Of a stretch of DNA of 64,000 nucleotides, positions 1 to 64,000 are shown in pieces. Position 1 is the first letter of the stretch, and each line of letters opens with the position of its first letter. Under the pieces are notes generated by a model, which was not told where the DNA came from, did not search any database, and was given only the letters and a program-made list of their open reading frames with translations. The stretch is from contig NZ_QKYK01000002.1 of the NCBI RefSeq assembly GCF_003426815.1, positions 310,001-374,000 of the forward strand, written 5' to 3'. Source of the DNA: Desertimonas flava. Its GTDB lineage: Bacteria; Actinomycetota; Acidimicrobiia; Acidimicrobiales; Ilumatobacteraceae. Both the position numbers and the translations under genes were made by a program.

Positions 1-693
1 GATCACCACGTCGTCGAGGAACACCTCGCAGAACTCGGCGTCACCGGTCATCTGCCGCAACGGCCGCACGTCGATGCCGGGGGAGTGCATGTCGACGAGG
101 AAGAACGAGATGCCCCGATGGCCCGGCTCGTCGGGGTTCGTGCGCGCCATCAAGATGGCGTGCTCGGCGAACTGGCCGTTGGAGGTCCACACCTTCTGGC
201 CGTTGACCACGAAGCGGTCACCGTCGGGGATGGCCGTCGTCTGCAGCGAGGCCAGATCCGAGCCGGCGTTCGGCTCGGAGAAGAGCTGGCACCACAGGAT
301 CTCGCCCGTGAGCGTGGCCGGCAGGTAACGCCGGCGCTGCTCGTCGGTGCCCGAACGTAGGATCGCCTCACCGGCGAGCACGAGTCCCTGCAGGTTGAGG
401 TACGGGGAGACGCCGAAGCGGGCGCACTCCTCCATCCACACGGCGATGTACGTGCGGGGGAGCCCGCGACCCCCGAACTCGGTGGGCCAGTGGATCCCGG
501 CGAAGCCGGCCGCCGCCACCTTGGCCTGCCACGACCGGGCGATCTCGTGGAGGTCCGGCGGCAGGATCGCGCCGAACGACGGGCACGCCGAACCGTCGGC
601 CTTCGATGTCTCGAGGAAGGCGACCACATCGGATCGGAACGCGTCGAGGTCGGACGGGGTCACTCCGTCGAGCGTCGGGACGGCACTGGTCAT
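1..693 (-). CDS. acyl-CoA dehydrogenase, N-terminal part (cut by window edge)
   Basis: This is a flavin-dependent acyl-CoA dehydrogenase. It would oxidise an acyl-CoA thioester at the alpha-beta bond in the cytoplasm, passing electrons to ETF. Only the first 231 codons are inside the window and the frame is still open at base 1. The order is an alpha-helical N-terminal domain, a WPTEFGG loop near residue 70, the FAD-contact motif FSEPNAGSD near 137-145, a KVWTS stretch near 165, and the start of the middle beta domain (RGISFFLVDM). The start is ATG at 693. A hexamer reading CACAAT on the coding strand lies six bases upstream, fitting a leaderless transcript. It is divergent from the small gene at 790. 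The family is clear but the substrate chain length cannot be read. Confidence 0.9.
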   Translation of the reverse strand, partial: MTSAVPTLDGVTPSDLDAFRSDVVAFLETSKADGSACPSFGAILPPDLHEIARSWQAKVAAAGFAGIHWPTEFGGRGLPRTYIAVWMEECARFGVSPYLNLQGLVLAGEAILRSGTDEQRRRYLPATLTGEILWCQLFSEPNAGSDLASLQTTAIPDGDRFVVNGQKVWTSNGQFAEHAILMARTNPDEPGHRGISFFLVDMHSPGIDVRPLRQMTGDAEFCEVFLDDVVI

Positions 694-789
694 CTCGGGA
701 TTGTGCCGTCACGGAGCCCGGCGCGGCGAGCCGGCGAGTCGATCACCACCATCTTCACCGGCACGAACACCGGTGGCGGAACGGCATAC

Positions 790-1587
790 GTGACGGAGAT
801 CCGGCTGCGGGCCGACCGCATCGCGGGCAGCGTGGCGATCTCCGACTTCCGCGGCTCGGCGCCGTCGGTGGAGGAGGTCCACGTCTTCGCCGAGGAGATG
901 GTGCGCCGGATCCGCGACGGGATCGCCGCCAACTGGACCGGGATGTACCACCGGATGGTGCGCCTCGACGACACGGAGCCGTGGGTGGCGTCGGCGGCGG
1001 AGACCTACACGATGATCGACGGCACGTTCGTCCCGTTCCTCGGGGTGCCGCAGGAGGCGATCGACGAGGCGGCGACGTTCCTCACGTCGGCGCGCGTGAT
1101 CGACGCGTACACCTACCATGGCCCGCTCGAGAACGGGGCCGACGGCCGGGCGATCGGCCACACCGCGTGTATCTACTCGTTCGCCAGCGAGAGTGACGCG
1201 GCCGCCTACCTCGAGCGGGCCGGGTGGTCCGTCACCGCCACGTGCGGACGGGAGGGTAAATACCCCACCGAAGCGTCCGGTATTTACCCTCCGGTTGGGA
1301 CGGCGACCAGCGGACGGCCCTGCGCCTCGCACGCCCTTTCCGCTCACCGCCCAGGCGCCAACGGTCAGGTCGCCGCCTCGGCTGCGAGCCGGTCGGCCGC
1401 CCAACCGATCATCCGCCGCACGAGGTCGTCGAAGGCGGTCACGGCGAGCTCGAGGTCGGCGGTCGCCGTGTCCTCGATGTGGGTGTGCGACAGCCCGCCG
1501 AGCGACGGCGTGAACATCATCACGGTCGGCACACCGGCTCGAGACATCTCGGCCGAGTCGTGCATCGGGCCCGAGGGCATGACGTGA
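790..1587 (+). CDS. hypothetical protein; native 3' end uncertain
   Basis: I do not recognise this family. Residues 1-154 from the GTG at 790 look like a real soluble alpha/beta protein, with normal GC-rich codon use and phrases such as EMVRRIRDGIAANW and VPQEAIDEAATFL. A GGTGGCGGA stretch just upstream could serve as the ribosome site. After about base 1250 the frame enters a 42-base inverted repeat. It then runs antisense into the hydrolase gene that ends at 1365, stopping only at 1587, and codon use there loses its usual third-position GC bias. The natural C-terminus was probably near 1250, and the last ~110 codons are likely read-through of non-coding and antisense DNA. No signal peptide or membrane segment is visible. 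Confidence 0.45.
   Translation: MTEIRLRADRIAGSVAISDFRGSAPSVEEVHVFAEEMVRRIRDGIAANWTGMYHRMVRLDDTEPWVASAAETYTMIDGTFVPFLGVPQEAIDEAATFLTSARVIDAYTYHGPLENGADGRAIGHTACIYSFASESDAAAYLERAGWSVTATCGREGKYPTEASGIYPPVGTATSGRPCASHALSAHRPGANGQVAASAASRSAAQPIIRRTRSSKAVTASSRSAVAVSSMWVCDSPPSDGVNIITVGTPARDISAESCIGPEGMT
1251..1292. repeat. perfect 14-bp inverted repeat between convergent genes
   Basis: The arms are GGAGGGTAAATACC (1251-1264) and its exact complement (1279-1292), with a 14-base loop. The core is unusually AT-rich for this DNA. It sits where the gene at 790 stops looking coding and about 70 bases before the end of the convergent hydrolase. No T-run follows on either strand. A bidirectional terminator or a small inserted palindromic element would both fit. 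Confidence 0.7.
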
Positions 1588-2675
1588 CGGACGCCCGAGC
1601 GCTCCTCGACGACGTCGGCGGCGAACTGGACGAGATCGGGGTGGAACTCGATCGGGTCGATCGACCAGAGCACGTCGACGGTCGCCTCGACGTTCTCCTC
1701 CCTGGCGATGCGGGCGACCAGTTCGTCGAGCCCGGCGACCAGCGCGTCGAGCGTGTCGCGCGAGAGATGGCGCATGTCGACACTGAACTCCGTGCGGCCG
1801 TTGACGGCCGTCGGGACCGACGGGTGCACTCGCCAGACCCCGACGGTGGTGAAGGCGTCGTGCTCCAACCCGAGATCACGGACGGCCAATGCCATCCTCG
1901 ACGCGGCGACCGTGGGGTCGCGGCGCATCGGGATCGGCGTGGCCCCGGCGTGGCAGGCCTGGCCCTTGACCCGGACCATGCGCCGCTCGACGCCCAAGAT
2001 GCCGTGCAGCGCGGCGAGGCGCAGCCCGGCGGCCTCGAGCATCGGACCCTGCTCGATGTGAAGCTCGGCGGACGCCACGATCGACGGCAGGACGTCGCCG
2101 GCGGTGAGGATCGTGTCGAGCTCGACGCCGTGGCGGGCGACGACGTCGCCGAGGAGCTCGCCGGCATTGTCGACCAACCCGCGGACGGCCTCGACGTCGA
2201 GCGTTCCCGACACCGCACCGGACCCGAACAGCGAGCGCCCGAACCGGGCGCCCTCCTCGTCGGCCCAGTCGACGACGCTGATCGAGACCGGCAGCTCCAC
2301 GCCGTCACGGTGGAGGCCGCGCAGCACCTCGGCGCCGGCCAGCACGCCGAGGCAGCCGTCGAGCCAGCCGCCGTTGGGCACCGAGTCGAGGTGACTGCCG
2401 AGCACGATGCGCTCGGGTCGGGCCCCGACGAGCGTCGTCCACAGGTTGCCGGCCGGGTCGACGTGTGTCTCGACCGGCACTCCGTCGAACGTCGATGCGA
2501 ACCACTCGCGGGCCTGCACCCACGGTTCGGTCCAGGCCAACCGGGCGCTGCCCAGCGGCGGGGCCGAAGAGGGCTCGCCCCCGACCGTCTGGGGAATCCC
2601 TCCGTCCACCTCGGCCGAGGTGAGGGAGCGCAACTCGAGGAGATCGGCGACGACGCGTGTGGGATCGGCAGGCAT
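1365..2675 (-). CDS. M20-family amidohydrolase (N-carbamoyl-L-amino acid hydrolase / allantoate amidohydrolase type)
   Basis: This is a cytoplasmic dinuclear-metal amidase of the HyuC/AllC branch of M20 peptidases, 436 residues, normal for the family. Such enzymes hydrolyse N-carbamoyl amino acids or ureidoglycolate-type compounds, releasing ammonia and CO2. Visible signatures are GSHLDSVPNGGWLDG (His95 and Asp106 as metal ligands), a DEEGARFG loop near 140-146, HIEQGP at about 206-211, HAGATPIPMRRD in the lid domain, and a C-terminal MPSGPMHDSAEMS followed by GGLSHTHIED carrying the last ligands. I chose ATG 2675 because the upstream in-frame residues look non-native. GAGAAT on the coding strand six bases before it suggests a leaderless start. 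No hydantoinase or permease is adjacent, so the exact substrate is open. Confidence 0.85.
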   Translation of the reverse strand: MPADPTRVVADLLELRSLTSAEVDGGIPQTVGGEPSSAPPLGSARLAWTEPWVQAREWFASTFDGVPVETHVDPAGNLWTTLVGARPERIVLGSHLDSVPNGGWLDGCLGVLAGAEVLRGLHRDGVELPVSISVVDWADEEGARFGRSLFGSGAVSGTLDVEAVRGLVDNAGELLGDVVARHGVELDTILTAGDVLPSIVASAELHIEQGPMLEAAGLRLAALHGILGVERRMVRVKGQACHAGATPIPMRRDPTVAASRMALAVRDLGLEHDAFTTVGVWRVHPSVPTAVNGRTEFSVDMRHLSRDTLDALVAGLDELVARIAREENVEATVDVLWSIDPIEFHPDLVQFAADVVEERSGVRHVMPSGPMHDSAEMSRAGVPTVMMFTPSLGGLSHTHIEDTATADLELAVTAFDDLVRRMIGWAADRLAAEAAT

Positions 2676-2772
2676 CGGAGGATTCTCGCACCGACGCCGT
2701 GGCCAGTGGCTGCTACGCACGTCACGCCACGGGTACACGCGGCGGGAAGCACCGGTCCGCCGAGGAGGACGA

Positions 2773-3186
2773 ATGAACGACCCGACCGACACCAGGCTGC
2801 TCTTCCGCAACACGATGCGGATCACGCCCGGTCACGAAGATCAGTTCCGTGAGGCGATCGTCGACGCCGTGACGTTCGCTCGCGCGCACGCGCCGCAGCT
2901 CATGGTCGACGTGTTCGTCGACGAGGAAGAGGGAACCGCGACCAGTTTCCAGATCTACGCCGACTCGGACTCCGTTGTGCGTCACTGGGAGCTGTCCGAT
3001 CCGTACATCGCCAACGTGATGGAGCACTGCGAGGTCGATCGATTCGAAGTCTTCGGGTCACCGTCCGAAGAGGTGAGGAACGGATTCGGCCGCATGTCGG
3101 GCATGGAGGTCCGGATCCATCCTCGCCTGACGGGCTACGTGCACTTCCCGGGATCCCCCGACACCGACCGCGGAGGGGCCTCGTGA
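2773..3186 (+). CDS. small dimeric alpha/beta-barrel (ABM-like) protein
   Basis: This 137-residue soluble protein begins RNTMRITPGHEDQFREAI and continues with an MVDVFVDEEEGTATSFQIYADSDSVVRHW segment of alternating strands and helices. That pattern resembles antibiotic-biosynthesis-monooxygenase-like (ferredoxin-fold) domains, which can be small oxygenases, heme-binding proteins or plain scaffolds. No catalytic motif identifies a substrate. The ATG at 2773 has a very good GAGGAGG ribosome site five bases upstream, one of few strong Shine-Dalgarno sequences in this window. Its stop overlaps the GTG of the next small gene (GTGA), so the two should be translated together. The fold is a pattern-level guess; the gene itself is secure. 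Confidence 0.7.
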   Translation: MNDPTDTRLLFRNTMRITPGHEDQFREAIVDAVTFARAHAPQLMVDVFVDEEEGTATSFQIYADSDSVVRHWELSDPYIANVMEHCEVDRFEVFGSPSEEVRNGFGRMSGMEVRIHPRLTGYVHFPGSPDTDRGGAS

Positions 3187-3293
3187 ACGCCGCCGGCTGG
3201 ACGATCTCGATCCTCGCCATCGCCACGGCGCTCATCATCGCCGTGCAGATCGAGCGATCGTCTCGGCGACGCCGCGATGAGGGCCACGATTGA
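3183..3293 (+). CDS. 36-residue membrane peptide coupled to the ABM-like gene
   Basis: The GTG at 3183 overlaps the TGA of the preceding gene by four bases. The frame encodes a short N-terminus, one hydrophobic helix (WTISILAIATALIIAVQI) and a charged tail rich in Arg, ending GHD. This looks like a single-pass membrane peptide with the positive end in the cytoplasm. Coupling and codon use support it as a real gene. Its function is unknown; an accessory or anchor for the upstream protein is only a guess. Confidence 0.6.
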   Translation: MNAAGWTISILAIATALIIAVQIERSSRRRRDEGHD

Positions 3294-3304
3294 CGACCGA
3301 CGCT

Positions 3305-4066
3305 TCAGTCCCTGGGTGTCAGCACGCAGAACTCGTTGTCGCCGGGATCGGCCAGCACGACCCAGGCGACGTCGCCCTGGCCGATGTCAGCGGGTGTCGC
3401 GCCGAGCGCGAGCAGACGGTCGACCTCGGCGGCCTGGTCGACGTGGACCGGCGGGGCGATGTCGAGGTGCAGCCGGTTCTTGCCGTGCTTGGGTGGCACC
3501 GGCGGTCCACCCCAGGTGATCAGCGGTCCGCGGCCGTCGGGCGCGCGGATCGCCGTCTCGTCGTCCTGATCCCACACCAGCGGCCAGCCGAGCGCCGCAC
3601 TCCAGAAGTACCCGACGTCGGGGAGCCCCTCGCAGGTGATCGACCCCAAACGTCCGGTGCCGGCGAGGAACTGGTTACCGGGTGCCAGGATGCAGAACTC
3701 GTTGCCTTCGGGATCGGCGAGCACGACGTGGCGTTCGTCGGCGCGTTGGCCGATGTCGATGTGGCGGGCCCCGAGCGAGAGCAGGCTGGCGACCGACTCG
3801 TTCTGATCGTCGGTGGACGTGGTGGTCAGGTCGAGGTGGAGGCGGTTCCGTCCACGCTTGGGGCCCGGCGCGAAGGCGATGTCGAGATGGAATCGGGTGC
3901 CGTCGGTGGGCACGACGGTGATCACGTGGTCGCCGGAGCCCGGCTCACCCGACTCGTCACCCAGTTCCCAACCCAGCGCGGCCGCCCAGAACCGGGCGAG
4001 ACGGGGCGGGTCGTTGGCGTCGACGGCGAGGGCGACGAGTCGAGAGGCCGCGTGATCGTTGCTCAC
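3305..4066 (-). CDS. tandem VOC (glyoxalase-like) domain protein
   Basis: This 253-residue cytoplasmic protein has two glyoxalase/bleomycin-resistance (VOC) modules, about residues 8-125 and 145-250. Both carry the pattern ARFWAAALGW or YFWSAALGW, a KRGRNRLHLDL or KHGKNRLHLDI strand, then VVLADPEGNEFCIL or VVLADPGDNEFCVL. The repeated His and Glu in HLD and EFC are at the usual metal-ligand positions. Actinobacteria have many such two-module proteins acting as dioxygenases, isomerases or drug-binding proteins, and nothing here identifies a ligand. The start is GTG 4066, with a TAGACC hexamer six bases upstream on the coding strand. It lies immediately downstream of the rifampin phosphotransferase-like gene on the same strand, nine bases after that gene's stop, so the two may be co-transcribed. 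Confidence 0.85.
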   Translation of the reverse strand: MSNDHAASRLVALAVDANDPPRLARFWAAALGWELGDESGEPGSGDHVITVVPTDGTRFHLDIAFAPGPKRGRNRLHLDLTTTSTDDQNESVASLLSLGARHIDIGQRADERHVVLADPEGNEFCILAPGNQFLAGTGRLGSITCEGLPDVGYFWSAALGWPLVWDQDDETAIRAPDGRGPLITWGGPPVPPKHGKNRLHLDIAPPVHVDQAAEVDRLLALGATPADIGQGDVAWVVLADPGDNEFCVLTPRD

Positions 4067-4075
4067 CGACCCGGT

Positions 4076-6574
4076 CTACTCCGCCAGCAGCTCGACGATG
4101 CCGTCGGTTCCGTTCACCCGGATTCGCTGGCCGTCACCGATGAGCCTCGTGGCGTGGGGGACGCTGACGACGGCGGGCAGTCCGTACTCGCGAGCGACGA
4201 CCGCGCCGTGCGTCGTCAGTCCTCCGACCTCGGTGACCACCCCGGCGGCTGACACGAAGAGCGGCGACCAGCTCGGGTCGGTGTATGTGGTGACGAGGAT
4301 GTCGCCCGGCTCCAGGCGGGCCTGGGCCATGTCGATCACGACGCGAGCGCGGCCCTCGACCACACCGGAGGCGGCGGCGAGGCCGACGAGGACCCCGGAC
4401 GGTGCGTCGTCGCGACGGAACGAGCCGTTGAGCGCCTCGCCGCCGGAGGTGAGCACGCGGGGCGGTGTGAGCCGCTCGAACGCGCGATGCTCGGCTCGGC
4501 GGCGGCGGATGAGCAGGTCGTCGACCGTGCCGGTCGCGACCGCATCGCGGAACTCGTCGAGGGTGAGGAAGAAGCAGTCGTCGGCGGCCTCCGTCACACC
4601 CGCCGCGACGAGGCGTTCGGCCTCGGCCAGCAGCGCTCGCTTGTACACCAGATAGCGGCTGACCCAGCCGTACTTGGGGTACTCGCGATAGCCGGCGAAC
4701 GTGCGCAGACGGTCGATGTTCGCCTTCGCTTCGGCCACCTTCTGCGTACCGTCGGGCAGGGCCTGCAGACGTTCGAGAATGGCGCGTTCCTTGGTGGCGG
4801 CTTCGGCCCGCCCCGCGTCGAAGCGGCGCCGGCCGGCCCCGGGCTGCTGGCTTCGCACGTGCCCGAGGATGACCGGCACCAACATGTCGGGGCGCTCCGC
4901 CCAGCGGGGTCGGGCGATGTCGATCTCGCCTGGGCCCCGCATTCCGAAGCGGTCGAGGTACGTGGTGATGGCGTCGAGCGATTCTGCTCCGCCCGGCAAC
5001 GAGGCGATGCCCTCGAGCACGTGCTCGCCGGTCGCCGTCTCCAGGTGCTCGACGACCGCCGCATGCTGGCGGATCACGTCGGCGACGTCGAGCAGGGCGA
5101 GACCCATCTCGGACGAGACGTTGTCGGGGACCGACAGCGAGAGGGTGTCGGCGACGTTCGCCTCACCGAGCCATTCCTCGACGTGGTCGTTGAGCCACCA
5201 CGCCGCGGTGATGCCCGCCATGATCACCTGGGCGCCCTCGGGATCGGCCAGCAACCGTCGCATCTCCTCCAGGTCACTGTCGATGAAGTCGAACAGGGCG
5301 ACGCCGGTCCTCGACGAGATGTCACGTTGCAGCTGCTCCACCGACTCGCGATTGCGGCGGACGAGCGCGGCGGGGATGGCCGGGTCCGTGGCGATCGCCG
5401 GCGGGGCCGCCTGCGGGGACGACCCGGGGCTGCTCGTCGGCTCGTCGGTGGGCGGGGCGACGTCCCCGCGATCGATCAGCGTGTGGAGCGCGTCGCGGAC
5501 GAGGGGGTCGGACCGGCCCAGCATGCCGAGGATGGTCGCCCGGCCCGTGGTGGTGGCGAGTTGGTCGGTCACGTCGACGAACAGCCGACCGCCCGCTTCG
5601 TGCATCGGCCGCAGAGCGAGGCGACGGTACAGCGACAACCCGAGCGGGCTCATCGCATCCGTCATCATCTGCTGGTGCCCCACCGAGAGGTACACGTGCA
5701 GGCGATCGTCGTCGACCGGCGGCACGGGGAACAGGGTGGTGATCGCCCGGCTCTGCACGACGTGGAACGCGCCATCGGCGAGACACCACTCGATGTCCTG
5801 CGGTGACCCGAAGTGCGACTCGATCCTCCGGCCGATCGCGACGAGCTCGAGCACCTCGGTCTCGCTGAGCACCGACTGTCGCCGATCGCCGGCGATCGTC
5901 GAGTCGACAACCGCTCCCTTGCGCACGCGGTAGCTGTCGGCGTCGACGGTCCCCGACACGAGGGCGTCGCCCGATCCGAGCACCGCTTCGACGACGGCGA
6001 CGGTGCGGTTGGAGGTGATGGGGTCGGCGGTGAACATCACGCCGGAGACGTCGGCGTCGACCATCTTCTGTACGACCACGGCCATCGCGACGTCACGGTC
6101 GTCGACACCGTGCTGCTGCCGGTAGGTGACGGCCCGATCGGTGAACAGGGATGCCCAGCAGCGGCTCACGGCCTCGATCACGGCGTCGGCGCCGACCACG
6201 CCGAGGAACGTGTCGTGCTGGCCGGCCGCCGACGCCGATGGCAGGTCCTCGGCCGTCGCGCTGGAACGCACGGCGACGGCCGTGTCGTCCCCGAGCCGGG
6301 CGAGTGCGTGCCTGATCGTCGCGGCCACGTCGTCGGGAACGGCGATCGCACCGGCGGGCTCGCCGCTGCGTCGGGATTGATCGGGGAGGGTTCGCAGGGC
6401 CCGGCGGTAGGCGGCGGTGGTCACCACGAAGCCGGCGGGAACGGAGACGCCGTCGATCCACGTCAGCTCGCCGAGCTGGGCGCCTTTGCCCCCGGCGATG
6501 GCGATGTGGGTGCGGTCGAGGCCTTCGAGCGGCACGAGCGCGTCAGGGGAGAGGGAGCTGGTTGGGGTGGGCAC
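4076..6574 (-). CDS. rph: rifampin phosphotransferase-like PEP-utilising enzyme
   Basis: This 832-residue enzyme has the three-part plan of rifampin phosphotransferase (Rph) and PEP synthase. An ATP-grasp domain comes first (GGKGAQLGEL near 28, AVRSSATAEDLPSASAAGQ near 105, DIEWCLADG near 290). A helical central domain follows, with the Rph-like stretch YREYPKYGWVSRYLVYKRAL. The swivelling phospho-histidine domain is last, with LTTHGAVVAREYGLPAVV; the catalytic His is about residue 789. PEP synthases usually have a Cys in this motif, whereas Rph enzymes have THG as here. Rph transfers the beta-phosphate of ATP to rifamycins. A likely rifamycin-associated element overlaps the promoter, which strengthens the assignment. 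GTG 6574 is chosen because GACAAT sits seven bases upstream; a TTG at 6592 is an alternative. A PEP-synthase-like role is not excluded. Confidence 0.75.
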   Translation of the reverse strand: MPTPTSSLSPDALVPLEGLDRTHIAIAGGKGAQLGELTWIDGVSVPAGFVVTTAAYRRALRTLPDQSRRSGEPAGAIAVPDDVAATIRHALARLGDDTAVAVRSSATAEDLPSASAAGQHDTFLGVVGADAVIEAVSRCWASLFTDRAVTYRQQHGVDDRDVAMAVVVQKMVDADVSGVMFTADPITSNRTVAVVEAVLGSGDALVSGTVDADSYRVRKGAVVDSTIAGDRRQSVLSETEVLELVAIGRRIESHFGSPQDIEWCLADGAFHVVQSRAITTLFPVPPVDDDRLHVYLSVGHQQMMTDAMSPLGLSLYRRLALRPMHEAGGRLFVDVTDQLATTTGRATILGMLGRSDPLVRDALHTLIDRGDVAPPTDEPTSSPGSSPQAAPPAIATDPAIPAALVRRNRESVEQLQRDISSRTGVALFDFIDSDLEEMRRLLADPEGAQVIMAGITAAWWLNDHVEEWLGEANVADTLSLSVPDNVSSEMGLALLDVADVIRQHAAVVEHLETATGEHVLEGIASLPGGAESLDAITTYLDRFGMRGPGEIDIARPRWAERPDMLVPVILGHVRSQQPGAGRRRFDAGRAEAATKERAILERLQALPDGTQKVAEAKANIDRLRTFAGYREYPKYGWVSRYLVYKRALLAEAERLVAAGVTEAADDCFFLTLDEFRDAVATGTVDDLLIRRRRAEHRAFERLTPPRVLTSGGEALNGSFRRDDAPSGVLVGLAAASGVVEGRARVVIDMAQARLEPGDILVTTYTDPSWSPLFVSAAGVVTEVGGLTTHGAVVAREYGLPAVVSVPHATRLIGDGQRIRVNGTDGIVELLAE

Positions 6575-6581
6575 GTCAGCG

Positions 6582-6587
6582 ATTGTC
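6582..6587 (-). promoter_or_regulatory. -10 hexamer of a leaderless rph promoter
   Basis: GACAAT on the coding strand lies seven bases before GTG 6574, placing the predicted transcript start on the start codon. The -35 position would fall inside the palindrome at 6598-6617. This supports the 6574 start. Confidence 0.5.
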
Positions 6588-6597
6588 AGCAAACAAC

Positions 6598-6617
6598 GGG
6601 TCCTTGCGGCAAGCCCC
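6598..6617 (-). promoter_or_regulatory. rifamycin-associated element (RAE)-like palindrome
   Basis: The coding strand reads GGGGCTTGCCGCAAGGACCC, with a perfect CTTGC-C-GCAAG inverted core. It closely resembles the rifamycin-associated element found upstream of rifamycin-inactivation genes, which I recall as GGGGCTTGCGGCAAGGCCC: one changed centre base and one extra A. It lies 24 bases upstream of the rph-like start and overlaps the predicted -35 region. The consensus is from memory. Confidence 0.65.
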
Positions 6618-6707
6618 CCTCCGCGCGATACTTCTGGACTGGCGGGGGAAGTTCGCGTTGGCGCGCCCACGGTGCGATACCTGCACGGCGCGACACCAAC
6701 ACCGCGC

Positions 6708-7361
6708 CTAGGGCGCGACGCCAGCATCGTGGGCGAGGATCGCCAGCTGCACCCGGTTGGCGGCGTCGAGCTTCGCCAGCAGCCGCGACACATGGGCCTT
6801 CACCGTCGCCTCGCTCATGAACAGGACGGCGCCGATCTCGGCGTTCGACGAACCCCGGGCGATCTCGACGAACACCTCGTGCTCCCGCGGCGACAGCGCC
6901 GCGAGCCGGTCGCGGGCCGACTGGCGACGCGTCACCGCGGCGCCGGCCGCGACGTGGGCGATGAGGCGACGGGTCACCGACGGCGACAGCATCGACTCAC
7001 CGTCGGCGACGACGCGGACGGCGGCGATGAGGTCGAGTGGCGGGGTGTCCTTCAGCAGGAACCCGGCGGCGCCCGCTTCGAGGGCGCGGAACACGTAGTC
7101 GTCGAGGTCGAACGTCGTGAGGATCACCACCGGCGGCGCGCCGTCGAGCCGGCCGATGGCGGTCGTCGCGGCGAGGCCGTCGAGGCGGGGCATGCGGATG
7201 TCCATCAACACGACATCGGGACGGCAGCGGCGGACCGCCTCGACAGCGTCGGCGCCGTCGGCCGCCTCGCCGACGACGGCGATGTCGCCGGCCGACTCGA
7301 GGATCATCCGCAGGCCCGAGCGCACGAGCGCTTCGTCATCGATGATGAGCACCCGGGTCAT
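6708..7361 (-). CDS. LuxR/NarL-family response regulator
   Basis: This 217-residue regulator has a receiver domain (residues 1-120) with the acidic pair IIDDE, phosphoacceptor Asp54 in VVLMDIRMP, the switch Thr in VVILTTFD and Lys in FLLKDTPP. A C-terminal LuxR-type helix-turn-helix follows (about 150-205, LSPREHEVFVEIARGSSNAEI...SEATVKAHVSRLLAKL). It would bind DNA when phosphorylated by the kinase gene directly upstream, whose stop overlaps this ATG (ATGA). The pair faces an ABC exporter across a short divergent region. In this arrangement the regulator commonly controls that exporter, though the signal is not visible. Confidence 0.93.
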   Translation of the reverse strand: MTRVLIIDDEALVRSGLRMILESAGDIAVVGEAADGADAVEAVRRCRPDVVLMDIRMPRLDGLAATTAIGRLDGAPPVVILTTFDLDDYVFRALEAGAAGFLLKDTPPLDLIAAVRVVADGESMLSPSVTRRLIAHVAAGAAVTRRQSARDRLAALSPREHEVFVEIARGSSNAEIGAVLFMSEATVKAHVSRLLAKLDAANRVQLAILAHDAGVAP

Positions 7362-8485
7362 GGCGAGGTGAACGGTAGCCACGCGGCGAGTCGCCAGCCG
7401 CCATCCTCGGTCGGACCGGCCTCGACGGTGCCTCCGATCAGGGCGACGCGCTCGGCGATGCCGACGAGCCCGGACCCCGATCCGGGCAACCGCGAGGCGG
7501 CACCGGCCGGACGCCGGTTGGCCACCGAGACGGCGAGGCCACGCGCGGCGTCCCCGCTGAGCGTGACGACCGTGGCGGCACCGCCGCCATGTTTGTGCAC
7601 GTTGGTCAGCCCCTCCTGGACGACGCGGTAGGCGGTGCGGGACACGATGTCGGGAAGCGTGCCGTCGACGTCGACGTCGAGGCGGATGTCGATGCCTGCC
7701 TCGCGCGAGGCGGCGACGAGCCGAGCGATGTCGTCCGTGCCCGGCTGGGGGGCGAGGTCGCTGCCGTCGGCCGTGGTCGGCCCGGAGCGCAACACCCCGA
7801 GCACCTCGCGCAGGTCGTCGAGCGCCTGACGGGCCGTGGCCGTGATCACGGCCGCCGATGCCCGGACGCGCTCGGGGTCGTCGGTGCCGCCGACCTCGAG
7901 GGCGCCGGCGTGGAGCGCGATCAACGACACCTTGTGGGCCACGACGTCGTGCATCTCCCTGGCGATTCGCGCCCGCTCGCCGAGACGGGCCTGCTCGCTT
8001 CGCAATTCTCGTTCGGCCTCGGCGCGCCGGGCGCGCTCCTGCAGCGAGGCGACGAGGTCCTGGCGGGCGCCGATGTAGGCGCCGGTCGCGACACAGAAGC
8101 CGGCTTCGAGCACGGCGATCGCCAGACCGACGGCGAACGGGTTGTCGACCCGCGCGGTGTTGAGGAAGGCGAACGCGGCCGTGGTCGTCGCCGTGGCGCC
8201 AGCCAGCACGAGGTCGCGCCGCCGGACCGCGACGGTGAACAAGGCGATCGCCATGGCGACGGGGATGTCGGTGACGATCGCCGCAACGGTGCACACGGCC
8301 AGGACGGCCAGCGGGTAGTGCCGCCGCCACCACAACGAGCCGACGGCGACCAGGCCGACGGCCACCCCGATCATGGGGAGGCGGCCGGACGAGGCGAACG
8401 CGAACGGGAGCGCCGCGAGCAGGAACGCCGCGTCCCGGACGCGCGGCCCGATCCGGGTCCACCAGGCCGTTCCCGAAGCGGTCAT
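7358..8485 (-). CDS. DesK-type sensor histidine kinase
   Basis: This 375-residue membrane kinase begins with about five hydrophobic segments (residues 15-155), with almost no extracytoplasmic loops. A linker coiled coil follows (LQERARRAEAERELRSEQARLGERARIAREM), then the HisKA_3 phosphorylation site REMHDVVAHKVSLIALHAGAL. The C-terminal HATPase domain carries YRVVQEGLTNVHKHG and GSGLVGIAERV. Kinases built this way sense membrane state or membrane-active drugs and phosphorylate LuxR-type regulators. The start is ATG 8485, and TAGCGT seven bases upstream (8493-8498) suggests a leaderless transcript. It is divergent from the ABC exporter at 8628 and coupled to its response regulator. Confidence 0.92.
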   Translation of the reverse strand: MTASGTAWWTRIGPRVRDAAFLLAALPFAFASSGRLPMIGVAVGLVAVGSLWWRRHYPLAVLAVCTVAAIVTDIPVAMAIALFTVAVRRRDLVLAGATATTTAAFAFLNTARVDNPFAVGLAIAVLEAGFCVATGAYIGARQDLVASLQERARRAEAERELRSEQARLGERARIAREMHDVVAHKVSLIALHAGALEVGGTDDPERVRASAAVITATARQALDDLREVLGVLRSGPTTADGSDLAPQPGTDDIARLVAASREAGIDIRLDVDVDGTLPDIVSRTAYRVVQEGLTNVHKHGGGAATVVTLSGDAARGLAVSVANRRPAGAASRLPGSGSGLVGIAERVALIGGTVEAGPTEDGGWRLAAWLPFTSP

Positions 8486-8614
8486 GTCCCGAACGCTACG
8501 GAGCTGCCGTCCCCGGTGACCCCCTACGAAGGTCGATGATCCCGACCCCGCCGCTCGTCGATCGTCGACGGTGGTCGCGCCCGGCGGCCGATGTGCCACG
8601 GGCAGCCGCGGGCG

Positions 8615-8620
8615 CACGAT
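8615..8620 (+). promoter_or_regulatory. putative -10 of the ABC exporter promoter (leaderless)
   Basis: CACGAT ends seven bases before ATG 8628, the spacing seen at many starts here. The divergent kinase has TAGCGT at 8493-8498. The region between also contains CGTCGATCGTCGACG (8556-8570), a 6-3-6 palindrome that could be a regulator site; this is weak evidence. Confidence 0.35.
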
Positions 8621-8627
8621 CGAGCGC

Positions 8628-9512
8628 ATGATCGAACTGACGCAGCTCTCCAAGCGCTATGGCGACGTCGTCGCCGTCGACGGCATCTCGTTCACGTGCC
8701 GCCCCGGCACCGTGACCGGGTTCCTCGGGCCCAACGGTGCCGGCAAGTCGACGGCGCTGCGGATGCTGACCGGCCTGACGGTCCCGACGTCGGGTCGGGC
8801 CACCATCGGCGGCATCCGCTACGCCGACCTGCCCAACCCGGGTCGGCTGGTCGGCGTGATGCTCGATGCCACCGCCCAGCACGCCGGACGAACGGGAGTC
8901 GAGACGTTGCGTCTGGCGGCCGCCGTGATGGGGCTGCCGCCCGCTCGTGCCTCCGACATGCTCGAGGCGGTCGGCCTCGGTGCCGCGGCGGCGCGCCGCG
9001 TCGGCGACTACTCCCTCGGTATGCGGCAGCGGCTCGGCATCGGCGCGGCGTTGCTCGGCGATCCGGCGGTGCTCGTCCTCGACGAGCCGGCCAACGGAAT
9101 GGATCCCGAGGGGATCCGGTGGATGCGGGTCCTGCTCCACGACTTCGCCGCCGGCGGCGGGACCGTGCTGCTGTCCAGCCACCTGCTCGGCGAGGTCCAG
9201 GCGACGGTCGATCACCTGGTGGTGATCGGCCGTGGGCGGGTCGTCGCCGACGACCGGCTCGACGTCCTGCTCGCACGGCGGGGAACGACCGTGCGCTCGA
9301 TCGACGACGAGGCGCTCGCCGGCGACCTCCGCCGGGCCGGGATCGGCGTCGAGCGGGCCGGGACCGCGTTGCGGGCGGACGCGTCGGCGGAACAGGTCGG
9401 GCGCATCGCCGCCTCCGGCGGTCACGTCCTGCTCGAGCTGCGCGATGCCGACGGATCGGCCCTCGAGGACCTGTTCTTCGAGCTCACCAGCAGCGACGAG
9501 GTGGCGGCGTGA
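8628..9512 (+). CDS. ABC transporter ATP-binding subunit (drug/lipid exporter type)
   Basis: This 294-residue ATPase energises the membrane protein encoded next. The Walker A is GPNGAGKST (about 34-42), the signature is DYSLGMRQRLGIG, the Walker B is AVLVLDEPANGMD, and the switch His lies in LLSSHLLGE. The C-terminal ~80 residues form the regulatory extension typical of DrrA/BcrA-like exporters. ATG 8628 fits the family N-terminus (MIELTQLSKRYG). Its stop overlaps the permease start by four bases. The divergent two-component system suggests induction by an envelope-active compound, which is inference. Confidence 0.93.
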   Translation: MIELTQLSKRYGDVVAVDGISFTCRPGTVTGFLGPNGAGKSTALRMLTGLTVPTSGRATIGGIRYADLPNPGRLVGVMLDATAQHAGRTGVETLRLAAAVMGLPPARASDMLEAVGLGAAAARRVGDYSLGMRQRLGIGAALLGDPAVLVLDEPANGMDPEGIRWMRVLLHDFAAGGGTVLLSSHLLGEVQATVDHLVVIGRGRVVADDRLDVLLARRGTTVRSIDDEALAGDLRRAGIGVERAGTALRADASAEQVGRIAASGGHVLLELRDADGSALEDLFFELTSSDEVAA

Positions 9513-10279
9513 ACGACGTGTCGCTGCTCCCCGTGCTCGCCCCGACGCCGATCACAACCCTGCGCTTCCCCAGGCTTCTCGGCGTCGAGCTGCGCAAGAT
9601 GACCGATACCCGGGCCAGCCGCTGGACGTTCGCGTCGATCGCCGCCATCGTCGTGTTCATCCTCGTCTGGACGCTGGCCCAGTCCGACGACCCCGTGTCA
9701 TTCGCCGGGTACGGCGATCCCGTCGTGAAGACGATCGCCTTCCTCGTCCCGGTCGTGGCCGTCTTGGCGATGACCGCCGAGTGGAGCCAGCGCACCGCCC
9801 TGACGACGTTCACCCTCGCCCCGCGCCGGCTGCCCGTGCTGGCCGCCAAGTACGTCGGAGCGATCACCCTCTCGCTGGCGGTCCTCGCCGGCGGCCTGCT
9901 GCTCACGGCGGCGGCCACAGCGATCGGTGGGATCCTGCACGACGGCGCGTCGTTCGACGGGGCCGCGTCGTTCGTCCAGGGAGCGGCGGTCATCGTCATC
10001 TTGAACGTGACGATGGGCGCGGCGTTCGGCGCCCTGGCCGGCCTGACCCCGCTCGCCCTCGTCGCCTTCTACATCGCCCCGACGGTGTGGGCGTCTGGAG
10101 GGACCGCCGTGCTCGGCCGTCGCGCCGACTGGCTCCACGTGTTCGCCGCCTACGACCGGCTGGCGTCGACGACCGATCGGTTCGCCGACCTCCCCCAGAC
10201 GGTCGTGTCGGTGTCTGCGTGGGTGCTCGTGCCGGCCGTGGTCGGCGTGCTGCGGGCGCTGCGCCGTGAGGCGAAGTAG
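9509..10279 (+). CDS. ABC transporter permease (ABC-2 type)
   Basis: This 256-residue membrane partner of the preceding ATPase starts at GTG 9509, overlapping its stop (GTGA). Roughly six hydrophobic helices are visible, for example FASIAAIVVFILVWTLA, IAFLVPVVAVLAMTAEW, ITLSLAVLAGGLLLTAAATAI and VSAWVLVPAVVGVL. The EWSQRTALTTFTLAPRR segment after the second helix is the coupling-type loop common in BcrB/ABC-2 permeases. The substrate is unknown; antibiotics or lipids are the usual cargo of this type. Confidence 0.87.
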   Translation: MNDVSLLPVLAPTPITTLRFPRLLGVELRKMTDTRASRWTFASIAAIVVFILVWTLAQSDDPVSFAGYGDPVVKTIAFLVPVVAVLAMTAEWSQRTALTTFTLAPRRLPVLAAKYVGAITLSLAVLAGGLLLTAAATAIGGILHDGASFDGAASFVQGAAVIVILNVTMGAAFGALAGLTPLALVAFYIAPTVWASGGTAVLGRRADWLHVFAAYDRLASTTDRFADLPQTVVSVSAWVLVPAVVGVLRALRREAK

Positions 10280-10308
10280 CCCGTCGGCCCGACGGTCCTC
10301 GACTGGGC

Positions 10309-11493
10309 TCAGTCGGCGCCGAGCGTGCGGATGAAGCCGTCGGGAACGAGGATGTCGCTCGGCTCGAGGTCGGCGACGCTCGCCTTGCCGAGGCCGAGGA
10401 GCGCCGACTCGATGCCCGAGCGCATGATGTCGAGCACGTTCTCGACGCCCGCCTGCCCGTTGGCGGCGAGCCCCCAGAGATAGGCCCGACCAAGCATCAC
10501 GGTCTTGGCGCCGAGGGCGAGCGCCTTGACCACGTCGCTGCCCCGGCGGACGCCACCGTCGAGGAGCACTTCGATCTGGTCGCCGACGGCGGCGGCCACG
10601 GCCGGCAGGGCACGGATCGGCGCCGGTGTGCCGTCGAGGTTGTTCCCACCGTGGTTCGACACCGAGATCGCCGACACGCCGGCGTCGACCGCCCGCTTGG
10701 CGTCGTCGACGCGCATCACGCCCTTGAGCATGAAGGGCGCGTCGGGCCACTGCTCACGCAGCCAGCGCACGTCGTCCCAGCTGGGCGGCGGGGTCTGCAT
10801 CCACTGGCCGTAGGCACCGAAGAAGACCGGGGCGGGACCGCCGGGAGGGGCCATGTTGGGCACGGTGAGGTCGGGGAGCCGGCCGGTGCTGGCAAACGAC
10901 TTCAACCATCGCGGTCGCACGATCACCTCCGGCGCGAATCGCACCATCGTCTTGAGGTCGATCTTGTCGGGGATCGACGGGCTGCCCCAGTCCCGGCCGT
11001 GGGAGAACGTCCAGTCGAGCGTGAGGATCAGGCCGACCGCACCGGCGGTCCGGGCCCGCTCGACGCGCTGGACCATCTCGTCGCGGCTGCCGCACCAGTA
11101 CATCTGGAACAGCGTCTGCGGGTTGGCCGCCACGACCTCCTCGACCGGCTTGCTGCCGAACGAGCTGAGCCCCATGGCCGTGCCTCGTGCCGCCGCCGCC
11201 CGGGCGACGGCCACCTCGGCGTCGGGATGCACGGCCTGCACGCCGGTGGGGCTGATCATCACGGGCATCGAGATGTCCTGGCCGAGCACGCGGGTGGACA
11301 GATCCCGCGTGGCCGGCGCGCCGGCGACGTGCGGGGCGAACCCGAGCTCGCCGAACGCGGCGAGATTGTCGTCGAGCGTGGTGCCGCGCTCGGACCCGGC
11401 GATCAGCGCGCCGTAGACCGACCGCGGGAGCTGACGCTTGGCGCGGCGTTGGGCGACGGCGACGGTCTCGAACCAGCGATTGACATATGGCAC
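10309..11493 (-). CDS. mftD: pre-mycofactocin synthase, FMN-dependent (MftD)
   Basis: This 394-residue FMN enzyme of the alpha-hydroxy-acid oxidase fold matches MftD very closely from end to end. Hallmarks are WFETVAVAQRRAKRQLP, PVMISPTGVQAVHPDAE, FSHGRDWGSP, PNMAPPGGPAPVFFGAYG, SNHGGNNLDGTP with catalytic His281, LLDGGVRRGSDVVKAL and AYLWGLAANGQAGVENVLDIM. MftD oxidatively deaminates the Val-Tyr-derived intermediate to give the redox-active dicarbonyl of pre-mycofactocin. The GTG at 11493 has TAACGT six bases upstream, pointing to a leaderless message. The neighbouring divergent gene is the mycofactocin regulator. No precursor peptide, radical-SAM maturase, peptidase or glycosyltransferase gene of the pathway is in the window. 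Confidence 0.93.
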   Translation of the reverse strand: MPYVNRWFETVAVAQRRAKRQLPRSVYGALIAGSERGTTLDDNLAAFGELGFAPHVAGAPATRDLSTRVLGQDISMPVMISPTGVQAVHPDAEVAVARAAAARGTAMGLSSFGSKPVEEVVAANPQTLFQMYWCGSRDEMVQRVERARTAGAVGLILTLDWTFSHGRDWGSPSIPDKIDLKTMVRFAPEVIVRPRWLKSFASTGRLPDLTVPNMAPPGGPAPVFFGAYGQWMQTPPPSWDDVRWLREQWPDAPFMLKGVMRVDDAKRAVDAGVSAISVSNHGGNNLDGTPAPIRALPAVAAAVGDQIEVLLDGGVRRGSDVVKALALGAKTVMLGRAYLWGLAANGQAGVENVLDIMRSGIESALLGLGKASVADLEPSDILVPDGFIRTLGAD

Positions 11494-11499
11494 ACTGTG

Positions 11500-11505
11500 A
11501 CGTTA
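11500..11505 (-). promoter_or_regulatory. -10 of mftD in the 12-base mftD/mftR gap
   Basis: TAACGT on the minus strand lies six bases before GTG 11493 and directly abuts the mftR ATG at 11506. A small CACA-C-TGTG palindrome (11491-11499) covers the mftD start and could be an MftR contact. Both are short sequence patterns only. Confidence 0.4.
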
Positions 11506-12156
11506 ATGGGTGACCCGGATGTCGAGCAAGCGGTTCGCCGACGGGGTCGCCCGCCCCAGACCAGCGCACGCGAGCTCGAGGTGGTGGCCCTGCGGCTGTT
11601 CACCGAGCGGGGGTTCGACGAGACCACCGTCGACGACATCGCCGCCGCGGCCGGGGTGAGTCGGCGCACGTTCTTCCGCTACTTCGACTCCAAGGTGGCG
11701 GTGCTCTGGCACGACTTCGACCGCGAGGTGGACGCCATCCGTGACGCGCTCGCCGGTGCCGCGCCGGACGCTCCGGTGATGGAGGCGGTACGACGCGCCG
11801 TCGTCGGCGTCAACCGGTACCGCGTGGAGGACATCCCCGAGCTGCGCCGGCGCATGCAGCTCGTCGCGTCTGTGCCGGCCATCCACGCCAGCTCCGCCGT
11901 CCACTACGACGCGTGGGAGCGCACGATCACCGAGTTCGTCGCCCGGCGGCTCGGCCATCCGGCCGATTCGCTCTACCCGCTCGCCGTCGGCATGGCCACG
12001 CTCGCCGCATGCCGGGCCGCCTACGACGTGTGGCTGCGCCAGGACGACGAGGACCTCACCGTGTTCCTCGAGCGGGCGCTGGTCGCCCTGGCGGCGGGCT
12101 TCGATCTCCAGGAGATCTCCAGCCCGACTCCACACGCGGCAACGGCCGAGCCATGA
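11506..12156 (+). CDS. mftR: mycofactocin system TetR-family regulator (MftR)
   Basis: This 216-residue TetR-type repressor has its helix-turn-helix at about residues 20-65 (ALRLFTERGFDETTVDDIAAAAGVSRRTFFRYFDSK). The C-terminal ligand domain has the MftR-like pattern RVEDIPELRRRMQLVASVPAIHASSAVHYDAWERTI, then PLAVGMATLAACRAAYDVWL. MftR represses mycofactocin genes and is released by an acyl-CoA-type ligand. It is transcribed divergently from mftD with only 12 bases between the two start codons, so one bound dimer could block both. ATG 11506 gives the usual basic N-terminus (RRRGRPPQ). Confidence 0.85.
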   Translation: MGDPDVEQAVRRRGRPPQTSARELEVVALRLFTERGFDETTVDDIAAAAGVSRRTFFRYFDSKVAVLWHDFDREVDAIRDALAGAAPDAPVMEAVRRAVVGVNRYRVEDIPELRRRMQLVASVPAIHASSAVHYDAWERTITEFVARRLGHPADSLYPLAVGMATLAACRAAYDVWLRQDDEDLTVFLERALVALAAGFDLQEISSPTPHAATAEP

Positions 12157-12166
12157 TCATGGCGGG

Positions 12167-12706
12167 ATGAACGCCACGGACCGAGGCGCCGTCCGCGTCG
12201 CCAACCCACACGAACACGACGCCGTCCGAGCCGTCACTGCGGCTGCGTTCGAGCAGTACCGCGCCGTGCTCCCGAGCCACCTGTTCGATCTGTACGTCGC
12301 CGACCTCGTCGACATCGAGGCCCGGGCCGACGCCAGCGAGCAGTTGGTCGTCGACGGCACCGACGGACGCATCGTCGCCAGCGTGTCGTACTACCCCGAC
12401 GCCTCCGACGAGGGGCTGGCCTGGCCGTCGGGTTGGAGCGGGCTGAGAGCACTCGCCGTCGACCCCGATCATCGCGGCTCCGGGGCCGGCCGGCGGCTGA
12501 TGGACGCCTGCCGGCAACGTGCGGCGGCGGCCGGATCTCCGGTGCTGGCCCTGCACACCGCCGAGTTCATGCGCGCCGCGGTGTCCCTCTACGAGAAGAC
12601 TGGGTTCCGGCGGGCGCCACAGTACGACCTCAGGCCGAGCGACCTGCTCGACGTCGACTCCGACGGTCTCCCCCAGGTGATCGCCTACACCCTCGCCCTC
12701 GCCTGA
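12167..12706 (+). CDS. GNAT-family N-acetyltransferase
   Basis: This 179-residue cytoplasmic acetyl-CoA-dependent acyltransferase has the GNAT core LRALAVDPDHRGSGAGRRLMDACRQRAAAAG (about 90-120, with the R-x-x-G-x-G-R/A pyrophosphate loop). It ends with an LYEKTGFRRAPQYDLRP strand-helix. The acceptor substrate cannot be inferred. It starts ten bases after mftR ends, on the same strand. It could be co-transcribed, but it also has its own GATCAT hexamer six bases before ATG 12167. A three-copy tandem repeat follows its stop. Confidence 0.85.
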   Translation: MNATDRGAVRVANPHEHDAVRAVTAAAFEQYRAVLPSHLFDLYVADLVDIEARADASEQLVVDGTDGRIVASVSYYPDASDEGLAWPSGWSGLRALAVDPDHRGSGAGRRLMDACRQRAAAAGSPVLALHTAEFMRAAVSLYEKTGFRRAPQYDLRPSDLLDVDSDGLPQVIAYTLALA

Positions 12707-12790
12707 ACGCCGTGCTGTCTCGCGTCACTCCGTGACGCCGTGCCGTCTCGCGTCACTCCGTGACGCCGTGCTGTCTCGCGTCACTCCGTG
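12707..12790. repeat. three tandem 28-bp repeats with internal hairpins
   Basis: Copies lie at 12707-12734, 12735-12762 and 12763-12790, nearly identical and followed by the first six bases of a fourth. Each contains CGTCAC-TCC-GTGACG, a six-pair hairpin. The third copy covers the stop and last codons of the ACT gene (LGVTE), so the repeats look like duplications of that 3' end. They separate convergent genes and may act as stacked terminators. Confidence 0.85.
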
Positions 12791-13161
12791 ACGCCGAGGG
12801 CCGCGCGCAGGGCGGGGAGATCGGGAGAGCCGAAGACGACGCGGGTGTGCGTGGCGAGGTAGAGCAGATCGAGGTTCACGCCGGCCGCGGCGACCGTGCG
12901 GGCGAGGTCGGCCAGGGCGCCGGGACGGTCGTCGGTCTCGACGACGACGACCTCCCGTTCGGCGGTGACGGCGATGCCAGCGGTCGCCAGCGCGTGCTTG
13001 GCGGCTTCGGCGTGTTTGACCAGCACGTGCAGCTCGGCGCTCTCGCCGGGACGCGTGCACGTGGCCGCGGCGAGGTTCACCCCGGCATCGCTGACGGCGG
13101 CCGCGACCCGGGCCAACGCCCCGGGCTCGTTGGCCACCCTGATCAACAGGTCGCTTGCCAT
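12781..13161 (-). CDS. double ACT-domain protein
   Basis: This 126-residue soluble protein is made of two ACT modules, residues 4-60 (LLIRVANEPGALARVAAAVSDAGVNL) and 68-126 (VVVVETDDRPGALADLARTVAAAGVNL). ACT domains bind amino acids or similar small ligands and regulate enzymes or transcription. No catalytic or DNA-binding part is present, so this is a stand-alone sensor of unknown partner. GACAAT on the coding strand five bases before ATG 13161 is a possible leaderless promoter. Its last five codons lie in the downstream tandem repeat, and a strong hairpin (13179-13210) precedes it. Confidence 0.85.
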   Translation of the reverse strand: MASDLLIRVANEPGALARVAAAVSDAGVNLAAATCTRPGESAELHVLVKHAEAAKHALATAGIAVTAEREVVVVETDDRPGALADLARTVAAAGVNLDLLYLATHTRVVFGSPDLPALRAALGVTE

Positions 13162-13178
13162 CCCGCATTGTCGCGCGG

Positions 13179-13210
13179 CGGCGAGGGCCCCGATTCCGGG
13201 GCCCTCGCCG
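13179..13210 (-). terminator. strong hairpin after the PPOX gene
   Basis: A perfect 13-pair GC stem (13179-13191 with 13198-13210) has a six-base loop, GATTCC. It lies 31 bases past the stop of the minus-strand PPOX gene and before the ACT gene. No T-run follows, as is common for actinobacterial terminators. Confidence 0.65.
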
Positions 13211-13240
13211 GTGCCGGTGGACGTGGGATCGTGCTGTCGT

Positions 13241-13639
13241 TCAGCCGTTGACGTTGATCTTCGTCGGGGTGAACGTGACGATCACCCGGTCCTCGCGCGG
13301 GGCGGGGAAGGTGGCCGGATCGACGCCGTAGTGGCCGAGCACCGTGTCGAGGAAGGCCGCCGTAGGGTCGTCCTCGAACGTCGCGTCGGCGCGGATTTCG
13401 AGCGTGCGGTACTGGTTCGCCGGGTCGACGAAAAACAGGGTGCCCTTCGGCCGGGCCGTCAGGTTCTTCGTCTTCTGGCGACCACGCGTCAGGGACGTGC
13501 GAACAACGTCGCCATCGCGCAGGAACCAGATCGCCGTCGTCTGGGGGTAACCGTCGGCACCGACCGTGCTGAGGGCGGCGACACCGGGGGCGTCCACCAG
13601 ATCGGCGTGGCTGGCGGGCATCGAGATCGGACTCGACAT
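13241..13639 (-). CDS. PPOX-class F420-dependent oxidoreductase
   Basis: This 132-residue split-barrel flavoprotein is of the pyridoxamine-phosphate-oxidase-like superfamily. Visible features are ALSTVGADGYPQTTAIWFLRDGD (first strands), TSLTRGRQKTKNL and PKGTLFFVDPANQYRTLEIRADATF. The C-terminal VIVTFTPTKINVNG is typical of small actinobacterial F420-binding members. Such enzymes reduce or oxidise small electrophiles using F420 or flavin in the cytoplasm. The start at 13639 follows the YceI gene's stop by five bases on the same strand, so the two form a unit that should be under the MarR operator upstream. The cofactor choice (F420 rather than FMN) is inferred from family resemblance. Confidence 0.82.
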   Translation of the reverse strand: MSSPISMPASHADLVDAPGVAALSTVGADGYPQTTAIWFLRDGDVVRTSLTRGRQKTKNLTARPKGTLFFVDPANQYRTLEIRADATFEDDPTAAFLDTVLGHYGVDPATFPAPREDRVIVTFTPTKINVNG

Positions 13640-13644
13640 GGCGC

Positions 13645-14211
13645 TCAGCCGGCGGGCGTGAACTGGATGTCGAGCTCGACCGCGATCTTCTTGCCGAGGG
13701 CGAACTTGTCGACACCGAGCGGCATGTTGAAGTCGATGCCGAAGTCGTCACGCAGCACCTCGGCGGTGGCGACGAAACCGGCCCGCTCCTTGCCGTCACC
13801 GGGGTGCACCTGCACGCCCGTGTGCTCCACCTTGAGCGTGATCGGGTTCGACGTGCCGTTGATGGTGAGCGTGCCGTCGGCCTCGTACTCGCCGTCGCCG
13901 AGGTCGCGGATCTCGCTCGACTGGAACGCGATGTGCGGGTTGTTCTCGGCGGCGAAGAAGTCGGTGCTCAGCAGGTGCCCGTCGCGATCACTGTTGTTGG
14001 TGTCGATCGACTTGACGTCGATGGTCGCGCCGAACGTGGTGCTCGCCAGGTCGTTGCCCACCTGGAGGTTGGCGTCGAACTGGTTGAAGCGGCCGCGGAC
14101 ATTGGTGAGGCCCAGGTGGCGGACCTTGAAGTTGACTCCGGAGTGGGCGGGATCGAGCGTCCAGGCGCCGGCAGCGAGGGGGAGGGACGAAGGGGACACG
14201 GACGTAGACAT
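13645..14211 (-). CDS. YceI-family lipocalin-like protein
   Basis: This 188-residue beta-barrel protein is of the YceI family, which binds polyisoprenoid or amphiphilic chains. The opening AGAWTLDPAHSGVNFKVRHLGLTNVRGRFNQFDA, the central SIDTNNSDRDGHLLSTDFF and the IAFQSSEI strand are standard. No signal peptide is evident, so a cytoplasmic location is likely, as in many actinobacterial members. Of two ATGs I chose 14211 because GGAG sits about seven bases upstream; the earlier ATG (14223) would add MEPP. It shares a divergent promoter region with a MarR regulator and is followed by the PPOX gene. Together these suggest a small redox or lipophile-stress unit. Confidence 0.9.
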   Translation of the reverse strand: MSTSVSPSSLPLAAGAWTLDPAHSGVNFKVRHLGLTNVRGRFNQFDANLQVGNDLASTTFGATIDVKSIDTNNSDRDGHLLSTDFFAAENNPHIAFQSSEIRDLGDGEYEADGTLTINGTSNPITLKVEHTGVQVHPGDGKERAGFVATAEVLRDDFGIDFNMPLGVDKFALGKKIAVELDIQFTPAG

Positions 14212-14269
14212 CGGGGGCTCCATTGGGGGTGAGTGACTGACCGGTACTGGCGGCGGTGACACCGTCCGG

Positions 14270-14297
14270 CACAATAGTAACGAAGGGAACTATTGTG
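14270..14297. promoter_or_regulatory. MarR operator between YceI and MarR genes
   Basis: A perfect nine-base inverted repeat, CACAATAGT (14270-14278) and ACTATTGTG (14289-14297), is separated by ten bases. It is strikingly AT-rich for this genome. Placed between divergent yceI-like and marR-like genes, it is the natural operator for the MarR protein. An AACATAGTCC half-site follows at 14301. Confidence 0.75.
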
Positions 14298-14339
14298 TGC
14301 AACATAGTCCTCCGAAGCAGTGTCGGCTATCGTGGACTC

Positions 14340-14894
14340 ATGTCCACGGACGCCGACATCGCGACGGGCACGGTCACCGACACCGTCCATGACGTCGCGG
14401 CCCGCGCCGATGTGACCGTCGAGGGTCGGGAGCTGCTCGACCTGTCGGCGAGGTTCGCCCGCGGATTCGCCCGCTTCCTCGACGGCAAGGGATCCGGCGG
14501 GTTCTCCTACCCGCACCTGCGTGTGCTCGAGACGCTGCACTGCCAGGGACCGAGCACGATGCGGCCGCTCGCCGAAGGCCTGGGCCTCACGGCTAGGAAC
14601 CTCACGGCCGTCGCGGACGCCCTCGAGAGCGACGGCCTGCTGCGCCGCGTCGGCCATCCCACCGACCGTCGAGCGACCATTCTCGAGCTCACCGACGCCG
14701 GCCTCGCCGCCGCCGACGAGTCACTGGCCCCGCGGTTCGGGGAGATCATGGCGCTGTTCGACCGGCTCTCGCCGTCCGACCGCGCGCAGTTCGCCCGCAC
14801 GCTCGCCGAGCTGGTCGACGCGATGGAAGCCGGCTGCCCCCGTGAGGCCGTCTGCGGCGGTGACGACGGCAGCTGTCCCGACGCGGCCTGCTGA
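14340..14894 (+). CDS. MarR-family regulator with cysteine-rich tail
   Basis: This 184-residue winged-helix repressor has its recognition part at about residues 65-130 (STMRPLAEGLGLTARNLTAVADALESDGLLRRVGHPTDRRATILELTDAG). The wing tip DRRA is typical of MarR. Dimer helices lie at both ends. The last 20 residues are unusual, with four cysteines (165, 171, 178, 184) in CPREAVCGGDDGSCPDAAC, beyond the normal MarR end. They could form disulfides or bind metal and make this a redox or metal switch, which is inference. ATG 14340 is preceded by TATCGT six bases upstream. It is divergent from the YceI-PPOX unit across a clear palindromic operator. Confidence 0.85.
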   Translation: MSTDADIATGTVTDTVHDVAARADVTVEGRELLDLSARFARGFARFLDGKGSGGFSYPHLRVLETLHCQGPSTMRPLAEGLGLTARNLTAVADALESDGLLRRVGHPTDRRATILELTDAGLAAADESLAPRFGEIMALFDRLSPSDRAQFARTLAELVDAMEAGCPREAVCGGDDGSCPDAAC

Positions 14895-14943
14895 ATCGTC
14901 GCCGGGCGAACCGCCCGCCACCGGACCGGCCGCGGCCGGCACC

Positions 14944-14949
14944 TAGTCT
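14944..14949 (+). promoter_or_regulatory. -10 hexamer fixing the start of the frameshifted acyl-CoA dehydrogenase
   Basis: TAGTCT ends seven bases before GTG 14957. This supports 14957, upstream of the frameshift, as the true gene start rather than the internal ATG at 15096. Confidence 0.45.
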
Positions 14950-14956
14950 CCGGGTC

Positions 14957-16118
14957 GTGCCGATGCCCATCGATCTGGAGCCGCCGCAGCTCGCCGTGGT
15001 CGAGGCCGTCGAGCGGATCTGCAGCGGGTTCGACGACACGTACTGGTCCGAGTGCCGACCGCCACCACGAGTTCCCATGGGCGTTCTACGACGCCATGGC
15101 CGGCGCCGGGTGGCTGGGTGTCGTCATCCCCGAGGAGTTCGGGGGCGGAGGGGGCACGATCGGCGACGCCGCCCTGGTCCTCAACCGGGTCGCCGCCTCG
15201 GGAGCCGGCATGAACGGGTCGACCGCCCTGCACCTCACGATGTTCGGGCTCAACCCGGTGGTCAAGCACGGCAACCGGCGACTGCAGGATGCGTTCCTCC
15301 CGCGCGCCGCCCGCGGCGAGTTGCACGTCGCGTTCGGCGTCACCGAACCCGACGCCGGCACCGACACATCACGGGTCTCGACGCGGGCGACGCCCGCCGA
15401 CGGCGGTTGGACGGTCTCGGGTCGCAAAATCTGGACGTCCAAGGCCGAGGAGTCCGAGGTGTGCCTGCTGCTGGCGCGAACCGATGGCGAGCCCGGCGAC
15501 CTCGACGGGCTGTCGCTGTTCCTCGTCGACCTCGACCCGGCCCACGTGACGATCCGACCCATCCCCAAGCTCGGGCGCAACGCCGTGAGCTCGTGCGAGG
15601 TCTTCTACGACGACCTCCCCGTGGAGGAGTGGCGGCTCGTCGGCGAACGAGGCCGAGGCTTCCGCCACCTCCTCGACGGCCTGAACCCGGAACGGATCCT
15701 GCTCGCGGCCGTCGCCTGCGGCATCGGCGAGGCGGCGCTGCGCCGAGCCGTCGCCTACGCCGGCGAGCGGGAGGTGTTCGGCCGGCCGATCGGAGCCAAT
15801 CAGGCGATCGCTCATCCGCTGGCTGCCGCCCACATGCAGCTCCGTGCCGCGCTCACGATGACCCTGTCGGCCGCGGCGTCCTACGACGCCGGCCGGCCGA
15901 GCGGCGAGGCGGCCAACACCGCCAAGTACCTCGCCGCCGAGGCGGCATGGTTCGCCGCCGACCAGGCGATGCAGACCCACGGCGGCCTCGGCTACGCCGT
16001 GGAGTATCACGAGCGCTACTGGCGCGAGGCGCGCCTCCAACGAATCGCCCCGGTGAGCCAGGAGATGACGCTCAACTACATCGCCCAGAACGTCCTGCGT
16101 CTCCCGAAGAGCTACTGA
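14957..16118 (+). pseudogene. acyl-CoA dehydrogenase with one-base frameshift
   Basis: The 3' frame (15096-16118, 340 residues) is a complete acyl-CoA dehydrogenase body: WLGVVIPEEFGG, FGVTEPDAGTDTSR (FAD motif), KIWTSKAEESEV, GLNPERILLAA and QAMQTHGGLGYAVEYHERYWREARL. Its missing N-terminus is encoded just upstream in another frame, from GTG 14957 (LEPPQLAVVEAVERICSGFDDTYWSEC). The two join into the expected DRHHEFPWAFYDAMAGAGW if one C is removed near 15055-15056. This is therefore either a sequencing or assembly error or a recently broken gene. The rest is intact with no further stops, which favours an error or a very young lesion. It converges on a TetR gene with seven bases of overlap. 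Confidence 0.85.
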
Positions 16119-16882
16119 ATCCCGGCGTCCGCCCGGTCTCGTGACGCCACGGTGGCCTGCTCGGGGGCGACCTCACCATCGGCGGGTTCGCCCCATGGCA
16201 CCTCCAGGCCGATGCCGCGTGCCCACAGGGTGGTGAGTGTCCGCGCCGCCCGGGTCGTGTCGATCGTGCCGATCATCGTCACGCTGATGAAGGCGTACTG
16301 GCCGACCATGATGGCGAGGGCGAGGGCCGTGTCGTCGACGTCGAGGCCGGGATCGATCCGTCCCTCAGCCTGCAACCGGCGCAGGGCCGTACCGATGCGC
16401 GCGACGACGCTCATCGTCGTCTTGCGCCGCGCCGCGCGCATCTTGGCGTCGAACGACGAGACTTCGTCCATCAACCGCAGGGTCTTGCGATTGGCGACGT
16501 AGAACTCGAGATAGCGCTGATTGGCCAGCTCGATCGTGCGCACGGGGTCACCGCCGGCATCGGCCACGACGCCCGATGTACTGCCGAGGATGTGCGTGTG
16601 GAGCGCCTCGGCGAGGGCCCAGAGCACGGCCTCCTTGTCGGCGAAGTACGTGTAGTAGGTGCCGTGGGAGACGTTCGCCCGTGCCGCGATGTCGGCGACG
16701 CGCGTCGAGAGGTAGCCCCGCTCCCAGAACTCCTCCTGGGCCGCAGCGAGCAGCAGCTGTCGGGTGCGCTCGCCCCTGCCGGTACGGGGTGTGCGCATCG
16801 TGCCGGCCGCGTGCGGCTCCGCGGGCGCGGGCGTGAGCCTGAGCGGCCTGTTGGGCGCCTCACCCGCCCCGTCCCGAACCAT
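16112..16882 (-). CDS. TetR-family regulator
   Basis: This 256-residue regulator has a short basic leader and then the TetR DNA-binding domain (about 40-85, RQLLLAAAQEEFWERGYLSTRVADIAARANVSHGTYYTYFADKEAV). An all-helical ligand domain follows, with AIMVGQYAFISVTMIG near 210. Two adjacent ATGs exist; I prefer 16882 because TACGAT lies six bases upstream (16889-16894), while 16885 would leave three. A later ATG at 16798 is also possible. Its 3' end overlaps the convergent acyl-CoA dehydrogenase gene by seven bases. A role in acyl-CoA metabolism is plausible from position only. Confidence 0.85.
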   Translation of the reverse strand: MVRDGAGEAPNRPLRLTPAPAEPHAAGTMRTPRTGRGERTRQLLLAAAQEEFWERGYLSTRVADIAARANVSHGTYYTYFADKEAVLWALAEALHTHILGSTSGVVADAGGDPVRTIELANQRYLEFYVANRKTLRLMDEVSSFDAKMRAARRKTTMSVVARIGTALRRLQAEGRIDPGLDVDDTALALAIMVGQYAFISVTMIGTIDTTRAARTLTTLWARGIGLEVPWGEPADGEVAPEQATVASRDRADAGIQ

Positions 16883-16956
16883 CATCGGATCGTAGAGCGA
16901 TCAGCGCGCCCGGATCCTGCCGGGTGGGGAGCAGTCGACGACGGGGGTCGACGCGT

Positions 16957-18189
16957 TCAACAGGTGCTGGTGGCGGCGCCGGTGCCGGCGGCGAGTCCAG
17001 TGAGCCACGTGGTGCCGTCGTTGTAGGCCGCCGCGGCGGCCGCGGCGTGGTACCCGCCGGGCAGGATCCGGCGCTCGATCACCTGGCCGGCGGCACACAG
17101 CCGAGCGGTCATCGTGTCGCTGGTGACGAGCGGGACGTTCTGGTCGGCATCGCCGTGGAAGGCCAGGATCGGTGTCGCCATGGCGACCGTGCCAGCCGTG
17201 TTGGCGGCGAGGAGGGAGGCGAACGGTTCGACCGCCGTCGGGTCGGCAGCGACGAGTGCGCCCTGGGGCATCGCGACCGGTTCGTCGAAGCAGTGCTCGT
17301 CCATCAGGGTGAGCAGCTCGAGGCCGGCGGGGGAGAGGACCGACCCGATCGCCGCCTCGGCCTCGGGGTAGGCCGCAGCCAGGCCGCCGATCATCGACAC
17401 CGTGAGGGCCGCCGCGGCCGGGTCGTTGACGCCGGCGCGGGCGAACTCGACGACCTCGCTCGACGCGGCGCCGAGCACCGTACCGATGATCGGCTGCTGC
17501 GGCGTCCACTCGGGTGCCAGTTGCGCGGCCCACAGGGCGGCGTGTCCACCCTGGGAGAACCCGACGATACCGGTGACATCGGAGAGGTAGAGGCCGGGCA
17601 GCTGGCGGGCGGCGAGGCCGGCGTCGAGCATGCTGCGGCCTTCGCTGATGCCCACGAGATACGGATGTCGTCCGGGGCCACCGAGACCCTCGAAGTCCGT
17701 CGACACCACGGCCCAGCCCTGGTTGGTCGCATTGGCGGCCGACTCGAAGTCGTAGGCGTATTCGTCGTCGGCGGTTTCGAGGACTCGCGACGGTGCGCAC
17801 TTGTCGGCGACGCCGATCGTGCCGTGGCCGTGGAGGAGCACGTTGAACCCGCCGAACGGCGGGCGATCGTCGGGGGCGGCCACGAGACCGGTCACGACGG
17901 TGGGGGCGCCCGACACGGTCGTCGAGAGGTACATGATGCGCCAGCTGTCCTCGAACGCCGTGTCGATCGCCTGGAAGCGCAGCAGTTCGCCGTGGTTGCC
18001 GGCCGGGATGGGGTCGGGGGTGTCGTAGAACGCCGGATCGTCCATGGCGAACTCGACCGGTGCGGCCGCCGGTGGAGGGGCTGCGGCGGCCGCGGTGCCG
18101 AGGCTCGGCAGGGTGGCCGCAGTGCACCCGAGGCCGAGGGCAAGGGCGCTGAGCGTGCGGTACGGGTGGAGTGCTGCGTGTCGTCCCAT
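16957..18189 (-). CDS. secreted alpha/beta-hydrolase (secretory lipase type)
   Basis: This protein of about 410 residues has an N-terminal signal peptide (RTLSALALGLGCTAATLPSL then an AAAAAPPPAAAP linker), so it acts outside the cytoplasm. The mature part resembles the LIP family of secretory lipases. VLLHGHGTIG is the oxyanion region, GIVGFSQGGHAALW holds the nucleophile Ser, ILAFHGDADQNVP holds the Asp, and LPGGYHAAAA holds the His. Cysteines in DKCAPS, DEHCFDE, ARLCAAG and the C-terminal TSTC could form disulfides. The start at 18189 has CATGAT seven bases upstream; an in-frame ATG at 18201 would add four residues. It probably cleaves lipid or polyester esters; the substrate is unknown. 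Confidence 0.85.
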   Translation of the reverse strand: MGRHAALHPYRTLSALALGLGCTAATLPSLGTAAAAAPPPAAAPVEFAMDDPAFYDTPDPIPAGNHGELLRFQAIDTAFEDSWRIMYLSTTVSGAPTVVTGLVAAPDDRPPFGGFNVLLHGHGTIGVADKCAPSRVLETADDEYAYDFESAANATNQGWAVVSTDFEGLGGPGRHPYLVGISEGRSMLDAGLAARQLPGLYLSDVTGIVGFSQGGHAALWAAQLAPEWTPQQPIIGTVLGAASSEVVEFARAGVNDPAAAALTVSMIGGLAAAYPEAEAAIGSVLSPAGLELLTLMDEHCFDEPVAMPQGALVAADPTAVEPFASLLAANTAGTVAMATPILAFHGDADQNVPLVTSDTMTARLCAAGQVIERRILPGGYHAAAAAAAYNDGTTWLTGLAAGTGAATSTC

Positions 18190-18266
18190 GCCGACGATCA
18201 TGCGCCGATCGCCCGACCGGCGCATCGGGCAACGCCTCATCTCATGCCTTATGGGGTCTTACGGCA

Positions 18267-18313
18267 CCGCGATGAGCGATGAGGTCATCCGGCGGCCTCA
18301 TCGCTCATCGCGG
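18267..18313 (-). terminator. 17-bp perfect inverted repeat after the GNAT gene
   Basis: The arms CCGCGATGAGCGATGAG (18267-18283) and its exact complement (18297-18313) flank a 13-base loop. It begins 19 bases after the stop of the minus-strand GNAT gene and lies upstream of the lipase, so it most likely ends GNAT transcription. The internal GCGATGAG unit resembles the recB-recD junction repeat. Confidence 0.7.
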
Positions 18314-18331
18314 GCCGGGCGGGCAGCCCGT

Positions 18332-18832
18332 TCAGGTCGTGGCGGCGGCGAGCGCGGAGAGCGCAGGACCGGTGAGGCGGAAGCTCGTCCACTCGTCCAT
18401 CGACTCGGCTCCCAGCGAGCGGTAGAACTCGATCGACGGGGTGTTCCAGTCGAGCACCGACCACTCGAAACGCTGGTAGCCGCGCTCGACGCAGACTGCG
18501 GCCAGCGTCTGGAGCAGCGCCTGGCCGATGCCGCGGCGCCGGTGCGCGGGCTGCACGAACAGGTCCTCGAGGTACAGGCCGTGGGTGCCGCGCCACGTGG
18601 AGAAGTTGCAGAACCACAGGGCCGTGGCGATCACCGGTCCGCCCGCGTCGGCACCGTCGACCGCGACGTGTCCGAACAGCTGGGCGTCGGGGGCGAACAG
18701 GGCGGCGCGCAGCTGCTCGGCGGTCATCTCCACGGCATCTGGCTCACGCTCGTACGCCGCCAGCTCGTGAACCAGGCCCAAGACGGCGTCGATGTCACCA
18801 GGTTGGACCGGACGGATGGCAAAACTCGTCAC
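18332..18832 (-). CDS. GNAT acetyltransferase, diamine-acetyltransferase-like
   Basis: This 166-residue GNAT enzyme has the pattern of spermidine/diamine acetyltransferase relatives. These are HGLYLEDLFVQPAHRRRGIGQALLQTLAAVCVERG (the CoA loop) followed by RFEWSVLDWNTPSIEFYRSLGA and EWTSFRLTG. Such enzymes acetylate polyamines, thialysine or small amines. The gene pair aguA-aguB elsewhere in the window makes putrescine, so a polyamine role is reasonable but unproven. The GTG at 18832 has TACGTT six bases upstream. A strong inverted repeat follows the stop. Confidence 0.87.
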   Translation of the reverse strand: MTSFAIRPVQPGDIDAVLGLVHELAAYEREPDAVEMTAEQLRAALFAPDAQLFGHVAVDGADAGGPVIATALWFCNFSTWRGTHGLYLEDLFVQPAHRRRGIGQALLQTLAAVCVERGYQRFEWSVLDWNTPSIEFYRSLGAESMDEWTSFRLTGPALSALAAATT

Positions 18833-18859
18833 GGTCGGAACGTAGCGGGCGCCGGTCCG

Positions 18860-19768
18860 TCAGCCGTCGGCGGCGGGGAGGTGCTGCTGCAGCGTGAGCA
18901 CCGACCCGAACAGGTCGCCGAGCCGTTCCACGCGATCGAGCACCTCGCCTGCGTCGAAGCGCAGCAGGGCCTCGCCGGTAGCACATGCCTCCACCTCGTC
19001 CCACGTCACCGGCGTCGAGACCGTGGGCTCGGCCCGGGCCCGGAGCGAGTACGGGGCGACGGTCGTCTTGTGGAACGCGTTCTGGCTCCAGTCGACGAAG
19101 ATCCGCCCCGGGCGCTCGGACTTGGCCATCGTGGTGGTCACCTCGGCGGGCGTCTGGCGCTCGAGCACCGTGCCCACGGCCTTGGCGAATCCGGCGGTCG
19201 CCTCGTGGGTTGGTGCCGGCGCGTTGAGCGGTACGTACACCTGGAGACCCTTTGAGCCCGAGGTCTTGCACCACGCGTCGAGCCCGACCGTGGCGAGGAC
19301 CTCCCGCACGCGGCCCGCCACGGTGCAGCACGTCGCGATGTCGGTGCCCGGACCCGGGTCGAGGTCGAACACGACCGCGCGCGGCATCTCCTGATGTTCG
19401 TGGCCCGCCATCGGCGCGTGCAGTTCGATCGCCGCCAGGTTGGCCGCCCAGACGAGCGCGGCCGGTTCCTCGATGCGGCAGTAGTCGATGCCGCCCCGGC
19501 GATCGCTCGGTCCCGGTGCGACCGGGACCCAGTCCGGTCGGTGTGACGGGCAGCGCTTCTCGAAGAACCCGGCACGATCGGTGCCCTCGGGGAAGCGTTT
19601 GAGCGTGAGGCAGCGGCCGGCGAGGTGGGGCACCATCACGGGGGCGATGCGCGCGTAGTAGTCGATCACCTGACCCTTGGTGAAGCCGTTCGGGTACAGC
19701 GGCTTGGCGAGGTTCGACACGGTGAGGTGGCGTCCGTCCACCTCGACGCGCTGTGACCGCGGCGCCAT
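18860..19768 (-). CDS. ligD: LigD-type DNA polymerase/primase domain protein
   Basis: This 302-residue stand-alone version of the polymerase domain of bacterial LigD (archaeo-eukaryotic primase fold) fills or extends ends during non-homologous end joining. Visible are LTVSNLAKPLYPNGFTKGQVIDYYARIAPVMVPHL, TLKRFPEGTDRAGFFEKRCPSHRPDW, the catalytic pair FDLDPG (Asp135, Asp137), and KTSGSKGLQVYVPL with the metal and nucleotide residues. RIFVDWSQNAFHKTTVAPYSLRAR is also present. The start at 19768 gives the usual family N-terminus. No ligase, phosphoesterase or Ku gene is adjacent. It follows the DUF4262 gene by ten bases on the same strand and may share its transcript. Confidence 0.9.
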   Translation of the reverse strand: MAPRSQRVEVDGRHLTVSNLAKPLYPNGFTKGQVIDYYARIAPVMVPHLAGRCLTLKRFPEGTDRAGFFEKRCPSHRPDWVPVAPGPSDRRGGIDYCRIEEPAALVWAANLAAIELHAPMAGHEHQEMPRAVVFDLDPGPGTDIATCCTVAGRVREVLATVGLDAWCKTSGSKGLQVYVPLNAPAPTHEATAGFAKAVGTVLERQTPAEVTTTMAKSERPGRIFVDWSQNAFHKTTVAPYSLRARAEPTVSTPVTWDEVEACATGEALLRFDAGEVLDRVERLGDLFGSVLTLQQHLPAADG

Positions 19769-19778
19769 CGCAGGGCGG

Positions 19779-20378
19779 TCAGCCGGGACGCCGGCGATGG
19801 GACCGGCGAGTCCGTCGTGATCTCGGCGCGATCGCGCTGTGGGCCCAGTCGCCGAGCAGCGTCGCGCCCACCGGCTGCGCGGCGACCACATCGGGGTCGC
19901 ATCCGTCCTCGTCGGGGAAGCGGCCCGCCTCGTCGGCCCAGACGAGTTGCATCACGCTCGGCGGTTCGACGTGATCGACGCCGACGCCGTAGTGGGCGAA
20001 CCAGGTGCCCATCGGATCGTCGCGACCCGTGATCCAGTCGGCGGGGAGTCGATCGAAGCGCACCCAGTTGCCGTCGAGCAGGATGATCGCACCGTCGGAG
20101 ACGGGCCGTTCGGTGAGCTCGCGACGGCGCACCCAGTTGAGCATGGTGACCGCCCGATCGGGCTCGCAGCCGAACACCACGACCTCGGGATGGGCCCGCT
20201 CGTGGAAGCCGATCGAGTAGCTCCACGGCACCGGCGCGGCGCTACAGGCACATCCGGGCACCGAGCAGTCGCCCGAGCCGATGTTCAACACGGCGATGCC
20301 GTGGGAGTGGATGACGGAGGCGATCCACAGCATCAGTTCGCTGCCATGTCCGGCCGGGTAGCTGGTGGCGCTCGTCAT
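19779..20378 (-). CDS. DUF4262-like protein
   Basis: This 199-residue soluble protein has the DUF4262 pattern VPWSYSIGFHERAHPEVVVFG and a Cys-rich patch before it (GDCSVPGCACS). It ends in a highly basic tail (APRSRRTRRSHRRRPG). The function of the family is unknown to me. ATG 20378 has CATGAT six bases upstream (20385-20390). The basic tail and its placement directly before a LigD-type polymerase gene could hint at a nucleic-acid role, but that is speculation. The tail may also be a drifted C-terminus. Confidence 0.75.
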   Translation of the reverse strand: MTSATSYPAGHGSELMLWIASVIHSHGIAVLNIGSGDCSVPGCACSAAPVPWSYSIGFHERAHPEVVVFGCEPDRAVTMLNWVRRRELTERPVSDGAIILLDGNWVRFDRLPADWITGRDDPMGTWFAHYGVGVDHVEPPSVMQLVWADEAGRFPDEDGCDPDVVAAQPVGATLLGDWAHSAIAPRSRRTRRSHRRRPG

Positions 20379-20444
20379 GTCCCGATCATGACGTACGGGT
20401 GTGACAGTGGTCGCGGATGATGCCGATGACCGCTGGTCCTCGAG

Positions 20445-20472
20445 GGCCGGCCGGTCCTCAATGGGCCGGCCG
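20445..20472 (-). terminator. GC hairpin after the HD-domain gene
   Basis: Two copies of GGGCCGGCC (20445-20453, 20464-20472), whose GGCCGGCC part is self-complementary, can pair across an 11-base loop. They lie 24-51 bases beyond the stop of the minus-strand HD gene. A further CGCCGGCCGGCG palindrome lies in between. Confidence 0.4.
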
Positions 20473-20495
20473 AGCGCGCCGGCCGGCGACGGAGC

Positions 20496-21119
20496 TCAGT
20501 CCGCCTTGTAGATGCTCTGCTTCGGCGAGGCGAAGAAGTCGCGGAGCAACGGCGTGAACTCCTCCAGCGCCATCGTCGGGTAGTCGGGGTCGAACGCCGG
20601 CTGGTCGTACTCCGCGCAGAACTCGGCGCACAGGTCGTAGTACTGGTGGCCGGCGAACCGGTCGCGCATGTTCCGGTCGAGGCCGAGGTGGTGGAAGAAG
20701 TAGTAGCCCTGGAAGATGCCGTGCTGCTCGACCATCCAGTGGTAGCCCTCGCTCACGAACGGCTTGACCACGGCGGCGGCGATGTCGGCGTGGTTGTACG
20801 ACCCGAGCGTGTCGCCGATGTCGTGCAGGAGCGCACACGCCACGTACTCGTCGTCCCGCCCGGCGCGAGCCGCCCGTGTCGCCGTCTGCAGCGAGTGGGT
20901 GAGGCGGTCGACGTTGAAGCCGCCGAAATCGCCGCCCAGCAGGCGCAGATGATCGGTCACCCTGTCGGCGAGCCCGGGATAGAACTCGAGGCTGGCCTCG
21001 GCGATCCGGCTCCAATCCTCCTGGGTGCCGTCCACCATCGCCGTGAATGTCGCTCGGGGACGCTCGGCGGCGCCGGTGTGCTGACCTTCGACAGGGGGAG
21101 AGTCCGTGGTGGTCGTCAT
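20496..21119 (-). CDS. HD-domain oxygenase/phosphohydrolase-like protein
   Basis: This 207-residue cytoplasmic metal protein is mostly helical. Likely ligands are in VDRLTHSLQTATRAARAGRD (first His), CALLHDIGDTLGSYNHADIAA (the HD pair plus a further His) and WMVEQHGIFQGYYFFHHLGLDRN. The spacing resembles the PhnZ/MIOX branch of HD proteins, which are mixed-valent di-iron oxygenases, more than classic nucleotide phosphohydrolases. The tail ALEEFTPLLRDFFASPKQSIY is also typical. I chose ATG 21119 because TACGTT lies six bases upstream. It is divergent from a TetR gene that may regulate it. The substrate is unknown. Confidence 0.78.
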   Translation of the reverse strand: MTTTTDSPPVEGQHTGAAERPRATFTAMVDGTQEDWSRIAEASLEFYPGLADRVTDHLRLLGGDFGGFNVDRLTHSLQTATRAARAGRDDEYVACALLHDIGDTLGSYNHADIAAAVVKPFVSEGYHWMVEQHGIFQGYYFFHHLGLDRNMRDRFAGHQYYDLCAEFCAEYDQPAFDPDYPTMALEEFTPLLRDFFASPKQSIYKAD

Positions 21120-21208
21120 GGAACGAACGTACTCCTCGATCGGCCCAGTGTCAGTACCGATGTCGTATGAAGTTCCGGCAGGGGTGCGGCGCATGGTTCA
21201 ATTTCGAT

Positions 21209-21865
21209 GTGCCGAGCACGTCGAGATCCACCGACAAGCGCGAGCGGCTCCGGGAGCGTCGCGCCGCGCGCCGCGGCGAACTGCTCACGGCGGCGATGGA
21301 GGTCATCCGCCGCGACGGAGCCGACGCCACCATGGAGGAGATGGCGACCGCCGGCGGCATCAGCAAGCCGATCCTCTACCGCCACTTCAACGACCGCGAC
21401 GGCCTCGTGTCGGCCATCACCGAACTGGCCCTCGCCGAGCTCGCCCGCCTGCTCGAGGAGAAGGTCGGTGAAGCCCGCCTCGCCGGCTCGCGTGCCGGCA
21501 TCCGGGGCACCATCGACGCGTTCTTCCAGTACATCGACAGCGATCCCGAGCTGTACCGGTTCATCGTCGACCAGGACAGCCGGCTGAGCGACTCGGCAAC
21601 GGTGGCGTTCACCGAGGAGGTCGGCAAGCACGTGTCCGGCGCCATCCGTGAGGCGCTCACCGACGCCGGTCGCAGCGCCGATCCCGCCGAGGTGTGGGGG
21701 CGCGCCATCGTCGGCATGGTCACGATGACGTCGAGATGGTGGATCGCCAATCCGTCGGTGCCGCGCGCCACGGTCGTCGACTACCTCGCCGACCTCGCGT
21801 GGACCGGCATCAGCGGCACGCACCTCCCGGGCGATCCACCGCACGGCCATCGCGACCACGCCTGA
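21209..21865 (+). CDS. TetR-family regulator
   Basis: This 218-residue repressor has a very basic leader (DKRERLRERRAARRGELL), a TetR helix-turn-helix (TAAMEVIRRDGADATMEEMATAGGISKPILYRHFNDRDGLV, about 20-65) and a helical ligand domain. The domain's WGRAIVGMVTMTSRWWIANPSVPR is typical of lipid-metabolism TetRs. I chose GTG 21209; an ATG at 21167 would add an unusual Cys/Trp-rich stretch. It is divergent from the HD-domain gene and followed two bases after its stop by the GGCT-like gene, so it may control both. The ligand is unknown. Confidence 0.85.
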   Translation: MPSTSRSTDKRERLRERRAARRGELLTAAMEVIRRDGADATMEEMATAGGISKPILYRHFNDRDGLVSAITELALAELARLLEEKVGEARLAGSRAGIRGTIDAFFQYIDSDPELYRFIVDQDSRLSDSATVAFTEEVGKHVSGAIREALTDAGRSADPAEVWGRAIVGMVTMTSRWWIANPSVPRATVVDYLADLAWTGISGTHLPGDPPHGHRDHA

Positions 21866-21867
21866 AC

Positions 21868-22254
21868 ATGACCCGCCTGTTCGTGTACGGGACGTTGATG
21901 CCCGGGCGGCTCCGCTGGCCGCATCTGCAGCCGTTCGTCACGGCCCACCGGTCGGCGGCCGTTCCGGGCACCCTGTTCGACTCGGGCAACGGGTGGCCCG
22001 TCGCCGTGCTCGACGGATCGCCGGCGGCCGGCCCGACCGTGCCCGGCGTGCTCGTCGATCTCGACGCCGGCCAGCTCGACACGTGTCTCGAGCTGATCGA
22101 CGAGGTCGAGGACACGGCCACCGACGAGTTGCGCCGCGTGCGCGTCACGACCACCGGGGGCGAGGCGGCGTGGGCCTACCACTTCACCCGATCGGTGGCA
22201 GGACTCACGCGGATCGCCGACTGGTCGATGGTCGATCCGGCGCTCGAGGCGTGA
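21868..22254 (+). CDS. gamma-glutamylcyclotransferase-like (AIG2/GGCT) protein
   Basis: This 128-residue protein of the GGCT/AIG2 fold has the substrate-binding signature LFVYGTLMPG at residues 4-13. A V-P-G-x-L turn (AVPGTLFD), the acidic EVEDTATDELRRVRV segment that includes the probable catalytic Glu, and an AWAYHFTR strand follow. These enzymes cyclise gamma-glutamyl amines or amino acids to 5-oxoproline. ATG 21868 is two bases after the TetR stop, so it is probably co-transcribed. The exact substrate is not deducible. Confidence 0.85.
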   Translation: MTRLFVYGTLMPGRLRWPHLQPFVTAHRSAAVPGTLFDSGNGWPVAVLDGSPAAGPTVPGVLVDLDAGQLDTCLELIDEVEDTATDELRRVRVTTTGGEAAWAYHFTRSVAGLTRIADWSMVDPALEA

Positions 22255-22284
22255 CGGGAGCCGCTGGCTCCCCACCCCGACGAC

Positions 22285-23550
22285 TCACACCCGCAGGGCG
22301 TCGGCGGGGTCGAGACGAGCGGCCCGGATGGCGGGGGAGACGCCCGCCACCAGGCCGACGGCGAGCGCCGCCGCGGCGCCGCCGGCGAGGGCGCTGACGG
22401 GCACGTCGACGAGCCAGCCCTGGCTGCGGGCGTAGGCCGCGGTCACGCCGGCCCCCAGCGACACCCCGGCGATGCCGCCGAGGGTGGCGAGCATTCCCGC
22501 CTCGGCGAGGAACTGGCCGGCGATGTGCAGCCGCTTGGCTCCGAGGGCCCGACGCACCCCGATCTCGTTGCGCCGTTCGAGCACGGAGATGACCATCACG
22601 TTCGTGATGCCGACGCCGCCGACGACGAGTGCCACGCCGCCGAGGCCGAGGAGCAGCGTCTGCAGGGCCTCGTCCGTCTTGGCCCGAGCCTCGAGGGCAT
22701 CGGAGGGTCGGGACACGTCGACCTCCGACGGTGCGTCCGGGCGGATCGACCGGGCGAGGACGGCCCGCACGTTCTCCACCTGTTCGGGGGTGGTCCTCAC
22801 GTACAGCGTCGACGGTGACCGTGTCGTCTCGAAGAGCTCCTCGGCGATCGGGTAGCCGATCAGGGCTGCCGAGTCGAGCTCGGGAGCGAGCGGAACGTCG
22901 TCGAGGATCCCGATGACGGCGAACCACCCGCCGCCGATGTACACGCGCGGGTTGCCGTCGAGACTGCGGATACCGAGCCGCTGCGCGGCCTTGGCGCCGA
23001 GCACGACGGTCGGGACGTCCTCGCTGGCGGCGTCGAGGAATCGCCCGTCGGTCAACTCGGCGCCGGTGGCGGCGAGCGTACCGAGGTCGGACGCGAGGAC
23101 CTGGATGCCGCTGGTGATGCTGCTGTCGACCGCGTCGGTGCGGCGTGCCGTGGCATCGACACCCGTGATGCCGGCGGTCACGGTGACCGGCCCGATGCGC
23201 CCGGCCATGCCACGGGCCTGCTCTGGGAGGGTGACGTCCTCGCCGAACATCGTCCGACCCGGCGCGACCCGCAGCAGGTCGGTGCCCAGTGCATCGATCT
23301 CGGCGATCAGATCGGCCTTGCTCGACGACGAGATCCCGACGACGGCGACCATCGCGGCGATCCCGATGGCGATGCCGAGTGCGGTCAGCGCCGTTCGCAG
23401 CCTGCGGATCCGCAGCCCGATGACCCCCACCCGGGCCAGGTCGCCTGGGCGAAGATGGGAGCGGTCGCCTGGGCGAAGGTGGGAGCGGTCGCCTGGGCGA
23501 AGATGGCCGCCCGAAGTCGGGCCCGCGGAGCGGTGTCGGCGGATCCTCAT
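22285..23550 (-). CDS. MacB-type ABC transporter permease with N-terminal 8-residue repeat
   Basis: This 421-residue permease of the FtsX/MacB type has one helix near residues 50-70 (LRTALTALGIAIGIAAMVAVVG) and a large extracytoplasmic domain to about 295. Three C-terminal helices include LLLGLGGVALVVGGVGITNVMVISV, and the conserved VLERRNEIGVRRALGAKR loop follows that first helix. It should work with the adjacent ATPase and adaptor to push substrates out of the envelope. Its N-terminal cytoplasmic tail contains three copies of an eight-residue unit (RSHLRPGD) from a 24-bp DNA repeat, which is not a family feature. The start overlaps the ATPase stop (ATGA at 23547-23550). The operon order is lipoprotein, adaptor, ATPase, permease. 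Confidence 0.92.
   Translation of the reverse strand: MRIRRHRSAGPTSGGHLRPGDRSHLRPGDRSHLRPGDLARVGVIGLRIRRLRTALTALGIAIGIAAMVAVVGISSSSKADLIAEIDALGTDLLRVAPGRTMFGEDVTLPEQARGMAGRIGPVTVTAGITGVDATARRTDAVDSSITSGIQVLASDLGTLAATGAELTDGRFLDAASEDVPTVVLGAKAAQRLGIRSLDGNPRVYIGGGWFAVIGILDDVPLAPELDSAALIGYPIAEELFETTRSPSTLYVRTTPEQVENVRAVLARSIRPDAPSEVDVSRPSDALEARAKTDEALQTLLLGLGGVALVVGGVGITNVMVISVLERRNEIGVRRALGAKRLHIAGQFLAEAGMLATLGGIAGVSLGAGVTAAYARSQGWLVDVPVSALAGGAAAALAVGLVAGVSPAIRAARLDPADALRV
23439..23510. repeat. three in-frame 24-bp tandem repeats in the permease gene
   Basis: Copies at 23439-23462, 23463-23486 and 23487-23510 differ by only a few bases. They preserve the reading frame and encode a repeated RSHLRPGD unit in the cytoplasmic N-terminus. 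Near identity suggests recent slippage, and copy number may vary between strains. Confidence 0.9.
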
Positions 23551-24236
23551 GCCGCACTCCGTTCGTCGGTGACGATGCGTCCGTCGAGGATGGACACCAC
23601 GCGCGGCGCCTGGCGAGCGATGTCGCGGTCGTGCGTGATGAGCACAATCGTCCGCCCGGCCCGGTGGAGATCGACCAGCAGCTGCATGATGGCGGCGCTC
23701 GTCCGCGAGTCGAGGTTCCCCGTCGGTTCGTCGGCGAGGATGATCGAAGGGTCGCCGACGAGGGCCCGGGCGATGCCGACGCGTTGGCGTTCGCCACCGG
23801 ACAGCTGTCCCGGCTTGTGGTCGCCCCGGTCGGCCAGCCCGACGCGTTCGAGCGCCTCGTTGGCCCGGCGGATTCGTTCCCGGCGCGACGCGCCGGTGTA
23901 CAGCAGTCCGTCGGCGACGTTCTCCCTGGCCGTCATGCCGGCGACGAGGTGGAACTGCTGGAACACGAATCCGATGCGCCGGCCGCGCAGCGCGGTGAGC
24001 CGCGAGTCGCGCAGGCGGCTGATGTCGCCGCCGTCGATACGAACCGAGCCGGTCGTCGGCCGGTGCAGGGCGCCGACGACGTTCATCAGCGTCGATTTGC
24101 CGGAGCCGGACGGTCCGACGATCACGACGAACTCGCCGGCCTCGACGGCGAGGTCGACGCCGTCGAGCGCCCTGATCGGTGGTGTGCCTCCGTAGTGCTT
24201 GGTCACCGCGGACAGCTCGAGCACGGGGACGGTCAT
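23547..24236 (-). CDS. MacB/LolD-type ABC transporter ATPase
   Basis: This 229-residue ATPase has Walker A GPSGSGKST (about 40-48), Q-loop FQQFHLVAGMTARENV, signature QLSGGERQRVGIARAL, Walker B IILADEPTGNLD and H-loop ITHDRD. This is the classic MacB/LolD/FtsE group, in which the ATPase drives a mechanotransmission permease. The start overlaps the adaptor gene's stop by four bases (24233-24236) and its own stop overlaps the permease start, so translation is coupled throughout. Confidence 0.95.
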   Translation of the reverse strand: MTVPVLELSAVTKHYGGTPPIRALDGVDLAVEAGEFVVIVGPSGSGKSTLMNVVGALHRPTTGSVRIDGGDISRLRDSRLTALRGRRIGFVFQQFHLVAGMTARENVADGLLYTGASRRERIRRANEALERVGLADRGDHKPGQLSGGERQRVGIARALVGDPSIILADEPTGNLDSRTSAAIMQLLVDLHRAGRTIVLITHDRDIARQAPRVVSILDGRIVTDERSAA

Positions 24237-25315
24237 GACGGGATCACCACCTCGGCGCCTTCGGCGAGCTCTTCGGTGGTGCCGCTGACCTCGACGCGGC
24301 CGTCGGCGAACGTGCCGATGTCGACGCCGACGAGACGGGTGCCGGTCGCGTCCTTCAGCTCGAGGGCGTACCCGCCGTCGGCGACGGCGAGCAGGGCCTC
24401 GACCGGCACGGTGAGCACCCCTTCGGCCTCGGTCACGCCGACGAGCACATCGACCGGTGTGCCCGTGGACAGGGCTTCGGCAACGGCCGGGTCGTCGATG
24501 CTCACCTCCACCGGGATCGTGGTGGTGCCCTGCTCATCGGTCGTCGCCTCACCCACGTCGGTCACCGTGGCGGGTACCTCGGTCCCGTCACTGAGCTCGA
24601 CGGTGACCGCGTCGCCGGCTTCGAGGAGGCCGGCGTCGTCGGCGTCGAGATCGATGCTGACGATCGGTGTCACGCTGGTCACCTCGATCTCGGCGTCGCT
24701 GCTCGCCTGGCCGACCACGCCGCCGACGTCGGCCACGCGCACCGTGCCGTCGATGAAGACGATCTCGCCGAGGTCGATCACGCCGTCGTCATCTTGCCCG
24801 TGGTCCTCCTGGAACGCCTTGACCGCCGCGGTGGTCGCGCTCGTCCAGTCGTCATCGACGGTGACATCGTGCTCCGCGGCGTAGCCGAGGGTGGCCAGCA
24901 TCTGCTCGACCTGCAGGACGTCCGGGCCGTCCTCGACGCCGCCCGACAGCTCGCGCCAGAGCGGAACCGCGCCGTCGGCGGCGATCACGGGCTGACCGTT
25001 GACCTCGGCGATCACGTCGCCGGCCGAGATCTCGTCGCCTGCCGTGGGCAGCTTGGTGAGCGTTCCCTCGAGCACGAGGACGAGCGGTGACGCGTCGCCG
25101 TACCCGGTGGTCCCGTCGAGCTCCTCGTTGCGCACGAGATCCTGACGCGTGATCGGCGTGAACGAGAGTCCGGCCAGGGCCGCGCCGCCGTCGCCGCCGT
25201 CGACCTCCGTGTCGGCGGACGCGCCCTCACCGGTGCCCCCGGCGATCAGGAAGCCGGCGGCGGTCGCGGCCCCGAGAGCGACGACGGCTCCGCCGGCGAT
25301 CACCGCTCGCTTCAT
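24233..25315 (-). CDS. periplasmic-adaptor (HlyD/MacA-like) protein with peptidoglycan-binding domain
   Basis: This 360-residue protein has an N-terminal signal-anchor (VIAGGAVVALGAATAAGFLIAGG) and an extracytoplasmic body. A lipoyl-like half motif (TLTKLPTAGDEISAGDVIAEVNGQPVI) is followed by a peptidoglycan-binding type 1 repeat (GPDVLQVEQMLATLGYAAEHDVTVDDDWTSATTAAVKAFQEDHG). Beta-barrel domains then include TVPVEALLAVADGGYALEL, the usual end of MacA-type adaptors. The PG-binding insertion suits a Gram-positive wall. The body is very acidic. ATG 25315 shares one base with the stop of the lipoprotein gene. Confidence 0.88.
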   Translation of the reverse strand: MKRAVIAGGAVVALGAATAAGFLIAGGTGEGASADTEVDGGDGGAALAGLSFTPITRQDLVRNEELDGTTGYGDASPLVLVLEGTLTKLPTAGDEISAGDVIAEVNGQPVIAADGAVPLWRELSGGVEDGPDVLQVEQMLATLGYAAEHDVTVDDDWTSATTAAVKAFQEDHGQDDDGVIDLGEIVFIDGTVRVADVGGVVGQASSDAEIEVTSVTPIVSIDLDADDAGLLEAGDAVTVELSDGTEVPATVTDVGEATTDEQGTTTIPVEVSIDDPAVAEALSTGTPVDVLVGVTEAEGVLTVPVEALLAVADGGYALELKDATGTRLVGVDIGTFADGRVEVSGTTEELAEGAEVVIPS

Positions 25316-26028
25316 CAGCCGGCCTCCTCGACGGCGAGCGCCGGCAACGCGCCGCCCTCTTGACCGCACGCCTCGCTGGCCTCGGCGAACTCCTCGTCGG
25401 ACCGCGGACCGGCCCCTTCGTCGTTCGGGCCGCCGACCTGGATGGACACACCACCGTCCTCGCCGAACTCGGGGTCGGGCATGTCGATGCCGTGATCACG
25501 CATGCACTGGGCGAACTCGAGCATCTGCTCCTGCATCTCGGCCTGCCGCTCGGGGTCGACCTCGATGTTGCTCCGGGCCGCTTCCATGAAGTGCTCACAC
25601 GCCTCGTGGGCGGCCTCGTACTCCTCGGGATCGGGACCTTCGCCGGCGGCGGCGCCCATCGACATCATCATCCCGCCGTCCTCGGTGAACTCGGGATCCG
25701 GCATGTCCACGCCGTTGTCGCGCATGCATGCGGCGTAGTCGAGCATCGCCTCCTGGGGATCCGACGATGGACCGCTGGTGTCCGCCGGAGCCGATGCCAC
25801 CGCGCCATCACCGGACGCAGTGACGGCGTCGGGCTCGACGGTGCCGGTGTCGTCGTCCGTGGACGTCGTGGTGGGCACCAGCGTGGTCGTCGGCGCGGGC
25901 GCGGTGGTCGGGGGAAGCGTGGCGACCCCGCCGCCGGCGGAGGGGTCGCCGTCGCCACCGCACGCGGCGAGGGCGGCGACGGCGACGACGGGGAGGGCGA
26001 GCAGGCAGATCGGGCGGCGTGTTCTCAT
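25315..26028 (-). CDS. lipoprotein with duplicated CMRxxGxDMPDPEF motif
   Basis: This 237-residue secreted lipoprotein has a signal peptide and lipobox AALAAC at about residues 17-22, then a Thr/Pro linker. Two similar modules follow: MLDYAACMRDNGVDMPDPEFTEDGG and MLEFAQCMRDHGIDMPDPEFGEDGG. Each is followed by an EACEHF or EACGQE element, so each has a Cys pair. The motif occurs in actinobacterial proteins near MacB-type exporters, but I know of no function. One Met-rich stretch (GGMMMSMG) could bind metal, which is speculation. It is the first gene of the exporter operon. CACGGT six bases before ATG 26028 suggests a leaderless start. Four CTGAGA repeats lie just upstream. Confidence 0.85.
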   Translation of the reverse strand: MRTRRPICLLALPVVAVAALAACGGDGDPSAGGGVATLPPTTAPAPTTTLVPTTTSTDDDTGTVEPDAVTASGDGAVASAPADTSGPSSDPQEAMLDYAACMRDNGVDMPDPEFTEDGGMMMSMGAAAGEGPDPEEYEAAHEACEHFMEAARSNIEVDPERQAEMQEQMLEFAQCMRDHGIDMPDPEFGEDGGVSIQVGGPNDEGAGPRSDEEFAEASEACGQEGGALPALAVEEAG

Positions 26029-26051
26029 GACGCCACCGTGTCGAAACGGTG

Positions 26052-26089
26052 CTGAGAGACCTCTGAGAGCAGCTGAGAAGACCCTGAGA
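26052..26089. promoter_or_regulatory. four helically phased CTGAGA direct repeats (OmpR-type regulator site)
   Basis: CTGAGA occurs at 26052, 26063, 26073 and 26084, spaced 11, 10 and 11 bases, one helical turn each. That is the arrangement bound by OmpR/PhoB-type regulators. The block lies between the exporter operon (start 26028, minus) and the OmpR-type regulator gene (start 26132, plus), so it can control both. Confidence 0.75.
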
Positions 26090-26119
26090 AGGGGTTCCGT
26101 CTCGGTCCGCGCCTCGTCA

Positions 26120-26125
26120 GACTCT
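26120..26125 (+). promoter_or_regulatory. -10 hexamer of the response regulator promoter
   Basis: GACTCT ends six bases before ATG 26132, placing the transcript start on the ATG. The CTGAGA block would then span about -80 to -43, a usual activator position. Confidence 0.4.
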
Positions 26126-26131
26126 TGCTTC

Positions 26132-26812
26132 ATGCGAGTGCTGCTGGTCGAGGACGAGGTGCGCCTGGCGGGCGCGATCAGTCGCGGCCTGCGGGCCGAG
26201 GGGTTCGAGGTGGACGTGGCCAACAGTGGAACCGACGGCTTGTGGCGCGCCCGGGAGAACGCCTACGCGGCGATCGTGCTCGACATCCTGCTGCCCGGCC
26301 TCAACGGCTACGCCCTGTGCCGGGAGCTGCGCACGGAGGGCAATCGCACGCCGGTGTTGATGCTGACGGCGAAGATCGGGGAGCACGACGAAGCCGAGGG
26401 CCTCGATCTCGGCGCCGACGACTTCCTGCGCAAGCCGTTCAGCTTCGTCGTCCTCGTCGCTCGCCTGCGGGCCTTGATCCGCAGGGCGTCGAACGCGCCC
26501 GATGGGGTCATCACCGTCGGCGACCTCAGCGTCGACCCGACCAAGCGGCGCTGCTGGCGCGGCCCGAGTGAGGTGGTGTTGACGGCGCGGGAGTTCGATC
26601 TGTTGGTGGCGCTCGCCCGCCGTGACGGGGGCGTGGCCACGAAGGCCGAGCTGCTGACCGAGGTGTGGGGCTTCGAGTTCGCGGGCGACGAGAACATCGT
26701 CGAGGTGTACGTCGGGTACCTGCGCTCGAAGGTCGACCGTCCCTTCGCCCGCACCAGCCTCCAGACGGTGCGCACCGTGGGCTACCGGCTCGTCGACGAC
26801 GTGGCGGCGTGA
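26132..26812 (+). CDS. OmpR-family response regulator
   Basis: This 226-residue regulator has a receiver domain (1-115) with VEDE, phosphoacceptor Asp51 in AAIVLDILLPGLNG, Thr in LMLTAK and Lys in FLRKPFSF. A C-terminal winged helix follows (130-226, LTAREFDLLVALARRDGGVATKAELLTEVWG...VEVYVGYLRSKVDRPF...TVRTVGYRL). It is phosphorylated by the kinase encoded next (GTGA overlap). The repeated CTGAGA sites upstream are its most likely target. They would link it to the MacB-type exporter on the other strand and to its own expression. Confidence 0.95.
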   Translation: MRVLLVEDEVRLAGAISRGLRAEGFEVDVANSGTDGLWRARENAYAAIVLDILLPGLNGYALCRELRTEGNRTPVLMLTAKIGEHDEAEGLDLGADDFLRKPFSFVVLVARLRALIRRASNAPDGVITVGDLSVDPTKRRCWRGPSEVVLTAREFDLLVALARRDGGVATKAELLTEVWGFEFAGDENIVEVYVGYLRSKVDRPFARTSLQTVRTVGYRLVDDVAA

Positions 26813-28272
26813 CGGTGGCGCTCGGTCCGCTCCGGCGTGCACTCCACCGTGCTCGGGCCTCCGTCCGCCTGCGCGTGACCCTGCTGGCGGCCGGTGCCTT
26901 CGCCGTCACGTTCTTCATCGCCGCGGCCATCCTCCTGCGGTCGCTCGAGAACGGCCTGGTCGACGATCTCCGGGAATCCAACTCGACGGCCCTGGAGGCC
27001 GAGGCGGCGTCGCTCCAGGCGACTGCGGCGCTGCCACCCGATGTCGATGTCGTGCGCCGCACGGACGGCATCACCGTCGCCCAGTGGCTCGATCCCAGCA
27101 GCGGTCGCCGGATCACGTACCTCCTGCCGTCCGGGTATGCGCCCGGGGACGCCGCGGCGGTCATCCTCGGGGAGGCCCGACCCGTGCAACCGTCGGCCGC
27201 CCTCACGCTGATGGCCTCCGGCGATGCGTCGTGGTCCGACACCGTGGCGACCACGCGGGTTGCCGGCAGCGGCGTACTCGCCACGTTCTCGCCGCTCGCC
27301 GACGTGCGTGACGCGATCGCCCGGACGACAAGTCTGCTGTGGGCCGTGGGTCCGGCCCTGGTCGCCCTCGTGGCCGGCCTCGCCTGGATGCTGGCGGGGC
27401 GGGCGCTGCGTCCCGTCCGGCTGATGACGCGGCGGGTGAGCGAGATCGGGTCGCACTCGTTGCACGAGCGGGTCGCCGATCCCGGCTCGACCGACGAGAT
27501 CGCCGAGCTGGCCCGGACGATGAACGAGATGCTCGGCCGGCTCGATGCCGCCAACGAGTCGAGCCGGCGGCTGGTGTCGGACGCCTCCCACGAGCTGCGC
27601 ACCCCGATCGCCGTGATGCGCACCGAGCTCGAGGTGGCCGCCAGGGAGTCGGAGGCGGGGGCCGGCGACTGGTCGGCGACGAGCGGGGTCTTGCTCGGGG
27701 AGCTCGATCGACTCGCCGCCATGGTGGATGATCTTCTCCTGCTTGCGCGCGGCGAGGAGCGAGCCGCAGGGAGCCGGCCAGCCGACGTCGTCGACGTCGT
27801 CGACCTCGGGCACGAAGCCGGGGCCCGCCGGTACCGGGCGGACGTCGAGATCGCGGTGGTCGTCGATCCGGAGGTGACCGACGCGACGGTCGACGGCGAT
27901 CGCGCCGCGCTGGTCCGGGCGCTCGATCACCTCGTGTCCAACGCCGCGCGGAGCGCCGCGTCCAGGGTGGAGGTGCGGATCGAAACGGGTGCCGGGGCGA
28001 TGGTGGCGCTGCACGTCGACGACGACGGGCCGGGGATCCCGGTCGAGCAGCGCTCGCTCGTGGTGCAACGGTTCGTCCGGATGGACGAGGGGCGCAGCCG
28101 GGATGCCGGGGGCGCGGGGCTGGGTCTCGCCGTGGCCAGCGAGGTGGCTGCGGTCCACGATGGGCGCCTGGAGATCGACGACTCCCCGCTCGGAGGAGCG
28201 CGCGTGTCGATACTGCTCCCCGTTGGTAGGGCTCGTTCTGCGACGATGGGTGGCGATGCAGATCACCGCTGA
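26809..28272 (+). CDS. HAMP-domain sensor histidine kinase
   Basis: This 487-residue membrane kinase has one helix near 20-45 (LRVTLLAAGAFAVTFFIAAAILL) and an extracytoplasmic sensor to about 165. A second helix (LLWAVGPALVALVAGLAWMLAG) leads to a HAMP linker with the RPVRLMTRRVSEIG start. HisKA follows (LVSDASHELRTPIAVMRTELEVAA), then HATPase (LVRALDHLVSNAARSAA, VDDDGPGIPV, GGAGLGLAVASEVA). The G2 box and the phosphoacceptor His are intact. Its signal is probably an envelope stress relieved by the exporter opposite, which is inference from position. The last 17 bases overlap the MOSC gene. Confidence 0.93.
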   Translation: MTVALGPLRRALHRARASVRLRVTLLAAGAFAVTFFIAAAILLRSLENGLVDDLRESNSTALEAEAASLQATAALPPDVDVVRRTDGITVAQWLDPSSGRRITYLLPSGYAPGDAAAVILGEARPVQPSAALTLMASGDASWSDTVATTRVAGSGVLATFSPLADVRDAIARTTSLLWAVGPALVALVAGLAWMLAGRALRPVRLMTRRVSEIGSHSLHERVADPGSTDEIAELARTMNEMLGRLDAANESSRRLVSDASHELRTPIAVMRTELEVAARESEAGAGDWSATSGVLLGELDRLAAMVDDLLLLARGEERAAGSRPADVVDVVDLGHEAGARRYRADVEIAVVVDPEVTDATVDGDRAALVRALDHLVSNAARSAASRVEVRIETGAGAMVALHVDDDGPGIPVEQRSLVVQRFVRMDEGRSRDAGGAGLGLAVASEVAAVHDGRLEIDDSPLGGARVSILLPVGRARSATMGGDADHR

Positions 28273-28807
28273 CTTCGACGCCGACACGGCCTTCGCCGAC
28301 ATCGCCGCCTCGCCGACCGACCGTGGCGTGCTCGAGCTGATCGTGCGCCGCCCGGAGATCGACCAGCGAGAGATCCTCGAGGTGGGCGAGCTGTCCCTCG
28401 AGACCGGTCTGGTCGGCGACAGCTGGTCGCGCCGGCCGAGCAGCCGCACGCCCGATCGGTCGCCGCATCCCGACATGCAGCTCAACATCATCAACGCCCG
28501 GCTGTCGCGGATCGTGGCCGGTGACGATGCCGACCGCCGGGCGCTCGCCGGTGACCAGTTGCACGTCGACCTCGATCTCGGACCGGAGAACCTGCCGCCG
28601 GGCACCCGTCTGGCGATCGGCTCGGCCGTCATCGAGATCACCGATCAGCCGCACAGGGGGTGCGCCAAGTTCGCCGCCCGCTTCGGCGCCGACGCCCTGC
28701 GCTTTGTGAACACCGGCCGCGGCAGCGAGATGCGCCTCCGCGGTGTCAACGCCAAGGTGGTCGTGCCCGGCACGATCACCGCAGGCGCCCTCATCACCAA
28801 GCTCTGA
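28256..28807 (+). CDS. MOSC-domain protein
   Basis: This 183-residue MOSC protein is related to the C-terminal part of molybdenum cofactor sulfurase and YiiM-type reductases. Visible are LSLETGLVGDSWSRRPS, MQLNIINARLSRIVAG, DQLHVDLDLGPENLPPGTRLAIGSAVIEIT, and the cysteine motif HRGCAKFAARFG that would carry sulfur or cofactor. N-terminal residues are reduced, so it is a single-domain form. ATG 28256 overlaps the kinase 3' end by 17 bases; a GTG at 28250 is possible. A complex hairpin follows its stop. The in vivo reaction is not known. Confidence 0.85.
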   Translation: MQITADFDADTAFADIAASPTDRGVLELIVRRPEIDQREILEVGELSLETGLVGDSWSRRPSSRTPDRSPHPDMQLNIINARLSRIVAGDDADRRALAGDQLHVDLDLGPENLPPGTRLAIGSAVIEITDQPHRGCAKFAARFGADALRFVNTGRGSEMRLRGVNAKVVVPGTITAGALITKL

Positions 28808-28819
28808 CCCCCACAAAAA

Positions 28820-28901
28820 CCCGATTCTCAGCCGTCTGTGGTTGCGTTTCTGCAACCACAGCAGCACAGGAATCGGTCGAGCCGAGGAGCGGAGAATCGG
28901 G
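28820..28901 (+). terminator. nested hairpins after the MOSC gene
   Basis: The inner stem is CTGTGGTTGC (28836-28845) paired with 28852-28861, six-base loop GTTTCT: ten perfect pairs. The outer arms CCCGATTCTC (28820-28829) and GAGAATCGGG (28892-28901) pair around it. It begins 13 bases after the MOSC stop and ends 17 bases before the aguB promoter hexamer. Confidence 0.65.
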
Positions 28902-28917
28902 GATCGGCGGGCCGCCG

Positions 28918-28923
28918 TACAGT
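28918..28923 (+). promoter_or_regulatory. -10 hexamer of aguB-aguA promoter
   Basis: TACAGT ends six bases before ATG 28930. There is no Shine-Dalgarno sequence, so a leaderless message starting at the ATG is likely. Confidence 0.45.
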
Positions 28924-28929
28924 GGCGAC

Positions 28930-29805
28930 ATGGAGCTGACGGTGGCCGCGGTGCAGATGGCGATGGTCGACGACGTGGCCGGGAACGTGGCCACGGCCGA
29001 GCGCCTCGTCCGGGACGCAGCGCACGCCGGGGCCCGGGTGATCCTCGTCCCCGAGCTGTTCGAGGGTCCCTACTTCTGCAAGGACATGCTGCCCGAGCAC
29101 TTCGCCAGGGCGGTCCCGGTCGACGGGCACCCGACCGTCGAGCACTTCGCCAAGGTCGCCGCCGAGCTCGACGTCGTGTTGCCGTTGAGCATCTACGAGC
29201 GGGCCAACAACGCCACGTACAACAGCGTCGTGATGGTCGACGCCGACGGCTCGGTGCTCGGCACGTACCGCAAGTCGCACCTCCCCGACGGACCGGGGTA
29301 CACCGAGAAGTACTACTTCAATCCCGGTGACACCGGCTTCCGGGTGTGGCCGACGAGGTACGGCCGGATCGGTGTGGGCATCTGTTGGGACCAGTGGTTC
29401 CCGGAGTCCGCCCGGTGCATGGCGCTGCTCGGCGCCGACGTGCTGTTCTACCCCACGGCGATCGGGAGCGAGCCCCCCGACCCGGACTGGGACTCGAGTG
29501 GACACTGGCAGCGGGTGATGCAGGGCCACGCCGGCGCCAACCTCACCCCGCTCGTCGCCGCCAACCGCATCGGTCACGAGGCCGGCGAGACGACGTCGAT
29601 CACGTTCTACGGGTCGTCGTTCATCGCCGACCCCACCGGCGCCAAGGTCGCAGAGGCGTCCCGCGACGCCGAGGGTGTGATCACCGCGACGTTCGACCTC
29701 GACGCCGTCCGGGCGATGCGTCACTCGTGGGGCCTGTTCCGCGACCGCCGTCCCGACCTCTACGGCCCGCTCCTCACCCTCGACGGCACCACGGCGCAAC
29801 CATGA
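28930..29805 (+). CDS. aguB: N-carbamoylputrescine amidase
   Basis: This 291-residue nitrilase-superfamily enzyme hydrolyses N-carbamoylputrescine to putrescine, CO2 and ammonia, the last step of the agmatine route. The catalytic triad is visible: Glu in ILVPELFEGPYFCKD (about 43), Lys in YRKSHLPDGPGYTEKYYF and Cys in GVGICWDQWFPESAR. Family-typical stretches are AADVLFYPTAIG-like (GADVLFYPTAIGSEP), VAANRIG and TFYGSSFIADPTG. Length and motifs match plant and bacterial AguB. The stop overlaps the aguA start (ATGA), so the two enzymes of the pathway are made together. Confidence 0.95.
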   Translation: MELTVAAVQMAMVDDVAGNVATAERLVRDAAHAGARVILVPELFEGPYFCKDMLPEHFARAVPVDGHPTVEHFAKVAAELDVVLPLSIYERANNATYNSVVMVDADGSVLGTYRKSHLPDGPGYTEKYYFNPGDTGFRVWPTRYGRIGVGICWDQWFPESARCMALLGADVLFYPTAIGSEPPDPDWDSSGHWQRVMQGHAGANLTPLVAANRIGHEAGETTSITFYGSSFIADPTGAKVAEASRDAEGVITATFDLDAVRAMRHSWGLFRDRRPDLYGPLLTLDGTTAQP

Positions 29806-30806
29806 GGATGCCGGCGGAGTTCGAACCGCACGAGTGCACGGTGATGTGCTGGCCGGCGCGCAGCGACCTCTACGGCGACCTGATGGCGCGCGCCGAGGCG
29901 GCCCACGCGCTCGTCGCCTCCACGATTGCCGGGTTCGAACCGGTGACGATGATCGCCGCACCCGGAGCGGGGGAGCGGGCGGCCGCTCGCTGTGGCGCCG
30001 GGGTCGACGTCATCGAGCTGCCGATCGACGACTCGTGGTTCCGCGACAGCGGACCGATCTACGTCGTCGGCGACGGCGACCCGCCCCAGCGGGTGGCGCT
30101 CGACTGGACGTTCAACGCGTGGGGCGGCAAGTTCCTGCCCTTCGCCGACGACGCCGCCATCGCCCGCCGCTACGCCGAGCTGGCGGGCCACAAGGTGCGA
30201 TCGATCCCCGTGGTGATGGAGGGCGGGTCGCTCACCGTCGACGGCGCCGGAACACTCGTGACCACCGAGCAGTGCCTGATGCACCCCAATCGCAACCCGC
30301 GGATGACCCGGACCGAGATCGAGTGGGTCCTCGGTGACGAGCTCGGCGTCTCGACCATCGTGTGGCTGCCGTTCGGGCTCGCCCTCGACGACGACACGGA
30401 CGGCCACGTCGACAACGTGGCCGCCTTCGCCGCCCCCGGCCGCCTCGTCGTGCAGGGGTGTTCCGATCCCGCCGAGGACGACTGGTTGCGCTGCAACGTG
30501 AACGTTCGTTGCGCCCGCGGGGCGAGCGACGCCGCCGGCAGGGCGATCGATGTCGTCGAGGTACCGGTGCTGCCCTTCGCCGAGATCGGCGGTGAGCGGG
30601 TCGCCGTGCCCTATCTGAACTTCTACGTGGTGAACGGCGCGGTCATCGTCCCGGTGTGCGGGCACGATGCCGACGACGACATGCTCGCGCTCATCGCCGA
30701 GCAGTTCCCGGACCGCGAGACGATCGGGATCGACGTGGGCGCGGTGCTCGCCTATGGCGGCGGAGGCGTCCATTGCATCACCCAGCAGGTCCCTGCGATC
30801 GGGTAA
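29802..30806 (+). CDS. aguA: agmatine deiminase
   Basis: This 334-residue enzyme of the guanidino-modifying pentein fold converts agmatine to N-carbamoylputrescine and ammonia in the cytoplasm. Seen in order are MPAEFEPHECTVMCWP, DDSWFRDSGPIYVV, DWTFNAWGGKF, VVMEGGSLTVDGAGTLVTTEQCLMHPNRNP, DDDTDGHVDNVAAF and the C-terminal AYGGGGVHCITQQ with the catalytic Cys. Length is slightly short of the usual 340-370 but complete. It is coupled to aguB by a four-base overlap. Together they make putrescine from agmatine. Confidence 0.95.
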   Translation: MRMPAEFEPHECTVMCWPARSDLYGDLMARAEAAHALVASTIAGFEPVTMIAAPGAGERAAARCGAGVDVIELPIDDSWFRDSGPIYVVGDGDPPQRVALDWTFNAWGGKFLPFADDAAIARRYAELAGHKVRSIPVVMEGGSLTVDGAGTLVTTEQCLMHPNRNPRMTRTEIEWVLGDELGVSTIVWLPFGLALDDDTDGHVDNVAAFAAPGRLVVQGCSDPAEDDWLRCNVNVRCARGASDAAGRAIDVVEVPVLPFAEIGGERVAVPYLNFYVVNGAVIVPVCGHDADDDMLALIAEQFPDRETIGIDVGAVLAYGGGGVHCITQQVPAIG

Positions 30807-30857
30807 TCGGTCACCGCTGCGGTCCCGGGCCGACTGCGGGAGTAGCCTGGCCGACCG

Positions 30858-31502
30858 GTGACAGCGACGGAACAGCCTGATACGACCGATCATCTCGCCG
30901 CTCTCGAGGCGATGCTCACGAGACGCAGCGTGAAGGTGTTCTCGGCAATCGGCCCCACCGCCGCGGAGATCGACGCCATCGTGCGGGCGGCGGTCACCGT
31001 GCCCGATCACGGTGCGCTCCGGCCCTGGCGGCTGGTCGTCGTCGAGGGCGAGGGACGGCATCCATTCGGTGATGCGCTCGCCGACGCCGGACGGGAGGCG
31101 AATCCCAGCCTCACCGACGACATGGCCGATCGACTGCGGTCGAAGGCGTTCGTCGCCCCGGCGCTCATCGCCGTGGTCGCCCGCGTCGATCGCTGTGCCA
31201 AGGTCGACGAGTGGGAGCAGGTGGCGTCGGCGTCGTGCCTGGGGTACGCGATCACCCTGGCCGCCGACCGTCTCGGTCTCGGTGCGATCTGGAAGAGCAG
31301 CCCCTTCCGGCGCGGTGCCGCGCTTCAGCGTGTGCTCGACATGGGCCCCGATGACGAGTTCCTCGGTTGGGTCAATCTCGGCCACCGCCCGCCCGACCTC
31401 CCGAAGGACACCAACGTGCGCCGTCCGGACGTCGATCTCGGCCGGATCGTCCGCGTCCTGCGGGCCGACGGTCAGCCGAGCGTCTATCGCAGCGCCTCCT
31501 GA
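30858..31502 (+). CDS. nitroreductase-family FMN oxidoreductase
   Basis: This 214-residue flavoprotein of the NfsB/YdjA group has TRRSVKVFSAIGPTAAEIDAIVRAAVTVPDHGALRPWRLVVVEG (FMN phosphate and ribityl contacts). SCLGYAITLAADRLGLGAIWKSSP and DDEFLGWVNLGHRP follow. It would use NAD(P)H to reduce nitro or other electrophilic compounds; the physiological substrate is unknown. The GTG at 30858 lies nine bases after a TAGCCT hexamer. No coupling to aguA is seen (51-base gap). Confidence 0.87.
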   Translation: MTATEQPDTTDHLAALEAMLTRRSVKVFSAIGPTAAEIDAIVRAAVTVPDHGALRPWRLVVVEGEGRHPFGDALADAGREANPSLTDDMADRLRSKAFVAPALIAVVARVDRCAKVDEWEQVASASCLGYAITLAADRLGLGAIWKSSPFRRGAALQRVLDMGPDDEFLGWVNLGHRPPDLPKDTNVRRPDVDLGRIVRVLRADGQPSVYRSAS

Positions 31503-31541
31503 ACACGAGCGGCCGCTGCGAGCTGGGGCCGCGTCGGCCCG

Positions 31542-32324
31542 CTACTTGACGACGACGTCGAGCGTGATGCGCCGGGCGACGAAGACGGCGCCGACGATCA
31601 CGGCGAGCGTGATCGGGGTGCTGATCCACAGCGACATCGACATGAGATCGCCGAGGGCCTCGATCTGCCCACCGCCGCTGACCACCGTGAGCAGAAGCTC
31701 GCACACGGCGGCGGGCACGAGGGCCAGTGGTATGCACAGCACGGCGACGACGATGTCGCCGTCCCGGTTGAACAGGACGCCCAGCAGCCAGCCGCTCACG
31801 AAGTGGGCGGCCGCGGCGGCCGTGTAGGTGAGCAGCACCGTGCCGTAGCCGATCGCCCCATAGGTGAGGTTGCGCTCGTCGTTCATGTGCGGCCAGTCGT
31901 TGGCGTCGTAGACGAACCGTTCGATCACGAAGCCGACGGTGATGTACACGCCCGACAACAAGGAGAACAGGACGAGGCTCACCGTTGCCGCGTCGCCGAG
32001 TCGGCGGCGCGTGACGCCGTTGACGACGAACATGCGGGCGAACGTGGCGATCATCAAGAACCCGCACACGCCGATCGGCCAGCGTTGCCAACCGGCGGCG
32101 ATGCTGACCCAGAGGCTGGTGTCGATCTCGCCCCAGATCGACACGCACACGACGACCACGGTGTAGCCGACGGCGACGAACGCGAGGAGCGGGCCGAACC
32201 AGATGAGGTTGCCGAACATCGTCATGCTCGTTGCGGTGCCCAGGTCGACGGGATCGTTGCCGACGACGATGTCGTCGCCGGACGCTGCCGCGAAGGTGTC
32301 GGAGTGGTCAGCGGTGCCGATCAT
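31542..32324 (-). CDS. ABC transporter membrane subunit of GntR-controlled operon
   Basis: This 260-residue protein has about six hydrophobic segments, including LIWFGPLLAFVAVGYTVVVVCV, WPIGVCGFLMIATFARMFVV, VSLVLFSLLSGVYITVGFVI, LLTYTAAAAAHFVSGWLLGVLF, VVAVLCIPLALVPAAVCELLLTV and TPITLAVIVGAVFVA. It has no clear family signature of its own. It is the last gene of a three-gene overlapping operon (GntR, ATPase, membrane protein; ATGA at 32321-32324) organised like the ytr-type envelope-stress transporters. A role in export or resistance to wall-active compounds is therefore likely, by context only. Confidence 0.8.
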   Translation of the reverse strand: MIGTADHSDTFAAASGDDIVVGNDPVDLGTATSMTMFGNLIWFGPLLAFVAVGYTVVVVCVSIWGEIDTSLWVSIAAGWQRWPIGVCGFLMIATFARMFVVNGVTRRRLGDAATVSLVLFSLLSGVYITVGFVIERFVYDANDWPHMNDERNLTYGAIGYGTVLLTYTAAAAAHFVSGWLLGVLFNRDGDIVVAVLCIPLALVPAAVCELLLTVVSGGGQIEALGDLMSMSLWISTPITLAVIVGAVFVARRITLDVVVK

Positions 32325-33205
32325 GAGGCTGCGTGCTCCCGGCTCGTGAGGTGGATGAAGAGGTCCTGCAACGGGATCGGCTCGAGATCGACGCCGAGCG
32401 AGGCGGCCCGCCGGGCGAACTCACCGTTGAACTCGTCGTAGACGACGGCCTGCTTGATGCTGCCGAACGTGCGGCTCGACAGGACGCGCAGTCCGAACGT
32501 CACGTCGTCGACGTCGGCCGCCTTGCCAGAGACGACGGCGCCGCGGGACCGCAGGCGGTCGACCGAATCGTGCACCACCAGCCGGCCGGCGTCGAGGATC
32601 ACCACGTCCTCGATCAGGTTGGCGATCTCGTCGATGATGTGGGTCGACAGGATGATCGTGCGGGGGTGAGCGGCGTAGTCGGCCAGCAGCTCGTCGTAGA
32701 AGGCGTAGCGCGACGGGGCGTCCATGCCCAGATGCGGTTCGTCGAACATCGTGACCGGCGCCCGAGAGGCGAGCGCGGTGATCACCGAGACGGCGGCCTG
32801 CTTGCCGTGCGACAGCTTGCCGATGCGCTTCCTCGCCGGCAGCTCGAACAGGTCGATCAGCCGGTCGGCGTACTCCTGGTCCCAGCGCGGGCGCACGGCC
32901 GCGACCACCTGGAAGTGGCCCCGAACGGTGGTGGAGTCGGCGAAGGGCACGGCGTCACGGACGAGGCAGGTCTCGGCCATGAGACGGCCGTTCTCGTAGG
33001 GATCGTCGCCGTCGAGGCGAATCGACCCGTCCGACGCCCGTCGGTAGCCGGCGAGCAGCGCCATCAGGGTCGACTTGCCGGCGCCGTTGCGGCCGAGCAG
33101 GCCGGTGATCCGCCCGGCGGGGAGGTCCAGCGTGAGGTCGGCGAGGGCGTTGCTGTCGCCGAAGGTCATCCGCAGCCGGTCGGTGGAGATGGCGAGGCCG
33201 CTCAC
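32321..33205 (-). CDS. ABC transporter ATPase (YtrB-like)
   Basis: This 294-residue ATPase has Walker A GRNGAGKST (about 38-46). The signature region is degenerate, LSHGKQAAVSVITALAS instead of LSGGQ, as in the YtrB/EcsA-like group. Walker B is APVTMFDEPHLGMD and the H-loop is ILSTHIIDEI. The C-terminal ~80 residues form a regulatory extension. Both ends overlap the neighbouring genes by four bases (33202-33205 and 32321-32324), giving full translational coupling with the GntR repressor and the membrane partner. Confidence 0.92.
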   Translation of the reverse strand: MSGLAISTDRLRMTFGDSNALADLTLDLPAGRITGLLGRNGAGKSTLMALLAGYRRASDGSIRLDGDDPYENGRLMAETCLVRDAVPFADSTTVRGHFQVVAAVRPRWDQEYADRLIDLFELPARKRIGKLSHGKQAAVSVITALASRAPVTMFDEPHLGMDAPSRYAFYDELLADYAAHPRTIILSTHIIDEIANLIEDVVILDAGRLVVHDSVDRLRSRGAVVSGKAADVDDVTFGLRVLSSRTFGSIKQAVVYDEFNGEFARRAASLGVDLEPIPLQDLFIHLTSREHAAS

Positions 33206-33567
33206 GAACGCGCTCCGAACGCCGCGCGCACTGCGTCGACGACGGTGTCGAGGGGGAGGTCGAGGCGGCGGGCCTCGGCGACGAGCGGCTCGACCACGCG
33301 GCCGACGAACTCGGCGCGGCGCTCCGCTCGCAGGCGTTCGGCGGCTCCGGGAGCGACGAACATGCCGACGCCGCGCCGCTTGTACAGGACGCCCTCGTCG
33401 ACGAGACCCTGGAAGGCCTTCGCCGCCGTCGCCGGGTTGATCCGGTGGAAGGCGGCGTACTGATTGGTCGACATCACCTGCTCCTCTTCTGCGAGCACCC
33501 CGGAGACGATGTCCTCGCGGATCTGGTCGGCGATCTGCCGATAGATGGGCGTGCGGTCATCGAACAT
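33202..33567 (-). CDS. GntR-family regulator (YtrA-like)
   Basis: This 121-residue short GntR repressor has its winged helix at residues 5-70 (PIYRQIADQIREDIVSGVLAEEEQVMSTNQYAAFHRINPATAAKAFQGLVDEGVLYKRRGVGMFV). A small C-terminal dimer segment with many Arg follows. This is the YtrA subfamily, which represses its own ABC operon and is relieved by wall-active antibiotics. Its likely operator is the perfect palindrome 26 bases upstream (33593-33618). Start ATG 33567. Confidence 0.9.
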   Translation of the reverse strand: MFDDRTPIYRQIADQIREDIVSGVLAEEEQVMSTNQYAAFHRINPATAAKAFQGLVDEGVLYKRRGVGMFVAPGAAERLRAERRAEFVGRVVEPLVAEARRLDLPLDTVVDAVRAAFGARS

Positions 33568-33592
33568 GTGCTCACGAACTCATGGGCTTGAT

Positions 33593-33618
33593 TGGTTCAT
33601 TAGTGATGTAATGAACCA
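33593..33618. promoter_or_regulatory. GntR operator palindrome
   Basis: TGGTTCATTA (33593-33602) and its exact complement TAATGAACCA (33609-33618) flank the six bases GTGATG. It is AT-rich against the background and 26 bases upstream of the GntR start. Tandem GntR-type repressor binding there would cover the operon promoter. Confidence 0.8.
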
Positions 33619-33678
33619 TAGAGGAGCGGCGTCTCGCTGACAACCTCCTTTCCGGCCAGAAACGATTCGACCGGACGA

Positions 33679-34728
33679 TCACCGGTCGTTCCACGAGCCG
33701 GTAGGTGACGTCGGCGAGCAGCCACGCGTGAGGGCGATGCCGGCGACGGCGAACGACCAGCCGCCGAGACCGGCATGGTGGACCAGGAGGAGGAACACCG
33801 CCTGGTGCCAGAGGTACGCCGAGTACGAGCGGCGCCCGAGTGCGGCCAGCGGAGCGAGCGACAGCAGGCGTGAACCGATCGAGTCCGGGTCCCGGACGAG
33901 CGCCCCGACGAGGCCGGCGCTGGCCAACCCGGCGACCGTGATGCCCCATTGGTAGGTGGCCGGCTCGTACGCGCTGGCGGTGAAGTACAGCGCCAGCAGC
34001 ACGAGGGTGGCGCCGGCACCGACGACGCGAGCGCTCGTCACCGGAACCCGGGCGAGCGCGCCCGATCGGGCGAGGAGCGCCAGGGCCACGCCCCACATCA
34101 GCGAGTCGAGGCGCATCGGGGTGAACAGGTAGGAGCGCGGGTAACCGTCGATCCCGCTGCTCGTGCGCCACGCCGCCGACGCGACCCCGGTGGCGACGAC
34201 GATCCCGAGCCACGCCCGCCGCGGCAGTCCCGCGGCGGCGAGGCCGATGAACACGAACGGCAGCGCGACGTAGAACTGGAACTCGATGCTGAGGCTCCAC
34301 AGGGGGCCGACCTCGAACAGCATCGAACCGAACCCGAAGACGTCGAGACCGTCGAGGTTGGTGAAGTTGTGGAGGTACGACGCCGAACTGGCCAGCGATG
34401 GCCACGTCGCCGACCACGACCGATCGTCGACGAGCAGCGAGACGACACCGATCGCGGCGAGCACGACGAGGAGCGCCGGATAGAGCCGGGCCAACCGGCG
34501 GGCAAGGAAACGACCGACGCTGATCGACCCCGCCGAGTCGAGCTCGGACAACAGGTTGGTGGCGATCAGGTACCCGCTGAGCACGAAGAACCCGTCGACT
34601 GGCAGCCATCCGGCCGCGGCGAGCGGATCGACGTGCCCGAGCGTCCACTGCAGGTGGTGGATCATGACGCCCATGACGAGCACCGTGCGCAGCCCGTCGA
34701 ACGCGTCGCGCCGTGGTCCTCCCCGCAC
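33679..34728 (-). CDS. acyltransferase-3 family membrane protein, frameshifted near its 3' end
   Basis: This integral membrane O-acyltransferase (OafA/acyltransferase-3 family), about 349 residues as read, would acetylate or acylate envelope sugars. It begins RRDAFDGLRTVLVMGVMIHH (catalytic His region). WLPVDGFFVLSGYLIATNLL, FLARRLARLYPALLV and GPLWSLSIEFQFYVALPF follow, then about ten helices. In the sequence as given the frame ends GIALTRGCSPTSPTGSWNDR. One missing base near 33722-33727 would instead give WLLADVTYRLVERPVIVRSNRF, the conserved family C-terminus, running on to a stop at 33572. So the gene is either miscalled by one base or broken. GTG 34728 has TACGGT six bases upstream (34735-34740). 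Confidence 0.85.
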   Translation of the reverse strand: MRGGPRRDAFDGLRTVLVMGVMIHHLQWTLGHVDPLAAAGWLPVDGFFVLSGYLIATNLLSELDSAGSISVGRFLARRLARLYPALLVVLAAIGVVSLLVDDRSWSATWPSLASSASYLHNFTNLDGLDVFGFGSMLFEVGPLWSLSIEFQFYVALPFVFIGLAAAGLPRRAWLGIVVATGVASAAWRTSSGIDGYPRSYLFTPMRLDSLMWGVALALLARSGALARVPVTSARVVGAGATLVLLALYFTASAYEPATYQWGITVAGLASAGLVGALVRDPDSIGSRLLSLAPLAALGRRSYSAYLWHQAVFLLLVHHAGLGGWSFAVAGIALTRGCSPTSPTGSWNDR

Positions 34729-34775
34729 CGCGCCACCGTAGTCAGTTGCCGCGTTCGGGCGGCGCGAGGCGGGGT

Positions 34776-34781
34776 TACGAT
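34776..34781 (+). promoter_or_regulatory. -10 hexamer of the nucleoside phosphorylase promoter
   Basis: TACGAT ends seven bases before GTG 34789. The divergent acyltransferase has TACGGT at 34735-34740. Both fit leaderless transcripts and fix the two starts. Confidence 0.45.
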
Positions 34782-34788
34782 CGCCCGC

Positions 34789-35565
34789 GTGACGAGGCTG
34801 TACCACATCGGATTCGGCGTCGAGGATCTCGCACCCGGCACCACCGTCGCCTTCCTCAGCGGCGATCCCGACCGGTCCGAGACGATCGCCACCGACTACC
34901 TCGCGGACGGGAGGGAGCTCGCCCGCCACCGCGGACTCGATGCCTTCGCCGGCACCCTGCCGAGCGGAAACCCCGTCGTGTGCGCCACGTCCGGCATGGG
35001 CGCTCCGTCGATGAGCATCGTCGTCAACGAGCTCGTCCAGGTAGGGATCCGCACGATCATCCGCATCGGCACGAGCGGGTCGATCCAGGACCACGTGCGG
35101 GCCGGTTCGGTGGTGATCGGGCAGGGGGCGCTCACCAATCAGGGCGCGGCGCTCGACATCGCCCCCACCGAGTTCCCGAGCGTGGCCGATCCGTTCCTCA
35201 CCGTCGCCCTCGCCGACGCCGCCGTCCGCCTCGGCATCGACCATCACGTCGGGGTGATGGCCTCCACGGACACGTTCTACGAGGGCCAGGAGCGCACGGA
35301 ATCGTCCGCCAACCCACACCTCGTCCGGCGGCTGCGCGGGATGATCGACGAGTACCACGACCTCGGCGTGCTGAGCTTCGAGATGGAGGCCGGCACGCTG
35401 TTCAAGATGGGCGCGGTCTACGGCTTCAGCGCCGGCGCCGTGGTCGGCATCGTGGCGCAGCGCGGGCTGTCGGAAGCGCCCGACACGACCATCATCGGCA
35501 CCGCCGTCGACAACGCGATCCGCGTCGCCGTGGCGGCCGCCGACACCTGGTCACGTCGCAGCTGA
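34789..35565 (+). CDS. uridine/purine nucleoside phosphorylase family protein
   Basis: This 258-residue enzyme of the NP-I family cleaves nucleosides with phosphate to base and ribose-1-phosphate. Visible are FLSGDPDRSETIA (phosphate loop G-D-P-x-R), VVCATSGMGAPSMSIVVNELVQVGIRTIIRIGTSGSI and FEMEAGTLFKMGAVYG (the E-M-E ribose-binding motif). The overall pattern is closest to uridine phosphorylase, but base preference cannot be set from motifs. It lies between surface-polymer genes and is divergent from the acyltransferase, with no functional link apparent. Confidence 0.9.
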   Translation: MTRLYHIGFGVEDLAPGTTVAFLSGDPDRSETIATDYLADGRELARHRGLDAFAGTLPSGNPVVCATSGMGAPSMSIVVNELVQVGIRTIIRIGTSGSIQDHVRAGSVVIGQGALTNQGAALDIAPTEFPSVADPFLTVALADAAVRLGIDHHVGVMASTDTFYEGQERTESSANPHLVRRLRGMIDEYHDLGVLSFEMEAGTLFKMGAVYGFSAGAVVGIVAQRGLSEAPDTTIIGTAVDNAIRVAVAAADTWSRRS

Positions 35566-35603
35566 CGTGACGCGGTGCCGGCGGCGGCCGGCGATCCAGA
35601 CGG

Positions 35604-36773
35604 TCACTCGGCGGGTGGCACCAGCAGCGTGTTGATGATGTGGATCGTGCCGTTGGCGACGGCGATGTTGCTGCACGTGACCGTGGCGGCGCCGTCGTTG
35701 ATGCTCACCGAGCCGTCGGCCTGGCTGGCGAACGTGAGCGGTCCACCTTGCTCGCTCGTCTGCGACGCCGACGTGACCAGGTTGGCGGCGCTGAGCGACT
35801 GCCCCTTGACGATGTGGTAGGTGACGATGGCGGTCAACTGCTCTGTGTTGCCGAGAATGGCCTCGAGGTCACTGGGGTCGAGCGCCTCGAAGGCGGCGTT
35901 GCTCGGTGCGAAGATCGTCCACGGACCCTCCTCGTTGAGCGCCTCGATGAACCCGCCCGCCGTGAGCGCCTCGGCGAACGTCGAGAGCAGGGGATTGGCG
36001 GCGATCGCGTCGCCGAGCGGGAGCGTCGCCGCTTCGGCGATCGAGCCGGCACCCTCGGCGGGCAGCGTGGCGCAATCGGGGCCGTTCGGGCCTTCGGCCG
36101 GGGTGGCGACGGCGGTCACGTTGGGTCCGCTGCTCGGCACGCTGCTCGAGCCGTTGCCGCCGAAGTCGGACGTCGGGGGCTGGAGGAAGCTGTCGATGAT
36201 GTGAAGGATCCCGTTGGCGACGGGCAGATCGCCGCAGACGACAGCGGCCGAGCCGTTGATGGTCAGGCCGTCGGCACCGGGTGTGAACGTCAGCTCCGAG
36301 CCCTCCAGCGTGATGGCTGTTCCGGCATCGCCGAGCTGGACGCCCGTGAGCGCTTCACCCTCGATGATGTGGAAGCCGAGGAGGGACGACAGGAGGTCGG
36401 CGTCGGCCAGGATCGAATCGAGCACGGCGGTGGGCAGCTTGTCGAAGGCCACGTTGCTCGGAGCGAAGATGGTGAACGGTCCGTCCCCGTTCAGGGTGTC
36501 GAGGAAACCGGAATCCTGGAGCGCGGCGGCGAGCGTCGACAGATCCGGCGACGAGGCGATGGCGTCGCCCCCGGGCAGCGCGGCGATCGCCGCCGGCGAG
36601 CCGTCACCCTCGGCGGGCAGGTCGGCACAGCCTGGGCCGACCGGTTCACCGGCCGGCGGAACCGACTCGGGGCGCGAGGCGTTGCCTGCTGCAGTGGCCA
36701 CCGACGCGGCGATCACCGCGCCGAACGCGACGGCCGCGGACAGCGCGGCAATTCTCGTCAGTCGTGTCCTCAT
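35604..36773 (-). CDS. secreted protein with two fasciclin (FAS1) domains
   Basis: This 389-residue exported protein has a signal peptide (LTRIAALSAAVAFGAVIAASVATAAG). Two FAS1 modules follow, about residues 70-210 and 255-385. Each has the H1 box (GDGPFTIFAPSNVAFDKLP; EEGPWTIFAPSNAAFEALD) and H2 box (VANGILHIIDSFL; VANGTIHIINTLL), and a G-HIIEG or YHIVKG strand between. A short Gly/Ser linker separates them. FAS1 proteins mediate adhesion or bind small molecules at the cell surface. The ATG at 36773 has AAAGGA upstream, a Shine-Dalgarno start rather than leaderless. A palindrome (36880-36891) shared with the 43.9-kb promoter lies upstream. Confidence 0.93.
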   Translation of the reverse strand: MRTRLTRIAALSAAVAFGAVIAASVATAAGNASRPESVPPAGEPVGPGCADLPAEGDGSPAAIAALPGGDAIASSPDLSTLAAALQDSGFLDTLNGDGPFTIFAPSNVAFDKLPTAVLDSILADADLLSSLLGFHIIEGEALTGVQLGDAGTAITLEGSELTFTPGADGLTINGSAAVVCGDLPVANGILHIIDSFLQPPTSDFGGNGSSSVPSSGPNVTAVATPAEGPNGPDCATLPAEGAGSIAEAATLPLGDAIAANPLLSTFAEALTAGGFIEALNEEGPWTIFAPSNAAFEALDPSDLEAILGNTEQLTAIVTYHIVKGQSLSAANLVTSASQTSEQGGPLTFASQADGSVSINDGAATVTCSNIAVANGTIHIINTLLVPPAE

Positions 36774-36879
36774 CAGGATGTCCTTTCCGGTGCTGGCGGG
36801 GTCGCGACTCGGAAACGTCCCCAATGCCGAGATCCGTGTTCGACGGTGGCACATCCCGGCGTGTCGGTGACGTTAGCAC

Positions 36880-36891
36880 TACCGTCGGTAA
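36880..36891. promoter_or_regulatory. TACCGTCGGTAA palindrome upstream of the fasciclin gene
   Basis: An imperfect palindrome (TACCG-T-CGGTA) lies about 107 bases upstream of the fasciclin start. The identical 12 bases recur at 43895-43906 between the acyltransferase and 2OG-oxygenase genes. Both copies are intergenic, suggesting one regulator for the surface locus. Confidence 0.5.
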
Positions 36892-36907
36892 CTCTGGGAC
36901 CACCGTG

Positions 36908-38983
36908 TCAATCGACGAGGCGGCGGCACAAACTCGGTGGCTCGGTCGCCGCGGCGGACACCATCAGGCCCGGCGCTGTCGCTGGCACAGGCGTGGGCTT
37001 GGGGACGATCATCACGCTGTGGAGTCGCCGGTCCCACTCGGTCATCGGGATCTCGACCGTGGATGCACCTTCGGATGTCCCGCCCGTGGCTGGGCTCGTC
37101 ACCTCGGCCGTGGCCACGTACCGGTTGATCGCGGTGTCGGCGTGGATCGTCACGTCGAGCCGATCGCCCGCCTCGACGTCGAGCCAGTCGCCGACGGCAT
37201 GAAGGGAAACGCCGACCGCGATCAGACGGGCCCGTCCGTCGGGACCGACCTGCACGTGGAGCTGGCGAGACGTGTATCCGACGAACTCGGTCAGGGGGGT
37301 GCTGCTGCTGCTCTCCGTGCCGTCCGGTCCGATGGCGACCGTGAATGCCAGCGGCCGCACCTGGACCGGGATCCAGGTCGCACTCGTCTCGCCGGTCGCG
37401 AGGTACACGGCATCGCAGTCGCCGACGACGGCCAGGCGGTCGGCGGGGGCGTCGGCCGGCAGTTCGTCGACCTCGATCACGTTGTGGTCGAGCGGATTGC
37501 CCGTGATCCGGCTGATGCGTTCCTGCCAGGACACCATCTCGACGAGCGAGTCGCCGCGCCACGCTCGTTGCGCGTTCATCGCGGCCGGGGCCGTGTTGGC
37601 GACGAGCCCGTAGGCGGCGAGCACGGCCATCGCGCCGAGGGCCGTGCGGCGCCGCCCGACATCCCACCGAGTCACCCGCTCGGCGAGATCGTTCACGGCG
37701 ACGACTCCGCCCAGCGCGAGGACCGGGACGAACTCGGCGAGGTAGCGCGGTGCGATGTAGCCGAAGGCCATCACACCACCCGAGACGCCCAGGGCGCCCA
37801 ACAGCGGAATGCGGAGGGCGACGGCACCCGAGTGACCGCGAGGGCGGAAGGCCACGACGAAGCCCCAGATGGCCAGCACGAGGAGCAGCGGGCTCAGCGC
37901 CGTGATGCTGCCGGTGCGGAACGACTCGTCGAGATGAACACCCCAGATCGGACCGGGCGGTTCGGCGGGGAAGCCGACGAAGGGGAACCACGGCGTGAAA
38001 CGCACGCCATCAGGCCGGAAGTAGCTGACGAGATCGGTCCAGAAGAACTGCGGTCCGTCGATGCGGCCGTCGTTCTGGAAGAGCACGAGCCGACGGTGTG
38101 GGCTGTACCGCGACCACACGTGCTTGTCGATCGGGAACATGTAGACGTGGCGGAACTTGGCCCAGTTCACCGCCGCCCCCACCGCGATGGCGAGCACCCC
38201 GGCCCCGGCGAGCACCCAGCCGGACCTGCGGGCGCGGCGAACGGCCAGCCACACCCCGGTGGCGATGAGCGACAGCGACATCGACCATCCGGCCGGCAAT
38301 CTCGTCAGCATCGTGGCCATGGCCAGGGCCCCAGCCGTCACCACCCGTCCGGTCGTCGGCTCCTCCCATGCGCGTACGAGCGTGGCGAGGGTGGCGAGCG
38401 TCAGCGCCGTCGTCCACACGTACACCTCGTGATACACCCACGGTTGCGAGGCCAAGAACACGATCGCCGTGCCGCCCAGCACGCTGGCGACCAGGATGGC
38501 GAACGCCGCCGCCTCGAGACGGCTGACGGGAGCGTCCGGTCGGAGACGATGTCGGACCTGTTCGACGAGGGCGGTCAGGGCGATGGCGGTGACGACGAAT
38601 CCGACGAGCATCGACAGGGCGGTCAAGCGACCGTCGAACCGCGACGTGACGAGCAGCAGCGGCATGCGCAGGAGGGCCGGGAACGGCCCGAAGTACATGT
38701 ACGTCCGGCCGTCGACGACGAACCCCTCGATGCCGAGACTGTCGTTGGGCACGGCAAGCCTGCCGTGGAACAGAGCGCGGGCCTGCAGGTCGTAGAAGTT
38801 GCCGTTGAGGTGATCGGCTGTCGCCCCGCGCAGCGGGTTCCATCCGAAGTTCCACAACACCGCGAGGTAGGGGATCAGGCCGACACCGGCGCCGATCGCA
38901 CACGCGTGCCGTAGTCGTCGCAGTGGGTGCGCGGGAATGAGCTCCCGGTCGGCGGTGAACGGCGCCAAGGTGCCGACGGTCAT
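36908..38983 (-). CDS. large polytopic membrane protein, probable GT-C-type glycosyltransferase (paralogue 2)
   Basis: This 691-residue protein has about ten or more membrane helices in residues 25-470. An extracytoplasmic C-terminal beta-rich domain of about 200 residues follows. Notable parts are NGNFYDLQARALFHGRLAVPNDSLGIEGFVVDGRTYMYFGPFPALLRMP, an amphipathic first loop typical of GT-C enzymes, and QPWVYHEVYVWTTALTL. The C-terminal VVGDCDAVYLATGE and final LCRRLVD carry a possible disulfide pair. It is a close full-length relative of the next upstream gene, overlapping its stop by four bases (ATGA at 38980-38983), so this is a tandem duplication. It probably transfers sugars from polyprenyl phosphate to a surface polymer; donor and acceptor are unknown. 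Confidence 0.75.
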   Translation of the reverse strand: MTVGTLAPFTADRELIPAHPLRRLRHACAIGAGVGLIPYLAVLWNFGWNPLRGATADHLNGNFYDLQARALFHGRLAVPNDSLGIEGFVVDGRTYMYFGPFPALLRMPLLLVTSRFDGRLTALSMLVGFVVTAIALTALVEQVRHRLRPDAPVSRLEAAAFAILVASVLGGTAIVFLASQPWVYHEVYVWTTALTLATLATLVRAWEEPTTGRVVTAGALAMATMLTRLPAGWSMSLSLIATGVWLAVRRARRSGWVLAGAGVLAIAVGAAVNWAKFRHVYMFPIDKHVWSRYSPHRRLVLFQNDGRIDGPQFFWTDLVSYFRPDGVRFTPWFPFVGFPAEPPGPIWGVHLDESFRTGSITALSPLLLVLAIWGFVVAFRPRGHSGAVALRIPLLGALGVSGGVMAFGYIAPRYLAEFVPVLALGGVVAVNDLAERVTRWDVGRRRTALGAMAVLAAYGLVANTAPAAMNAQRAWRGDSLVEMVSWQERISRITGNPLDHNVIEVDELPADAPADRLAVVGDCDAVYLATGETSATWIPVQVRPLAFTVAIGPDGTESSSSTPLTEFVGYTSRQLHVQVGPDGRARLIAVGVSLHAVGDWLDVEAGDRLDVTIHADTAINRYVATAEVTSPATGGTSEGASTVEIPMTEWDRRLHSVMIVPKPTPVPATAPGLMVSAAATEPPSLCRRLVD

Positions 38984-41115
38984 TCCAGTCCGGCGTCGTC
39001 GAGCAGGCGCTGGCACAGCTCCAGTGGCGGCGTCGCGACCTGCTGAACGGAGACGTCGAGGAGCGCTTGGGAGACATCGTCGGGCAACGAGAGGCTCGGG
39101 AGGGCGATCTGCCGGGGTGCGTTGCCGTTGGTCTCGGCCGCGTCGATCTTCTCTCTGGTGACATCGCCGAACTCGAGCCAGAAGCGGTCGTAGGCGGTGT
39201 CGACGGACATGCGGAACGTGAGTGTCCGCCCCGGCGGGAACTCGATCCACTCGGTCGGATAGAACACGAGCCCTTCCGCGATGCGGAGCCTGATGCGATC
39301 TCGCTCGGTCTCGATCATCACGGTCCGGTGGGTGGCCCCGTCCACCTCGAGGATGGGCACCCAGCCATCCCTCGCCCCGTCGGCGCTTGCCGTCACCGAG
39401 ACCGCCAGATCGCGCACGCCAACGGTCACCCATGGCTCGTACTGGTCCCCGGTCGCCAGATACATCCCGTCGCAGTCGCCGACGATGCGGATCTGGTCCG
39501 TCGGTCCGTCGAGCGGAAGGTCGTCGGACCGCACGACGAGGTCGTCGGTGCTTCCCGTGAGATCCGAGATCCTTGCCTGCCAGTCGACGTACGTCAGCAG
39601 TGCCGGGCCTCGTGCGGTGGTCGCTGCCGCGGGGAGCGCGACCGCCACGTTGGCAACCGCTCCGTATGCGGCGCCGACGGAGAGCGCCGCAGCAAGGGCG
39701 AGCTTGGAACGGCGCTGCGTCGATCGGGTAGCCCGGCCGGCGAGGTCGACCGTGGCGACCACGCTGGCGAACACGAGGAACGGGAGGAACTCGCTGGTGT
39801 AGCGGTACGCCAGGTAGCCGTAGAACATCACACCGCCGCCGACGGCGAGCGCGCCGATCGCCGGGATCAGCAGGGCCCGGATCCACCCTGCCACGCGGGT
39901 GCGGACGATGACGATCGACCCCCAGACCGACAGGAGGACGAACACCGGGAGGAACGCCGGAACGCTCCCCGTGCGGTAGGTCTGGTCGAGGAACGCTCCA
40001 CCGTGACTGCGCGCCGCGTCCGCTGGAAGCGACACGAACGGGAACCAGCGCGTGAAGCGGATGCCGTTGGGCCGGAAGTAGTTGACGAGCGTCGACTCGA
40101 AGAACTGCGGGCCGGTGATCGTGCCGCGATTGAGGCGCAGGGCGAGGCGTCGCCGCGCGCTCTTGCCCGTCCACACCTGGTGCTCGAGCGGAAACATGAA
40201 CGGATGCCGGAACTTCGCCCAGTTGATCGCCACGGCGACGGCGAGCGGAACGAGGCCGGCGACGATCAGCGCCGGGCCGAGCCGGCGGACCCGCTGTGGC
40301 GTGGGGCCTGGCGGCGACACACACATCACGGTGCCGACGGCGACCGTGCACAAGGCCATCGCCCAGCCGGTCGTCGTACGGGTGAGGATCGCCCCGGCGA
40401 CACATCCGCCGGTCGCCGCGACCAGCCGCCACGACGGACGCCGGGCGAGGGTCACGAGGCAGGCGAGCGCGCCGACGGCGAAGGTCGTGGCCCACATGTA
40501 CACCTCGTGGTACACCCACGGAAGGGCGGCCAGGAACACGACGGTCGAGCCGCCCGTGATCGCGGCGAGCAACACCCCGAACGAGATGGCCTCGGTTCGC
40601 GACACCGGATCGTGGGGTCGGAAGAAGCGGCGCGTCGTCCAGATCAGCGAGGACGCGGCGATCACGAGGCCCACCCATGCGGTGAGCATCGAGACGGCGG
40701 TGAGCCGCCCGTCGAAGCGGTCGGTGACGAGCATGATCGGCATGCGCAGGATCGCCGGGAAGGGCGGGAAGTACATGAAGGTGCGACCGTCGATCACGAA
40801 CCCCTCGATCCCGAGCGAGTACGCCGGCATCGAGAGATGGCCATGGAACAGCCGCCGAGCCTGGAAGTCGTAGAAGTTGGAGGCGAAACCGTGGTCGGCG
40901 GCGAGGCGAAGGGGATCGACCCCGAGGTTCCACAGCACGAGGATGAACGGCGCGAATCCGGCGCCCGCCCCGCCGAGGATGGAGCGTCGCATGAGCAGGC
41001 GGTCGGCGCCGCCACTGGGAGCTGTCGCCTCTTTCGGCATCGATGCCGCGCCCGTCGACGATGGGGTCGGGGAGACGATCGCGTCGGCTCGTCGGGACGC
41101 GATATCGAGCGTCAC
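38980..41115 (-). CDS. large polytopic membrane protein, probable GT-C-type glycosyltransferase (paralogue 1)
   Basis: This 711-residue protein has the same plan as its downstream neighbour. A short cytoplasmic leader precedes a first loop with SNFYDFQARRLFHGHLSMPAYSLGIEGFVIDGRTFMYFPPFPAILRMP. Ten or more helices follow, then an exported C-terminal domain with RIVGDCDGMYLATGDQYEPW and a final LELCQRLLDDAGLE. The conserved first loop, rich in aromatic and acidic residues, is the likely catalytic site of a GT-C glycosyltransferase, which is inference. GTG 41115 is chosen because a GGAG lies eight bases upstream and it follows the GT2-methyltransferase stop by 23 bases. It belongs to a minus-strand run 43858-36908. 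Confidence 0.75.
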   Translation of the reverse strand: MTLDIASRRADAIVSPTPSSTGAASMPKEATAPSGGADRLLMRRSILGGAGAGFAPFILVLWNLGVDPLRLAADHGFASNFYDFQARRLFHGHLSMPAYSLGIEGFVIDGRTFMYFPPFPAILRMPIMLVTDRFDGRLTAVSMLTAWVGLVIAASSLIWTTRRFFRPHDPVSRTEAISFGVLLAAITGGSTVVFLAALPWVYHEVYMWATTFAVGALACLVTLARRPSWRLVAATGGCVAGAILTRTTTGWAMALCTVAVGTVMCVSPPGPTPQRVRRLGPALIVAGLVPLAVAVAINWAKFRHPFMFPLEHQVWTGKSARRRLALRLNRGTITGPQFFESTLVNYFRPNGIRFTRWFPFVSLPADAARSHGGAFLDQTYRTGSVPAFLPVFVLLSVWGSIVIVRTRVAGWIRALLIPAIGALAVGGGVMFYGYLAYRYTSEFLPFLVFASVVATVDLAGRATRSTQRRSKLALAAALSVGAAYGAVANVAVALPAAATTARGPALLTYVDWQARISDLTGSTDDLVVRSDDLPLDGPTDQIRIVGDCDGMYLATGDQYEPWVTVGVRDLAVSVTASADGARDGWVPILEVDGATHRTVMIETERDRIRLRIAEGLVFYPTEWIEFPPGRTLTFRMSVDTAYDRFWLEFGDVTREKIDAAETNGNAPRQIALPSLSLPDDVSQALLDVSVQQVATPPLELCQRLLDDAGLE

Positions 41116-41138
41116 GGTCGGCTCCTGCGGTCCGGCGC

Positions 41139-42632
41139 TCAGCGACGCTCGGTGACCGGGTCGGTTTGGAGTTCGTACAGGAACTGATAGCCGAAGAGCG
41201 TCGGCCAGACGCGTGTCGCCATGCGGTCGATCGCGCCGGCCGCCTTGGCGACGCGGCCGATGGGGGAGGCGCCGCCGCGATCGAGTACTTCGACCGGCGA
41301 ACCAACGACCGCTCGGCGGACGACGGCCAGCCCGGCGTCGGCGATGAGCCGCTCGAGGGTGCGGCGTGTGAAGAACCGCAGGTGGCCACGATCGAGCAGA
41401 CCACGTTGGTCGTAGTCGAACCTTCCGCTCACCACCCTCAGCCGCGGGTACCAATGGGCGAAGTTGGGCACGCTGATGAGGATCGATCCGCCCGGTGCGA
41501 GCCGGTCGACCATCGATCTCAAGAGCCGCCCCGGTTCGGTCGTGTGCTCGAGGACGTCGGCCGCGACCACGGTGTCGAACGTCCCATCGACGTCATCGGG
41601 AAGTCCGTCGTCGAGGTCGGCCTCGACGAATCCGTCGAGGTTCTCGCCCACTCCTTCGTGCTTCACGACGTCGACGCCCACGACGTGATGGCCACCCCGG
41701 GCGCGTGCGAGGGCGCCGAAACTGCCGTCCGAACAGCCGACGTCGAGGAGGCGTCCGGCGGGCCGGTCCGCGATCCAGCGCATCAGCACACCGTGCGAGG
41801 AGTGCGGCGACGACTTCAGTTCGTAGGCCGCGTCCGCGGGATCGATCTCGCCTGCAGCTCCATCCTCGGCGCCGAAGCCCATGCGACGGAGGCGGTACTT
41901 GAGGACGTCGAGCGTCACGTCCTTGGCGTAGCGCACTCCGTTGACGTAGCAGATCTCGTCGCCGTAGTACGTCGGAATCGGGACCTCGACGATGGACTTG
42001 CCCGCCTTGAGCAGGCCGAGGATGATCTCGGTGTCGAAGTCGAACCCGTCGCTGTATGACTCGAACGGGATGTCGGAGAGCGTGTCGACTCGGTACGCGC
42101 GGTAGCCGCTGTGCCATTCCGAGAGCTGGAGACCGGCGAGCGTGTTCTGGGCCGTACTGAGGATGCGGTTGCCGACGTACTTGTAGACGGGCATGCCGCC
42201 GGCCCGCGCGTCGCCGCGGTTCATCATCCTGGATCCGAACACCGCGTCGGCACTGCCATCGGCGAGTGGGTCGACGAGACTCTCGATCACCTCCGGCGCA
42301 TATTGCCCGTCACCGTGGAGCAGCACGACGATGTCGAGACCGTGGTCGATGGCCCACCGGTACCCGCTCTTCTGGTTGCCCCCATATCCGAGGTTGCGTG
42401 CATGACGCACCACCGTGAGCGGCAGGTCGTTGGTGGCTTGGTATTCCAGGCCGATCTCGTGGGTGCTGTCGCTGCTCGCGTCGTCGCAGACGAGGACGTG
42501 GTCGACGGTCGCACGGAACGACGCAGGCAGCCTGTCGAGAACCGACGCAAGGGTGGACGCAGCGTTGTACGCGACGACGAGGACGCCGACGCGCGGTTGG
42601 CCCTTCACGCCTGCGACTGTACTGGTTGCCAT
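41139..42632 (-). CDS. GT2 glycosyltransferase fused to a SAM-dependent methyltransferase
   Basis: This 497-residue cytoplasmic or membrane-associated fusion has two domains. Residues 13-240 are a DPM-synthase-like GT2 domain (VLVVAYNAASTLASVLDRLP, VLVCDDASSDST, VRHARNLGYGGNQKSGYRWAIDHGLDIVVLLHGDGQY with the acidic metal site, SEWHSGYRAYR). Residues 285-430 are a class-I methyltransferase (GRLLDVGCSDGSFGALA, VVAADVLEHTTEPGRLLRSMVDRLAPGGSILISVPNF). It may build a polyprenyl-phosphate sugar and methylate it or a related product, but no substrate is identifiable. ATG 42632 has GGAGA eight bases upstream and lies within the 3' end of the acyltransferase gene (28-base overlap). Confidence 0.9.
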   Translation of the reverse strand: MATSTVAGVKGQPRVGVLVVAYNAASTLASVLDRLPASFRATVDHVLVCDDASSDSTHEIGLEYQATNDLPLTVVRHARNLGYGGNQKSGYRWAIDHGLDIVVLLHGDGQYAPEVIESLVDPLADGSADAVFGSRMMNRGDARAGGMPVYKYVGNRILSTAQNTLAGLQLSEWHSGYRAYRVDTLSDIPFESYSDGFDFDTEIILGLLKAGKSIVEVPIPTYYGDEICYVNGVRYAKDVTLDVLKYRLRRMGFGAEDGAAGEIDPADAAYELKSSPHSSHGVLMRWIADRPAGRLLDVGCSDGSFGALARARGGHHVVGVDVVKHEGVGENLDGFVEADLDDGLPDDVDGTFDTVVAADVLEHTTEPGRLLRSMVDRLAPGGSILISVPNFAHWYPRLRVVSGRFDYDQRGLLDRGHLRFFTRRTLERLIADAGLAVVRRAVVGSPVEVLDRGGASPIGRVAKAAGAIDRMATRVWPTLFGYQFLYELQTDPVTERR

Positions 42633-43858
42633 CGTCGCGATCTCCTCTCTTCGGTGTCGCCCGCCGGTCGCGATCGATCAGCCATCGGTCGGGGGTCGGG
42701 TGTCGCTGCGCCGGCGGCGAACAGCGGATCAGGCCGATGCAACCACCGTCCGATCGGGCGCTCGACGAGTCGATCCGTGATCGTGACGATGCCGGCGAGG
42801 ATGGCAACGGTCGCGACCGCACGAGGCGCCCAGTCGATGGTTGACCCCCAACGCGACGCGGCCCAGAAGACCGGCAGGTGCCAGAGGAAGACCGAGAACG
42901 AAACAGTACCGAGCAAGCGGAGTGGTCGAGTGGCGAGAACCCGCTCGGCGATGCCACCCTCGTCGGCCGCAACCGCGATTGCGAGAACGAGCACGGCGGC
43001 CACGATGACGAAGGCGATTCCCTGACCTTCGAGATAGGCGAGTTCGTCGAGGTCGGCCGAGTAGAGCACGAGCGCAACGAGGGTGACGAGCGCGGGTGCT
43101 GTGACGAGGCGGGCCGCCCGGATGAAGGGCCGTACGTAGGGCAGCGCCAGGCCCGCGAGGCAGCCCACGAGGAGCGCGTCGGCCCGACTGAACGTGTGCA
43201 ACGAGACGCGCCACCAGCCGGCGTCACCGAGCGCATTCCAGGTGGACGCGCGCCATGCGTAGCAGGCGGCGATCGAGCCCACGAGCAGTGTCATCAACGT
43301 CAATCGGAACCGGCCCAGCCACGCCAACGCCGCGACCCACACGAAGTACACCTGCTGCTCCATGCTGAGGTACCACAAGTGCCCGAGGTCGGGCCGGTAG
43401 CCGGCTGGGTCGCCGTTCGCCAGCCCGAGATTGAAGCGGAACGTCGCGATGCCGGCGAGCGTGCGGTCCGTCGTGGGGTGGGACCACTCGTCCCAACGAT
43501 CGACGCGACTGACCAGCAGCACCGTGATGACCAGCAACGAGAGCTGAGGACCGAGCCGTAGCAGACGCCGCCCCCAGAATCGCAGGACCCCGATGGAGCC
43601 GGCGCGCTCCTGGTGGACGACGAGACTCCGGGTGACGAGGAATCCGCCGAGCACCAGGAAGAGGGTGACGCCGAGGCTGCCGCTCTTGAACAGGCCGTAG
43701 AAGGGACCGGTGTGCTCGGCCAGCCACGTGTCGGGAACGATGGTCCACAGGTGGCTGCACACGACGATGAGGCATGCGGCCCCGCGGAGCCCGTCGAAGG
43801 CGGGTGTGGGTCCGTGCGCCTCCGAGGCGCCGGTCGTCGGTCCCCCAGCCTCCGTCAC
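42605..43858 (-). CDS. acyltransferase-3 family membrane protein
   Basis: This 417-residue O-acyltransferase has about ten helices. FDGLRGAACLIVVCSHLW carries the active-site His, SGSLGVTLFLVLGGFLVTRSL follows, then RFWGRRLLRLGPQLSLLV and GHLWYLSMEQQVYFVWVAALAW. The C-terminal FSVFLWHLPVFW and DRLVERPIGRWL are complete, in contrast to the frameshifted copy at 33.7 kb. It would acylate a surface sugar. GTG 43858 has TACACT eight bases upstream. It heads the minus-strand run leading to the GT2-MT fusion and the twin membrane GTs, and it shares a divergent promoter carrying the TACCGTCGGTA palindrome with the 2OG oxygenase. Confidence 0.92.
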   Translation of the reverse strand: MTEAGGPTTGASEAHGPTPAFDGLRGAACLIVVCSHLWTIVPDTWLAEHTGPFYGLFKSGSLGVTLFLVLGGFLVTRSLVVHQERAGSIGVLRFWGRRLLRLGPQLSLLVITVLLVSRVDRWDEWSHPTTDRTLAGIATFRFNLGLANGDPAGYRPDLGHLWYLSMEQQVYFVWVAALAWLGRFRLTLMTLLVGSIAACYAWRASTWNALGDAGWWRVSLHTFSRADALLVGCLAGLALPYVRPFIRAARLVTAPALVTLVALVLYSADLDELAYLEGQGIAFVIVAAVLVLAIAVAADEGGIAERVLATRPLRLLGTVSFSVFLWHLPVFWAASRWGSTIDWAPRAVATVAILAGIVTITDRLVERPIGRWLHRPDPLFAAGAATPDPRPMADRSRPAGDTEERRSRRWQPVQSQA

Positions 43859-43892
43859 GGATCACAAGTGTAGACGAGGCGTGACCCGAGGT

Positions 43893-43907
43893 ATTACCGT
43901 CGGTAAT
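43893..43907. promoter_or_regulatory. ATTACCG-T-CGGTAAT palindrome in divergent promoter
   Basis: A 7-1-7 palindrome lies between the acyltransferase (start 43858) and the 2OG oxygenase (start about 43929). Its right arm contains GGTAAT, which could be the -10 of the plus-strand gene. Twelve bases are identical to the site upstream of the fasciclin gene. Confidence 0.6.
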
Positions 43908-43928
43908 CACAAGCGGAGGAGGGTGAGC

Positions 43929-44789
43929 TTGCACACCGGTCTGGTCGACATCATCGACATCGAGCCGCTCTTGACGCGGCTCGCAGAGAGCCGAGACGAG
44001 TACGCGTCGGCTTCCCCGTACCCGCATATCGTCATCGATGACGCCCTGCCGCCCGCGGTGTTCGGCGCGGCAGCGGCCGAATTTCCCGTCCCTCACGACG
44101 CATCCTGGATCGGCTACCTCCACGTCAACGAGACGAAGTTCGCCAACCCCCGTCCGGCCACGTGGGGACCGACGCTGCAGGAGCTCGCAGCGACGCTGTG
44201 CACGGACGAGTTCGTGAAGACGCTCAGCAAGCTCACTGGCTTCGAGCACCTCGTCGCCGACCCGACGATGGACGGCGGCGGCCTGCACCAGACGTTGCGT
44301 GGCGGGCACCTCAACGTTCACGCCGACTTCACCACCCACCACCGTCACCCCGAGCTGCGACGGAGGGTCAACGTGCTGCTGTACCTCAACGAGGGCTGGA
44401 ACCCGGAATGGGGCGGCGCGCTCGAACTCTGGGACGCCGGCGTCAGGTCATGCGTCCGGCGCGTGGAGCCGATCGCCAACCGGCTGTTGATCTTCACCAC
44501 GTCGGACGAGGCGTACCACGGTCATCCCGACGCCCTGGCCTGCCCGGCCGGAGTCGCTCGTCGCTCGCTGGCCCTGTACTACTTCACCGAGGAGGAGCAC
44601 CCGGTCCGGCGGGCCACGAGATACCGACCGCGGCCAGGCGACGGCGTGAAGGGCGCGGCGATCTGGGCCGATCGTCAGGCCCTCGCATTGTTCGACCAGA
44701 TGCGGGTGCGGCTCGGGGTCTCCGGTGCTGCGGCGAGCCGTGTCCTGGAGCAGGGCTTCCGACTGCTTCGACGCAGTCGTCCCGCCTGA
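43929..44789 (+). CDS. 2-oxoglutarate/Fe(II)-dependent oxygenase
   Basis: This 286-residue double-stranded beta-helix oxygenase has the iron triad visible as HLNVHADF (H-x-D) and DEAYHGHPDAL (distal His), followed by the 2OG-binding Arg in ARRSLALYYF. RRRVNVLLYLNEGWNPEWGGALELWD is the usual strand pair. The overall pattern resembles prolyl hydroxylase/Tpa1-like proteins, and the target could be a protein or a surface sugar or lipid. A strong AGGAGG (43917-43922) is six bases before TTG 43929 and directly abuts a GTG at 43923, so I prefer the TTG start. It lies 19 bases before the acyltransferase start at 44809 on the same strand. Confidence 0.85.
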   Translation: MHTGLVDIIDIEPLLTRLAESRDEYASASPYPHIVIDDALPPAVFGAAAAEFPVPHDASWIGYLHVNETKFANPRPATWGPTLQELAATLCTDEFVKTLSKLTGFEHLVADPTMDGGGLHQTLRGGHLNVHADFTTHHRHPELRRRVNVLLYLNEGWNPEWGGALELWDAGVRSCVRRVEPIANRLLIFTTSDEAYHGHPDALACPAGVARRSLALYYFTEEEHPVRRATRYRPRPGDGVKGAAIWADRQALALFDQMRVRLGVSGAAASRVLEQGFRLLRRSRPA

Positions 44790-44808
44790 GGCGCGCCAAG
44801 CTCCTTCC

Positions 44809-46044
44809 ATGCCGGTCGTCGTCGAACCCCTTGTGGTGACCGACGCGGCGCCGGTCACCACCGCCTGGCAACGCGATCGACCGCTGCGAGTCGAGGCGTT
44901 CCTCGGCTTCACGAGTGGACCGCGTGTCGCTGTCCAGGAAGGCCTGAACGGCGTCCGCGGCATGGCCGTGATCCCCGTCGTGGCGTTCCATCTCGGCTAC
45001 TCCAACCTGCTCGGCGGCGCGCAACTGGTGATGTCGCTGTTCTTCACGCAGTCGGGCTTTCTCATCGCCACGCTGATCCTGCACGAGTACGACCGCACCG
45101 GCGCCTTCCGCCTCGGACCGTTCTGGGCCGCTCGCGCCCGCCGCATCCTGCCGCCGGCGTGGTTGACCATCGCCGCCGTGGGCCTGGTCCGACTGCTGAC
45201 CGACTCATTGCCCAACCCGGACCGGCTCGACCTGGTCACGGCGTTCGCGCACGTGAGCAACTGGTACCTGTACTTCTCCGATGCGATCACCGACGCCGTG
45301 GTGGAAGGGCGGTCGTCGGTGCTCAACCACTTCTGGAGCTTGTCGGTCGAGGAACAGTTCTACGTCTTCATCGCGTTCGTCTCGCTGTGGCTGTTCCGCA
45401 CCAAACGTCGGCCGCTGATCGTGTTGCGCTGGATCGCCCTCGTCGGTATGACGGCGTCGTTCCTGCTGCCCTTCGTCTTCGACATGGGCGAGGAGCGGGT
45501 CTTCTACGGCACCGACGCCCGGGCGGGCGAGTTGCTGATCGGTGTCGCCATGGCGACGTTCATCGTGTCGCGTCCGGTGCGCGAGGGGATGCTGCGGCAC
45601 CGCTGGCCCATCGTCGCGGCGTCGGCCGGCGCTCTCGTCACGGCCTGGGTGTTGTTCCACTACGCCCGGCCGCGCACCGGCATGCTGGAGAACGGCCTCC
45701 TGCCGGTGGGCTCGGTGCTCTGGGTGTTGGTGATCGTCGGCGCGATGCTCCCGGACGGGCCCGTGGCGTGGCTGATGCACGGGCGGCTACTCCGCTGGCT
45801 GGGCCAGTACAGCTACGGCATCTACGCCTATCACTTTCCGGTGCTGACGGTCGCTCGGTTCTACCTCGACGTTCACCCGCTGCTCCTCACAGCGATCGTC
45901 GTGGCCATCACGCTCGCGCTGGCGATGGCGAGCTACCGGTACGTCGAGATCCCGATCCGGCGGCAGCGCCTTCGGGGACGTCCGTTGGCCGTCGGCGCCG
46001 CGGTCGTCCTGGCGACCATCGTGGTCACGACGGCGCTCACGTAG
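44809..46044 (+). CDS. acyltransferase-3 family membrane protein
   Basis: This 411-residue OafA-like O-acyltransferase has a ~50-residue N-terminal cytoplasmic extension before LNGVRGMAVIPVVAFHLGYSN (active-site region). SLFFTQSGFLIATLILHEY follows, with TQ in place of the usual VL. FWAARARRILPPAWLTI, VLNHFWSLSVEEQFYVFIAFV and a complete C-terminus (GQYSYGIYAYHFPVL, YRYVEIPIRRQRL) are present. It lies directly after the 2OG oxygenase gene and converges with the AftB-like gene, overlapping it by eight bases. It probably O-acylates a cell-surface glycan. The start ATG 44809 lacks an obvious ribosome site; coupling to the upstream gene is possible. Confidence 0.92.
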   Translation: MPVVVEPLVVTDAAPVTTAWQRDRPLRVEAFLGFTSGPRVAVQEGLNGVRGMAVIPVVAFHLGYSNLLGGAQLVMSLFFTQSGFLIATLILHEYDRTGAFRLGPFWAARARRILPPAWLTIAAVGLVRLLTDSLPNPDRLDLVTAFAHVSNWYLYFSDAITDAVVEGRSSVLNHFWSLSVEEQFYVFIAFVSLWLFRTKRRPLIVLRWIALVGMTASFLLPFVFDMGEERVFYGTDARAGELLIGVAMATFIVSRPVREGMLRHRWPIVAASAGALVTAWVLFHYARPRTGMLENGLLPVGSVLWVLVIVGAMLPDGPVAWLMHGRLLRWLGQYSYGIYAYHFPVLTVARFYLDVHPLLLTAIVVAITLALAMASYRYVEIPIRRQRLRGRPLAVGAAVVLATIVVTTALT

Positions 46045-48541
46045 CGGACGGCCTGGGCACTCCGTACTGCGGAACTCCGACTGGACCCGGCTCGGCGTTG
46101 GCGACGAGCACGGCCTGGCAGGTGCGGTCCGGCGTCCGACCCTCGTGAGCGATCAACGGTGAGCTGCTGGTGTGTCCGGGAGCCGCACGCTGAGGGACTG
46201 CTGCGCTGACGCCGCCGGCGGCCGATTCGGACAGCATCGGGGAGTGGGCCACATAGGCGCCGTCGACGGTCAGGACCCACTGGTTCTCGTCGAGGTCGGC
46301 GCTCACGGCAAGCTCGACCGGGGCCGCTGGGTCGATCGGCATCCACGGCGACGCAACCTGAGGGATCCAGTTGATCTCTTGAACAACTCGGTAGTTCCCG
46401 CTGCCGTCGGTCTGGAGCCAGACGACACCGCGGTCCGGGCCGAATGGTCCGAGCGCCCAGACCGCGGTCAGTGGCTCGGGTGTCACGCTCTCGTCGAATG
46501 TCACGGTCGCGCGGAACGAACCCGCACGCACGGGAGTCCACGGCAGGTCATCTTCCTCGGTCGCCACCAACGTCACGTCACACCGGCCGGCGACGGCGAC
46601 GGATCCAGACTCGGGATCAGCAGGGAGGACCGGCCCGGTCTCGACGCGAGCATAGAAGCGTTCGACCGTCTCGGGTACCGGGCCGCGCATCGTGAGCCGT
46701 TCGAGCGGTGACGCCTCCCCGCACCCTTCCTCCGAGTACGCCCGACGGGGATCGGCCGGGAATCGCAGGGACGTGTTGGACATCGCCCGCCACACATTGC
46801 GGGCGAACCCACCGAACGTGAGCGGAGCGTCGTAGGCATCGGCGAGTCGCTCGAACGGACCGCACTCGAGGGTCGCCTGCGCCCAGGCCACCTGCTCGAG
46901 ATACAGCAGCGGAGCGACGGGGTCGTGGAAGGGGCGCTCGTCGGGTAGGTCGGTCGGCAGCACCTGGTCGGGCGTCTCCGCGAACCGGGCGACGAGCCAC
47001 GGCGCGTACGCAGACTTCTCCTGGCCGGGGAGGTAGCGGAACTCAAGTCCCTGGTGGCCGGTAAACGGATCGGCGATGCCGTTGAGGTCGAGGATGTCCA
47101 CGTCGGTGCCCAGGGAGTAGCCCGTCAGCCCGATCGATCGCGAAGCGACGACGACCGCGTCCGGGTCGGCGAGCTTGATCGGCAGCTTGGTCCCGGTCGG
47201 CTCGAACGGATCGGCGAGGTAGAGGCCAGGTCCGTCGATCCATCCGGCGGCGTCGCCGAACCCGGCATCGGCGAGGGTGAGCCTCCGTCCTGGGTAGGCG
47301 CCGGTCAGCGACAGCGCGGGTACGTTCCCGGGTCGCATGAACACGCCGCACCCGACCGCCCACACGGCGACGGCGACGATGGCGGCGATGTGCCGTCTGG
47401 CGACGGGGACGACGAACGCCGGTGTCAGCATCATCACCATCGACGGCAGAAGGGCCCGGGCATGCACCGAGTCGCCGCCGACGATGACGATGATGACGAC
47501 GACGTTCAGCACACCGCTGCCGGCGATCGCCACGAGGGCAGCGATGCGCCGTCTTCGGCCCGCCTCCGCGTTGCGCTGGACGAACGGTATGTACACCGCG
47601 AGCAGAACGGCCACGAGCGGAACGAGCAAGAGATAGGTCGATGTGAAGTCGGCGAAGTACTCCCATCCGAAGCCGGGTCGGGTTGCCGTGTCCTCACGGC
47701 CGAGCGACCACGAGGACGTGATCAGCCCGTAGTACCCCATGCGGAAGATCTGATAGCCGAGCGGCAGCGCGCCTGCGGTCAGGAGCATCGACGCGCGTCG
47801 ACGTGTCGGTGCTGCCGTCCCCATGACGACCGCGAGGACCAAGACGGCGCTCGGCAGCGTGAGATCGGGTCGCACCAGTGGCCCGAGTCCGAGGAGCACG
47901 AGACCGAGGCGACCGACGGCTGCATTCGGATCGGCGTCGGATCGACTCGCCCAACGGGCAAGGATCCATGCGCTCGCTCCGATCCACGCCAGCACGAGTC
48001 CCAGCTCCTCACCACCGGTCGACCAGATCCACGTCGGCCACAGGACGGCGATGACGACGAGTCCGAGCGGCAGGAGAAGCGCGCCACCTTCGTCCATCAG
48101 CCTCGCCGATGCAGCAGTGGCGAGGGACAGCCCGAGCAGCGTCGCGGCGATCGACAGCGCGACTGCCACGTAGGCGAGCTCGAACGGGGTCACCAGGTCG
48201 CCGACCGTCAACGCCGCCACCCAGAGCGGACTGGCGAAGGTCTCGACGCGTTGGCCGGCGTTGAACACCGGTCCATTGCCGTCGAGGATCTGGTCGACGA
48301 CCCGGAAGTAGGCGAACCCGTCGTCGGATGTCCACCGATGCGTGAACCCGAGCACGCCGACCAGAACCAGCGGGGCGACCCAGAGGCCCCACTGGAAGCT
48401 GCGTAGCGTCATCCACCGCGGCGCCGACACGATGGGACCGAGATGTCCCTCAGTTCGGCTGTCGTGGCCGCTGTCCGGCGACCGCTCGTCCTCCAACCCG
48501 TTCCTACCCTCCGTCGGCCGGCGGCGCCACCGTAGTGGCAA
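46037..48541 (-). CDS. AftB-like GT-C membrane glycosyltransferase
   Basis: This polytopic protein of up to 834 residues has its early helices and a first loop DDGFAYFRVVDQILDGNGPVFNAGQRVETFASPLWV. That is the hallmark of the AftB/ZomB (GT89-like) family, whose mycobacterial member adds terminal beta-1,2-arabinofuranose from decaprenyl-phosphoryl-arabinose. About ten helices reach residue ~410. A long exported region of ~420 residues follows, including a C-terminal module with AVAGRCDVTLVATEEDDLPWTPV and a final TCQAVLVANAEPG, similar to the C-termini of the two twin membrane proteins. The start is uncertain: the longest frame begins at TTG 48541, and a TTG at 48496 has GGAGGG ten bases upstream. 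The sugar donor is inferred, not proven. Confidence 0.78.
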   Translation of the reverse strand: MPLRWRRRPTEGRNGLEDERSPDSGHDSRTEGHLGPIVSAPRWMTLRSFQWGLWVAPLVLVGVLGFTHRWTSDDGFAYFRVVDQILDGNGPVFNAGQRVETFASPLWVAALTVGDLVTPFELAYVAVALSIAATLLGLSLATAASARLMDEGGALLLPLGLVVIAVLWPTWIWSTGGEELGLVLAWIGASAWILARWASRSDADPNAAVGRLGLVLLGLGPLVRPDLTLPSAVLVLAVVMGTAAPTRRRASMLLTAGALPLGYQIFRMGYYGLITSSWSLGREDTATRPGFGWEYFADFTSTYLLLVPLVAVLLAVYIPFVQRNAEAGRRRRIAALVAIAGSGVLNVVVIIVIVGGDSVHARALLPSMVMMLTPAFVVPVARRHIAAIVAVAVWAVGCGVFMRPGNVPALSLTGAYPGRRLTLADAGFGDAAGWIDGPGLYLADPFEPTGTKLPIKLADPDAVVVASRSIGLTGYSLGTDVDILDLNGIADPFTGHQGLEFRYLPGQEKSAYAPWLVARFAETPDQVLPTDLPDERPFHDPVAPLLYLEQVAWAQATLECGPFERLADAYDAPLTFGGFARNVWRAMSNTSLRFPADPRRAYSEEGCGEASPLERLTMRGPVPETVERFYARVETGPVLPADPESGSVAVAGRCDVTLVATEEDDLPWTPVRAGSFRATVTFDESVTPEPLTAVWALGPFGPDRGVVWLQTDGSGNYRVVQEINWIPQVASPWMPIDPAAPVELAVSADLDENQWVLTVDGAYVAHSPMLSESAAGGVSAAVPQRAAPGHTSSSPLIAHEGRTPDRTCQAVLVANAEPGPVGVPQYGVPRPSAT

Positions 48542-48565
48542 GTCTCGGGCGCTCGCGGCCTCAGG

Positions 48566-48991
48566 TTACTGCTGGTAGCTCGCCAGCCACGTCGGGAGTC
48601 GCGTGGGTCGGCCGTCCGCGGTCACCGCACCGTGCACGGTGACGGCCGTGGCCGCCGGCCGGTCGGCGACCGTCAGGAGGTACGACATCTGGAACGTCGC
48701 CCGGGCGGCCGATGCCAACGCGACGTGAACGGTCACCACGTCGTCGAAGCGGAGGGCGTTGCGGTAGCGCACGAAGGCCTCGAGGACGGCTGACTCGATG
48801 CCGGCATCACGCCACTCCGTGTACGGATGCCCGATGTGGCGGAGGAAGGCAACGCGAGCTTCCTCGAGGTAAGGCAGGTAGCGGCTGTGATGAACGATGC
48901 CCATCGCATCCGTCTCGGCGAACCGCACACGGATGTCGTGGTGGAACTCGTAGGCAGCAGGATCCAATGACGGCTCGACGTCCATGCGCAC
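48566..48991 (-). CDS. acyl-CoA thioesterase (YbgC/FadM-type hotdog)
   Basis: This 141-residue single hotdog-fold thioesterase has the 4-hydroxybenzoyl-CoA thioesterase signature VRFAETDAMGIVHHSRYLPYLEEARVAFLR. The catalytic Asp is in ETDAMG. The RYRNALRFDDVVTV strand and the TVHGAVTADGRPTRLP end are typical. It hydrolyses acyl-CoA (or acyl-ACP) in the cytoplasm; chain preference is unknown. GTG 48991 has TAGCCT seven bases upstream, so I prefer it over the internal ATG at 48985. Its stop is 24 bases from the longest possible start of the AftB-like gene on the same strand. Confidence 0.9.
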   Translation of the reverse strand: MRMDVEPSLDPAAYEFHHDIRVRFAETDAMGIVHHSRYLPYLEEARVAFLRHIGHPYTEWRDAGIESAVLEAFVRYRNALRFDDVVTVHVALASAARATFQMSYLLTVADRPAATAVTVHGAVTADGRPTRLPTWLASYQQ

Positions 48992-49013
48992 GGCGCGCAG
49001 GCTAGACGGTGCG

Positions 49014-49505
49014 TCACGTGCCCACGGCGTGCCGGGGCGGGCTGTGATGGTCAGGGGTGACCCGGCTCCAGAGGCCGTTGAAGGAGATGCTGTCGTAGAA
49101 CGCCGTGCCGTCGACGACGAGCCCGTCGCGCAACCGCATGATCCAGGCGTAGCTGTTCTCGTAGGGCTGGCCGTCGTTGGCGATGCCGCGGCCGTTCCAG
49201 ACGACGATCACGGTGTCGCCGTCGGCGTGGATGGAGCGGATCAGCACCGGCCGGAACGGCTCGCCGTGGGCAAAGCGGGCACCGAAGGGAGCAAGCACCT
49301 CGTCGATGAACTGCTGGCGGTCGGCGTACTCGCGCGACGCGACCGAGTGGCCCTCGATCCGCCATACCATGTCCGGGGCGAACACGTCGGTGATCGGTGC
49401 GTCACCCGCCTGCCACGCCTCGAAGGCACGACGGATCGTCTCTCGGTTGTCTTCGGTCTCGGGGTTGTCGGTCGGGCCGTCGCCCCTCTGGTCGGTGTCG
49501 GTCAT
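49014..49505 (-). CDS. SnoaL-like / NTF2-fold protein
   Basis: This 163-residue protein of the SnoaL/DUF4440-like NTF2 fold begins with RETIRRAFEAWQAGDAPITDVFAPDMVWRIEGHSVASREY. RPVLIRSIHADGDTVIVVWNGRGIANDGQPYENSYAWIMRLRDGLVVDGTAFYDSISFN follows, the usual cone of strands over a helix. Such proteins are isomerases, cyclases or ligand carriers; no activity can be assigned. An acidic 20-residue N-terminus precedes the fold. ATG 49505 has AGGAGA four bases upstream, a normal ribosome site. It is divergent from the recC operon. Confidence 0.82.
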   Translation of the reverse strand: MTDTDQRGDGPTDNPETEDNRETIRRAFEAWQAGDAPITDVFAPDMVWRIEGHSVASREYADRQQFIDEVLAPFGARFAHGEPFRPVLIRSIHADGDTVIVVWNGRGIANDGQPYENSYAWIMRLRDGLVVDGTAFYDSISFNGLWSRVTPDHHSPPRHAVGT

Positions 49506-49617
49506 CTCGTCTCCTGGCGATGGCCCGGGTGTGGGCGTCCGCTCATCGTGATCACACGTCGGGCCCGACTTCAAGGGGCGAACGCGGCCCCGGACCCGCT
49601 CTGTGACACCCCTTCGC

Positions 49618-49623
49618 CATAAT
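49618..49623 (+). promoter_or_regulatory. -10 hexamer (CATAAT) of the recCBD operon
   Basis: CATAAT, close to the ideal -10, ends seven bases before a GTG at 49631 that opens a seven-codon frame, not recC itself. The transcript would start on that GTG. A perfect palindrome, GTCGGGCCCGAC, lies upstream at 49558-49569. Confidence 0.5.
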
Positions 49624-49630
49624 CGGAGCC

Positions 49631-49654
49631 GTGGAATCGAGCGAGCAGCGGTGA
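49631..49654 (+). CDS. leaderless heptapeptide frame coupled to recC
   Basis: GTG 49631 follows the CATAAT hexamer by seven bases and encodes MESSEQR, ending at TGA 49652-49654. That TGA overlaps the recC GTG (GTGA at 49651-49654). recC has no good ribosome site, so ribosomes loading on the leaderless 5' end could finish this frame and re-initiate on recC. This is an inference from geometry; the peptide itself need not have a role. Confidence 0.4.
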   Translation: MESSEQR

Positions 49655-52600
49655 CGCTGTACGTGCACCAGGGCAACCACCTGGAGGTGCTGGCCGACGG
49701 GCTGGCCGCCGTGTTCGCCCAGCCGCTCGACGATCCGTTCCGGTCCGAGGTCGTGGCCGTGCCCACGGCCGGGGTCCGGGACTACCTCGTCCGACGCCTG
49801 GCCCGTCGCCTGGGCGTGTCGGCCAACACCGAGATGCTCTTTCCCGGTCGCTTCGTCGCCCGGGTGCTCGGTCGGTCCGCCGAGGCAGACGACCCGTGGC
49901 ACATCGATCAGCTCACCTGGACCGTGCTCGGGCTGCTCGAAGACGGAGTCGTCGAGGTGCCCGGCTGGGTGGCGGCCACGACCCGTGGCCATTCGCGACG
50001 CGTCGCCGTGGCCCGGCGCATCGCCGACCTCTTCGACGGCTACGGCGCCAATCGCCCGCAGGTGTTGCAGCAGTGGGCGGCGGGCGCCCCGGGCGACGGG
50101 ACTGTGCGGGACGACGGCCTGGTCGGCGGTCTCGACCACGACGTCGAGTGGCAGTTCCATCTCTGGCGGGCGGTTCGCGAGCGGATCGGCACCCCCAGCC
50201 CGGCCGAGGAGCTCCCCGCGGCGATGGCCGCCCTGCGGGCCGACCACGACCGGAGCGACCTGCCCTCGCGAGTGGCCTGGCTCGGCTTGGCCAGCGTCGC
50301 CCCGGCGCGGATCGAGCTGCTCGATGCCCTCGCCACCCAGCGCGACGTCCACCTGTTCGTCATGCGACCCTCGGGTGCTCAGTGGGACCGAGCCGAGCGC
50401 GTCCCGGCCGGTCGCCCCACCCCGCGCCGGCGTGCCGACGAGGACACCACGCCCGACCTCGATCGCAACCCGCTGCTGCGGTCATGGGGCCGAGCGACCG
50501 CCGAGATGGCGGCATTGCTCACCGGCGCTGGCCAGCCGGTGCCGCCGGTCGATCGCCCCCGCACGGCGACGACGCTGTTGGCGGCCGTGCAGGCCGATAT
50601 CGCCGCCGATCGGGCGCCGGCGCCGGCCGGCGTGGGGATCGACCGGTCGCTCCAGGTGCACGCCTGCCACGGGGTCACGCGCCAGCTCGAGGTGCTGCGC
50701 GACGCCATCGCCCATCTGCTGGCCGCCGACCCAACACTGCAGCCGCACGACGTCGTCGTCCTCTGCCCCGATCTCGCCCGCTTCGAACCGTTCGCCGCCG
50801 CCGTGTTCTCGCGCGGCAGCCTGCCCGTCCCACTCACCGTCACCGATCTCTCGCTCGGCAGCGAGAACCCGGTGGCGGCGGCGTTGGCCCAGATCCTGCG
50901 TGTCGTCGCCGGACGATGCACCGCCGTCGACCTGCTCGACATCGCCACGCTGGAACCCGTCCGCCAACGTCTCGGCCTGGACATCGACGACATCGACCGC
51001 ATCACCGGATGGATCGAACGGCTGGGCACGTCGTGGGGCGTCGACGCTGACCAGCGCCTGGAGTGGCTCGGCGACGATGCATCCGCGCCACGAGGTGTTG
51101 CGTCGCGCGACGCACTCACCGCCGGTACGTGGGAGGCCACCTTGCGGGCGCTGTTGAGCGGCGTCGCCATGCCGTCGCCCAGCCCGCGGGTGGTCGCCCT
51201 CGACGGCGTCGAGGTCGTGCCCTTCGACGACATGGGCGCCGACGCCGCGGCAACGGCCGGCCGCCTGGCCGAGCTCGTCGCTCGCCTGCGTCACGTGCGG
51301 CACCTCGTCGCCACGCCGCGCCCCGTCGCCGGCTGGTGCGACGTGTTCGTCGAGGCGCTCGCCCTCACGTGCGCGACCGACCGCAACGACGCCTGGCAGG
51401 CCGCCGCCGTCATGGCTGCCATCGACGACCTCCGCCGCTCCGCCCAGGGCACGGCGGGGGAGGCCGTCGAGCTCGAGGCGTCCGACGCCCGCACCCTGCT
51501 CGACGGCATCGTCGATGCCCACCACGGCCGCCTCCGTCTGCGCACGGGCGGGGTCACGATGTGCGGGTTGGCGCCGATGCGCAACGTCCCGGCCCGCGTT
51601 GTGTGCGTCCTCGGGTTCGACGAGGCCAGCCTGCGCCCGCCCGGCATCGACGGTGACGATCTGCTGGGCCGCCGGCCGTGCGTGGGCGAACCCGACCGTC
51701 GCGGCGAGCGGCGCCAGTTCGTACTCGACGCCCTCCTCGCCGCCGACGATCACTTCATCGTCGTCTGCGACGGCAGCGACATCACCACCAACCGCACGGT
51801 GCGCTTCGCCGTGCAGCTCAACGAGCTCCTCGACACCGCCGACGCGACGCTCGGCGTTGTCACCGGCGGGGACGCCGACTCGCCGGTGGTCGTACGGCAC
51901 CCGCTGCGCAGCTACGACGAGGCGAACTTCGCGAGCGGTCGGGCCGGCCTCGGGCCGTCGGCCGCCGCCGGCGCCCCGTTCGGCTTCGACTCGGCGATGC
52001 GGCACGCGGCCATCGTCCGCCGGACGGCCGACGACGTCGGCACCGGGTCGCTCCTCGACCGCTGGAACATCGGCGCCGAGCCCGTGCCCGACGTCGTGCG
52101 TCTTGCTCACCTCGTCCACTCGGTGTCACGCCCGGCCCGCACCCTGCTTCGTGACCGCCTCGACCTGCGATTGCCTGTCGAGGTCAGCGAGCTCGACACC
52201 CGCATCCCGCTGTCGGTCACCCCGCTCGAGGCGGCGAGCATGGGACGCCGCCTGCTCGACGAACTGCGGCGAGCGGCTCCCGCCGACGCCGATGCCGAGG
52301 TGGCCGTCCTGGCCGAGTGGCGGCGGTCGGAATCGCTCAACGGTCGACTCCCGCCCGGACGGCTCGTCGATCAGTCCCTCGACGCGGTCCAGCGCCAGGT
52401 CATCGCGGTCGTCGACGCCGCCACCGAGCAGCTCGGCGGCATCGACCGGGCTGCCCTGCTGGCCGCCCCCGACTCGGTGGAGGTCGACCTGACGCTCCCG
52501 GTCGGGGCCACCGTCCTGCCGGCGTTGCCACCGCTGTCGGTGCGGCTGGTCGACACGCTCGCCCACATCGTGCACACCGACCGCTTCGGATCCGTGGTGT

Positions 52601-53115
52601 GCCGCCTCAGCTACACCCGGGCCCGAACCCGTACGCATCTCGAGGCGGCGATCCACCTCGCCGCCGCGGTGGCCGCCACCGGACGGACCGACTGGTTCGC
52701 CGTCAGCGCCACGCGCGGATCGAGTGGCGTCAAGGCGGCGGTCAGCGTGCTCGGCGTCACCGGCCAGGGCGACGAAGGAATCGCCGACGCCCGCCGCCTC
52801 CTCGCCGCCGCTGCCGAGATCCACCTCGCGGCCCGGCGCAGCGCCATCCCGCTCTTCGAGGAGACGTCCCGGGTGCTCCACGAGACCGGCACCCTGCAGG
52901 AGGAGCCGTTCCGCGGTAACGATCAGTACAACAAGCGCGCTGATCTCGCCGACATCGACACCGCGTTCATCTGGGACAGCGTGCCCATCGCCGACATCCT
53001 GGCCATGCATCCGTCTCCGCAGGTCTATGCCGATCTCCTCTGGAATGCCGTCGACGACTTCGTGTTCGACTGGAGCGCCGCCAATGCGGCGAGCACCCGG
53101 AAGGGATCGCGCTGA
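49651..53115 (+). CDS. recC: exodeoxyribonuclease V gamma subunit
   Basis: This 1154-residue RecC is the scaffold and recombination-hotspot-scanning subunit of RecBCD. It processes double-strand ends for RecA. The N-terminal HQGNHLEVLADGLAAVF...DPFRSEVVAVPTAGVRDYLVRRLARRLGVSANTEMLFPGRFVARVLG is the standard opening (a helicase-like domain that has lost ATP-binding motifs). PHDVVVLCPDLARFEPFAAAVF, RFAVQLNELLD and a C-terminal nuclease-like, DYK-less domain follow. GTG 49651 is chosen because it gives the family N-terminus and overlaps the stop of a tiny upstream frame. The stop shares one base with the recB ATG (TGATG), giving tight coupling. Confidence 0.93.
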   Translation: MTLYVHQGNHLEVLADGLAAVFAQPLDDPFRSEVVAVPTAGVRDYLVRRLARRLGVSANTEMLFPGRFVARVLGRSAEADDPWHIDQLTWTVLGLLEDGVVEVPGWVAATTRGHSRRVAVARRIADLFDGYGANRPQVLQQWAAGAPGDGTVRDDGLVGGLDHDVEWQFHLWRAVRERIGTPSPAEELPAAMAALRADHDRSDLPSRVAWLGLASVAPARIELLDALATQRDVHLFVMRPSGAQWDRAERVPAGRPTPRRRADEDTTPDLDRNPLLRSWGRATAEMAALLTGAGQPVPPVDRPRTATTLLAAVQADIAADRAPAPAGVGIDRSLQVHACHGVTRQLEVLRDAIAHLLAADPTLQPHDVVVLCPDLARFEPFAAAVFSRGSLPVPLTVTDLSLGSENPVAAALAQILRVVAGRCTAVDLLDIATLEPVRQRLGLDIDDIDRITGWIERLGTSWGVDADQRLEWLGDDASAPRGVASRDALTAGTWEATLRALLSGVAMPSPSPRVVALDGVEVVPFDDMGADAAATAGRLAELVARLRHVRHLVATPRPVAGWCDVFVEALALTCATDRNDAWQAAAVMAAIDDLRRSAQGTAGEAVELEASDARTLLDGIVDAHHGRLRLRTGGVTMCGLAPMRNVPARVVCVLGFDEASLRPPGIDGDDLLGRRPCVGEPDRRGERRQFVLDALLAADDHFIVVCDGSDITTNRTVRFAVQLNELLDTADATLGVVTGGDADSPVVVRHPLRSYDEANFASGRAGLGPSAAAGAPFGFDSAMRHAAIVRRTADDVGTGSLLDRWNIGAEPVPDVVRLAHLVHSVSRPARTLLRDRLDLRLPVEVSELDTRIPLSVTPLEAASMGRRLLDELRRAAPADADAEVAVLAEWRRSESLNGRLPPGRLVDQSLDAVQRQVIAVVDAATEQLGGIDRAALLAAPDSVEVDLTLPVGATVLPALPPLSVRLVDTLAHIVHTDRFGSVVCRLSYTRARTRTHLEAAIHLAAAVAATGRTDWFAVSATRGSSGVKAAVSVLGVTGQGDEGIADARRLLAAAAEIHLAARRSAIPLFEETSRVLHETGTLQEEPFRGNDQYNKRADLADIDTAFIWDSVPIADILAMHPSPQVYADLLWNAVDDFVFDWSAANAASTRKGSR

Positions 53116-56100
53116 TGGCCCGCGCCACCGCTCGGCCGGCGGCGTTCGACCTCGCCGGTCCGCTTCCGCGCGGCCGCACCGTCGTGGAGGCCAGCGCGGG
53201 TACCGGCAAGACGTACACGATCTCGGCGCTGATCGCCCGCTACGTCGCCGGCGAGACGAGTGGCGCCGGCCACGACCTCACCGCCGGGTTCGGCATCGAC
53301 CAGATCCTCGTCGTCACGTTCACCAGAGCGGCCGCCGCCGAGCTGCGAGACCGCATCCGCCAGAAGCTCCAGGCCGCCGCCGACTTCCTCGAGGGCGGTC
53401 CGCTGCCGGCCACCGACCCGTGGATGGCGGTGTTCGACGAGGGCTCGCCACGCCTCCGGCACCGCCGAGCGCTGCGGCTGCGCGACGCCCTGCACCGCTT
53501 CGACGAGGCCGTCATCACCACCATCCACGGCTTCTGCCAGCAGGCGCTCGCCCAGGCCGGGCTGCGCGCCGCCGGCGACCCGGGCGCCCAGCTCGTCGAG
53601 AACGATCACGACGTGGTCGCCGAGGTCTGCCGCGATCTGCTGGTACGCGAACTGGCCGACGATCCGTTCCGGCTGTCGGTCGACGAGAAGGGCCGGCCGA
53701 TCGAGTGGGTCGACGGCAAGGTGAAGCAGGCGGACGTGGCCAATCGGCAACCCCACGGTCCCGAGAAGGTCGAGCGGGACGTCATCGCCGCCGTCCGGAC
53801 CGTGCTCACCAACGCCGGCGCCACCACCATTCCCGATCCGTCGATCGGCGGCGTCGCCGGGCGGTGGGCGGCGATCATCCACGAGGCGGTGACCGCGATC
53901 GGCCGGCGCCAGCGCCAGCGCAGAGAGATCGGCTACGACCGGCTCGTCTCCGATCTTCGGGACGCGCTCGCCGACCCCGTGGTCGGCCCGCCCCTCGCCG
54001 AGCAGCTCGGCAGCCGGTTCCCCATCGTGCTCGTCGACGAGTTCCAGGACACCGATCGCGTGCAGTGGGAGATCTTCCAGCGGGCGTTCGGCGACCGGCG
54101 TCTCATCACCGTCGGCGATCCGAAGCAGGCGATCTACCGGTTCCGCGGCGCCGACGTGCACGCCTATCTCGACGCCGTGCGGACGGTCGACGCATCGAGC
54201 CTGGCCGTCAATCACCGCTCCGACCGCCGCCTGCTCGACGGCTTGGCCGTGCTGTTCAACGGTGCCACACTCGGGCACGATCAGATCGCCGTCCATCGGG
54301 TCGACGCCGCGCCCTCGGCGCAGCGTTCCGCCGTCGCCGAGCCCGGCCGCGATCGTGGTCTCCGGGCCTCCATCCACATCCATGCCGTCGCCGACACCGA
54401 CGCCGTGGCCCACACCAGCAAAGGGCACCTCGAGTCGGGGGCCGTGCAGCGCCTCGTCCTCGCCGACGTGGCGTCGCGGGTGCGCAGCCTGCTCGACGGC
54501 GCCACCATCACCATCGCCGGGCCCGACGGAACGAGCCAGTCCCGGCCGGTGCGGCCCGGCGACATCGCCGTGCTCGTTCCGTCGCAGCGCCGGGCTGCCG
54601 ACACGGCGGCGACGTTGCGCGAGTGGGGCATCCCCACCGTGCGGTCGCGCACCGGGTCGGTGCTCGAATCCGAAGCGGCGCTGCAATGGCGCCTGCTGCT
54701 CGCCGGTCTCGCCACGCCCACCCGGGCCCGGGTGGCTCGGGCTGCCGGCCTGAGCTGGTTCTTCGATCTCGACCCGGCCGCCCTCGCCGACGTCGATCGT
54801 ACGCTCGGTGTGGAGTCGGGCCCGGGCGGCGACGTCGGCGACACGCCGCTCGCCGCGCTGCAGCGCCACCTCGCCACGCTGGCCCACCGGCTCCGCACCG
54901 ACGGCCTCGGCGCCTTCTACGAACAGTTGCGCACCGAGTCGAAGCTGTTCGACGTCGTGCTCGGCGCGCCGAACGGCGACCGCAATCTCGCCGATCTCGA
55001 CCACGTCGCCGACCTGCTGGTCGGCGAGCTGCGCGGCCAGACGCACGAGCCGCTGCACGTGCAGCAGACCCTCGACCGCCTCATCGCCGACGCCGAGACC
55101 GAGGGGCCGTCCGAGGCCACCATGCGACGCATCGAGACCGACGATCACGCCGTGCACATCACCACCATCCACTCCGCCAAGGGGCTCGAGTACCCGATCG
55201 TGCTGATGCCGTTCGCCTACGTCGAGCGGCCCAACACGCAGCGCCCGTACGTGTTCAACGCCGTCGATGGAACGTCGCCCGACGGATCGGGGAACGGCGG
55301 GGTCGGCAGCGGAGGGTCGGCGATCCGGTACGTCGACGTGGCGTCGTGGGTGGCGTGGGTGGACGGGTTCGACGAGGGCAGCAAGCCCGGCGACACTGCC
55401 GCCAAGGTGCGCGCCGCAGCGGCCAAGGCCGACGTCGACGGCGATGGCTTGCGCACCGTCTACGTGGCGATGACCCGGGCCCGTCACCGCCTCGAGCTCT
55501 GGTGGGCGCCGACGATGCGTTCGGCCACGTCGCCGTTCGGACGGCTGCTGCTCGACCGCGAGGGTGCCGGTCCGGTGCAGAACTCGCCGGTCGACCACGA
55601 GTACACCAAGCGTGGTGGCGCGGCGGCCCGCGAACAGATCGACGTGCTGGCCGCGGCGTCCAACGGCACGATCGCCGCCTTCGACGTGCCGGTCGATGTG
55701 CCGATCCGCCGGCCGCTGGCGATGGGAGGACCCGAGCGCGAGGAGCTCCTCGTGGCCGACGACGGCGGCCGTCATCCGCTCGCCAACCCCACCTGGCGGT
55801 CGTGGTCGTTCACCGCGGTCACCGCGGCAGCGGCCGGCCACGAACGGACGCCGGACACGGCGGGCCCGGTCGGTGGCGCGGACGAGCCGGCCGATCCGGC
55901 CGACGGTGAGGTGCCGATGCCTCCCACCACGCCGTCGGGCGCCGAGGCCGCCCCCGCGCCAGAGCGAGCAGCCGTGTCGGTTCCGCTCGCCGACGTGGTG
56001 GGTGGCACGACGTTCGGCACGATGGTCCACGAGATCTTCGAGCAGCTCGACTTCACCGATCCGGCGCTGCCGAGCAAGGCGCGGCGACTCGCCGAGGACG

Positions 56101-56783
56101 GGGCCCGGGCGGCCGGTCTCACGCTCGACGCCGCTGCCGTCGCCGCCGGGATCAGCGCGGCGGTGGCCACCCCGCTCGGTCCGCTGTTCGACGGCCGGGC
56201 ACTCTCGTCCATCTCCCCGCCCGACCGTCTCGCCGAGCTGACCTTCGATCTCGAACTGCCGCGGCTCGTTCCCGCGGCCCGCATCGGCGAGGTGCTCACC
56301 TCCACCCTCGCCGACGACGACCGGCTGCGGCCCTACGGCGCCGAGCTGGCCGCCGCCCTCGACCCGGTGTCGATCACCGGCTGGCTCACCGGGTCGATCG
56401 ATGCCGTGTTCCGCGTGGCTGAGGACCACTTCGTGGTCGTCGACTACAAGACCAATCGCCTGCATGCGCCGGGCACCACCGACCCCGGCGAGGTGCTGGC
56501 GCCGTACCGGCCGGACCGTCTCGTCGACGCCATGACCCACAGCCACTATCCGCTCCAGGCGCTGCTCTACAGCGTGGCCCTCCACCGCTACCTCTCCTGG
56601 CGGCTCGGCCCGGCCTACGACCCTGAACGCAACCTCGGCGGCATCGCCTACCTCTTCGTTCGAGGCATGGTGGGTCCGGCCACGCCGACACTCGACGGTG
56701 AGTCCCACGGCGTGTTCTCCTGGCGGCCCCCGGTGGCCACCGTGCTCGCCCTCGACGACCTGCTCGGCGGAGCTGAGCGATGA
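53115..56783 (+). CDS. recB: exodeoxyribonuclease V beta subunit
   Basis: This 1222-residue RecB is the 3'-5' SF1 helicase and nuclease of RecBCD. Motifs in order are Walker A VVEASAGTGKTYTI (about 24), motif Ia VVTFTRAAAAELRDRIRQKL, TIHGFCQQAL, motif II IVLVDEFQDTDRVQWEIF, motif III LITVGDPKQAIYRFRGADV, NHRSDRRLLD, IHSAKGLEYPIVLMPF and motif VI YVAMTRARHRLELWW. The C-terminal nuclease domain has TFGTMVHEIFEQLDF and the catalytic FVVVDYKTNRL. The last residues LLGGAER are echoed in two tiny frames between recB and recD. The stop TGA (56781-56783) overlaps an ATG (56780), the first step of an ATGA chain to recD. Confidence 0.96.
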   Translation: MARATARPAAFDLAGPLPRGRTVVEASAGTGKTYTISALIARYVAGETSGAGHDLTAGFGIDQILVVTFTRAAAAELRDRIRQKLQAAADFLEGGPLPATDPWMAVFDEGSPRLRHRRALRLRDALHRFDEAVITTIHGFCQQALAQAGLRAAGDPGAQLVENDHDVVAEVCRDLLVRELADDPFRLSVDEKGRPIEWVDGKVKQADVANRQPHGPEKVERDVIAAVRTVLTNAGATTIPDPSIGGVAGRWAAIIHEAVTAIGRRQRQRREIGYDRLVSDLRDALADPVVGPPLAEQLGSRFPIVLVDEFQDTDRVQWEIFQRAFGDRRLITVGDPKQAIYRFRGADVHAYLDAVRTVDASSLAVNHRSDRRLLDGLAVLFNGATLGHDQIAVHRVDAAPSAQRSAVAEPGRDRGLRASIHIHAVADTDAVAHTSKGHLESGAVQRLVLADVASRVRSLLDGATITIAGPDGTSQSRPVRPGDIAVLVPSQRRAADTAATLREWGIPTVRSRTGSVLESEAALQWRLLLAGLATPTRARVARAAGLSWFFDLDPAALADVDRTLGVESGPGGDVGDTPLAALQRHLATLAHRLRTDGLGAFYEQLRTESKLFDVVLGAPNGDRNLADLDHVADLLVGELRGQTHEPLHVQQTLDRLIADAETEGPSEATMRRIETDDHAVHITTIHSAKGLEYPIVLMPFAYVERPNTQRPYVFNAVDGTSPDGSGNGGVGSGGSAIRYVDVASWVAWVDGFDEGSKPGDTAAKVRAAAAKADVDGDGLRTVYVAMTRARHRLELWWAPTMRSATSPFGRLLLDREGAGPVQNSPVDHEYTKRGGAAAREQIDVLAAASNGTIAAFDVPVDVPIRRPLAMGGPEREELLVADDGGRHPLANPTWRSWSFTAVTAAAAGHERTPDTAGPVGGADEPADPADGEVPMPPTTPSGAEAAPAPERAAVSVPLADVVGGTTFGTMVHEIFEQLDFTDPALPSKARRLAEDGARAAGLTLDAAAVAAGISAAVATPLGPLFDGRALSSISPPDRLAELTFDLELPRLVPAARIGEVLTSTLADDDRLRPYGAELAAALDPVSITGWLTGSIDAVFRVAEDHFVVVDYKTNRLHAPGTTDPGEVLAPYRPDRLVDAMTHSHYPLQALLYSVALHRYLSWRLGPAYDPERNLGGIAYLFVRGMVGPATPTLDGESHGVFSWRPPVATVLALDDLLGGAER

Positions 56784-56809
56784 GCAACCTCGGCGGAGCT
56801 GAGCGATGA
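56780..56809 (+). CDS. nine-residue linker frame 1 between recB and recD
   Basis: ATG 56780 overlaps the recB TGA. The frame encodes MSNLGGAER, and its TGA overlaps the ATG of the next frame at 56806. It was produced by tandem duplication of the junction. Its C-terminal LGGAER copies the RecB end. It may serve only to pass ribosomes along. Confidence 0.5.
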   Translation: MSNLGGAER

Positions 56810-56835
56810 GCGGCCTCGGCGGAGCCGAGCGATGA
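56806..56835 (+). CDS. nine-residue linker frame 2 between recB and recD
   Basis: ATG 56806 overlaps the preceding TGA. The frame encodes MSGLGGAER, and its TGA (56833-56835) overlaps the recD ATG at 56832. It is the second coupled nonapeptide in the chain and has no sequence feature beyond the repeated RecB tail. Confidence 0.5.
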   Translation: MSGLGGAER

Positions 56836-58655
56836 GCGCGGTGTTCGTGCCGGCCGACGCCGCGGCCCTGCGCGGGTTCGCCGCAGCTGGGGTGCTCGGC
56901 TCCACGGAGGTGCATGGTGCGGCGGCTCTCGTACCCGGAGCCGACGACGACGTGCTGGTGGCCACCGCTCTGGCGCTGTGGGCGCCCCGCCACGGACACG
57001 CCTACGTCGACCTCACCACCGCTGCCGAAGACGTGGTCGCGGCAGTCGCCCGGGCCGGCACCGACGACCGGGGCGACGCCCAGGCGCTGCGCGCTGCGGC
57101 GCTCGACTCGCTCGTCTGGCCCGATCCCGCACGGTGGGCCGAGCGGCTCGCCGGCAGCCCGTTCGTGCGTACCGTGGGGGACCACGAGGCGTCGCCGCCG
57201 CTCGACGACCGGCCGCTCGTGCTCGCCGGCACCCACCTCTACACCCAACGCCAGTGGGTCGACGAGTGTGTCGTCGCCACCGCCCTGCGGCGCATGGCCG
57301 TCGGCGTCGAACCGCTCCCCGCGGCTCCGCTCGCCGACCTGCTCGATCCGGCCGGCGACCAGTACGCCGCGGCGGCGACGGCGCTCGAGCGCCGGCTGGC
57401 CGTCATCGTCGGCGGTCCCGGCACGGGCAAGACCTACACCGTCGGGCGCCTGCTCGCTGCCTTGCACGCCGGATGGCCGGGCAGCGAGGCCCCGCGTCTC
57501 GGCCTGGCCGCACCCACCGGCAAGGCCGCCGCCCGCCTCACCGAGTCGATCCAACAGGCGCTGGGATCCGACGACGACCGGCCGTCCGTCCCCGACGCCG
57601 TCACCGTGCATCGCCTGCTCGGTCCCCTTCCCGACTCCCGCACCCGATTCCGGCACCACGCCGGCAACCCGATGCCCTACGACGTGGTCGTCGTCGACGA
57701 GACGTCGATGGTGCCGCTGCCCCTCATGGCGCGACTGGTCGACGCCGTCGCCGACGGCTGCCGCCTCGTGCTGCTCGGCGATCCCGACCAGCTCGAGAGC
57801 ATCGAGGTCGGCGCCGTGCTCGGCGACATCGTCCGGGCGGCTGCCGATCCGGCCTCGCCGCTGCACGGCTGCGTCACCCGCCTGCGCCGGCAGTTCCGCA
57901 CCGGGCAGGACTCACCGATCGGTCCGCTGGCCGACGCGGTGCGTGATCAGCACCCCGACGACGTTCTGTCGCTCCTTCGTGCGCACGCGGCCGATCCCGA
58001 GTCGCCGGTCTCGTTCGTCGAGATCGACGACGCCGTCGACCCGGCCCCGGCCGCGGCCGACGCCGTCCGTGCGGTCGTGGCCCCGGCGTTCGCCGACGCG
58101 CACCGGGCGGCGGCCGCCGGCGAACGCGACGCGGCGCTCGCCGCGCTCGACCCGGTCCGCATCCTGTGCGCGCACCGCCGCGGCCCATTCGGCGTGGAGA
58201 CGTGGAACGACCACGCCGAGCGGTGGCTGTTCGAGCGGCCGCCCTCGGTGCGCGACTACGTGGGCCGCCCGCTGCTCGCCACGCGCAACGACCCGCGCAC
58301 CGGCATCGTCAACGGCGCCACGGGGATCGTCGTCGCCGGCGCCGGGAGGCTGCCCCGTGCCGTGTTCCGACGCGGCGGCGAGACGGTCGACTTCGCCCCG
58401 GCCGAGCTCGACGAGTTGGAGACCGCCTACGCCATGACCGTGCACAAGACACAGGGGTCGGAGTACGACGCGGTCGTGCTCATCCACCCGCCGGCCGACT
58501 CACCGCTGGCCGGCCGCGAGCTCCTGTACACGGCCATCACGCGGTCGTCGCGCCGGCTCGTGGTGGTGGCGTCGGCGGCGGCGATCCGCCGGGCCGTCAC
58601 CAACCCGGCCCGCCGCCTCACCGGGCTCAGCGAGGCCCTCGCCGCTCCCCGCTGA
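56832..58655 (+). CDS. recD: exodeoxyribonuclease V alpha subunit
   Basis: This 607-residue RecD is the 5'-3' SF1B helicase of RecBCD. An N-terminal RecC-binding domain (1-150) is followed by Walker A VIVGGPGTGKTYTVGRLL (about 196) and LGLAAPTGKAAARLTESI. The rest of the core comprises motif II YDVVVVDETSMVPLPLMARLV, motif III RLVLLGDPDQLESIEVGAVLGDI, RLRRQFR, AMTVHKTQGSEYDAVVLI and ELLYTAITRSSRRLVVVAS. The gene is the last of recC-recB-recD. Its translation probably depends on the ATGA relay through the two nonapeptide frames. A strong repeat-hairpin follows its stop. Confidence 0.95.
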   Translation: MSAVFVPADAAALRGFAAAGVLGSTEVHGAAALVPGADDDVLVATALALWAPRHGHAYVDLTTAAEDVVAAVARAGTDDRGDAQALRAAALDSLVWPDPARWAERLAGSPFVRTVGDHEASPPLDDRPLVLAGTHLYTQRQWVDECVVATALRRMAVGVEPLPAAPLADLLDPAGDQYAAAATALERRLAVIVGGPGTGKTYTVGRLLAALHAGWPGSEAPRLGLAAPTGKAAARLTESIQQALGSDDDRPSVPDAVTVHRLLGPLPDSRTRFRHHAGNPMPYDVVVVDETSMVPLPLMARLVDAVADGCRLVLLGDPDQLESIEVGAVLGDIVRAAADPASPLHGCVTRLRRQFRTGQDSPIGPLADAVRDQHPDDVLSLLRAHAADPESPVSFVEIDDAVDPAPAAADAVRAVVAPAFADAHRAAAAGERDAALAALDPVRILCAHRRGPFGVETWNDHAERWLFERPPSVRDYVGRPLLATRNDPRTGIVNGATGIVVAGAGRLPRAVFRRGGETVDFAPAELDELETAYAMTVHKTQGSEYDAVVLIHPPADSPLAGRELLYTAITRSSRRLVVVASAAAIRRAVTNPARRLTGLSEALAAPR

Positions 58656-58733
58656 CGATCTGGGCACCGACCGTGTCATTCGGCGATCTGGGCACCGATC
58701 GTGCCGGATCTGCGACGATCGGTGTCCAGATCG
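58656..58733. terminator. bidirectional terminator of repeated and inverted units between recD and sbcC
   Basis: CGATCTGGGCACCGACCGTG (58656-58675) is repeated with one change at 58684-58703, and an inverted copy lies at 58716-58733. The second and inverted copies form an 18-pair stem (one G-T) with a 14-base loop. It separates the convergent recCBD and sbcDC operons. Confidence 0.75.
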
Positions 58734-58761
58734 ATATCGGCCGGGACCGTGTGAGCAGCGG

Positions 58762-61680
58762 TCAGCGGACGAGGGTGGAGCCGCCGCTCGGCAGCTTGCG
58801 CACCTCGATGCCCACGGGGAGCTGGCGTTTCATCGTCTCCACGTGGGTGATGACGCCGACCATGCGGCCGGTGGCGTGGAGCCCGACCAGCGCGTCGACC
58901 GCCTCGTCGAGGGCGTCGGCGTCGAGTGACCCGAAGCCCTCGTCGACGAACAACGCCTCGTGGACATCGCCGCTCTGACTGACGACGTCGGCGAGTCCGA
59001 GCGCCAGGGCCAGCGCAGCCTGGAACTGCTCACCACCCGACAGCGTGCTGGGCGGGCGGGGACGGCCAGTGTCGGCGTCGTCCACCACCAGATCGAGCCC
59101 ACTGCGGCGGGCCCCGACCCCACTCGGCTCGTCGCGCCGCAGCGAGTACCGGTGCCGGGTCATGCGGGCGAGGTGCACGTTGGCGGCCGCCGTCACCCGG
59201 TCGAGCTCGCCGGCGAGCACCCACGTCTCGAGCTGGACTCGCGTGAGGTTGTTGCCGTTGAGCGTCTCGAACACCACCCGCGCCGTGTCGTAGGCGGCGA
59301 CGGCATCGGCCGACGCGCCCTCGAGGCGCTCGGCGCTGGTGAGCGCCACCGACGCGTCGGAGAAGCGGACGTCGAGCACCTGGAGCCGGCCGGCCGCCGC
59401 CTCGGCGGCGGCGCGGGACTGGGCCCGTGCCTTCGCCAGCACCTCGACGTCGGGCCGCTCGTCGGGGATGGCGACCTCGTCGAGGGCGGCCAGGCGGGAC
59501 GAGACGTCGGCCACCGACGCCCGCCACGCCTCGATCCGGGCGGTGAGGCGGGCCAGCTCGTCGGCAGCCATCGCCACGGCGAGGGCCTCGGAGGCGTCGG
59601 CGAAGCCGCTCGCCGCCACCGCGTCGGCGAGGAGCGTGGCGGCCTGCGCGGCGGCGCCACGGGCGCTGGCAGCAGCCTGGGCGAGCGGCTCGAGCCGCGA
59701 CACTGCCCGTTCGGCACGTCGTACCAGGTCGAGCCGATTCTCGATGTCGACCGCGGCGACCTCGCCGGCGCGGGCTCGTAGCTCGGCGGCCGCCTCGCGC
59801 TTGGCGGCGTGCTCGGCCACCGCAGTGGCGTGGCGGCCGGTGAGGGCCGGCAACCGCTCGGTGGCCTCGGCGAGCTCCTTGTCCACTCGGGCCAGGGCGA
59901 GGTCGAGGCGGACCACCGCGGCCTCGGCATCGGCGGCCAGGCGGTGTGCGGCGAGCGCCGCCTCGTGGCGCTGGCGCAGCACCTCGATGTCGGTGGCCCG
60001 CTGCGGTCCGAGGCGCCGCAGGTGGTCGTCGATGCGGGCGAGCACGTCGTGCAGCGCACGGGTGGCCTCGTCGCGCCGGTGCTTGGCCCGGGCGAGGTCG
60101 TCACGGGTGACCGCGGTGCTCGGGTGGGCGGATGCCGGTGCCGGATGCTCGGGGCTGCCGCAGACGGGACACGGGTCGCCAGGGGTCAGGCGGGCGGCGA
60201 GCTCGGGGGCGACGTCGGCGAGGAACTGCGACGTGAGCCGGTCGAGGGTGGCGTCGGCATCGGCCTCGGCCGTGCGGGCGATCTCGGCGTGCGAGGCGAA
60301 CTCACCGACCTCGGCCTTGAGCGTGAGGACCTCGGCGGTCGCGGCCACCTCGGCCGCGCACCGATCGATCCCGCTGGCGACGGCGAAGCGCTCGATCCGT
60401 TCCGTCTCGAGCGGGCCGCGGCGAGCCTCGAGGTCGGTGACGAGGCGACGGCCGTGCTCGAGGGCGTTGGCGGCCCCCGCTTCGACCGCGGCGAGACGGT
60501 GCGTGGCCGCCTCGGCCTCGGCCGCCGCCTTCACGACGGCGAGCTGGTCGCCCAGCACCGAACGCAGATCGGCCAGCCGGGTGGGCGCCCCGGCCAGTGG
60601 CTCGGCCTCGATCCCCGCGGCGACGATGGCGTCGACGGCCACCGCCTGGGCCCGCTCGAGCGCCTCGGTGGCGTCGCGGTGTGAGGCGTCGGCGGCGACG
60701 TTGGCGCGGTGGGCGGCGACAACCGGCGCGGCCCGTTCGCCGCACCGGCCGCGCTCGGCGTCGGCGTGCATCGTGGCGGCGTCGGCCTGCAGCGTGGCCA
60801 GGCGGCGACGCAGTTCCGCTCGGCGATCCCAGTCGGTGGCCACGGCGATGGCCGCCGTGTGGACGTCGCGTGCCGCCTCGGCGGCGGCCGCCGCGGCGAC
60901 GGCTGCCGTGCGGCGATCGTCGATGTGCGGCGCGAGATCGTCGAGTTGCCGCCGCAGTCCGGCCAGGTCGCCGGCGACGGCCGGAACATCGTCGTCGTCG
61001 TGGAGCGCGCCGAGCAGTTCGGCCACCGCCGCGGTGGCGTTGGCCCGGTGACGCTCGACCTCGCCTCGGGTGGCGTCGACTGTCTCGCGAGCGGCGGCGA
61101 CGCGGTCACGCGCCAGCAGCGTGGCCCGCTCGTAGAGCTGGGTGCCGAACAGGTTCTGCAGCAGGGTGCGCCGCGAGGCCGTGTCGGACATGAGGAACTC
61201 GGCCCACTTGCCCTGGGGGAGCAGGACGACGCGCTGGAACTGGGCGGCGGTGAGCCCGACGAGTTGCTCGCAGCGGGCATTGACCTCCTGGGGCCGGCTG
61301 GCGATGGGTTCGAGCGTGTCGCCGACGACGCGGTAGAGGGCGGCCTTGGGCTGCTCGACGGTGGTGCCCCGGCCGCGCTGCTTGGGGCGCTCGTGGCGGG
61401 CCGTGCGCTCGACGCGGAAGCGTCCGGCCGCGGTGTCGAAGGTGAGCGCAGCGGTGGTGCGGGTGTGACGGTCGGCGTGGTGGGAGCGGACGTGCTCGAG
61501 CCGTTCGCCGGGGATGGTGCCGAAGAGGGCGAACGTCATGGCGTCGAACAGCGTCGACTTGCCGGCGCCGGTGGGGCCGCACACGACGAACAGGCCGTGC
61601 TCGGCCAACGGGGCGAAGTCGACCACCTCGGTGCCGGCGTAGGACCCGAACGCCTGGAGCTCGAGCTCGACGGGCCTCAT
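58762..61680 (-). CDS. sbcC: SbcC, Rad50-like ATPase of the SbcCD nuclease
   Basis: This 972-residue SMC/Rad50-type ATPase forms with SbcD the complex that opens hairpins and trims blocked DNA ends. Walker A is CGPTGAGKSTLFDAM (about 33-47). AQFQRVVLLPQGKWAEFLMSD follows, then a long Ala-rich coiled coil interrupted by the zinc hook DPCPVCGS near the middle, and a second coiled coil. The C-terminal signature is LSGGEQFQAALALALGLADVV, with Walker B EALFVDEGFGSLD. ATG 61680 gives the usual MRPVELELQAFGSYAG start. It lies ten bases after the sbcD stop, and convergent recD is separated by a terminator. Confidence 0.95.
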   Translation of the reverse strand: MRPVELELQAFGSYAGTEVVDFAPLAEHGLFVVCGPTGAGKSTLFDAMTFALFGTIPGERLEHVRSHHADRHTRTTAALTFDTAAGRFRVERTARHERPKQRGRGTTVEQPKAALYRVVGDTLEPIASRPQEVNARCEQLVGLTAAQFQRVVLLPQGKWAEFLMSDTASRRTLLQNLFGTQLYERATLLARDRVAAARETVDATRGEVERHRANATAAVAELLGALHDDDDVPAVAGDLAGLRRQLDDLAPHIDDRRTAAVAAAAAAEAARDVHTAAIAVATDWDRRAELRRRLATLQADAATMHADAERGRCGERAAPVVAAHRANVAADASHRDATEALERAQAVAVDAIVAAGIEAEPLAGAPTRLADLRSVLGDQLAVVKAAAEAEAATHRLAAVEAGAANALEHGRRLVTDLEARRGPLETERIERFAVASGIDRCAAEVAATAEVLTLKAEVGEFASHAEIARTAEADADATLDRLTSQFLADVAPELAARLTPGDPCPVCGSPEHPAPASAHPSTAVTRDDLARAKHRRDEATRALHDVLARIDDHLRRLGPQRATDIEVLRQRHEAALAAHRLAADAEAAVVRLDLALARVDKELAEATERLPALTGRHATAVAEHAAKREAAAELRARAGEVAAVDIENRLDLVRRAERAVSRLEPLAQAAASARGAAAQAATLLADAVAASGFADASEALAVAMAADELARLTARIEAWRASVADVSSRLAALDEVAIPDERPDVEVLAKARAQSRAAAEAAAGRLQVLDVRFSDASVALTSAERLEGASADAVAAYDTARVVFETLNGNNLTRVQLETWVLAGELDRVTAAANVHLARMTRHRYSLRRDEPSGVGARRSGLDLVVDDADTGRPRPPSTLSGGEQFQAALALALGLADVVSQSGDVHEALFVDEGFGSLDADALDEAVDALVGLHATGRMVGVITHVETMKRQLPVGIEVRKLPSGGSTLVR

Positions 61681-61690
61681 GACACGCGGC

Positions 61691-62944
61691 TCACGGAGTG
61701 GCCTCGGCGAGGGCGGCGTCGAGCAGTTCGTGCAGCATCTCGCGCTCGGCGTGGGTGGGCGGACGATTGGTGACGTCGGACCAGAACGAGGTGGCCGCAT
61801 CGAGCGGCGACAGGCGCGAGCGTGCCGCGGCCGGCGCGGGGTCGGCGACGGTGTCGGGACCGGCGGGCGGTTGCAGGACGATCTCGGTGACGAAGCGATA
61901 GCGGTGCAGGAGCCGGGCCTTGGCGTCGAGGACGTGGCTGGGGTCGGTGAGTACCGCCCGGACGAAGTGGTGTTCGGCGTGGGCGTGGCGGGGGGACATC
62001 AGCAGGTCGTCGATCGTGCCCGTGAGGGTGACGACCGGCCGGCCGACGGGCACCGGGATCTCCGTGGTGGTGCACCGGCCGGTGGGGTCGACGTCGACGA
62101 TGACGACGTGCTTGGCGTGCGTCTCGGAGAACGAGTAGGGCAGGGGGGAGCCGCAGTAGCGGCGGGTGGGATCGGCGCCGACGAGTTGCGGGCGGTGCAG
62201 GTGGCCGAGGGCGACGTACGAGAAGCCGTCGAACGTGGTGGTGGCGACCCGTGGTGAGGTGCCGACGGCCAGCGCGCGCTCGGAGTCGGACTCGATGGCC
62301 CCGGCGACGAAGGCGTGGGCGACGGCCACCGACCGTGGCGCGCCGACCCGGCGGTGGAGGGCCGCCTTCAACACCGTCTGGTGGGTGGGGCGCCTCGGGG
62401 CGTCGTCGGGGTCCGGTTCGTCCCGTGTGGCGGCGGCCGAGACCCCGAGGTCGAAGGCCAGCTGGGCCGGGGCATCGTGGTCGGGCAGTAGCGGGAGGTC
62501 GGGCGCCCGACGGCGGTGGACCGGTTGGTTCGGGGCCATCACGGGGTCGAGGTAGGGCACGGCGACGACGTCGAGCGGACCGTCGGAGAACTCCAGCGTG
62601 ACGGTCTCGCCGGCGCGGGCGAAGCCGCCGCGGATGATGACACCGGCGGCGTCGGTGAGGCCGTCGGCGGCGGCCACGCGGTCGGGGCTGTCGTGATTGC
62701 CGGCGATGGCGACCACCTTGGCGCCGGCGCCGACGATGCCGGTGAGGGCGTGGCGCAACAGGTTGACCGACTCGGTGGGCGGGATGGCGCGGTCGTAGAG
62801 GTCGCCGGCGACGACGACGAGATCGATGGATTCCTGGCCGACGACATCGACGAGCCAGTCGACGAACGCGGCCTGATCGGCCGCCAACGACACCTGGCCG
62901 AAACTGCGGCCCAGATGCCAGTCGCTGGTGTGCAACATCCTCAC
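61691..62944 (-). CDS. sbcD: SbcD, Mre11-like nuclease of SbcCD
   Basis: This 417-residue metallophosphoesterase is the nuclease partner of SbcC. Metal-binding motifs are HTSDWHLGRSFG (about 5-16), VVVAGDLYDRAIPP, AIAGNHDSPDR and YVALGHLHRPQ. A capping domain and C-terminal SbcC-binding helices follow. A Pro/Asp-rich insert near 190 (DEPDPDDAPRRPTH) is longer than usual. GTG 62944 restores the family start MRMLHTSDWHLG and has TAGGGT seven bases upstream, so a leaderless operon start is likely. Confidence 0.95.
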   Translation of the reverse strand: MRMLHTSDWHLGRSFGQVSLAADQAAFVDWLVDVVGQESIDLVVVAGDLYDRAIPPTESVNLLRHALTGIVGAGAKVVAIAGNHDSPDRVAAADGLTDAAGVIIRGGFARAGETVTLEFSDGPLDVVAVPYLDPVMAPNQPVHRRRAPDLPLLPDHDAPAQLAFDLGVSAAATRDEPDPDDAPRRPTHQTVLKAALHRRVGAPRSVAVAHAFVAGAIESDSERALAVGTSPRVATTTFDGFSYVALGHLHRPQLVGADPTRRYCGSPLPYSFSETHAKHVVIVDVDPTGRCTTTEIPVPVGRPVVTLTGTIDDLLMSPRHAHAEHHFVRAVLTDPSHVLDAKARLLHRYRFVTEIVLQPPAGPDTVADPAPAAARSRLSPLDAATSFWSDVTNRPPTHAEREMLHELLDAALAEATP

Positions 62945-62991
62945 GGCCCCAACCCTAAAGAGAGGGTGTCACAGAGTTCGCGGATGCGAGG

Positions 62992-64000
62992 TCAGTCGGC
63001 AGCGGCGACGGCGGGAGGTGCGGCCGCGTTCGCCTCGGGGTCGCCGCGCACGCCGAATTGGTCCCGCGCCAGCCAGACGCCGACGCCGACCAGCGTGAAC
63101 ATCAAGATGGCGCACACCGTGTAGGCGACGGTGCGGCCGGCATGGTCGTAGGTGATCCCGGCGATCACCGCGGTGACACCCGCGACCAGTACCTGCATGC
63201 CGCCCAGCACACCCTGTGCACCCGCCTGGCGCTCGACCGGCACGACCAGGCCCACGGCGACACCCGTGCTCGACACGGTGAGGCCGTCGGACACCGAGTG
63301 CACCATGGCGATGGCGAACATCGCGACGCCGGTCGGCACGAGGCCGTACATGAGCATGAAGCCCGACCCGAGCAGCAGGCCCACCGTGGCCACACGGAAG
63401 GGCCCGACACGCTGGGCGAGCCGACCGCCCGTGGACCCGAAGATCACCAGCGGCAGGGCGAACAGGCTGATGCCGAGATTGGCGATCCACTCCGCCGTAC
63501 CGAGGTCATCGAGGGCGACCGACCACAGCGCGTCGAAGGTGCCGATCATCAAGAACACGGCACAGCCGAGGGCGACCGCCCCGGCGAACGGACGGATGCG
63601 CAACAGGTCGAACGCCAGTCGCTGCGTCGGCGGCTCGACCGTCTCGGACACGTCGATGCGGGCGATGAACGGCACGGCGATCGCCGAGGCGGCGGCGGTG
63701 ACGAGGAACGGTGCCGGGATGCCGAGTGGTCCGACGAGCACCGCGGCGATCGCCGGGCCCGCCGCGAACCCGGCGACGTCGGCGGAGAGGAGGCGGCCGA
63801 GGTTGCGCCCGATGTCGTCGGGATCGGCGAGGATGACGATGCGGCGCAGCGCCGGCACGGCCATGCCGACACCGATTCCCATCACGAAGCGACCGAGCAG
63901 GAGCGGCACGATGGTGGTGGCTGCGGCCATCGCCACGAGCGACACGACGTTAATGACCAGGCCCATCACGACGAGGCGCCGGGCGTGGCCCCGGTCGGCG
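62992..64000 (-). CDS. MFS transporter, C-terminal part (cut by window edge)
   Basis: About 336 codons of a major facilitator protein lie inside the window, with the N-terminus beyond base 64000. About ten hydrophobic helices are seen. An early GRFVMGIGVGMAVPALRRIVI (the motif-rich loop near helices 4-5) is followed by ADVAGFAAGPAIAAVLVGPLG. A central cytoplasmic loop (ARIDVSETVEPPTQRLAFDLLR) separates the two halves, and AQRVGPFRVATVGLLLGSG follows in the second half. It ends with a short Ala/Pro-rich tail. It resembles drug/H+ antiporters (DHA1 type), but the substrate is unknown. It lies 47 bases upstream of the sbcD start on the same strand. Confidence 0.88.
   Translation of the reverse strand, partial: ADRGHARRLVVMGLVINVVSLVAMAAATTIVPLLLGRFVMGIGVGMAVPALRRIVILADPDDIGRNLGRLLSADVAGFAAGPAIAAVLVGPLGIPAPFLVTAAASAIAVPFIARIDVSETVEPPTQRLAFDLLRIRPFAGAVALGCAVFLMIGTFDALWSVALDDLGTAEWIANLGISLFALPLVIFGSTGGRLAQRVGPFRVATVGLLLGSGFMLMYGLVPTGVAMFAIAMVHSVSDGLTVSSTGVAVGLVVPVERQAGAQGVLGGMQVLVAGVTAVIAGITYDHAGRTVAYTVCAILMFTLVGVGVWLARDQFGVRGDPEANAAAPPAVAAAD

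Follow-up and report, generated by a model that had tools for sequence, protein, structure and literature searches.

Termination-reinitiation (TeRe) pairs are co-directed genes with a 4-nt stop/start overlap and an SD within the upstream gene near the downstream start, in which translation of the downstream gene depends on that of the upstream one. Pairs of this kind joined at ATGA can encode the subunits of one complex (PMC6728339, PMC10666635). Both the efficiency of coupling and the contribution of the SD differ between gene pairs, and the efficiency need not reach 100%; removal of the SD usually reduces reinitiation and seldom abolishes it (PMC6728339). In native overlapping pairs, coupling requires a start codon only a few nucleotides away from the stop. 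Placing it at +14 nt costs 40–80% of the coupling and at +38 nt nearly all of it in E. coli (PMC10666635). The recB and recD genes of E. coli overlap by one nucleotide (PMC2586629).

Short coupled ORFs are also known from repeats. Mycobacterial interspersed repetitive units (MIRUs) insert short ORFs that are coupled by -4 overlaps, and their insertion is thought to have a minimal effect on expression (PMC12548453). They can be found in tandem at senX3-regX3, where H37Rv carries three 77-bp units and CDC1551 two 77-bp units and one 53-bp unit (PMC4213456). A further related case is the short ORF in the iraD leader, whose translation is coupled to that of the gene behind it (PMC5574718).

Here we analyse an array at the recB-recD junction of Desertimonas flava. 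It lies in a 64,000-nucleotide stretch of DNA, referred to as the window, to whose first letter all coordinates of the locus are counted. The array is real, derived and recurrent at the recB-recD junction. It shares with TeRe pairs the ATGA overlap, the SD inside the upstream gene and the placement between subunits of one complex. While TeRe pairs ordinarily have one junction, three are found here in series, with two minigenes. Unlike coupled leader ORFs such as that of iraD, which are located ahead of the first gene, the minigenes are intra-operonic and derived from the junction itself.

The resemblance to MIRUs is closer. The 77- and 53-bp MIRUs have lengths of 3n+2, as does the 26-bp unit of the array, and in both cases a short ORF within the repeat is joined by -4 coupling to the ORFs on either side, here MSNLGGAER and MSGLGGAER. 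In contrast, MIRUs are longer, dispersed and apparently mobile elements, whereas the 26-bp unit occurs only here and derives from local recB sequence. As it is native sequence and not dispersed, the array is not a MIRU. The initial annotation knew of no described case of a minigene relay, which was wrong in kind, since MIRUs provide the precedent (PMC12548453, PMC4213456). New are the coupled inserts that two other lineages carry at this junction and the tripling of an ABC-permease junction in the same genome.

Architecture of the recB-recD junction

Gene identities were assigned via NCBIfam profiles. The recD gene (exonuclease V alpha subunit, 56832–58655, plus strand) scores 431.7 bits against TIGR01447, exceeding the curated cut-off of 310.15, and is the only one of the three genes above its cut-off. 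The ORFs of recB (exonuclease V beta subunit, 53115–56783, plus strand; TIGR00609, E 4.8e-165) and of the upstream gene recC (49603–53115, plus strand; TIGR01450, E 8e-155) give strong matches below theirs. The recC stop overlaps the recB ATG by 1 nt. The gene order recC-recB-recD, together with the family profiles, identifies the locus as RecBCD. SbcC-like and SbcD-like ORFs adjoin recD on the minus strand (window positions 58762–61800 and 61691–62944). As listed, these two share ~110 bp, probably because the true SbcC start lies further in.

The junction is spanned by three head-to-tail copies of a 26-bp unit (56763–56840, 78 bp in total, plus strand). Unit 1 (56763–56788) is the native 3' end of recB, which ends with CGATGA and provides the first stop/start ATGA. 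Unit 2 (56789–56814) is 92% identical to unit 1. Unit 3 (56815–56840) holds the recD start and is 85% identical to unit 1 over 26 nt, with 22/23 matches in the core. This 23-nt core, CTCGGCGGAGCYGAGCGATGAGC, is common to the three units with a single T/C difference. The 3-nt spacers that follow the cores differ: they read AAC, GGC and then GCG, which belongs to recD.

Each unit combines a stop/start ATGA with a GGAG ribosome site. In the sequence, the GGAG of unit 1 (56769–56772, plus strand) is located 7 nt before the ATG at 56780, and that of unit 2 (56795–56798, plus strand) 7 nt before the ATG at 56806. The GGAG of unit 3 (56821–56824, plus strand) is recD's own ribosome site and lies 7 nt before the recD ATG at 56832. 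These two sequence features of a TeRe pair are present at every step, as three 4-nt overlaps in series, each with an SD within the upstream reading frame near the start.

A chain search recovers two minigenes between recB and recD. Minigene 1 (56780–56809, plus strand) shares 4 nt with recB and 4 nt with minigene 2, and the same holds for minigene 2 (56806–56835, plus strand) with respect to minigene 1 and recD. The reading order is recB ending in LGGAER, MSNLGGAER, MSGLGGAER and recD beginning with MSAVFV, with a stop after each of the first three and an ATGA at every step. The two nonapeptide genes read exactly as the initial annotation had described them. The recD ATG is at +48 nt from the recB stop. 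It is back in the recB frame because the three -1 shifts sum to -3, and the recB TGA is the sole stop between the two genes.

The triplication with its stop-start overlap, proposed in the same annotation, holds up against chance. A two-unit pattern with up to 3 mismatches gave 2 matches, compared with 0 in 100 shuffles. The whole 6.2-Mb genome contains exactly three matches to the 26-bp unit (≤3 mismatches), all of them in the array, and the reversed unit, used as a control, has 0 matches across the whole genome. That an assembly or sequencing artefact made the three units is very unlikely, since a 78-bp array fits within an ordinary short read and its copies carry distinguishing bases; comparable arrays are also present elsewhere in the same genome.

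The predicted RNA fold of the array is no better than that of shuffled sequences (z -0.26), so that a special RNA switch is not supported, despite a 6-bp hairpin that each unit can form over part of its GGAG. A consensus scan found no promoter or terminator inside the junction, which is weak evidence in an actinobacterium.

Ancestry and recurrence of the expansion

A direct -4 overlap is present at 122 of the 147 distinct recB-recD junctions in which both genes are readable, the window's own junction included, and a -1 overlap at 3/147. The nearest relatives (same family, ~50–55% RecD identity) carry one junction unit each, in a search where no second genome of the source genus was among those compared. 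Given the single -4 overlap at 122/147 junctions and a unit that is found nowhere else in the genome, the single overlap is the ancestral state and the triplication is derived. The three-unit array is not conserved outside this genome.

Independent coupled inserts are present at recB-recD in two other lineages of the order, which is a new observation. In a genome of another family (G100), recB ending in LDRGSV is followed by MSDNRRSV, each with its stop, and then by recD, through two ATGA links. The junction copies are 23 bp apart and identical at 17/20 nt, indicating a 23-bp local duplication. A congener of this organism (G120) has a plain GTGA without the duplication. In a third family (G077, locus L285), a 60-codon ORF with GTGA at both ends lies between recB and recD. 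This coupled insert of 182 bp holds a dispersed repeat that occurs at ~14 further places in that genome.

The relay test detects coupled inserts only, and uncoupled ones would be scored as 'other'. Among the recB-recD junctions of the order, no uncoupled insert was found in this class, which contains small deviations only (L025, L276). Two apparent relays elsewhere were judged spurious. One of them (L047) requires a TTG start despite an upstream ATG in the recD frame, and the other (L066) consists of AT-rich, repetitive DNA that lacks a start near the recB stop.

The steps at recB-recD measure 26, 26, 23 and 182 bp, all of which are 3n+2. With the phase free, the expected chance of this in three independent events is 1/27, a figure that rests on small numbers and is to be read beside an ABC-permease array in the source genome whose second step, at 30 bp, is not 3n+2.

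Proposed phase rule and mechanism

By simple arithmetic on the sequence, the phase of a copy determines its consequence. A 3n+2 copy across the ATGA puts the restarted ribosome into the frame of the upstream gene, which leads it to the copied TGA. A 3n copy results in a longer RecD N-terminus, and a 3n+1 copy leads into the third frame. Because 26 is 3n+2, each extra copy is a coupled 9-codon ORF, and not a gap or an altered RecD N-terminus. The last 15 nt of an upstream gene are enough for coupling (PMC10666635), so that each 26-bp unit amounts to a self-sufficient coupling cassette.

We propose, with a probability of roughly 0.6, that short tandem duplications enlarged a native TeRe junction, and that the minigenes are mostly a passive bridge by which coupling is kept. 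Slippage would duplicate the cassette, composed of the 3' bases of recB with the GGAG and the overlapping stop/start ATGA. A ribosome restarting at one ATGA would enter the next copy in the recB frame and stop at the copied TGA. Ribosomes that finish recB would either traverse the minigenes or initiate afresh at one of the GGAG-ATG sites, all three of which are equal. It is expected that recD remains translated, each GGAG also giving rise to some de novo initiation, and nearly neutral copies could persist because coupling is unbroken. As recD lies at +48 nt and a distance of +38 nt nearly abolishes coupling, a direct jump from recB to recD should be inefficient without the minigenes.

The two minigenes could still reduce RecD. 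Its dose may change, though probably to a modest extent.

Simple duplication of the flank leaves the two altered 3-nt spacers unexplained. Only 7 of the 1271 occurrences of CTCGGCGG in 2.45 Mb of the genome have the triplet AAC in front, and the first array spacer may therefore stem from a template switch. A 13-nt exact match, GCAACCTCGGCGG, is shared between window positions 56629–56641, in the NLGG codons of recB, and 56784–56796, at the array's first spacer.

Alternative explanations

According to the initial annotation, a ribosome has to make three terminate-reinitiate moves to reach recD. Such an obligatory relay is not forced, because every unit carries its own GGAG, including that of recD, 7 nt before the ATG in unit 3. 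A relay could nevertheless set the dose, as that annotation held, if ribosomes were lost at each step, leaving RecD well below RecB, in which case gain or loss of a copy would act as an evolvable switch between RecBCD and a RecBC-like state. The anatomy permits this, coupling efficiency is variable and can lie below 100% (PMC6728339), and the junction is expanded in three lineages. However, recD has its own ribosome site, and, as the array lacks conservation outside this genome, nothing points to three units being selected for; we consider a dose-setting relay rather unlikely. A more general form, in which junctions gain and lose copies of a 3n+2-bp cassette and minigene chains act as a graded, slippage-driven rheostat of subunit ratios, such as that of RecD to RecB, with repeated cases at recB-recD in several lineages, appears doubtful to us. 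At the other extreme, the duplication may be inert: the minigenes would see no meaningful translation, and recD, now uncoupled from recB, would rely on de novo initiation at the GGAG-ATG of unit 3. The ribosome site in unit 3 allows for it, and direct coupling across +48 nt is not expected (PMC10666635), but units 1 and 2 share the site and start context and should likewise be in use. Moreover, both -4 overlaps are retained in all of the clear insertions at recB-recD in the order, and an inert array is an improbable reading of the junction.

The 26-bp unit is confined to the array and made of recB 3'-end sequence, and is thus a local duplication, which makes it very unlikely that a MIRU-like mobile repeat inserted here, even though the coupled architecture is alike, an RTGA-ending dispersed element is present at 76 places in this genome, and the recB-recD insert of G077 holds a dispersed repeat. 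The return to the recB frame would matter in its own right if readthrough of the TGA produced some RecB-16aa-RecD fusion. The frame is open from the recB TGA to recD, and some fusion would be tolerable, since an engineered RecBD fusion is active in E. coli (PMC2586629). Against this, no readthrough signal was found and a two-copy intermediate would lack the property; we regard such a role as highly improbable.

Expansion of the native junction with passive minigenes suggests a rule, by which coupled junctions tolerate 3n+2-bp tandem copies that span the ATGA, giving rise to coupled minigenes while the downstream gene is still served. It also ties local duplication at native junctions to MIRU-type insertions. 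Junctions that occur naturally in one, two or three copies would allow the cost of each reinitiation step to be gauged. Should RecD vary with copy number, the array would be a heritable tuning knob on a central repair enzyme.

Related junctions and repeats in the same genome

We surveyed gene junctions over 2.45 of the 6.2 Mb of the source genome, using a simple purpose-made gene caller that makes the counts approximate. The commonest spacing of same-strand genes is -4 nt (301/1285 pairs), and the SD at these -4 junctions most often takes the form of GGAG at 7 nt. With GTG and TTG starts allowed, linking mini-ORFs bridge 67 of the 798 same-strand pairs that lie 0–199 nt apart. As they are common, linkage alone is unremarkable; it is the repeated unit and its recurrence that stand out.

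A second tripled ATGA junction lies at ~463.4 kb of C1 of the source genome (G000; L180 16440–16640, minus strand), between two genes judged to be ABC permease-like by sequence, not by profile. Its steps measure 29 and 30 bp. The first corresponds to MSSTDRADAR and a stop, while the second is an in-frame extension of the second permease.

The dispersed element with the RTGA end is a separate one and terminates in CGGCCTGCGTGGCCGGGGAACGCARTGA. Downstream genes often take their start codon from it, and its ends coincide with gene starts in many cases but not in all. Four copies at 29-bp steps form RTGA-linked MTGLRGRGTQ minigenes at C46:3608-3722, where the last ATG is out of frame with the likely gene. 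Two copies 29 bp apart precede a ferredoxin-like gene (C12:189008-189064), and two copies 92 bp apart a transporter-like gene (C16:77810-77929). The element appears to be an actinobacterial equivalent of MIRUs.

Tandem repeats are not in excess in this genome, where their density of 58.8 per Mb is like that of GC-rich loci in other species (56.9 per Mb). The window contains one other short array, at 12707–12796, in which a 28-bp unit is repeated 3.2 times with 96% matches, mostly outside called genes.
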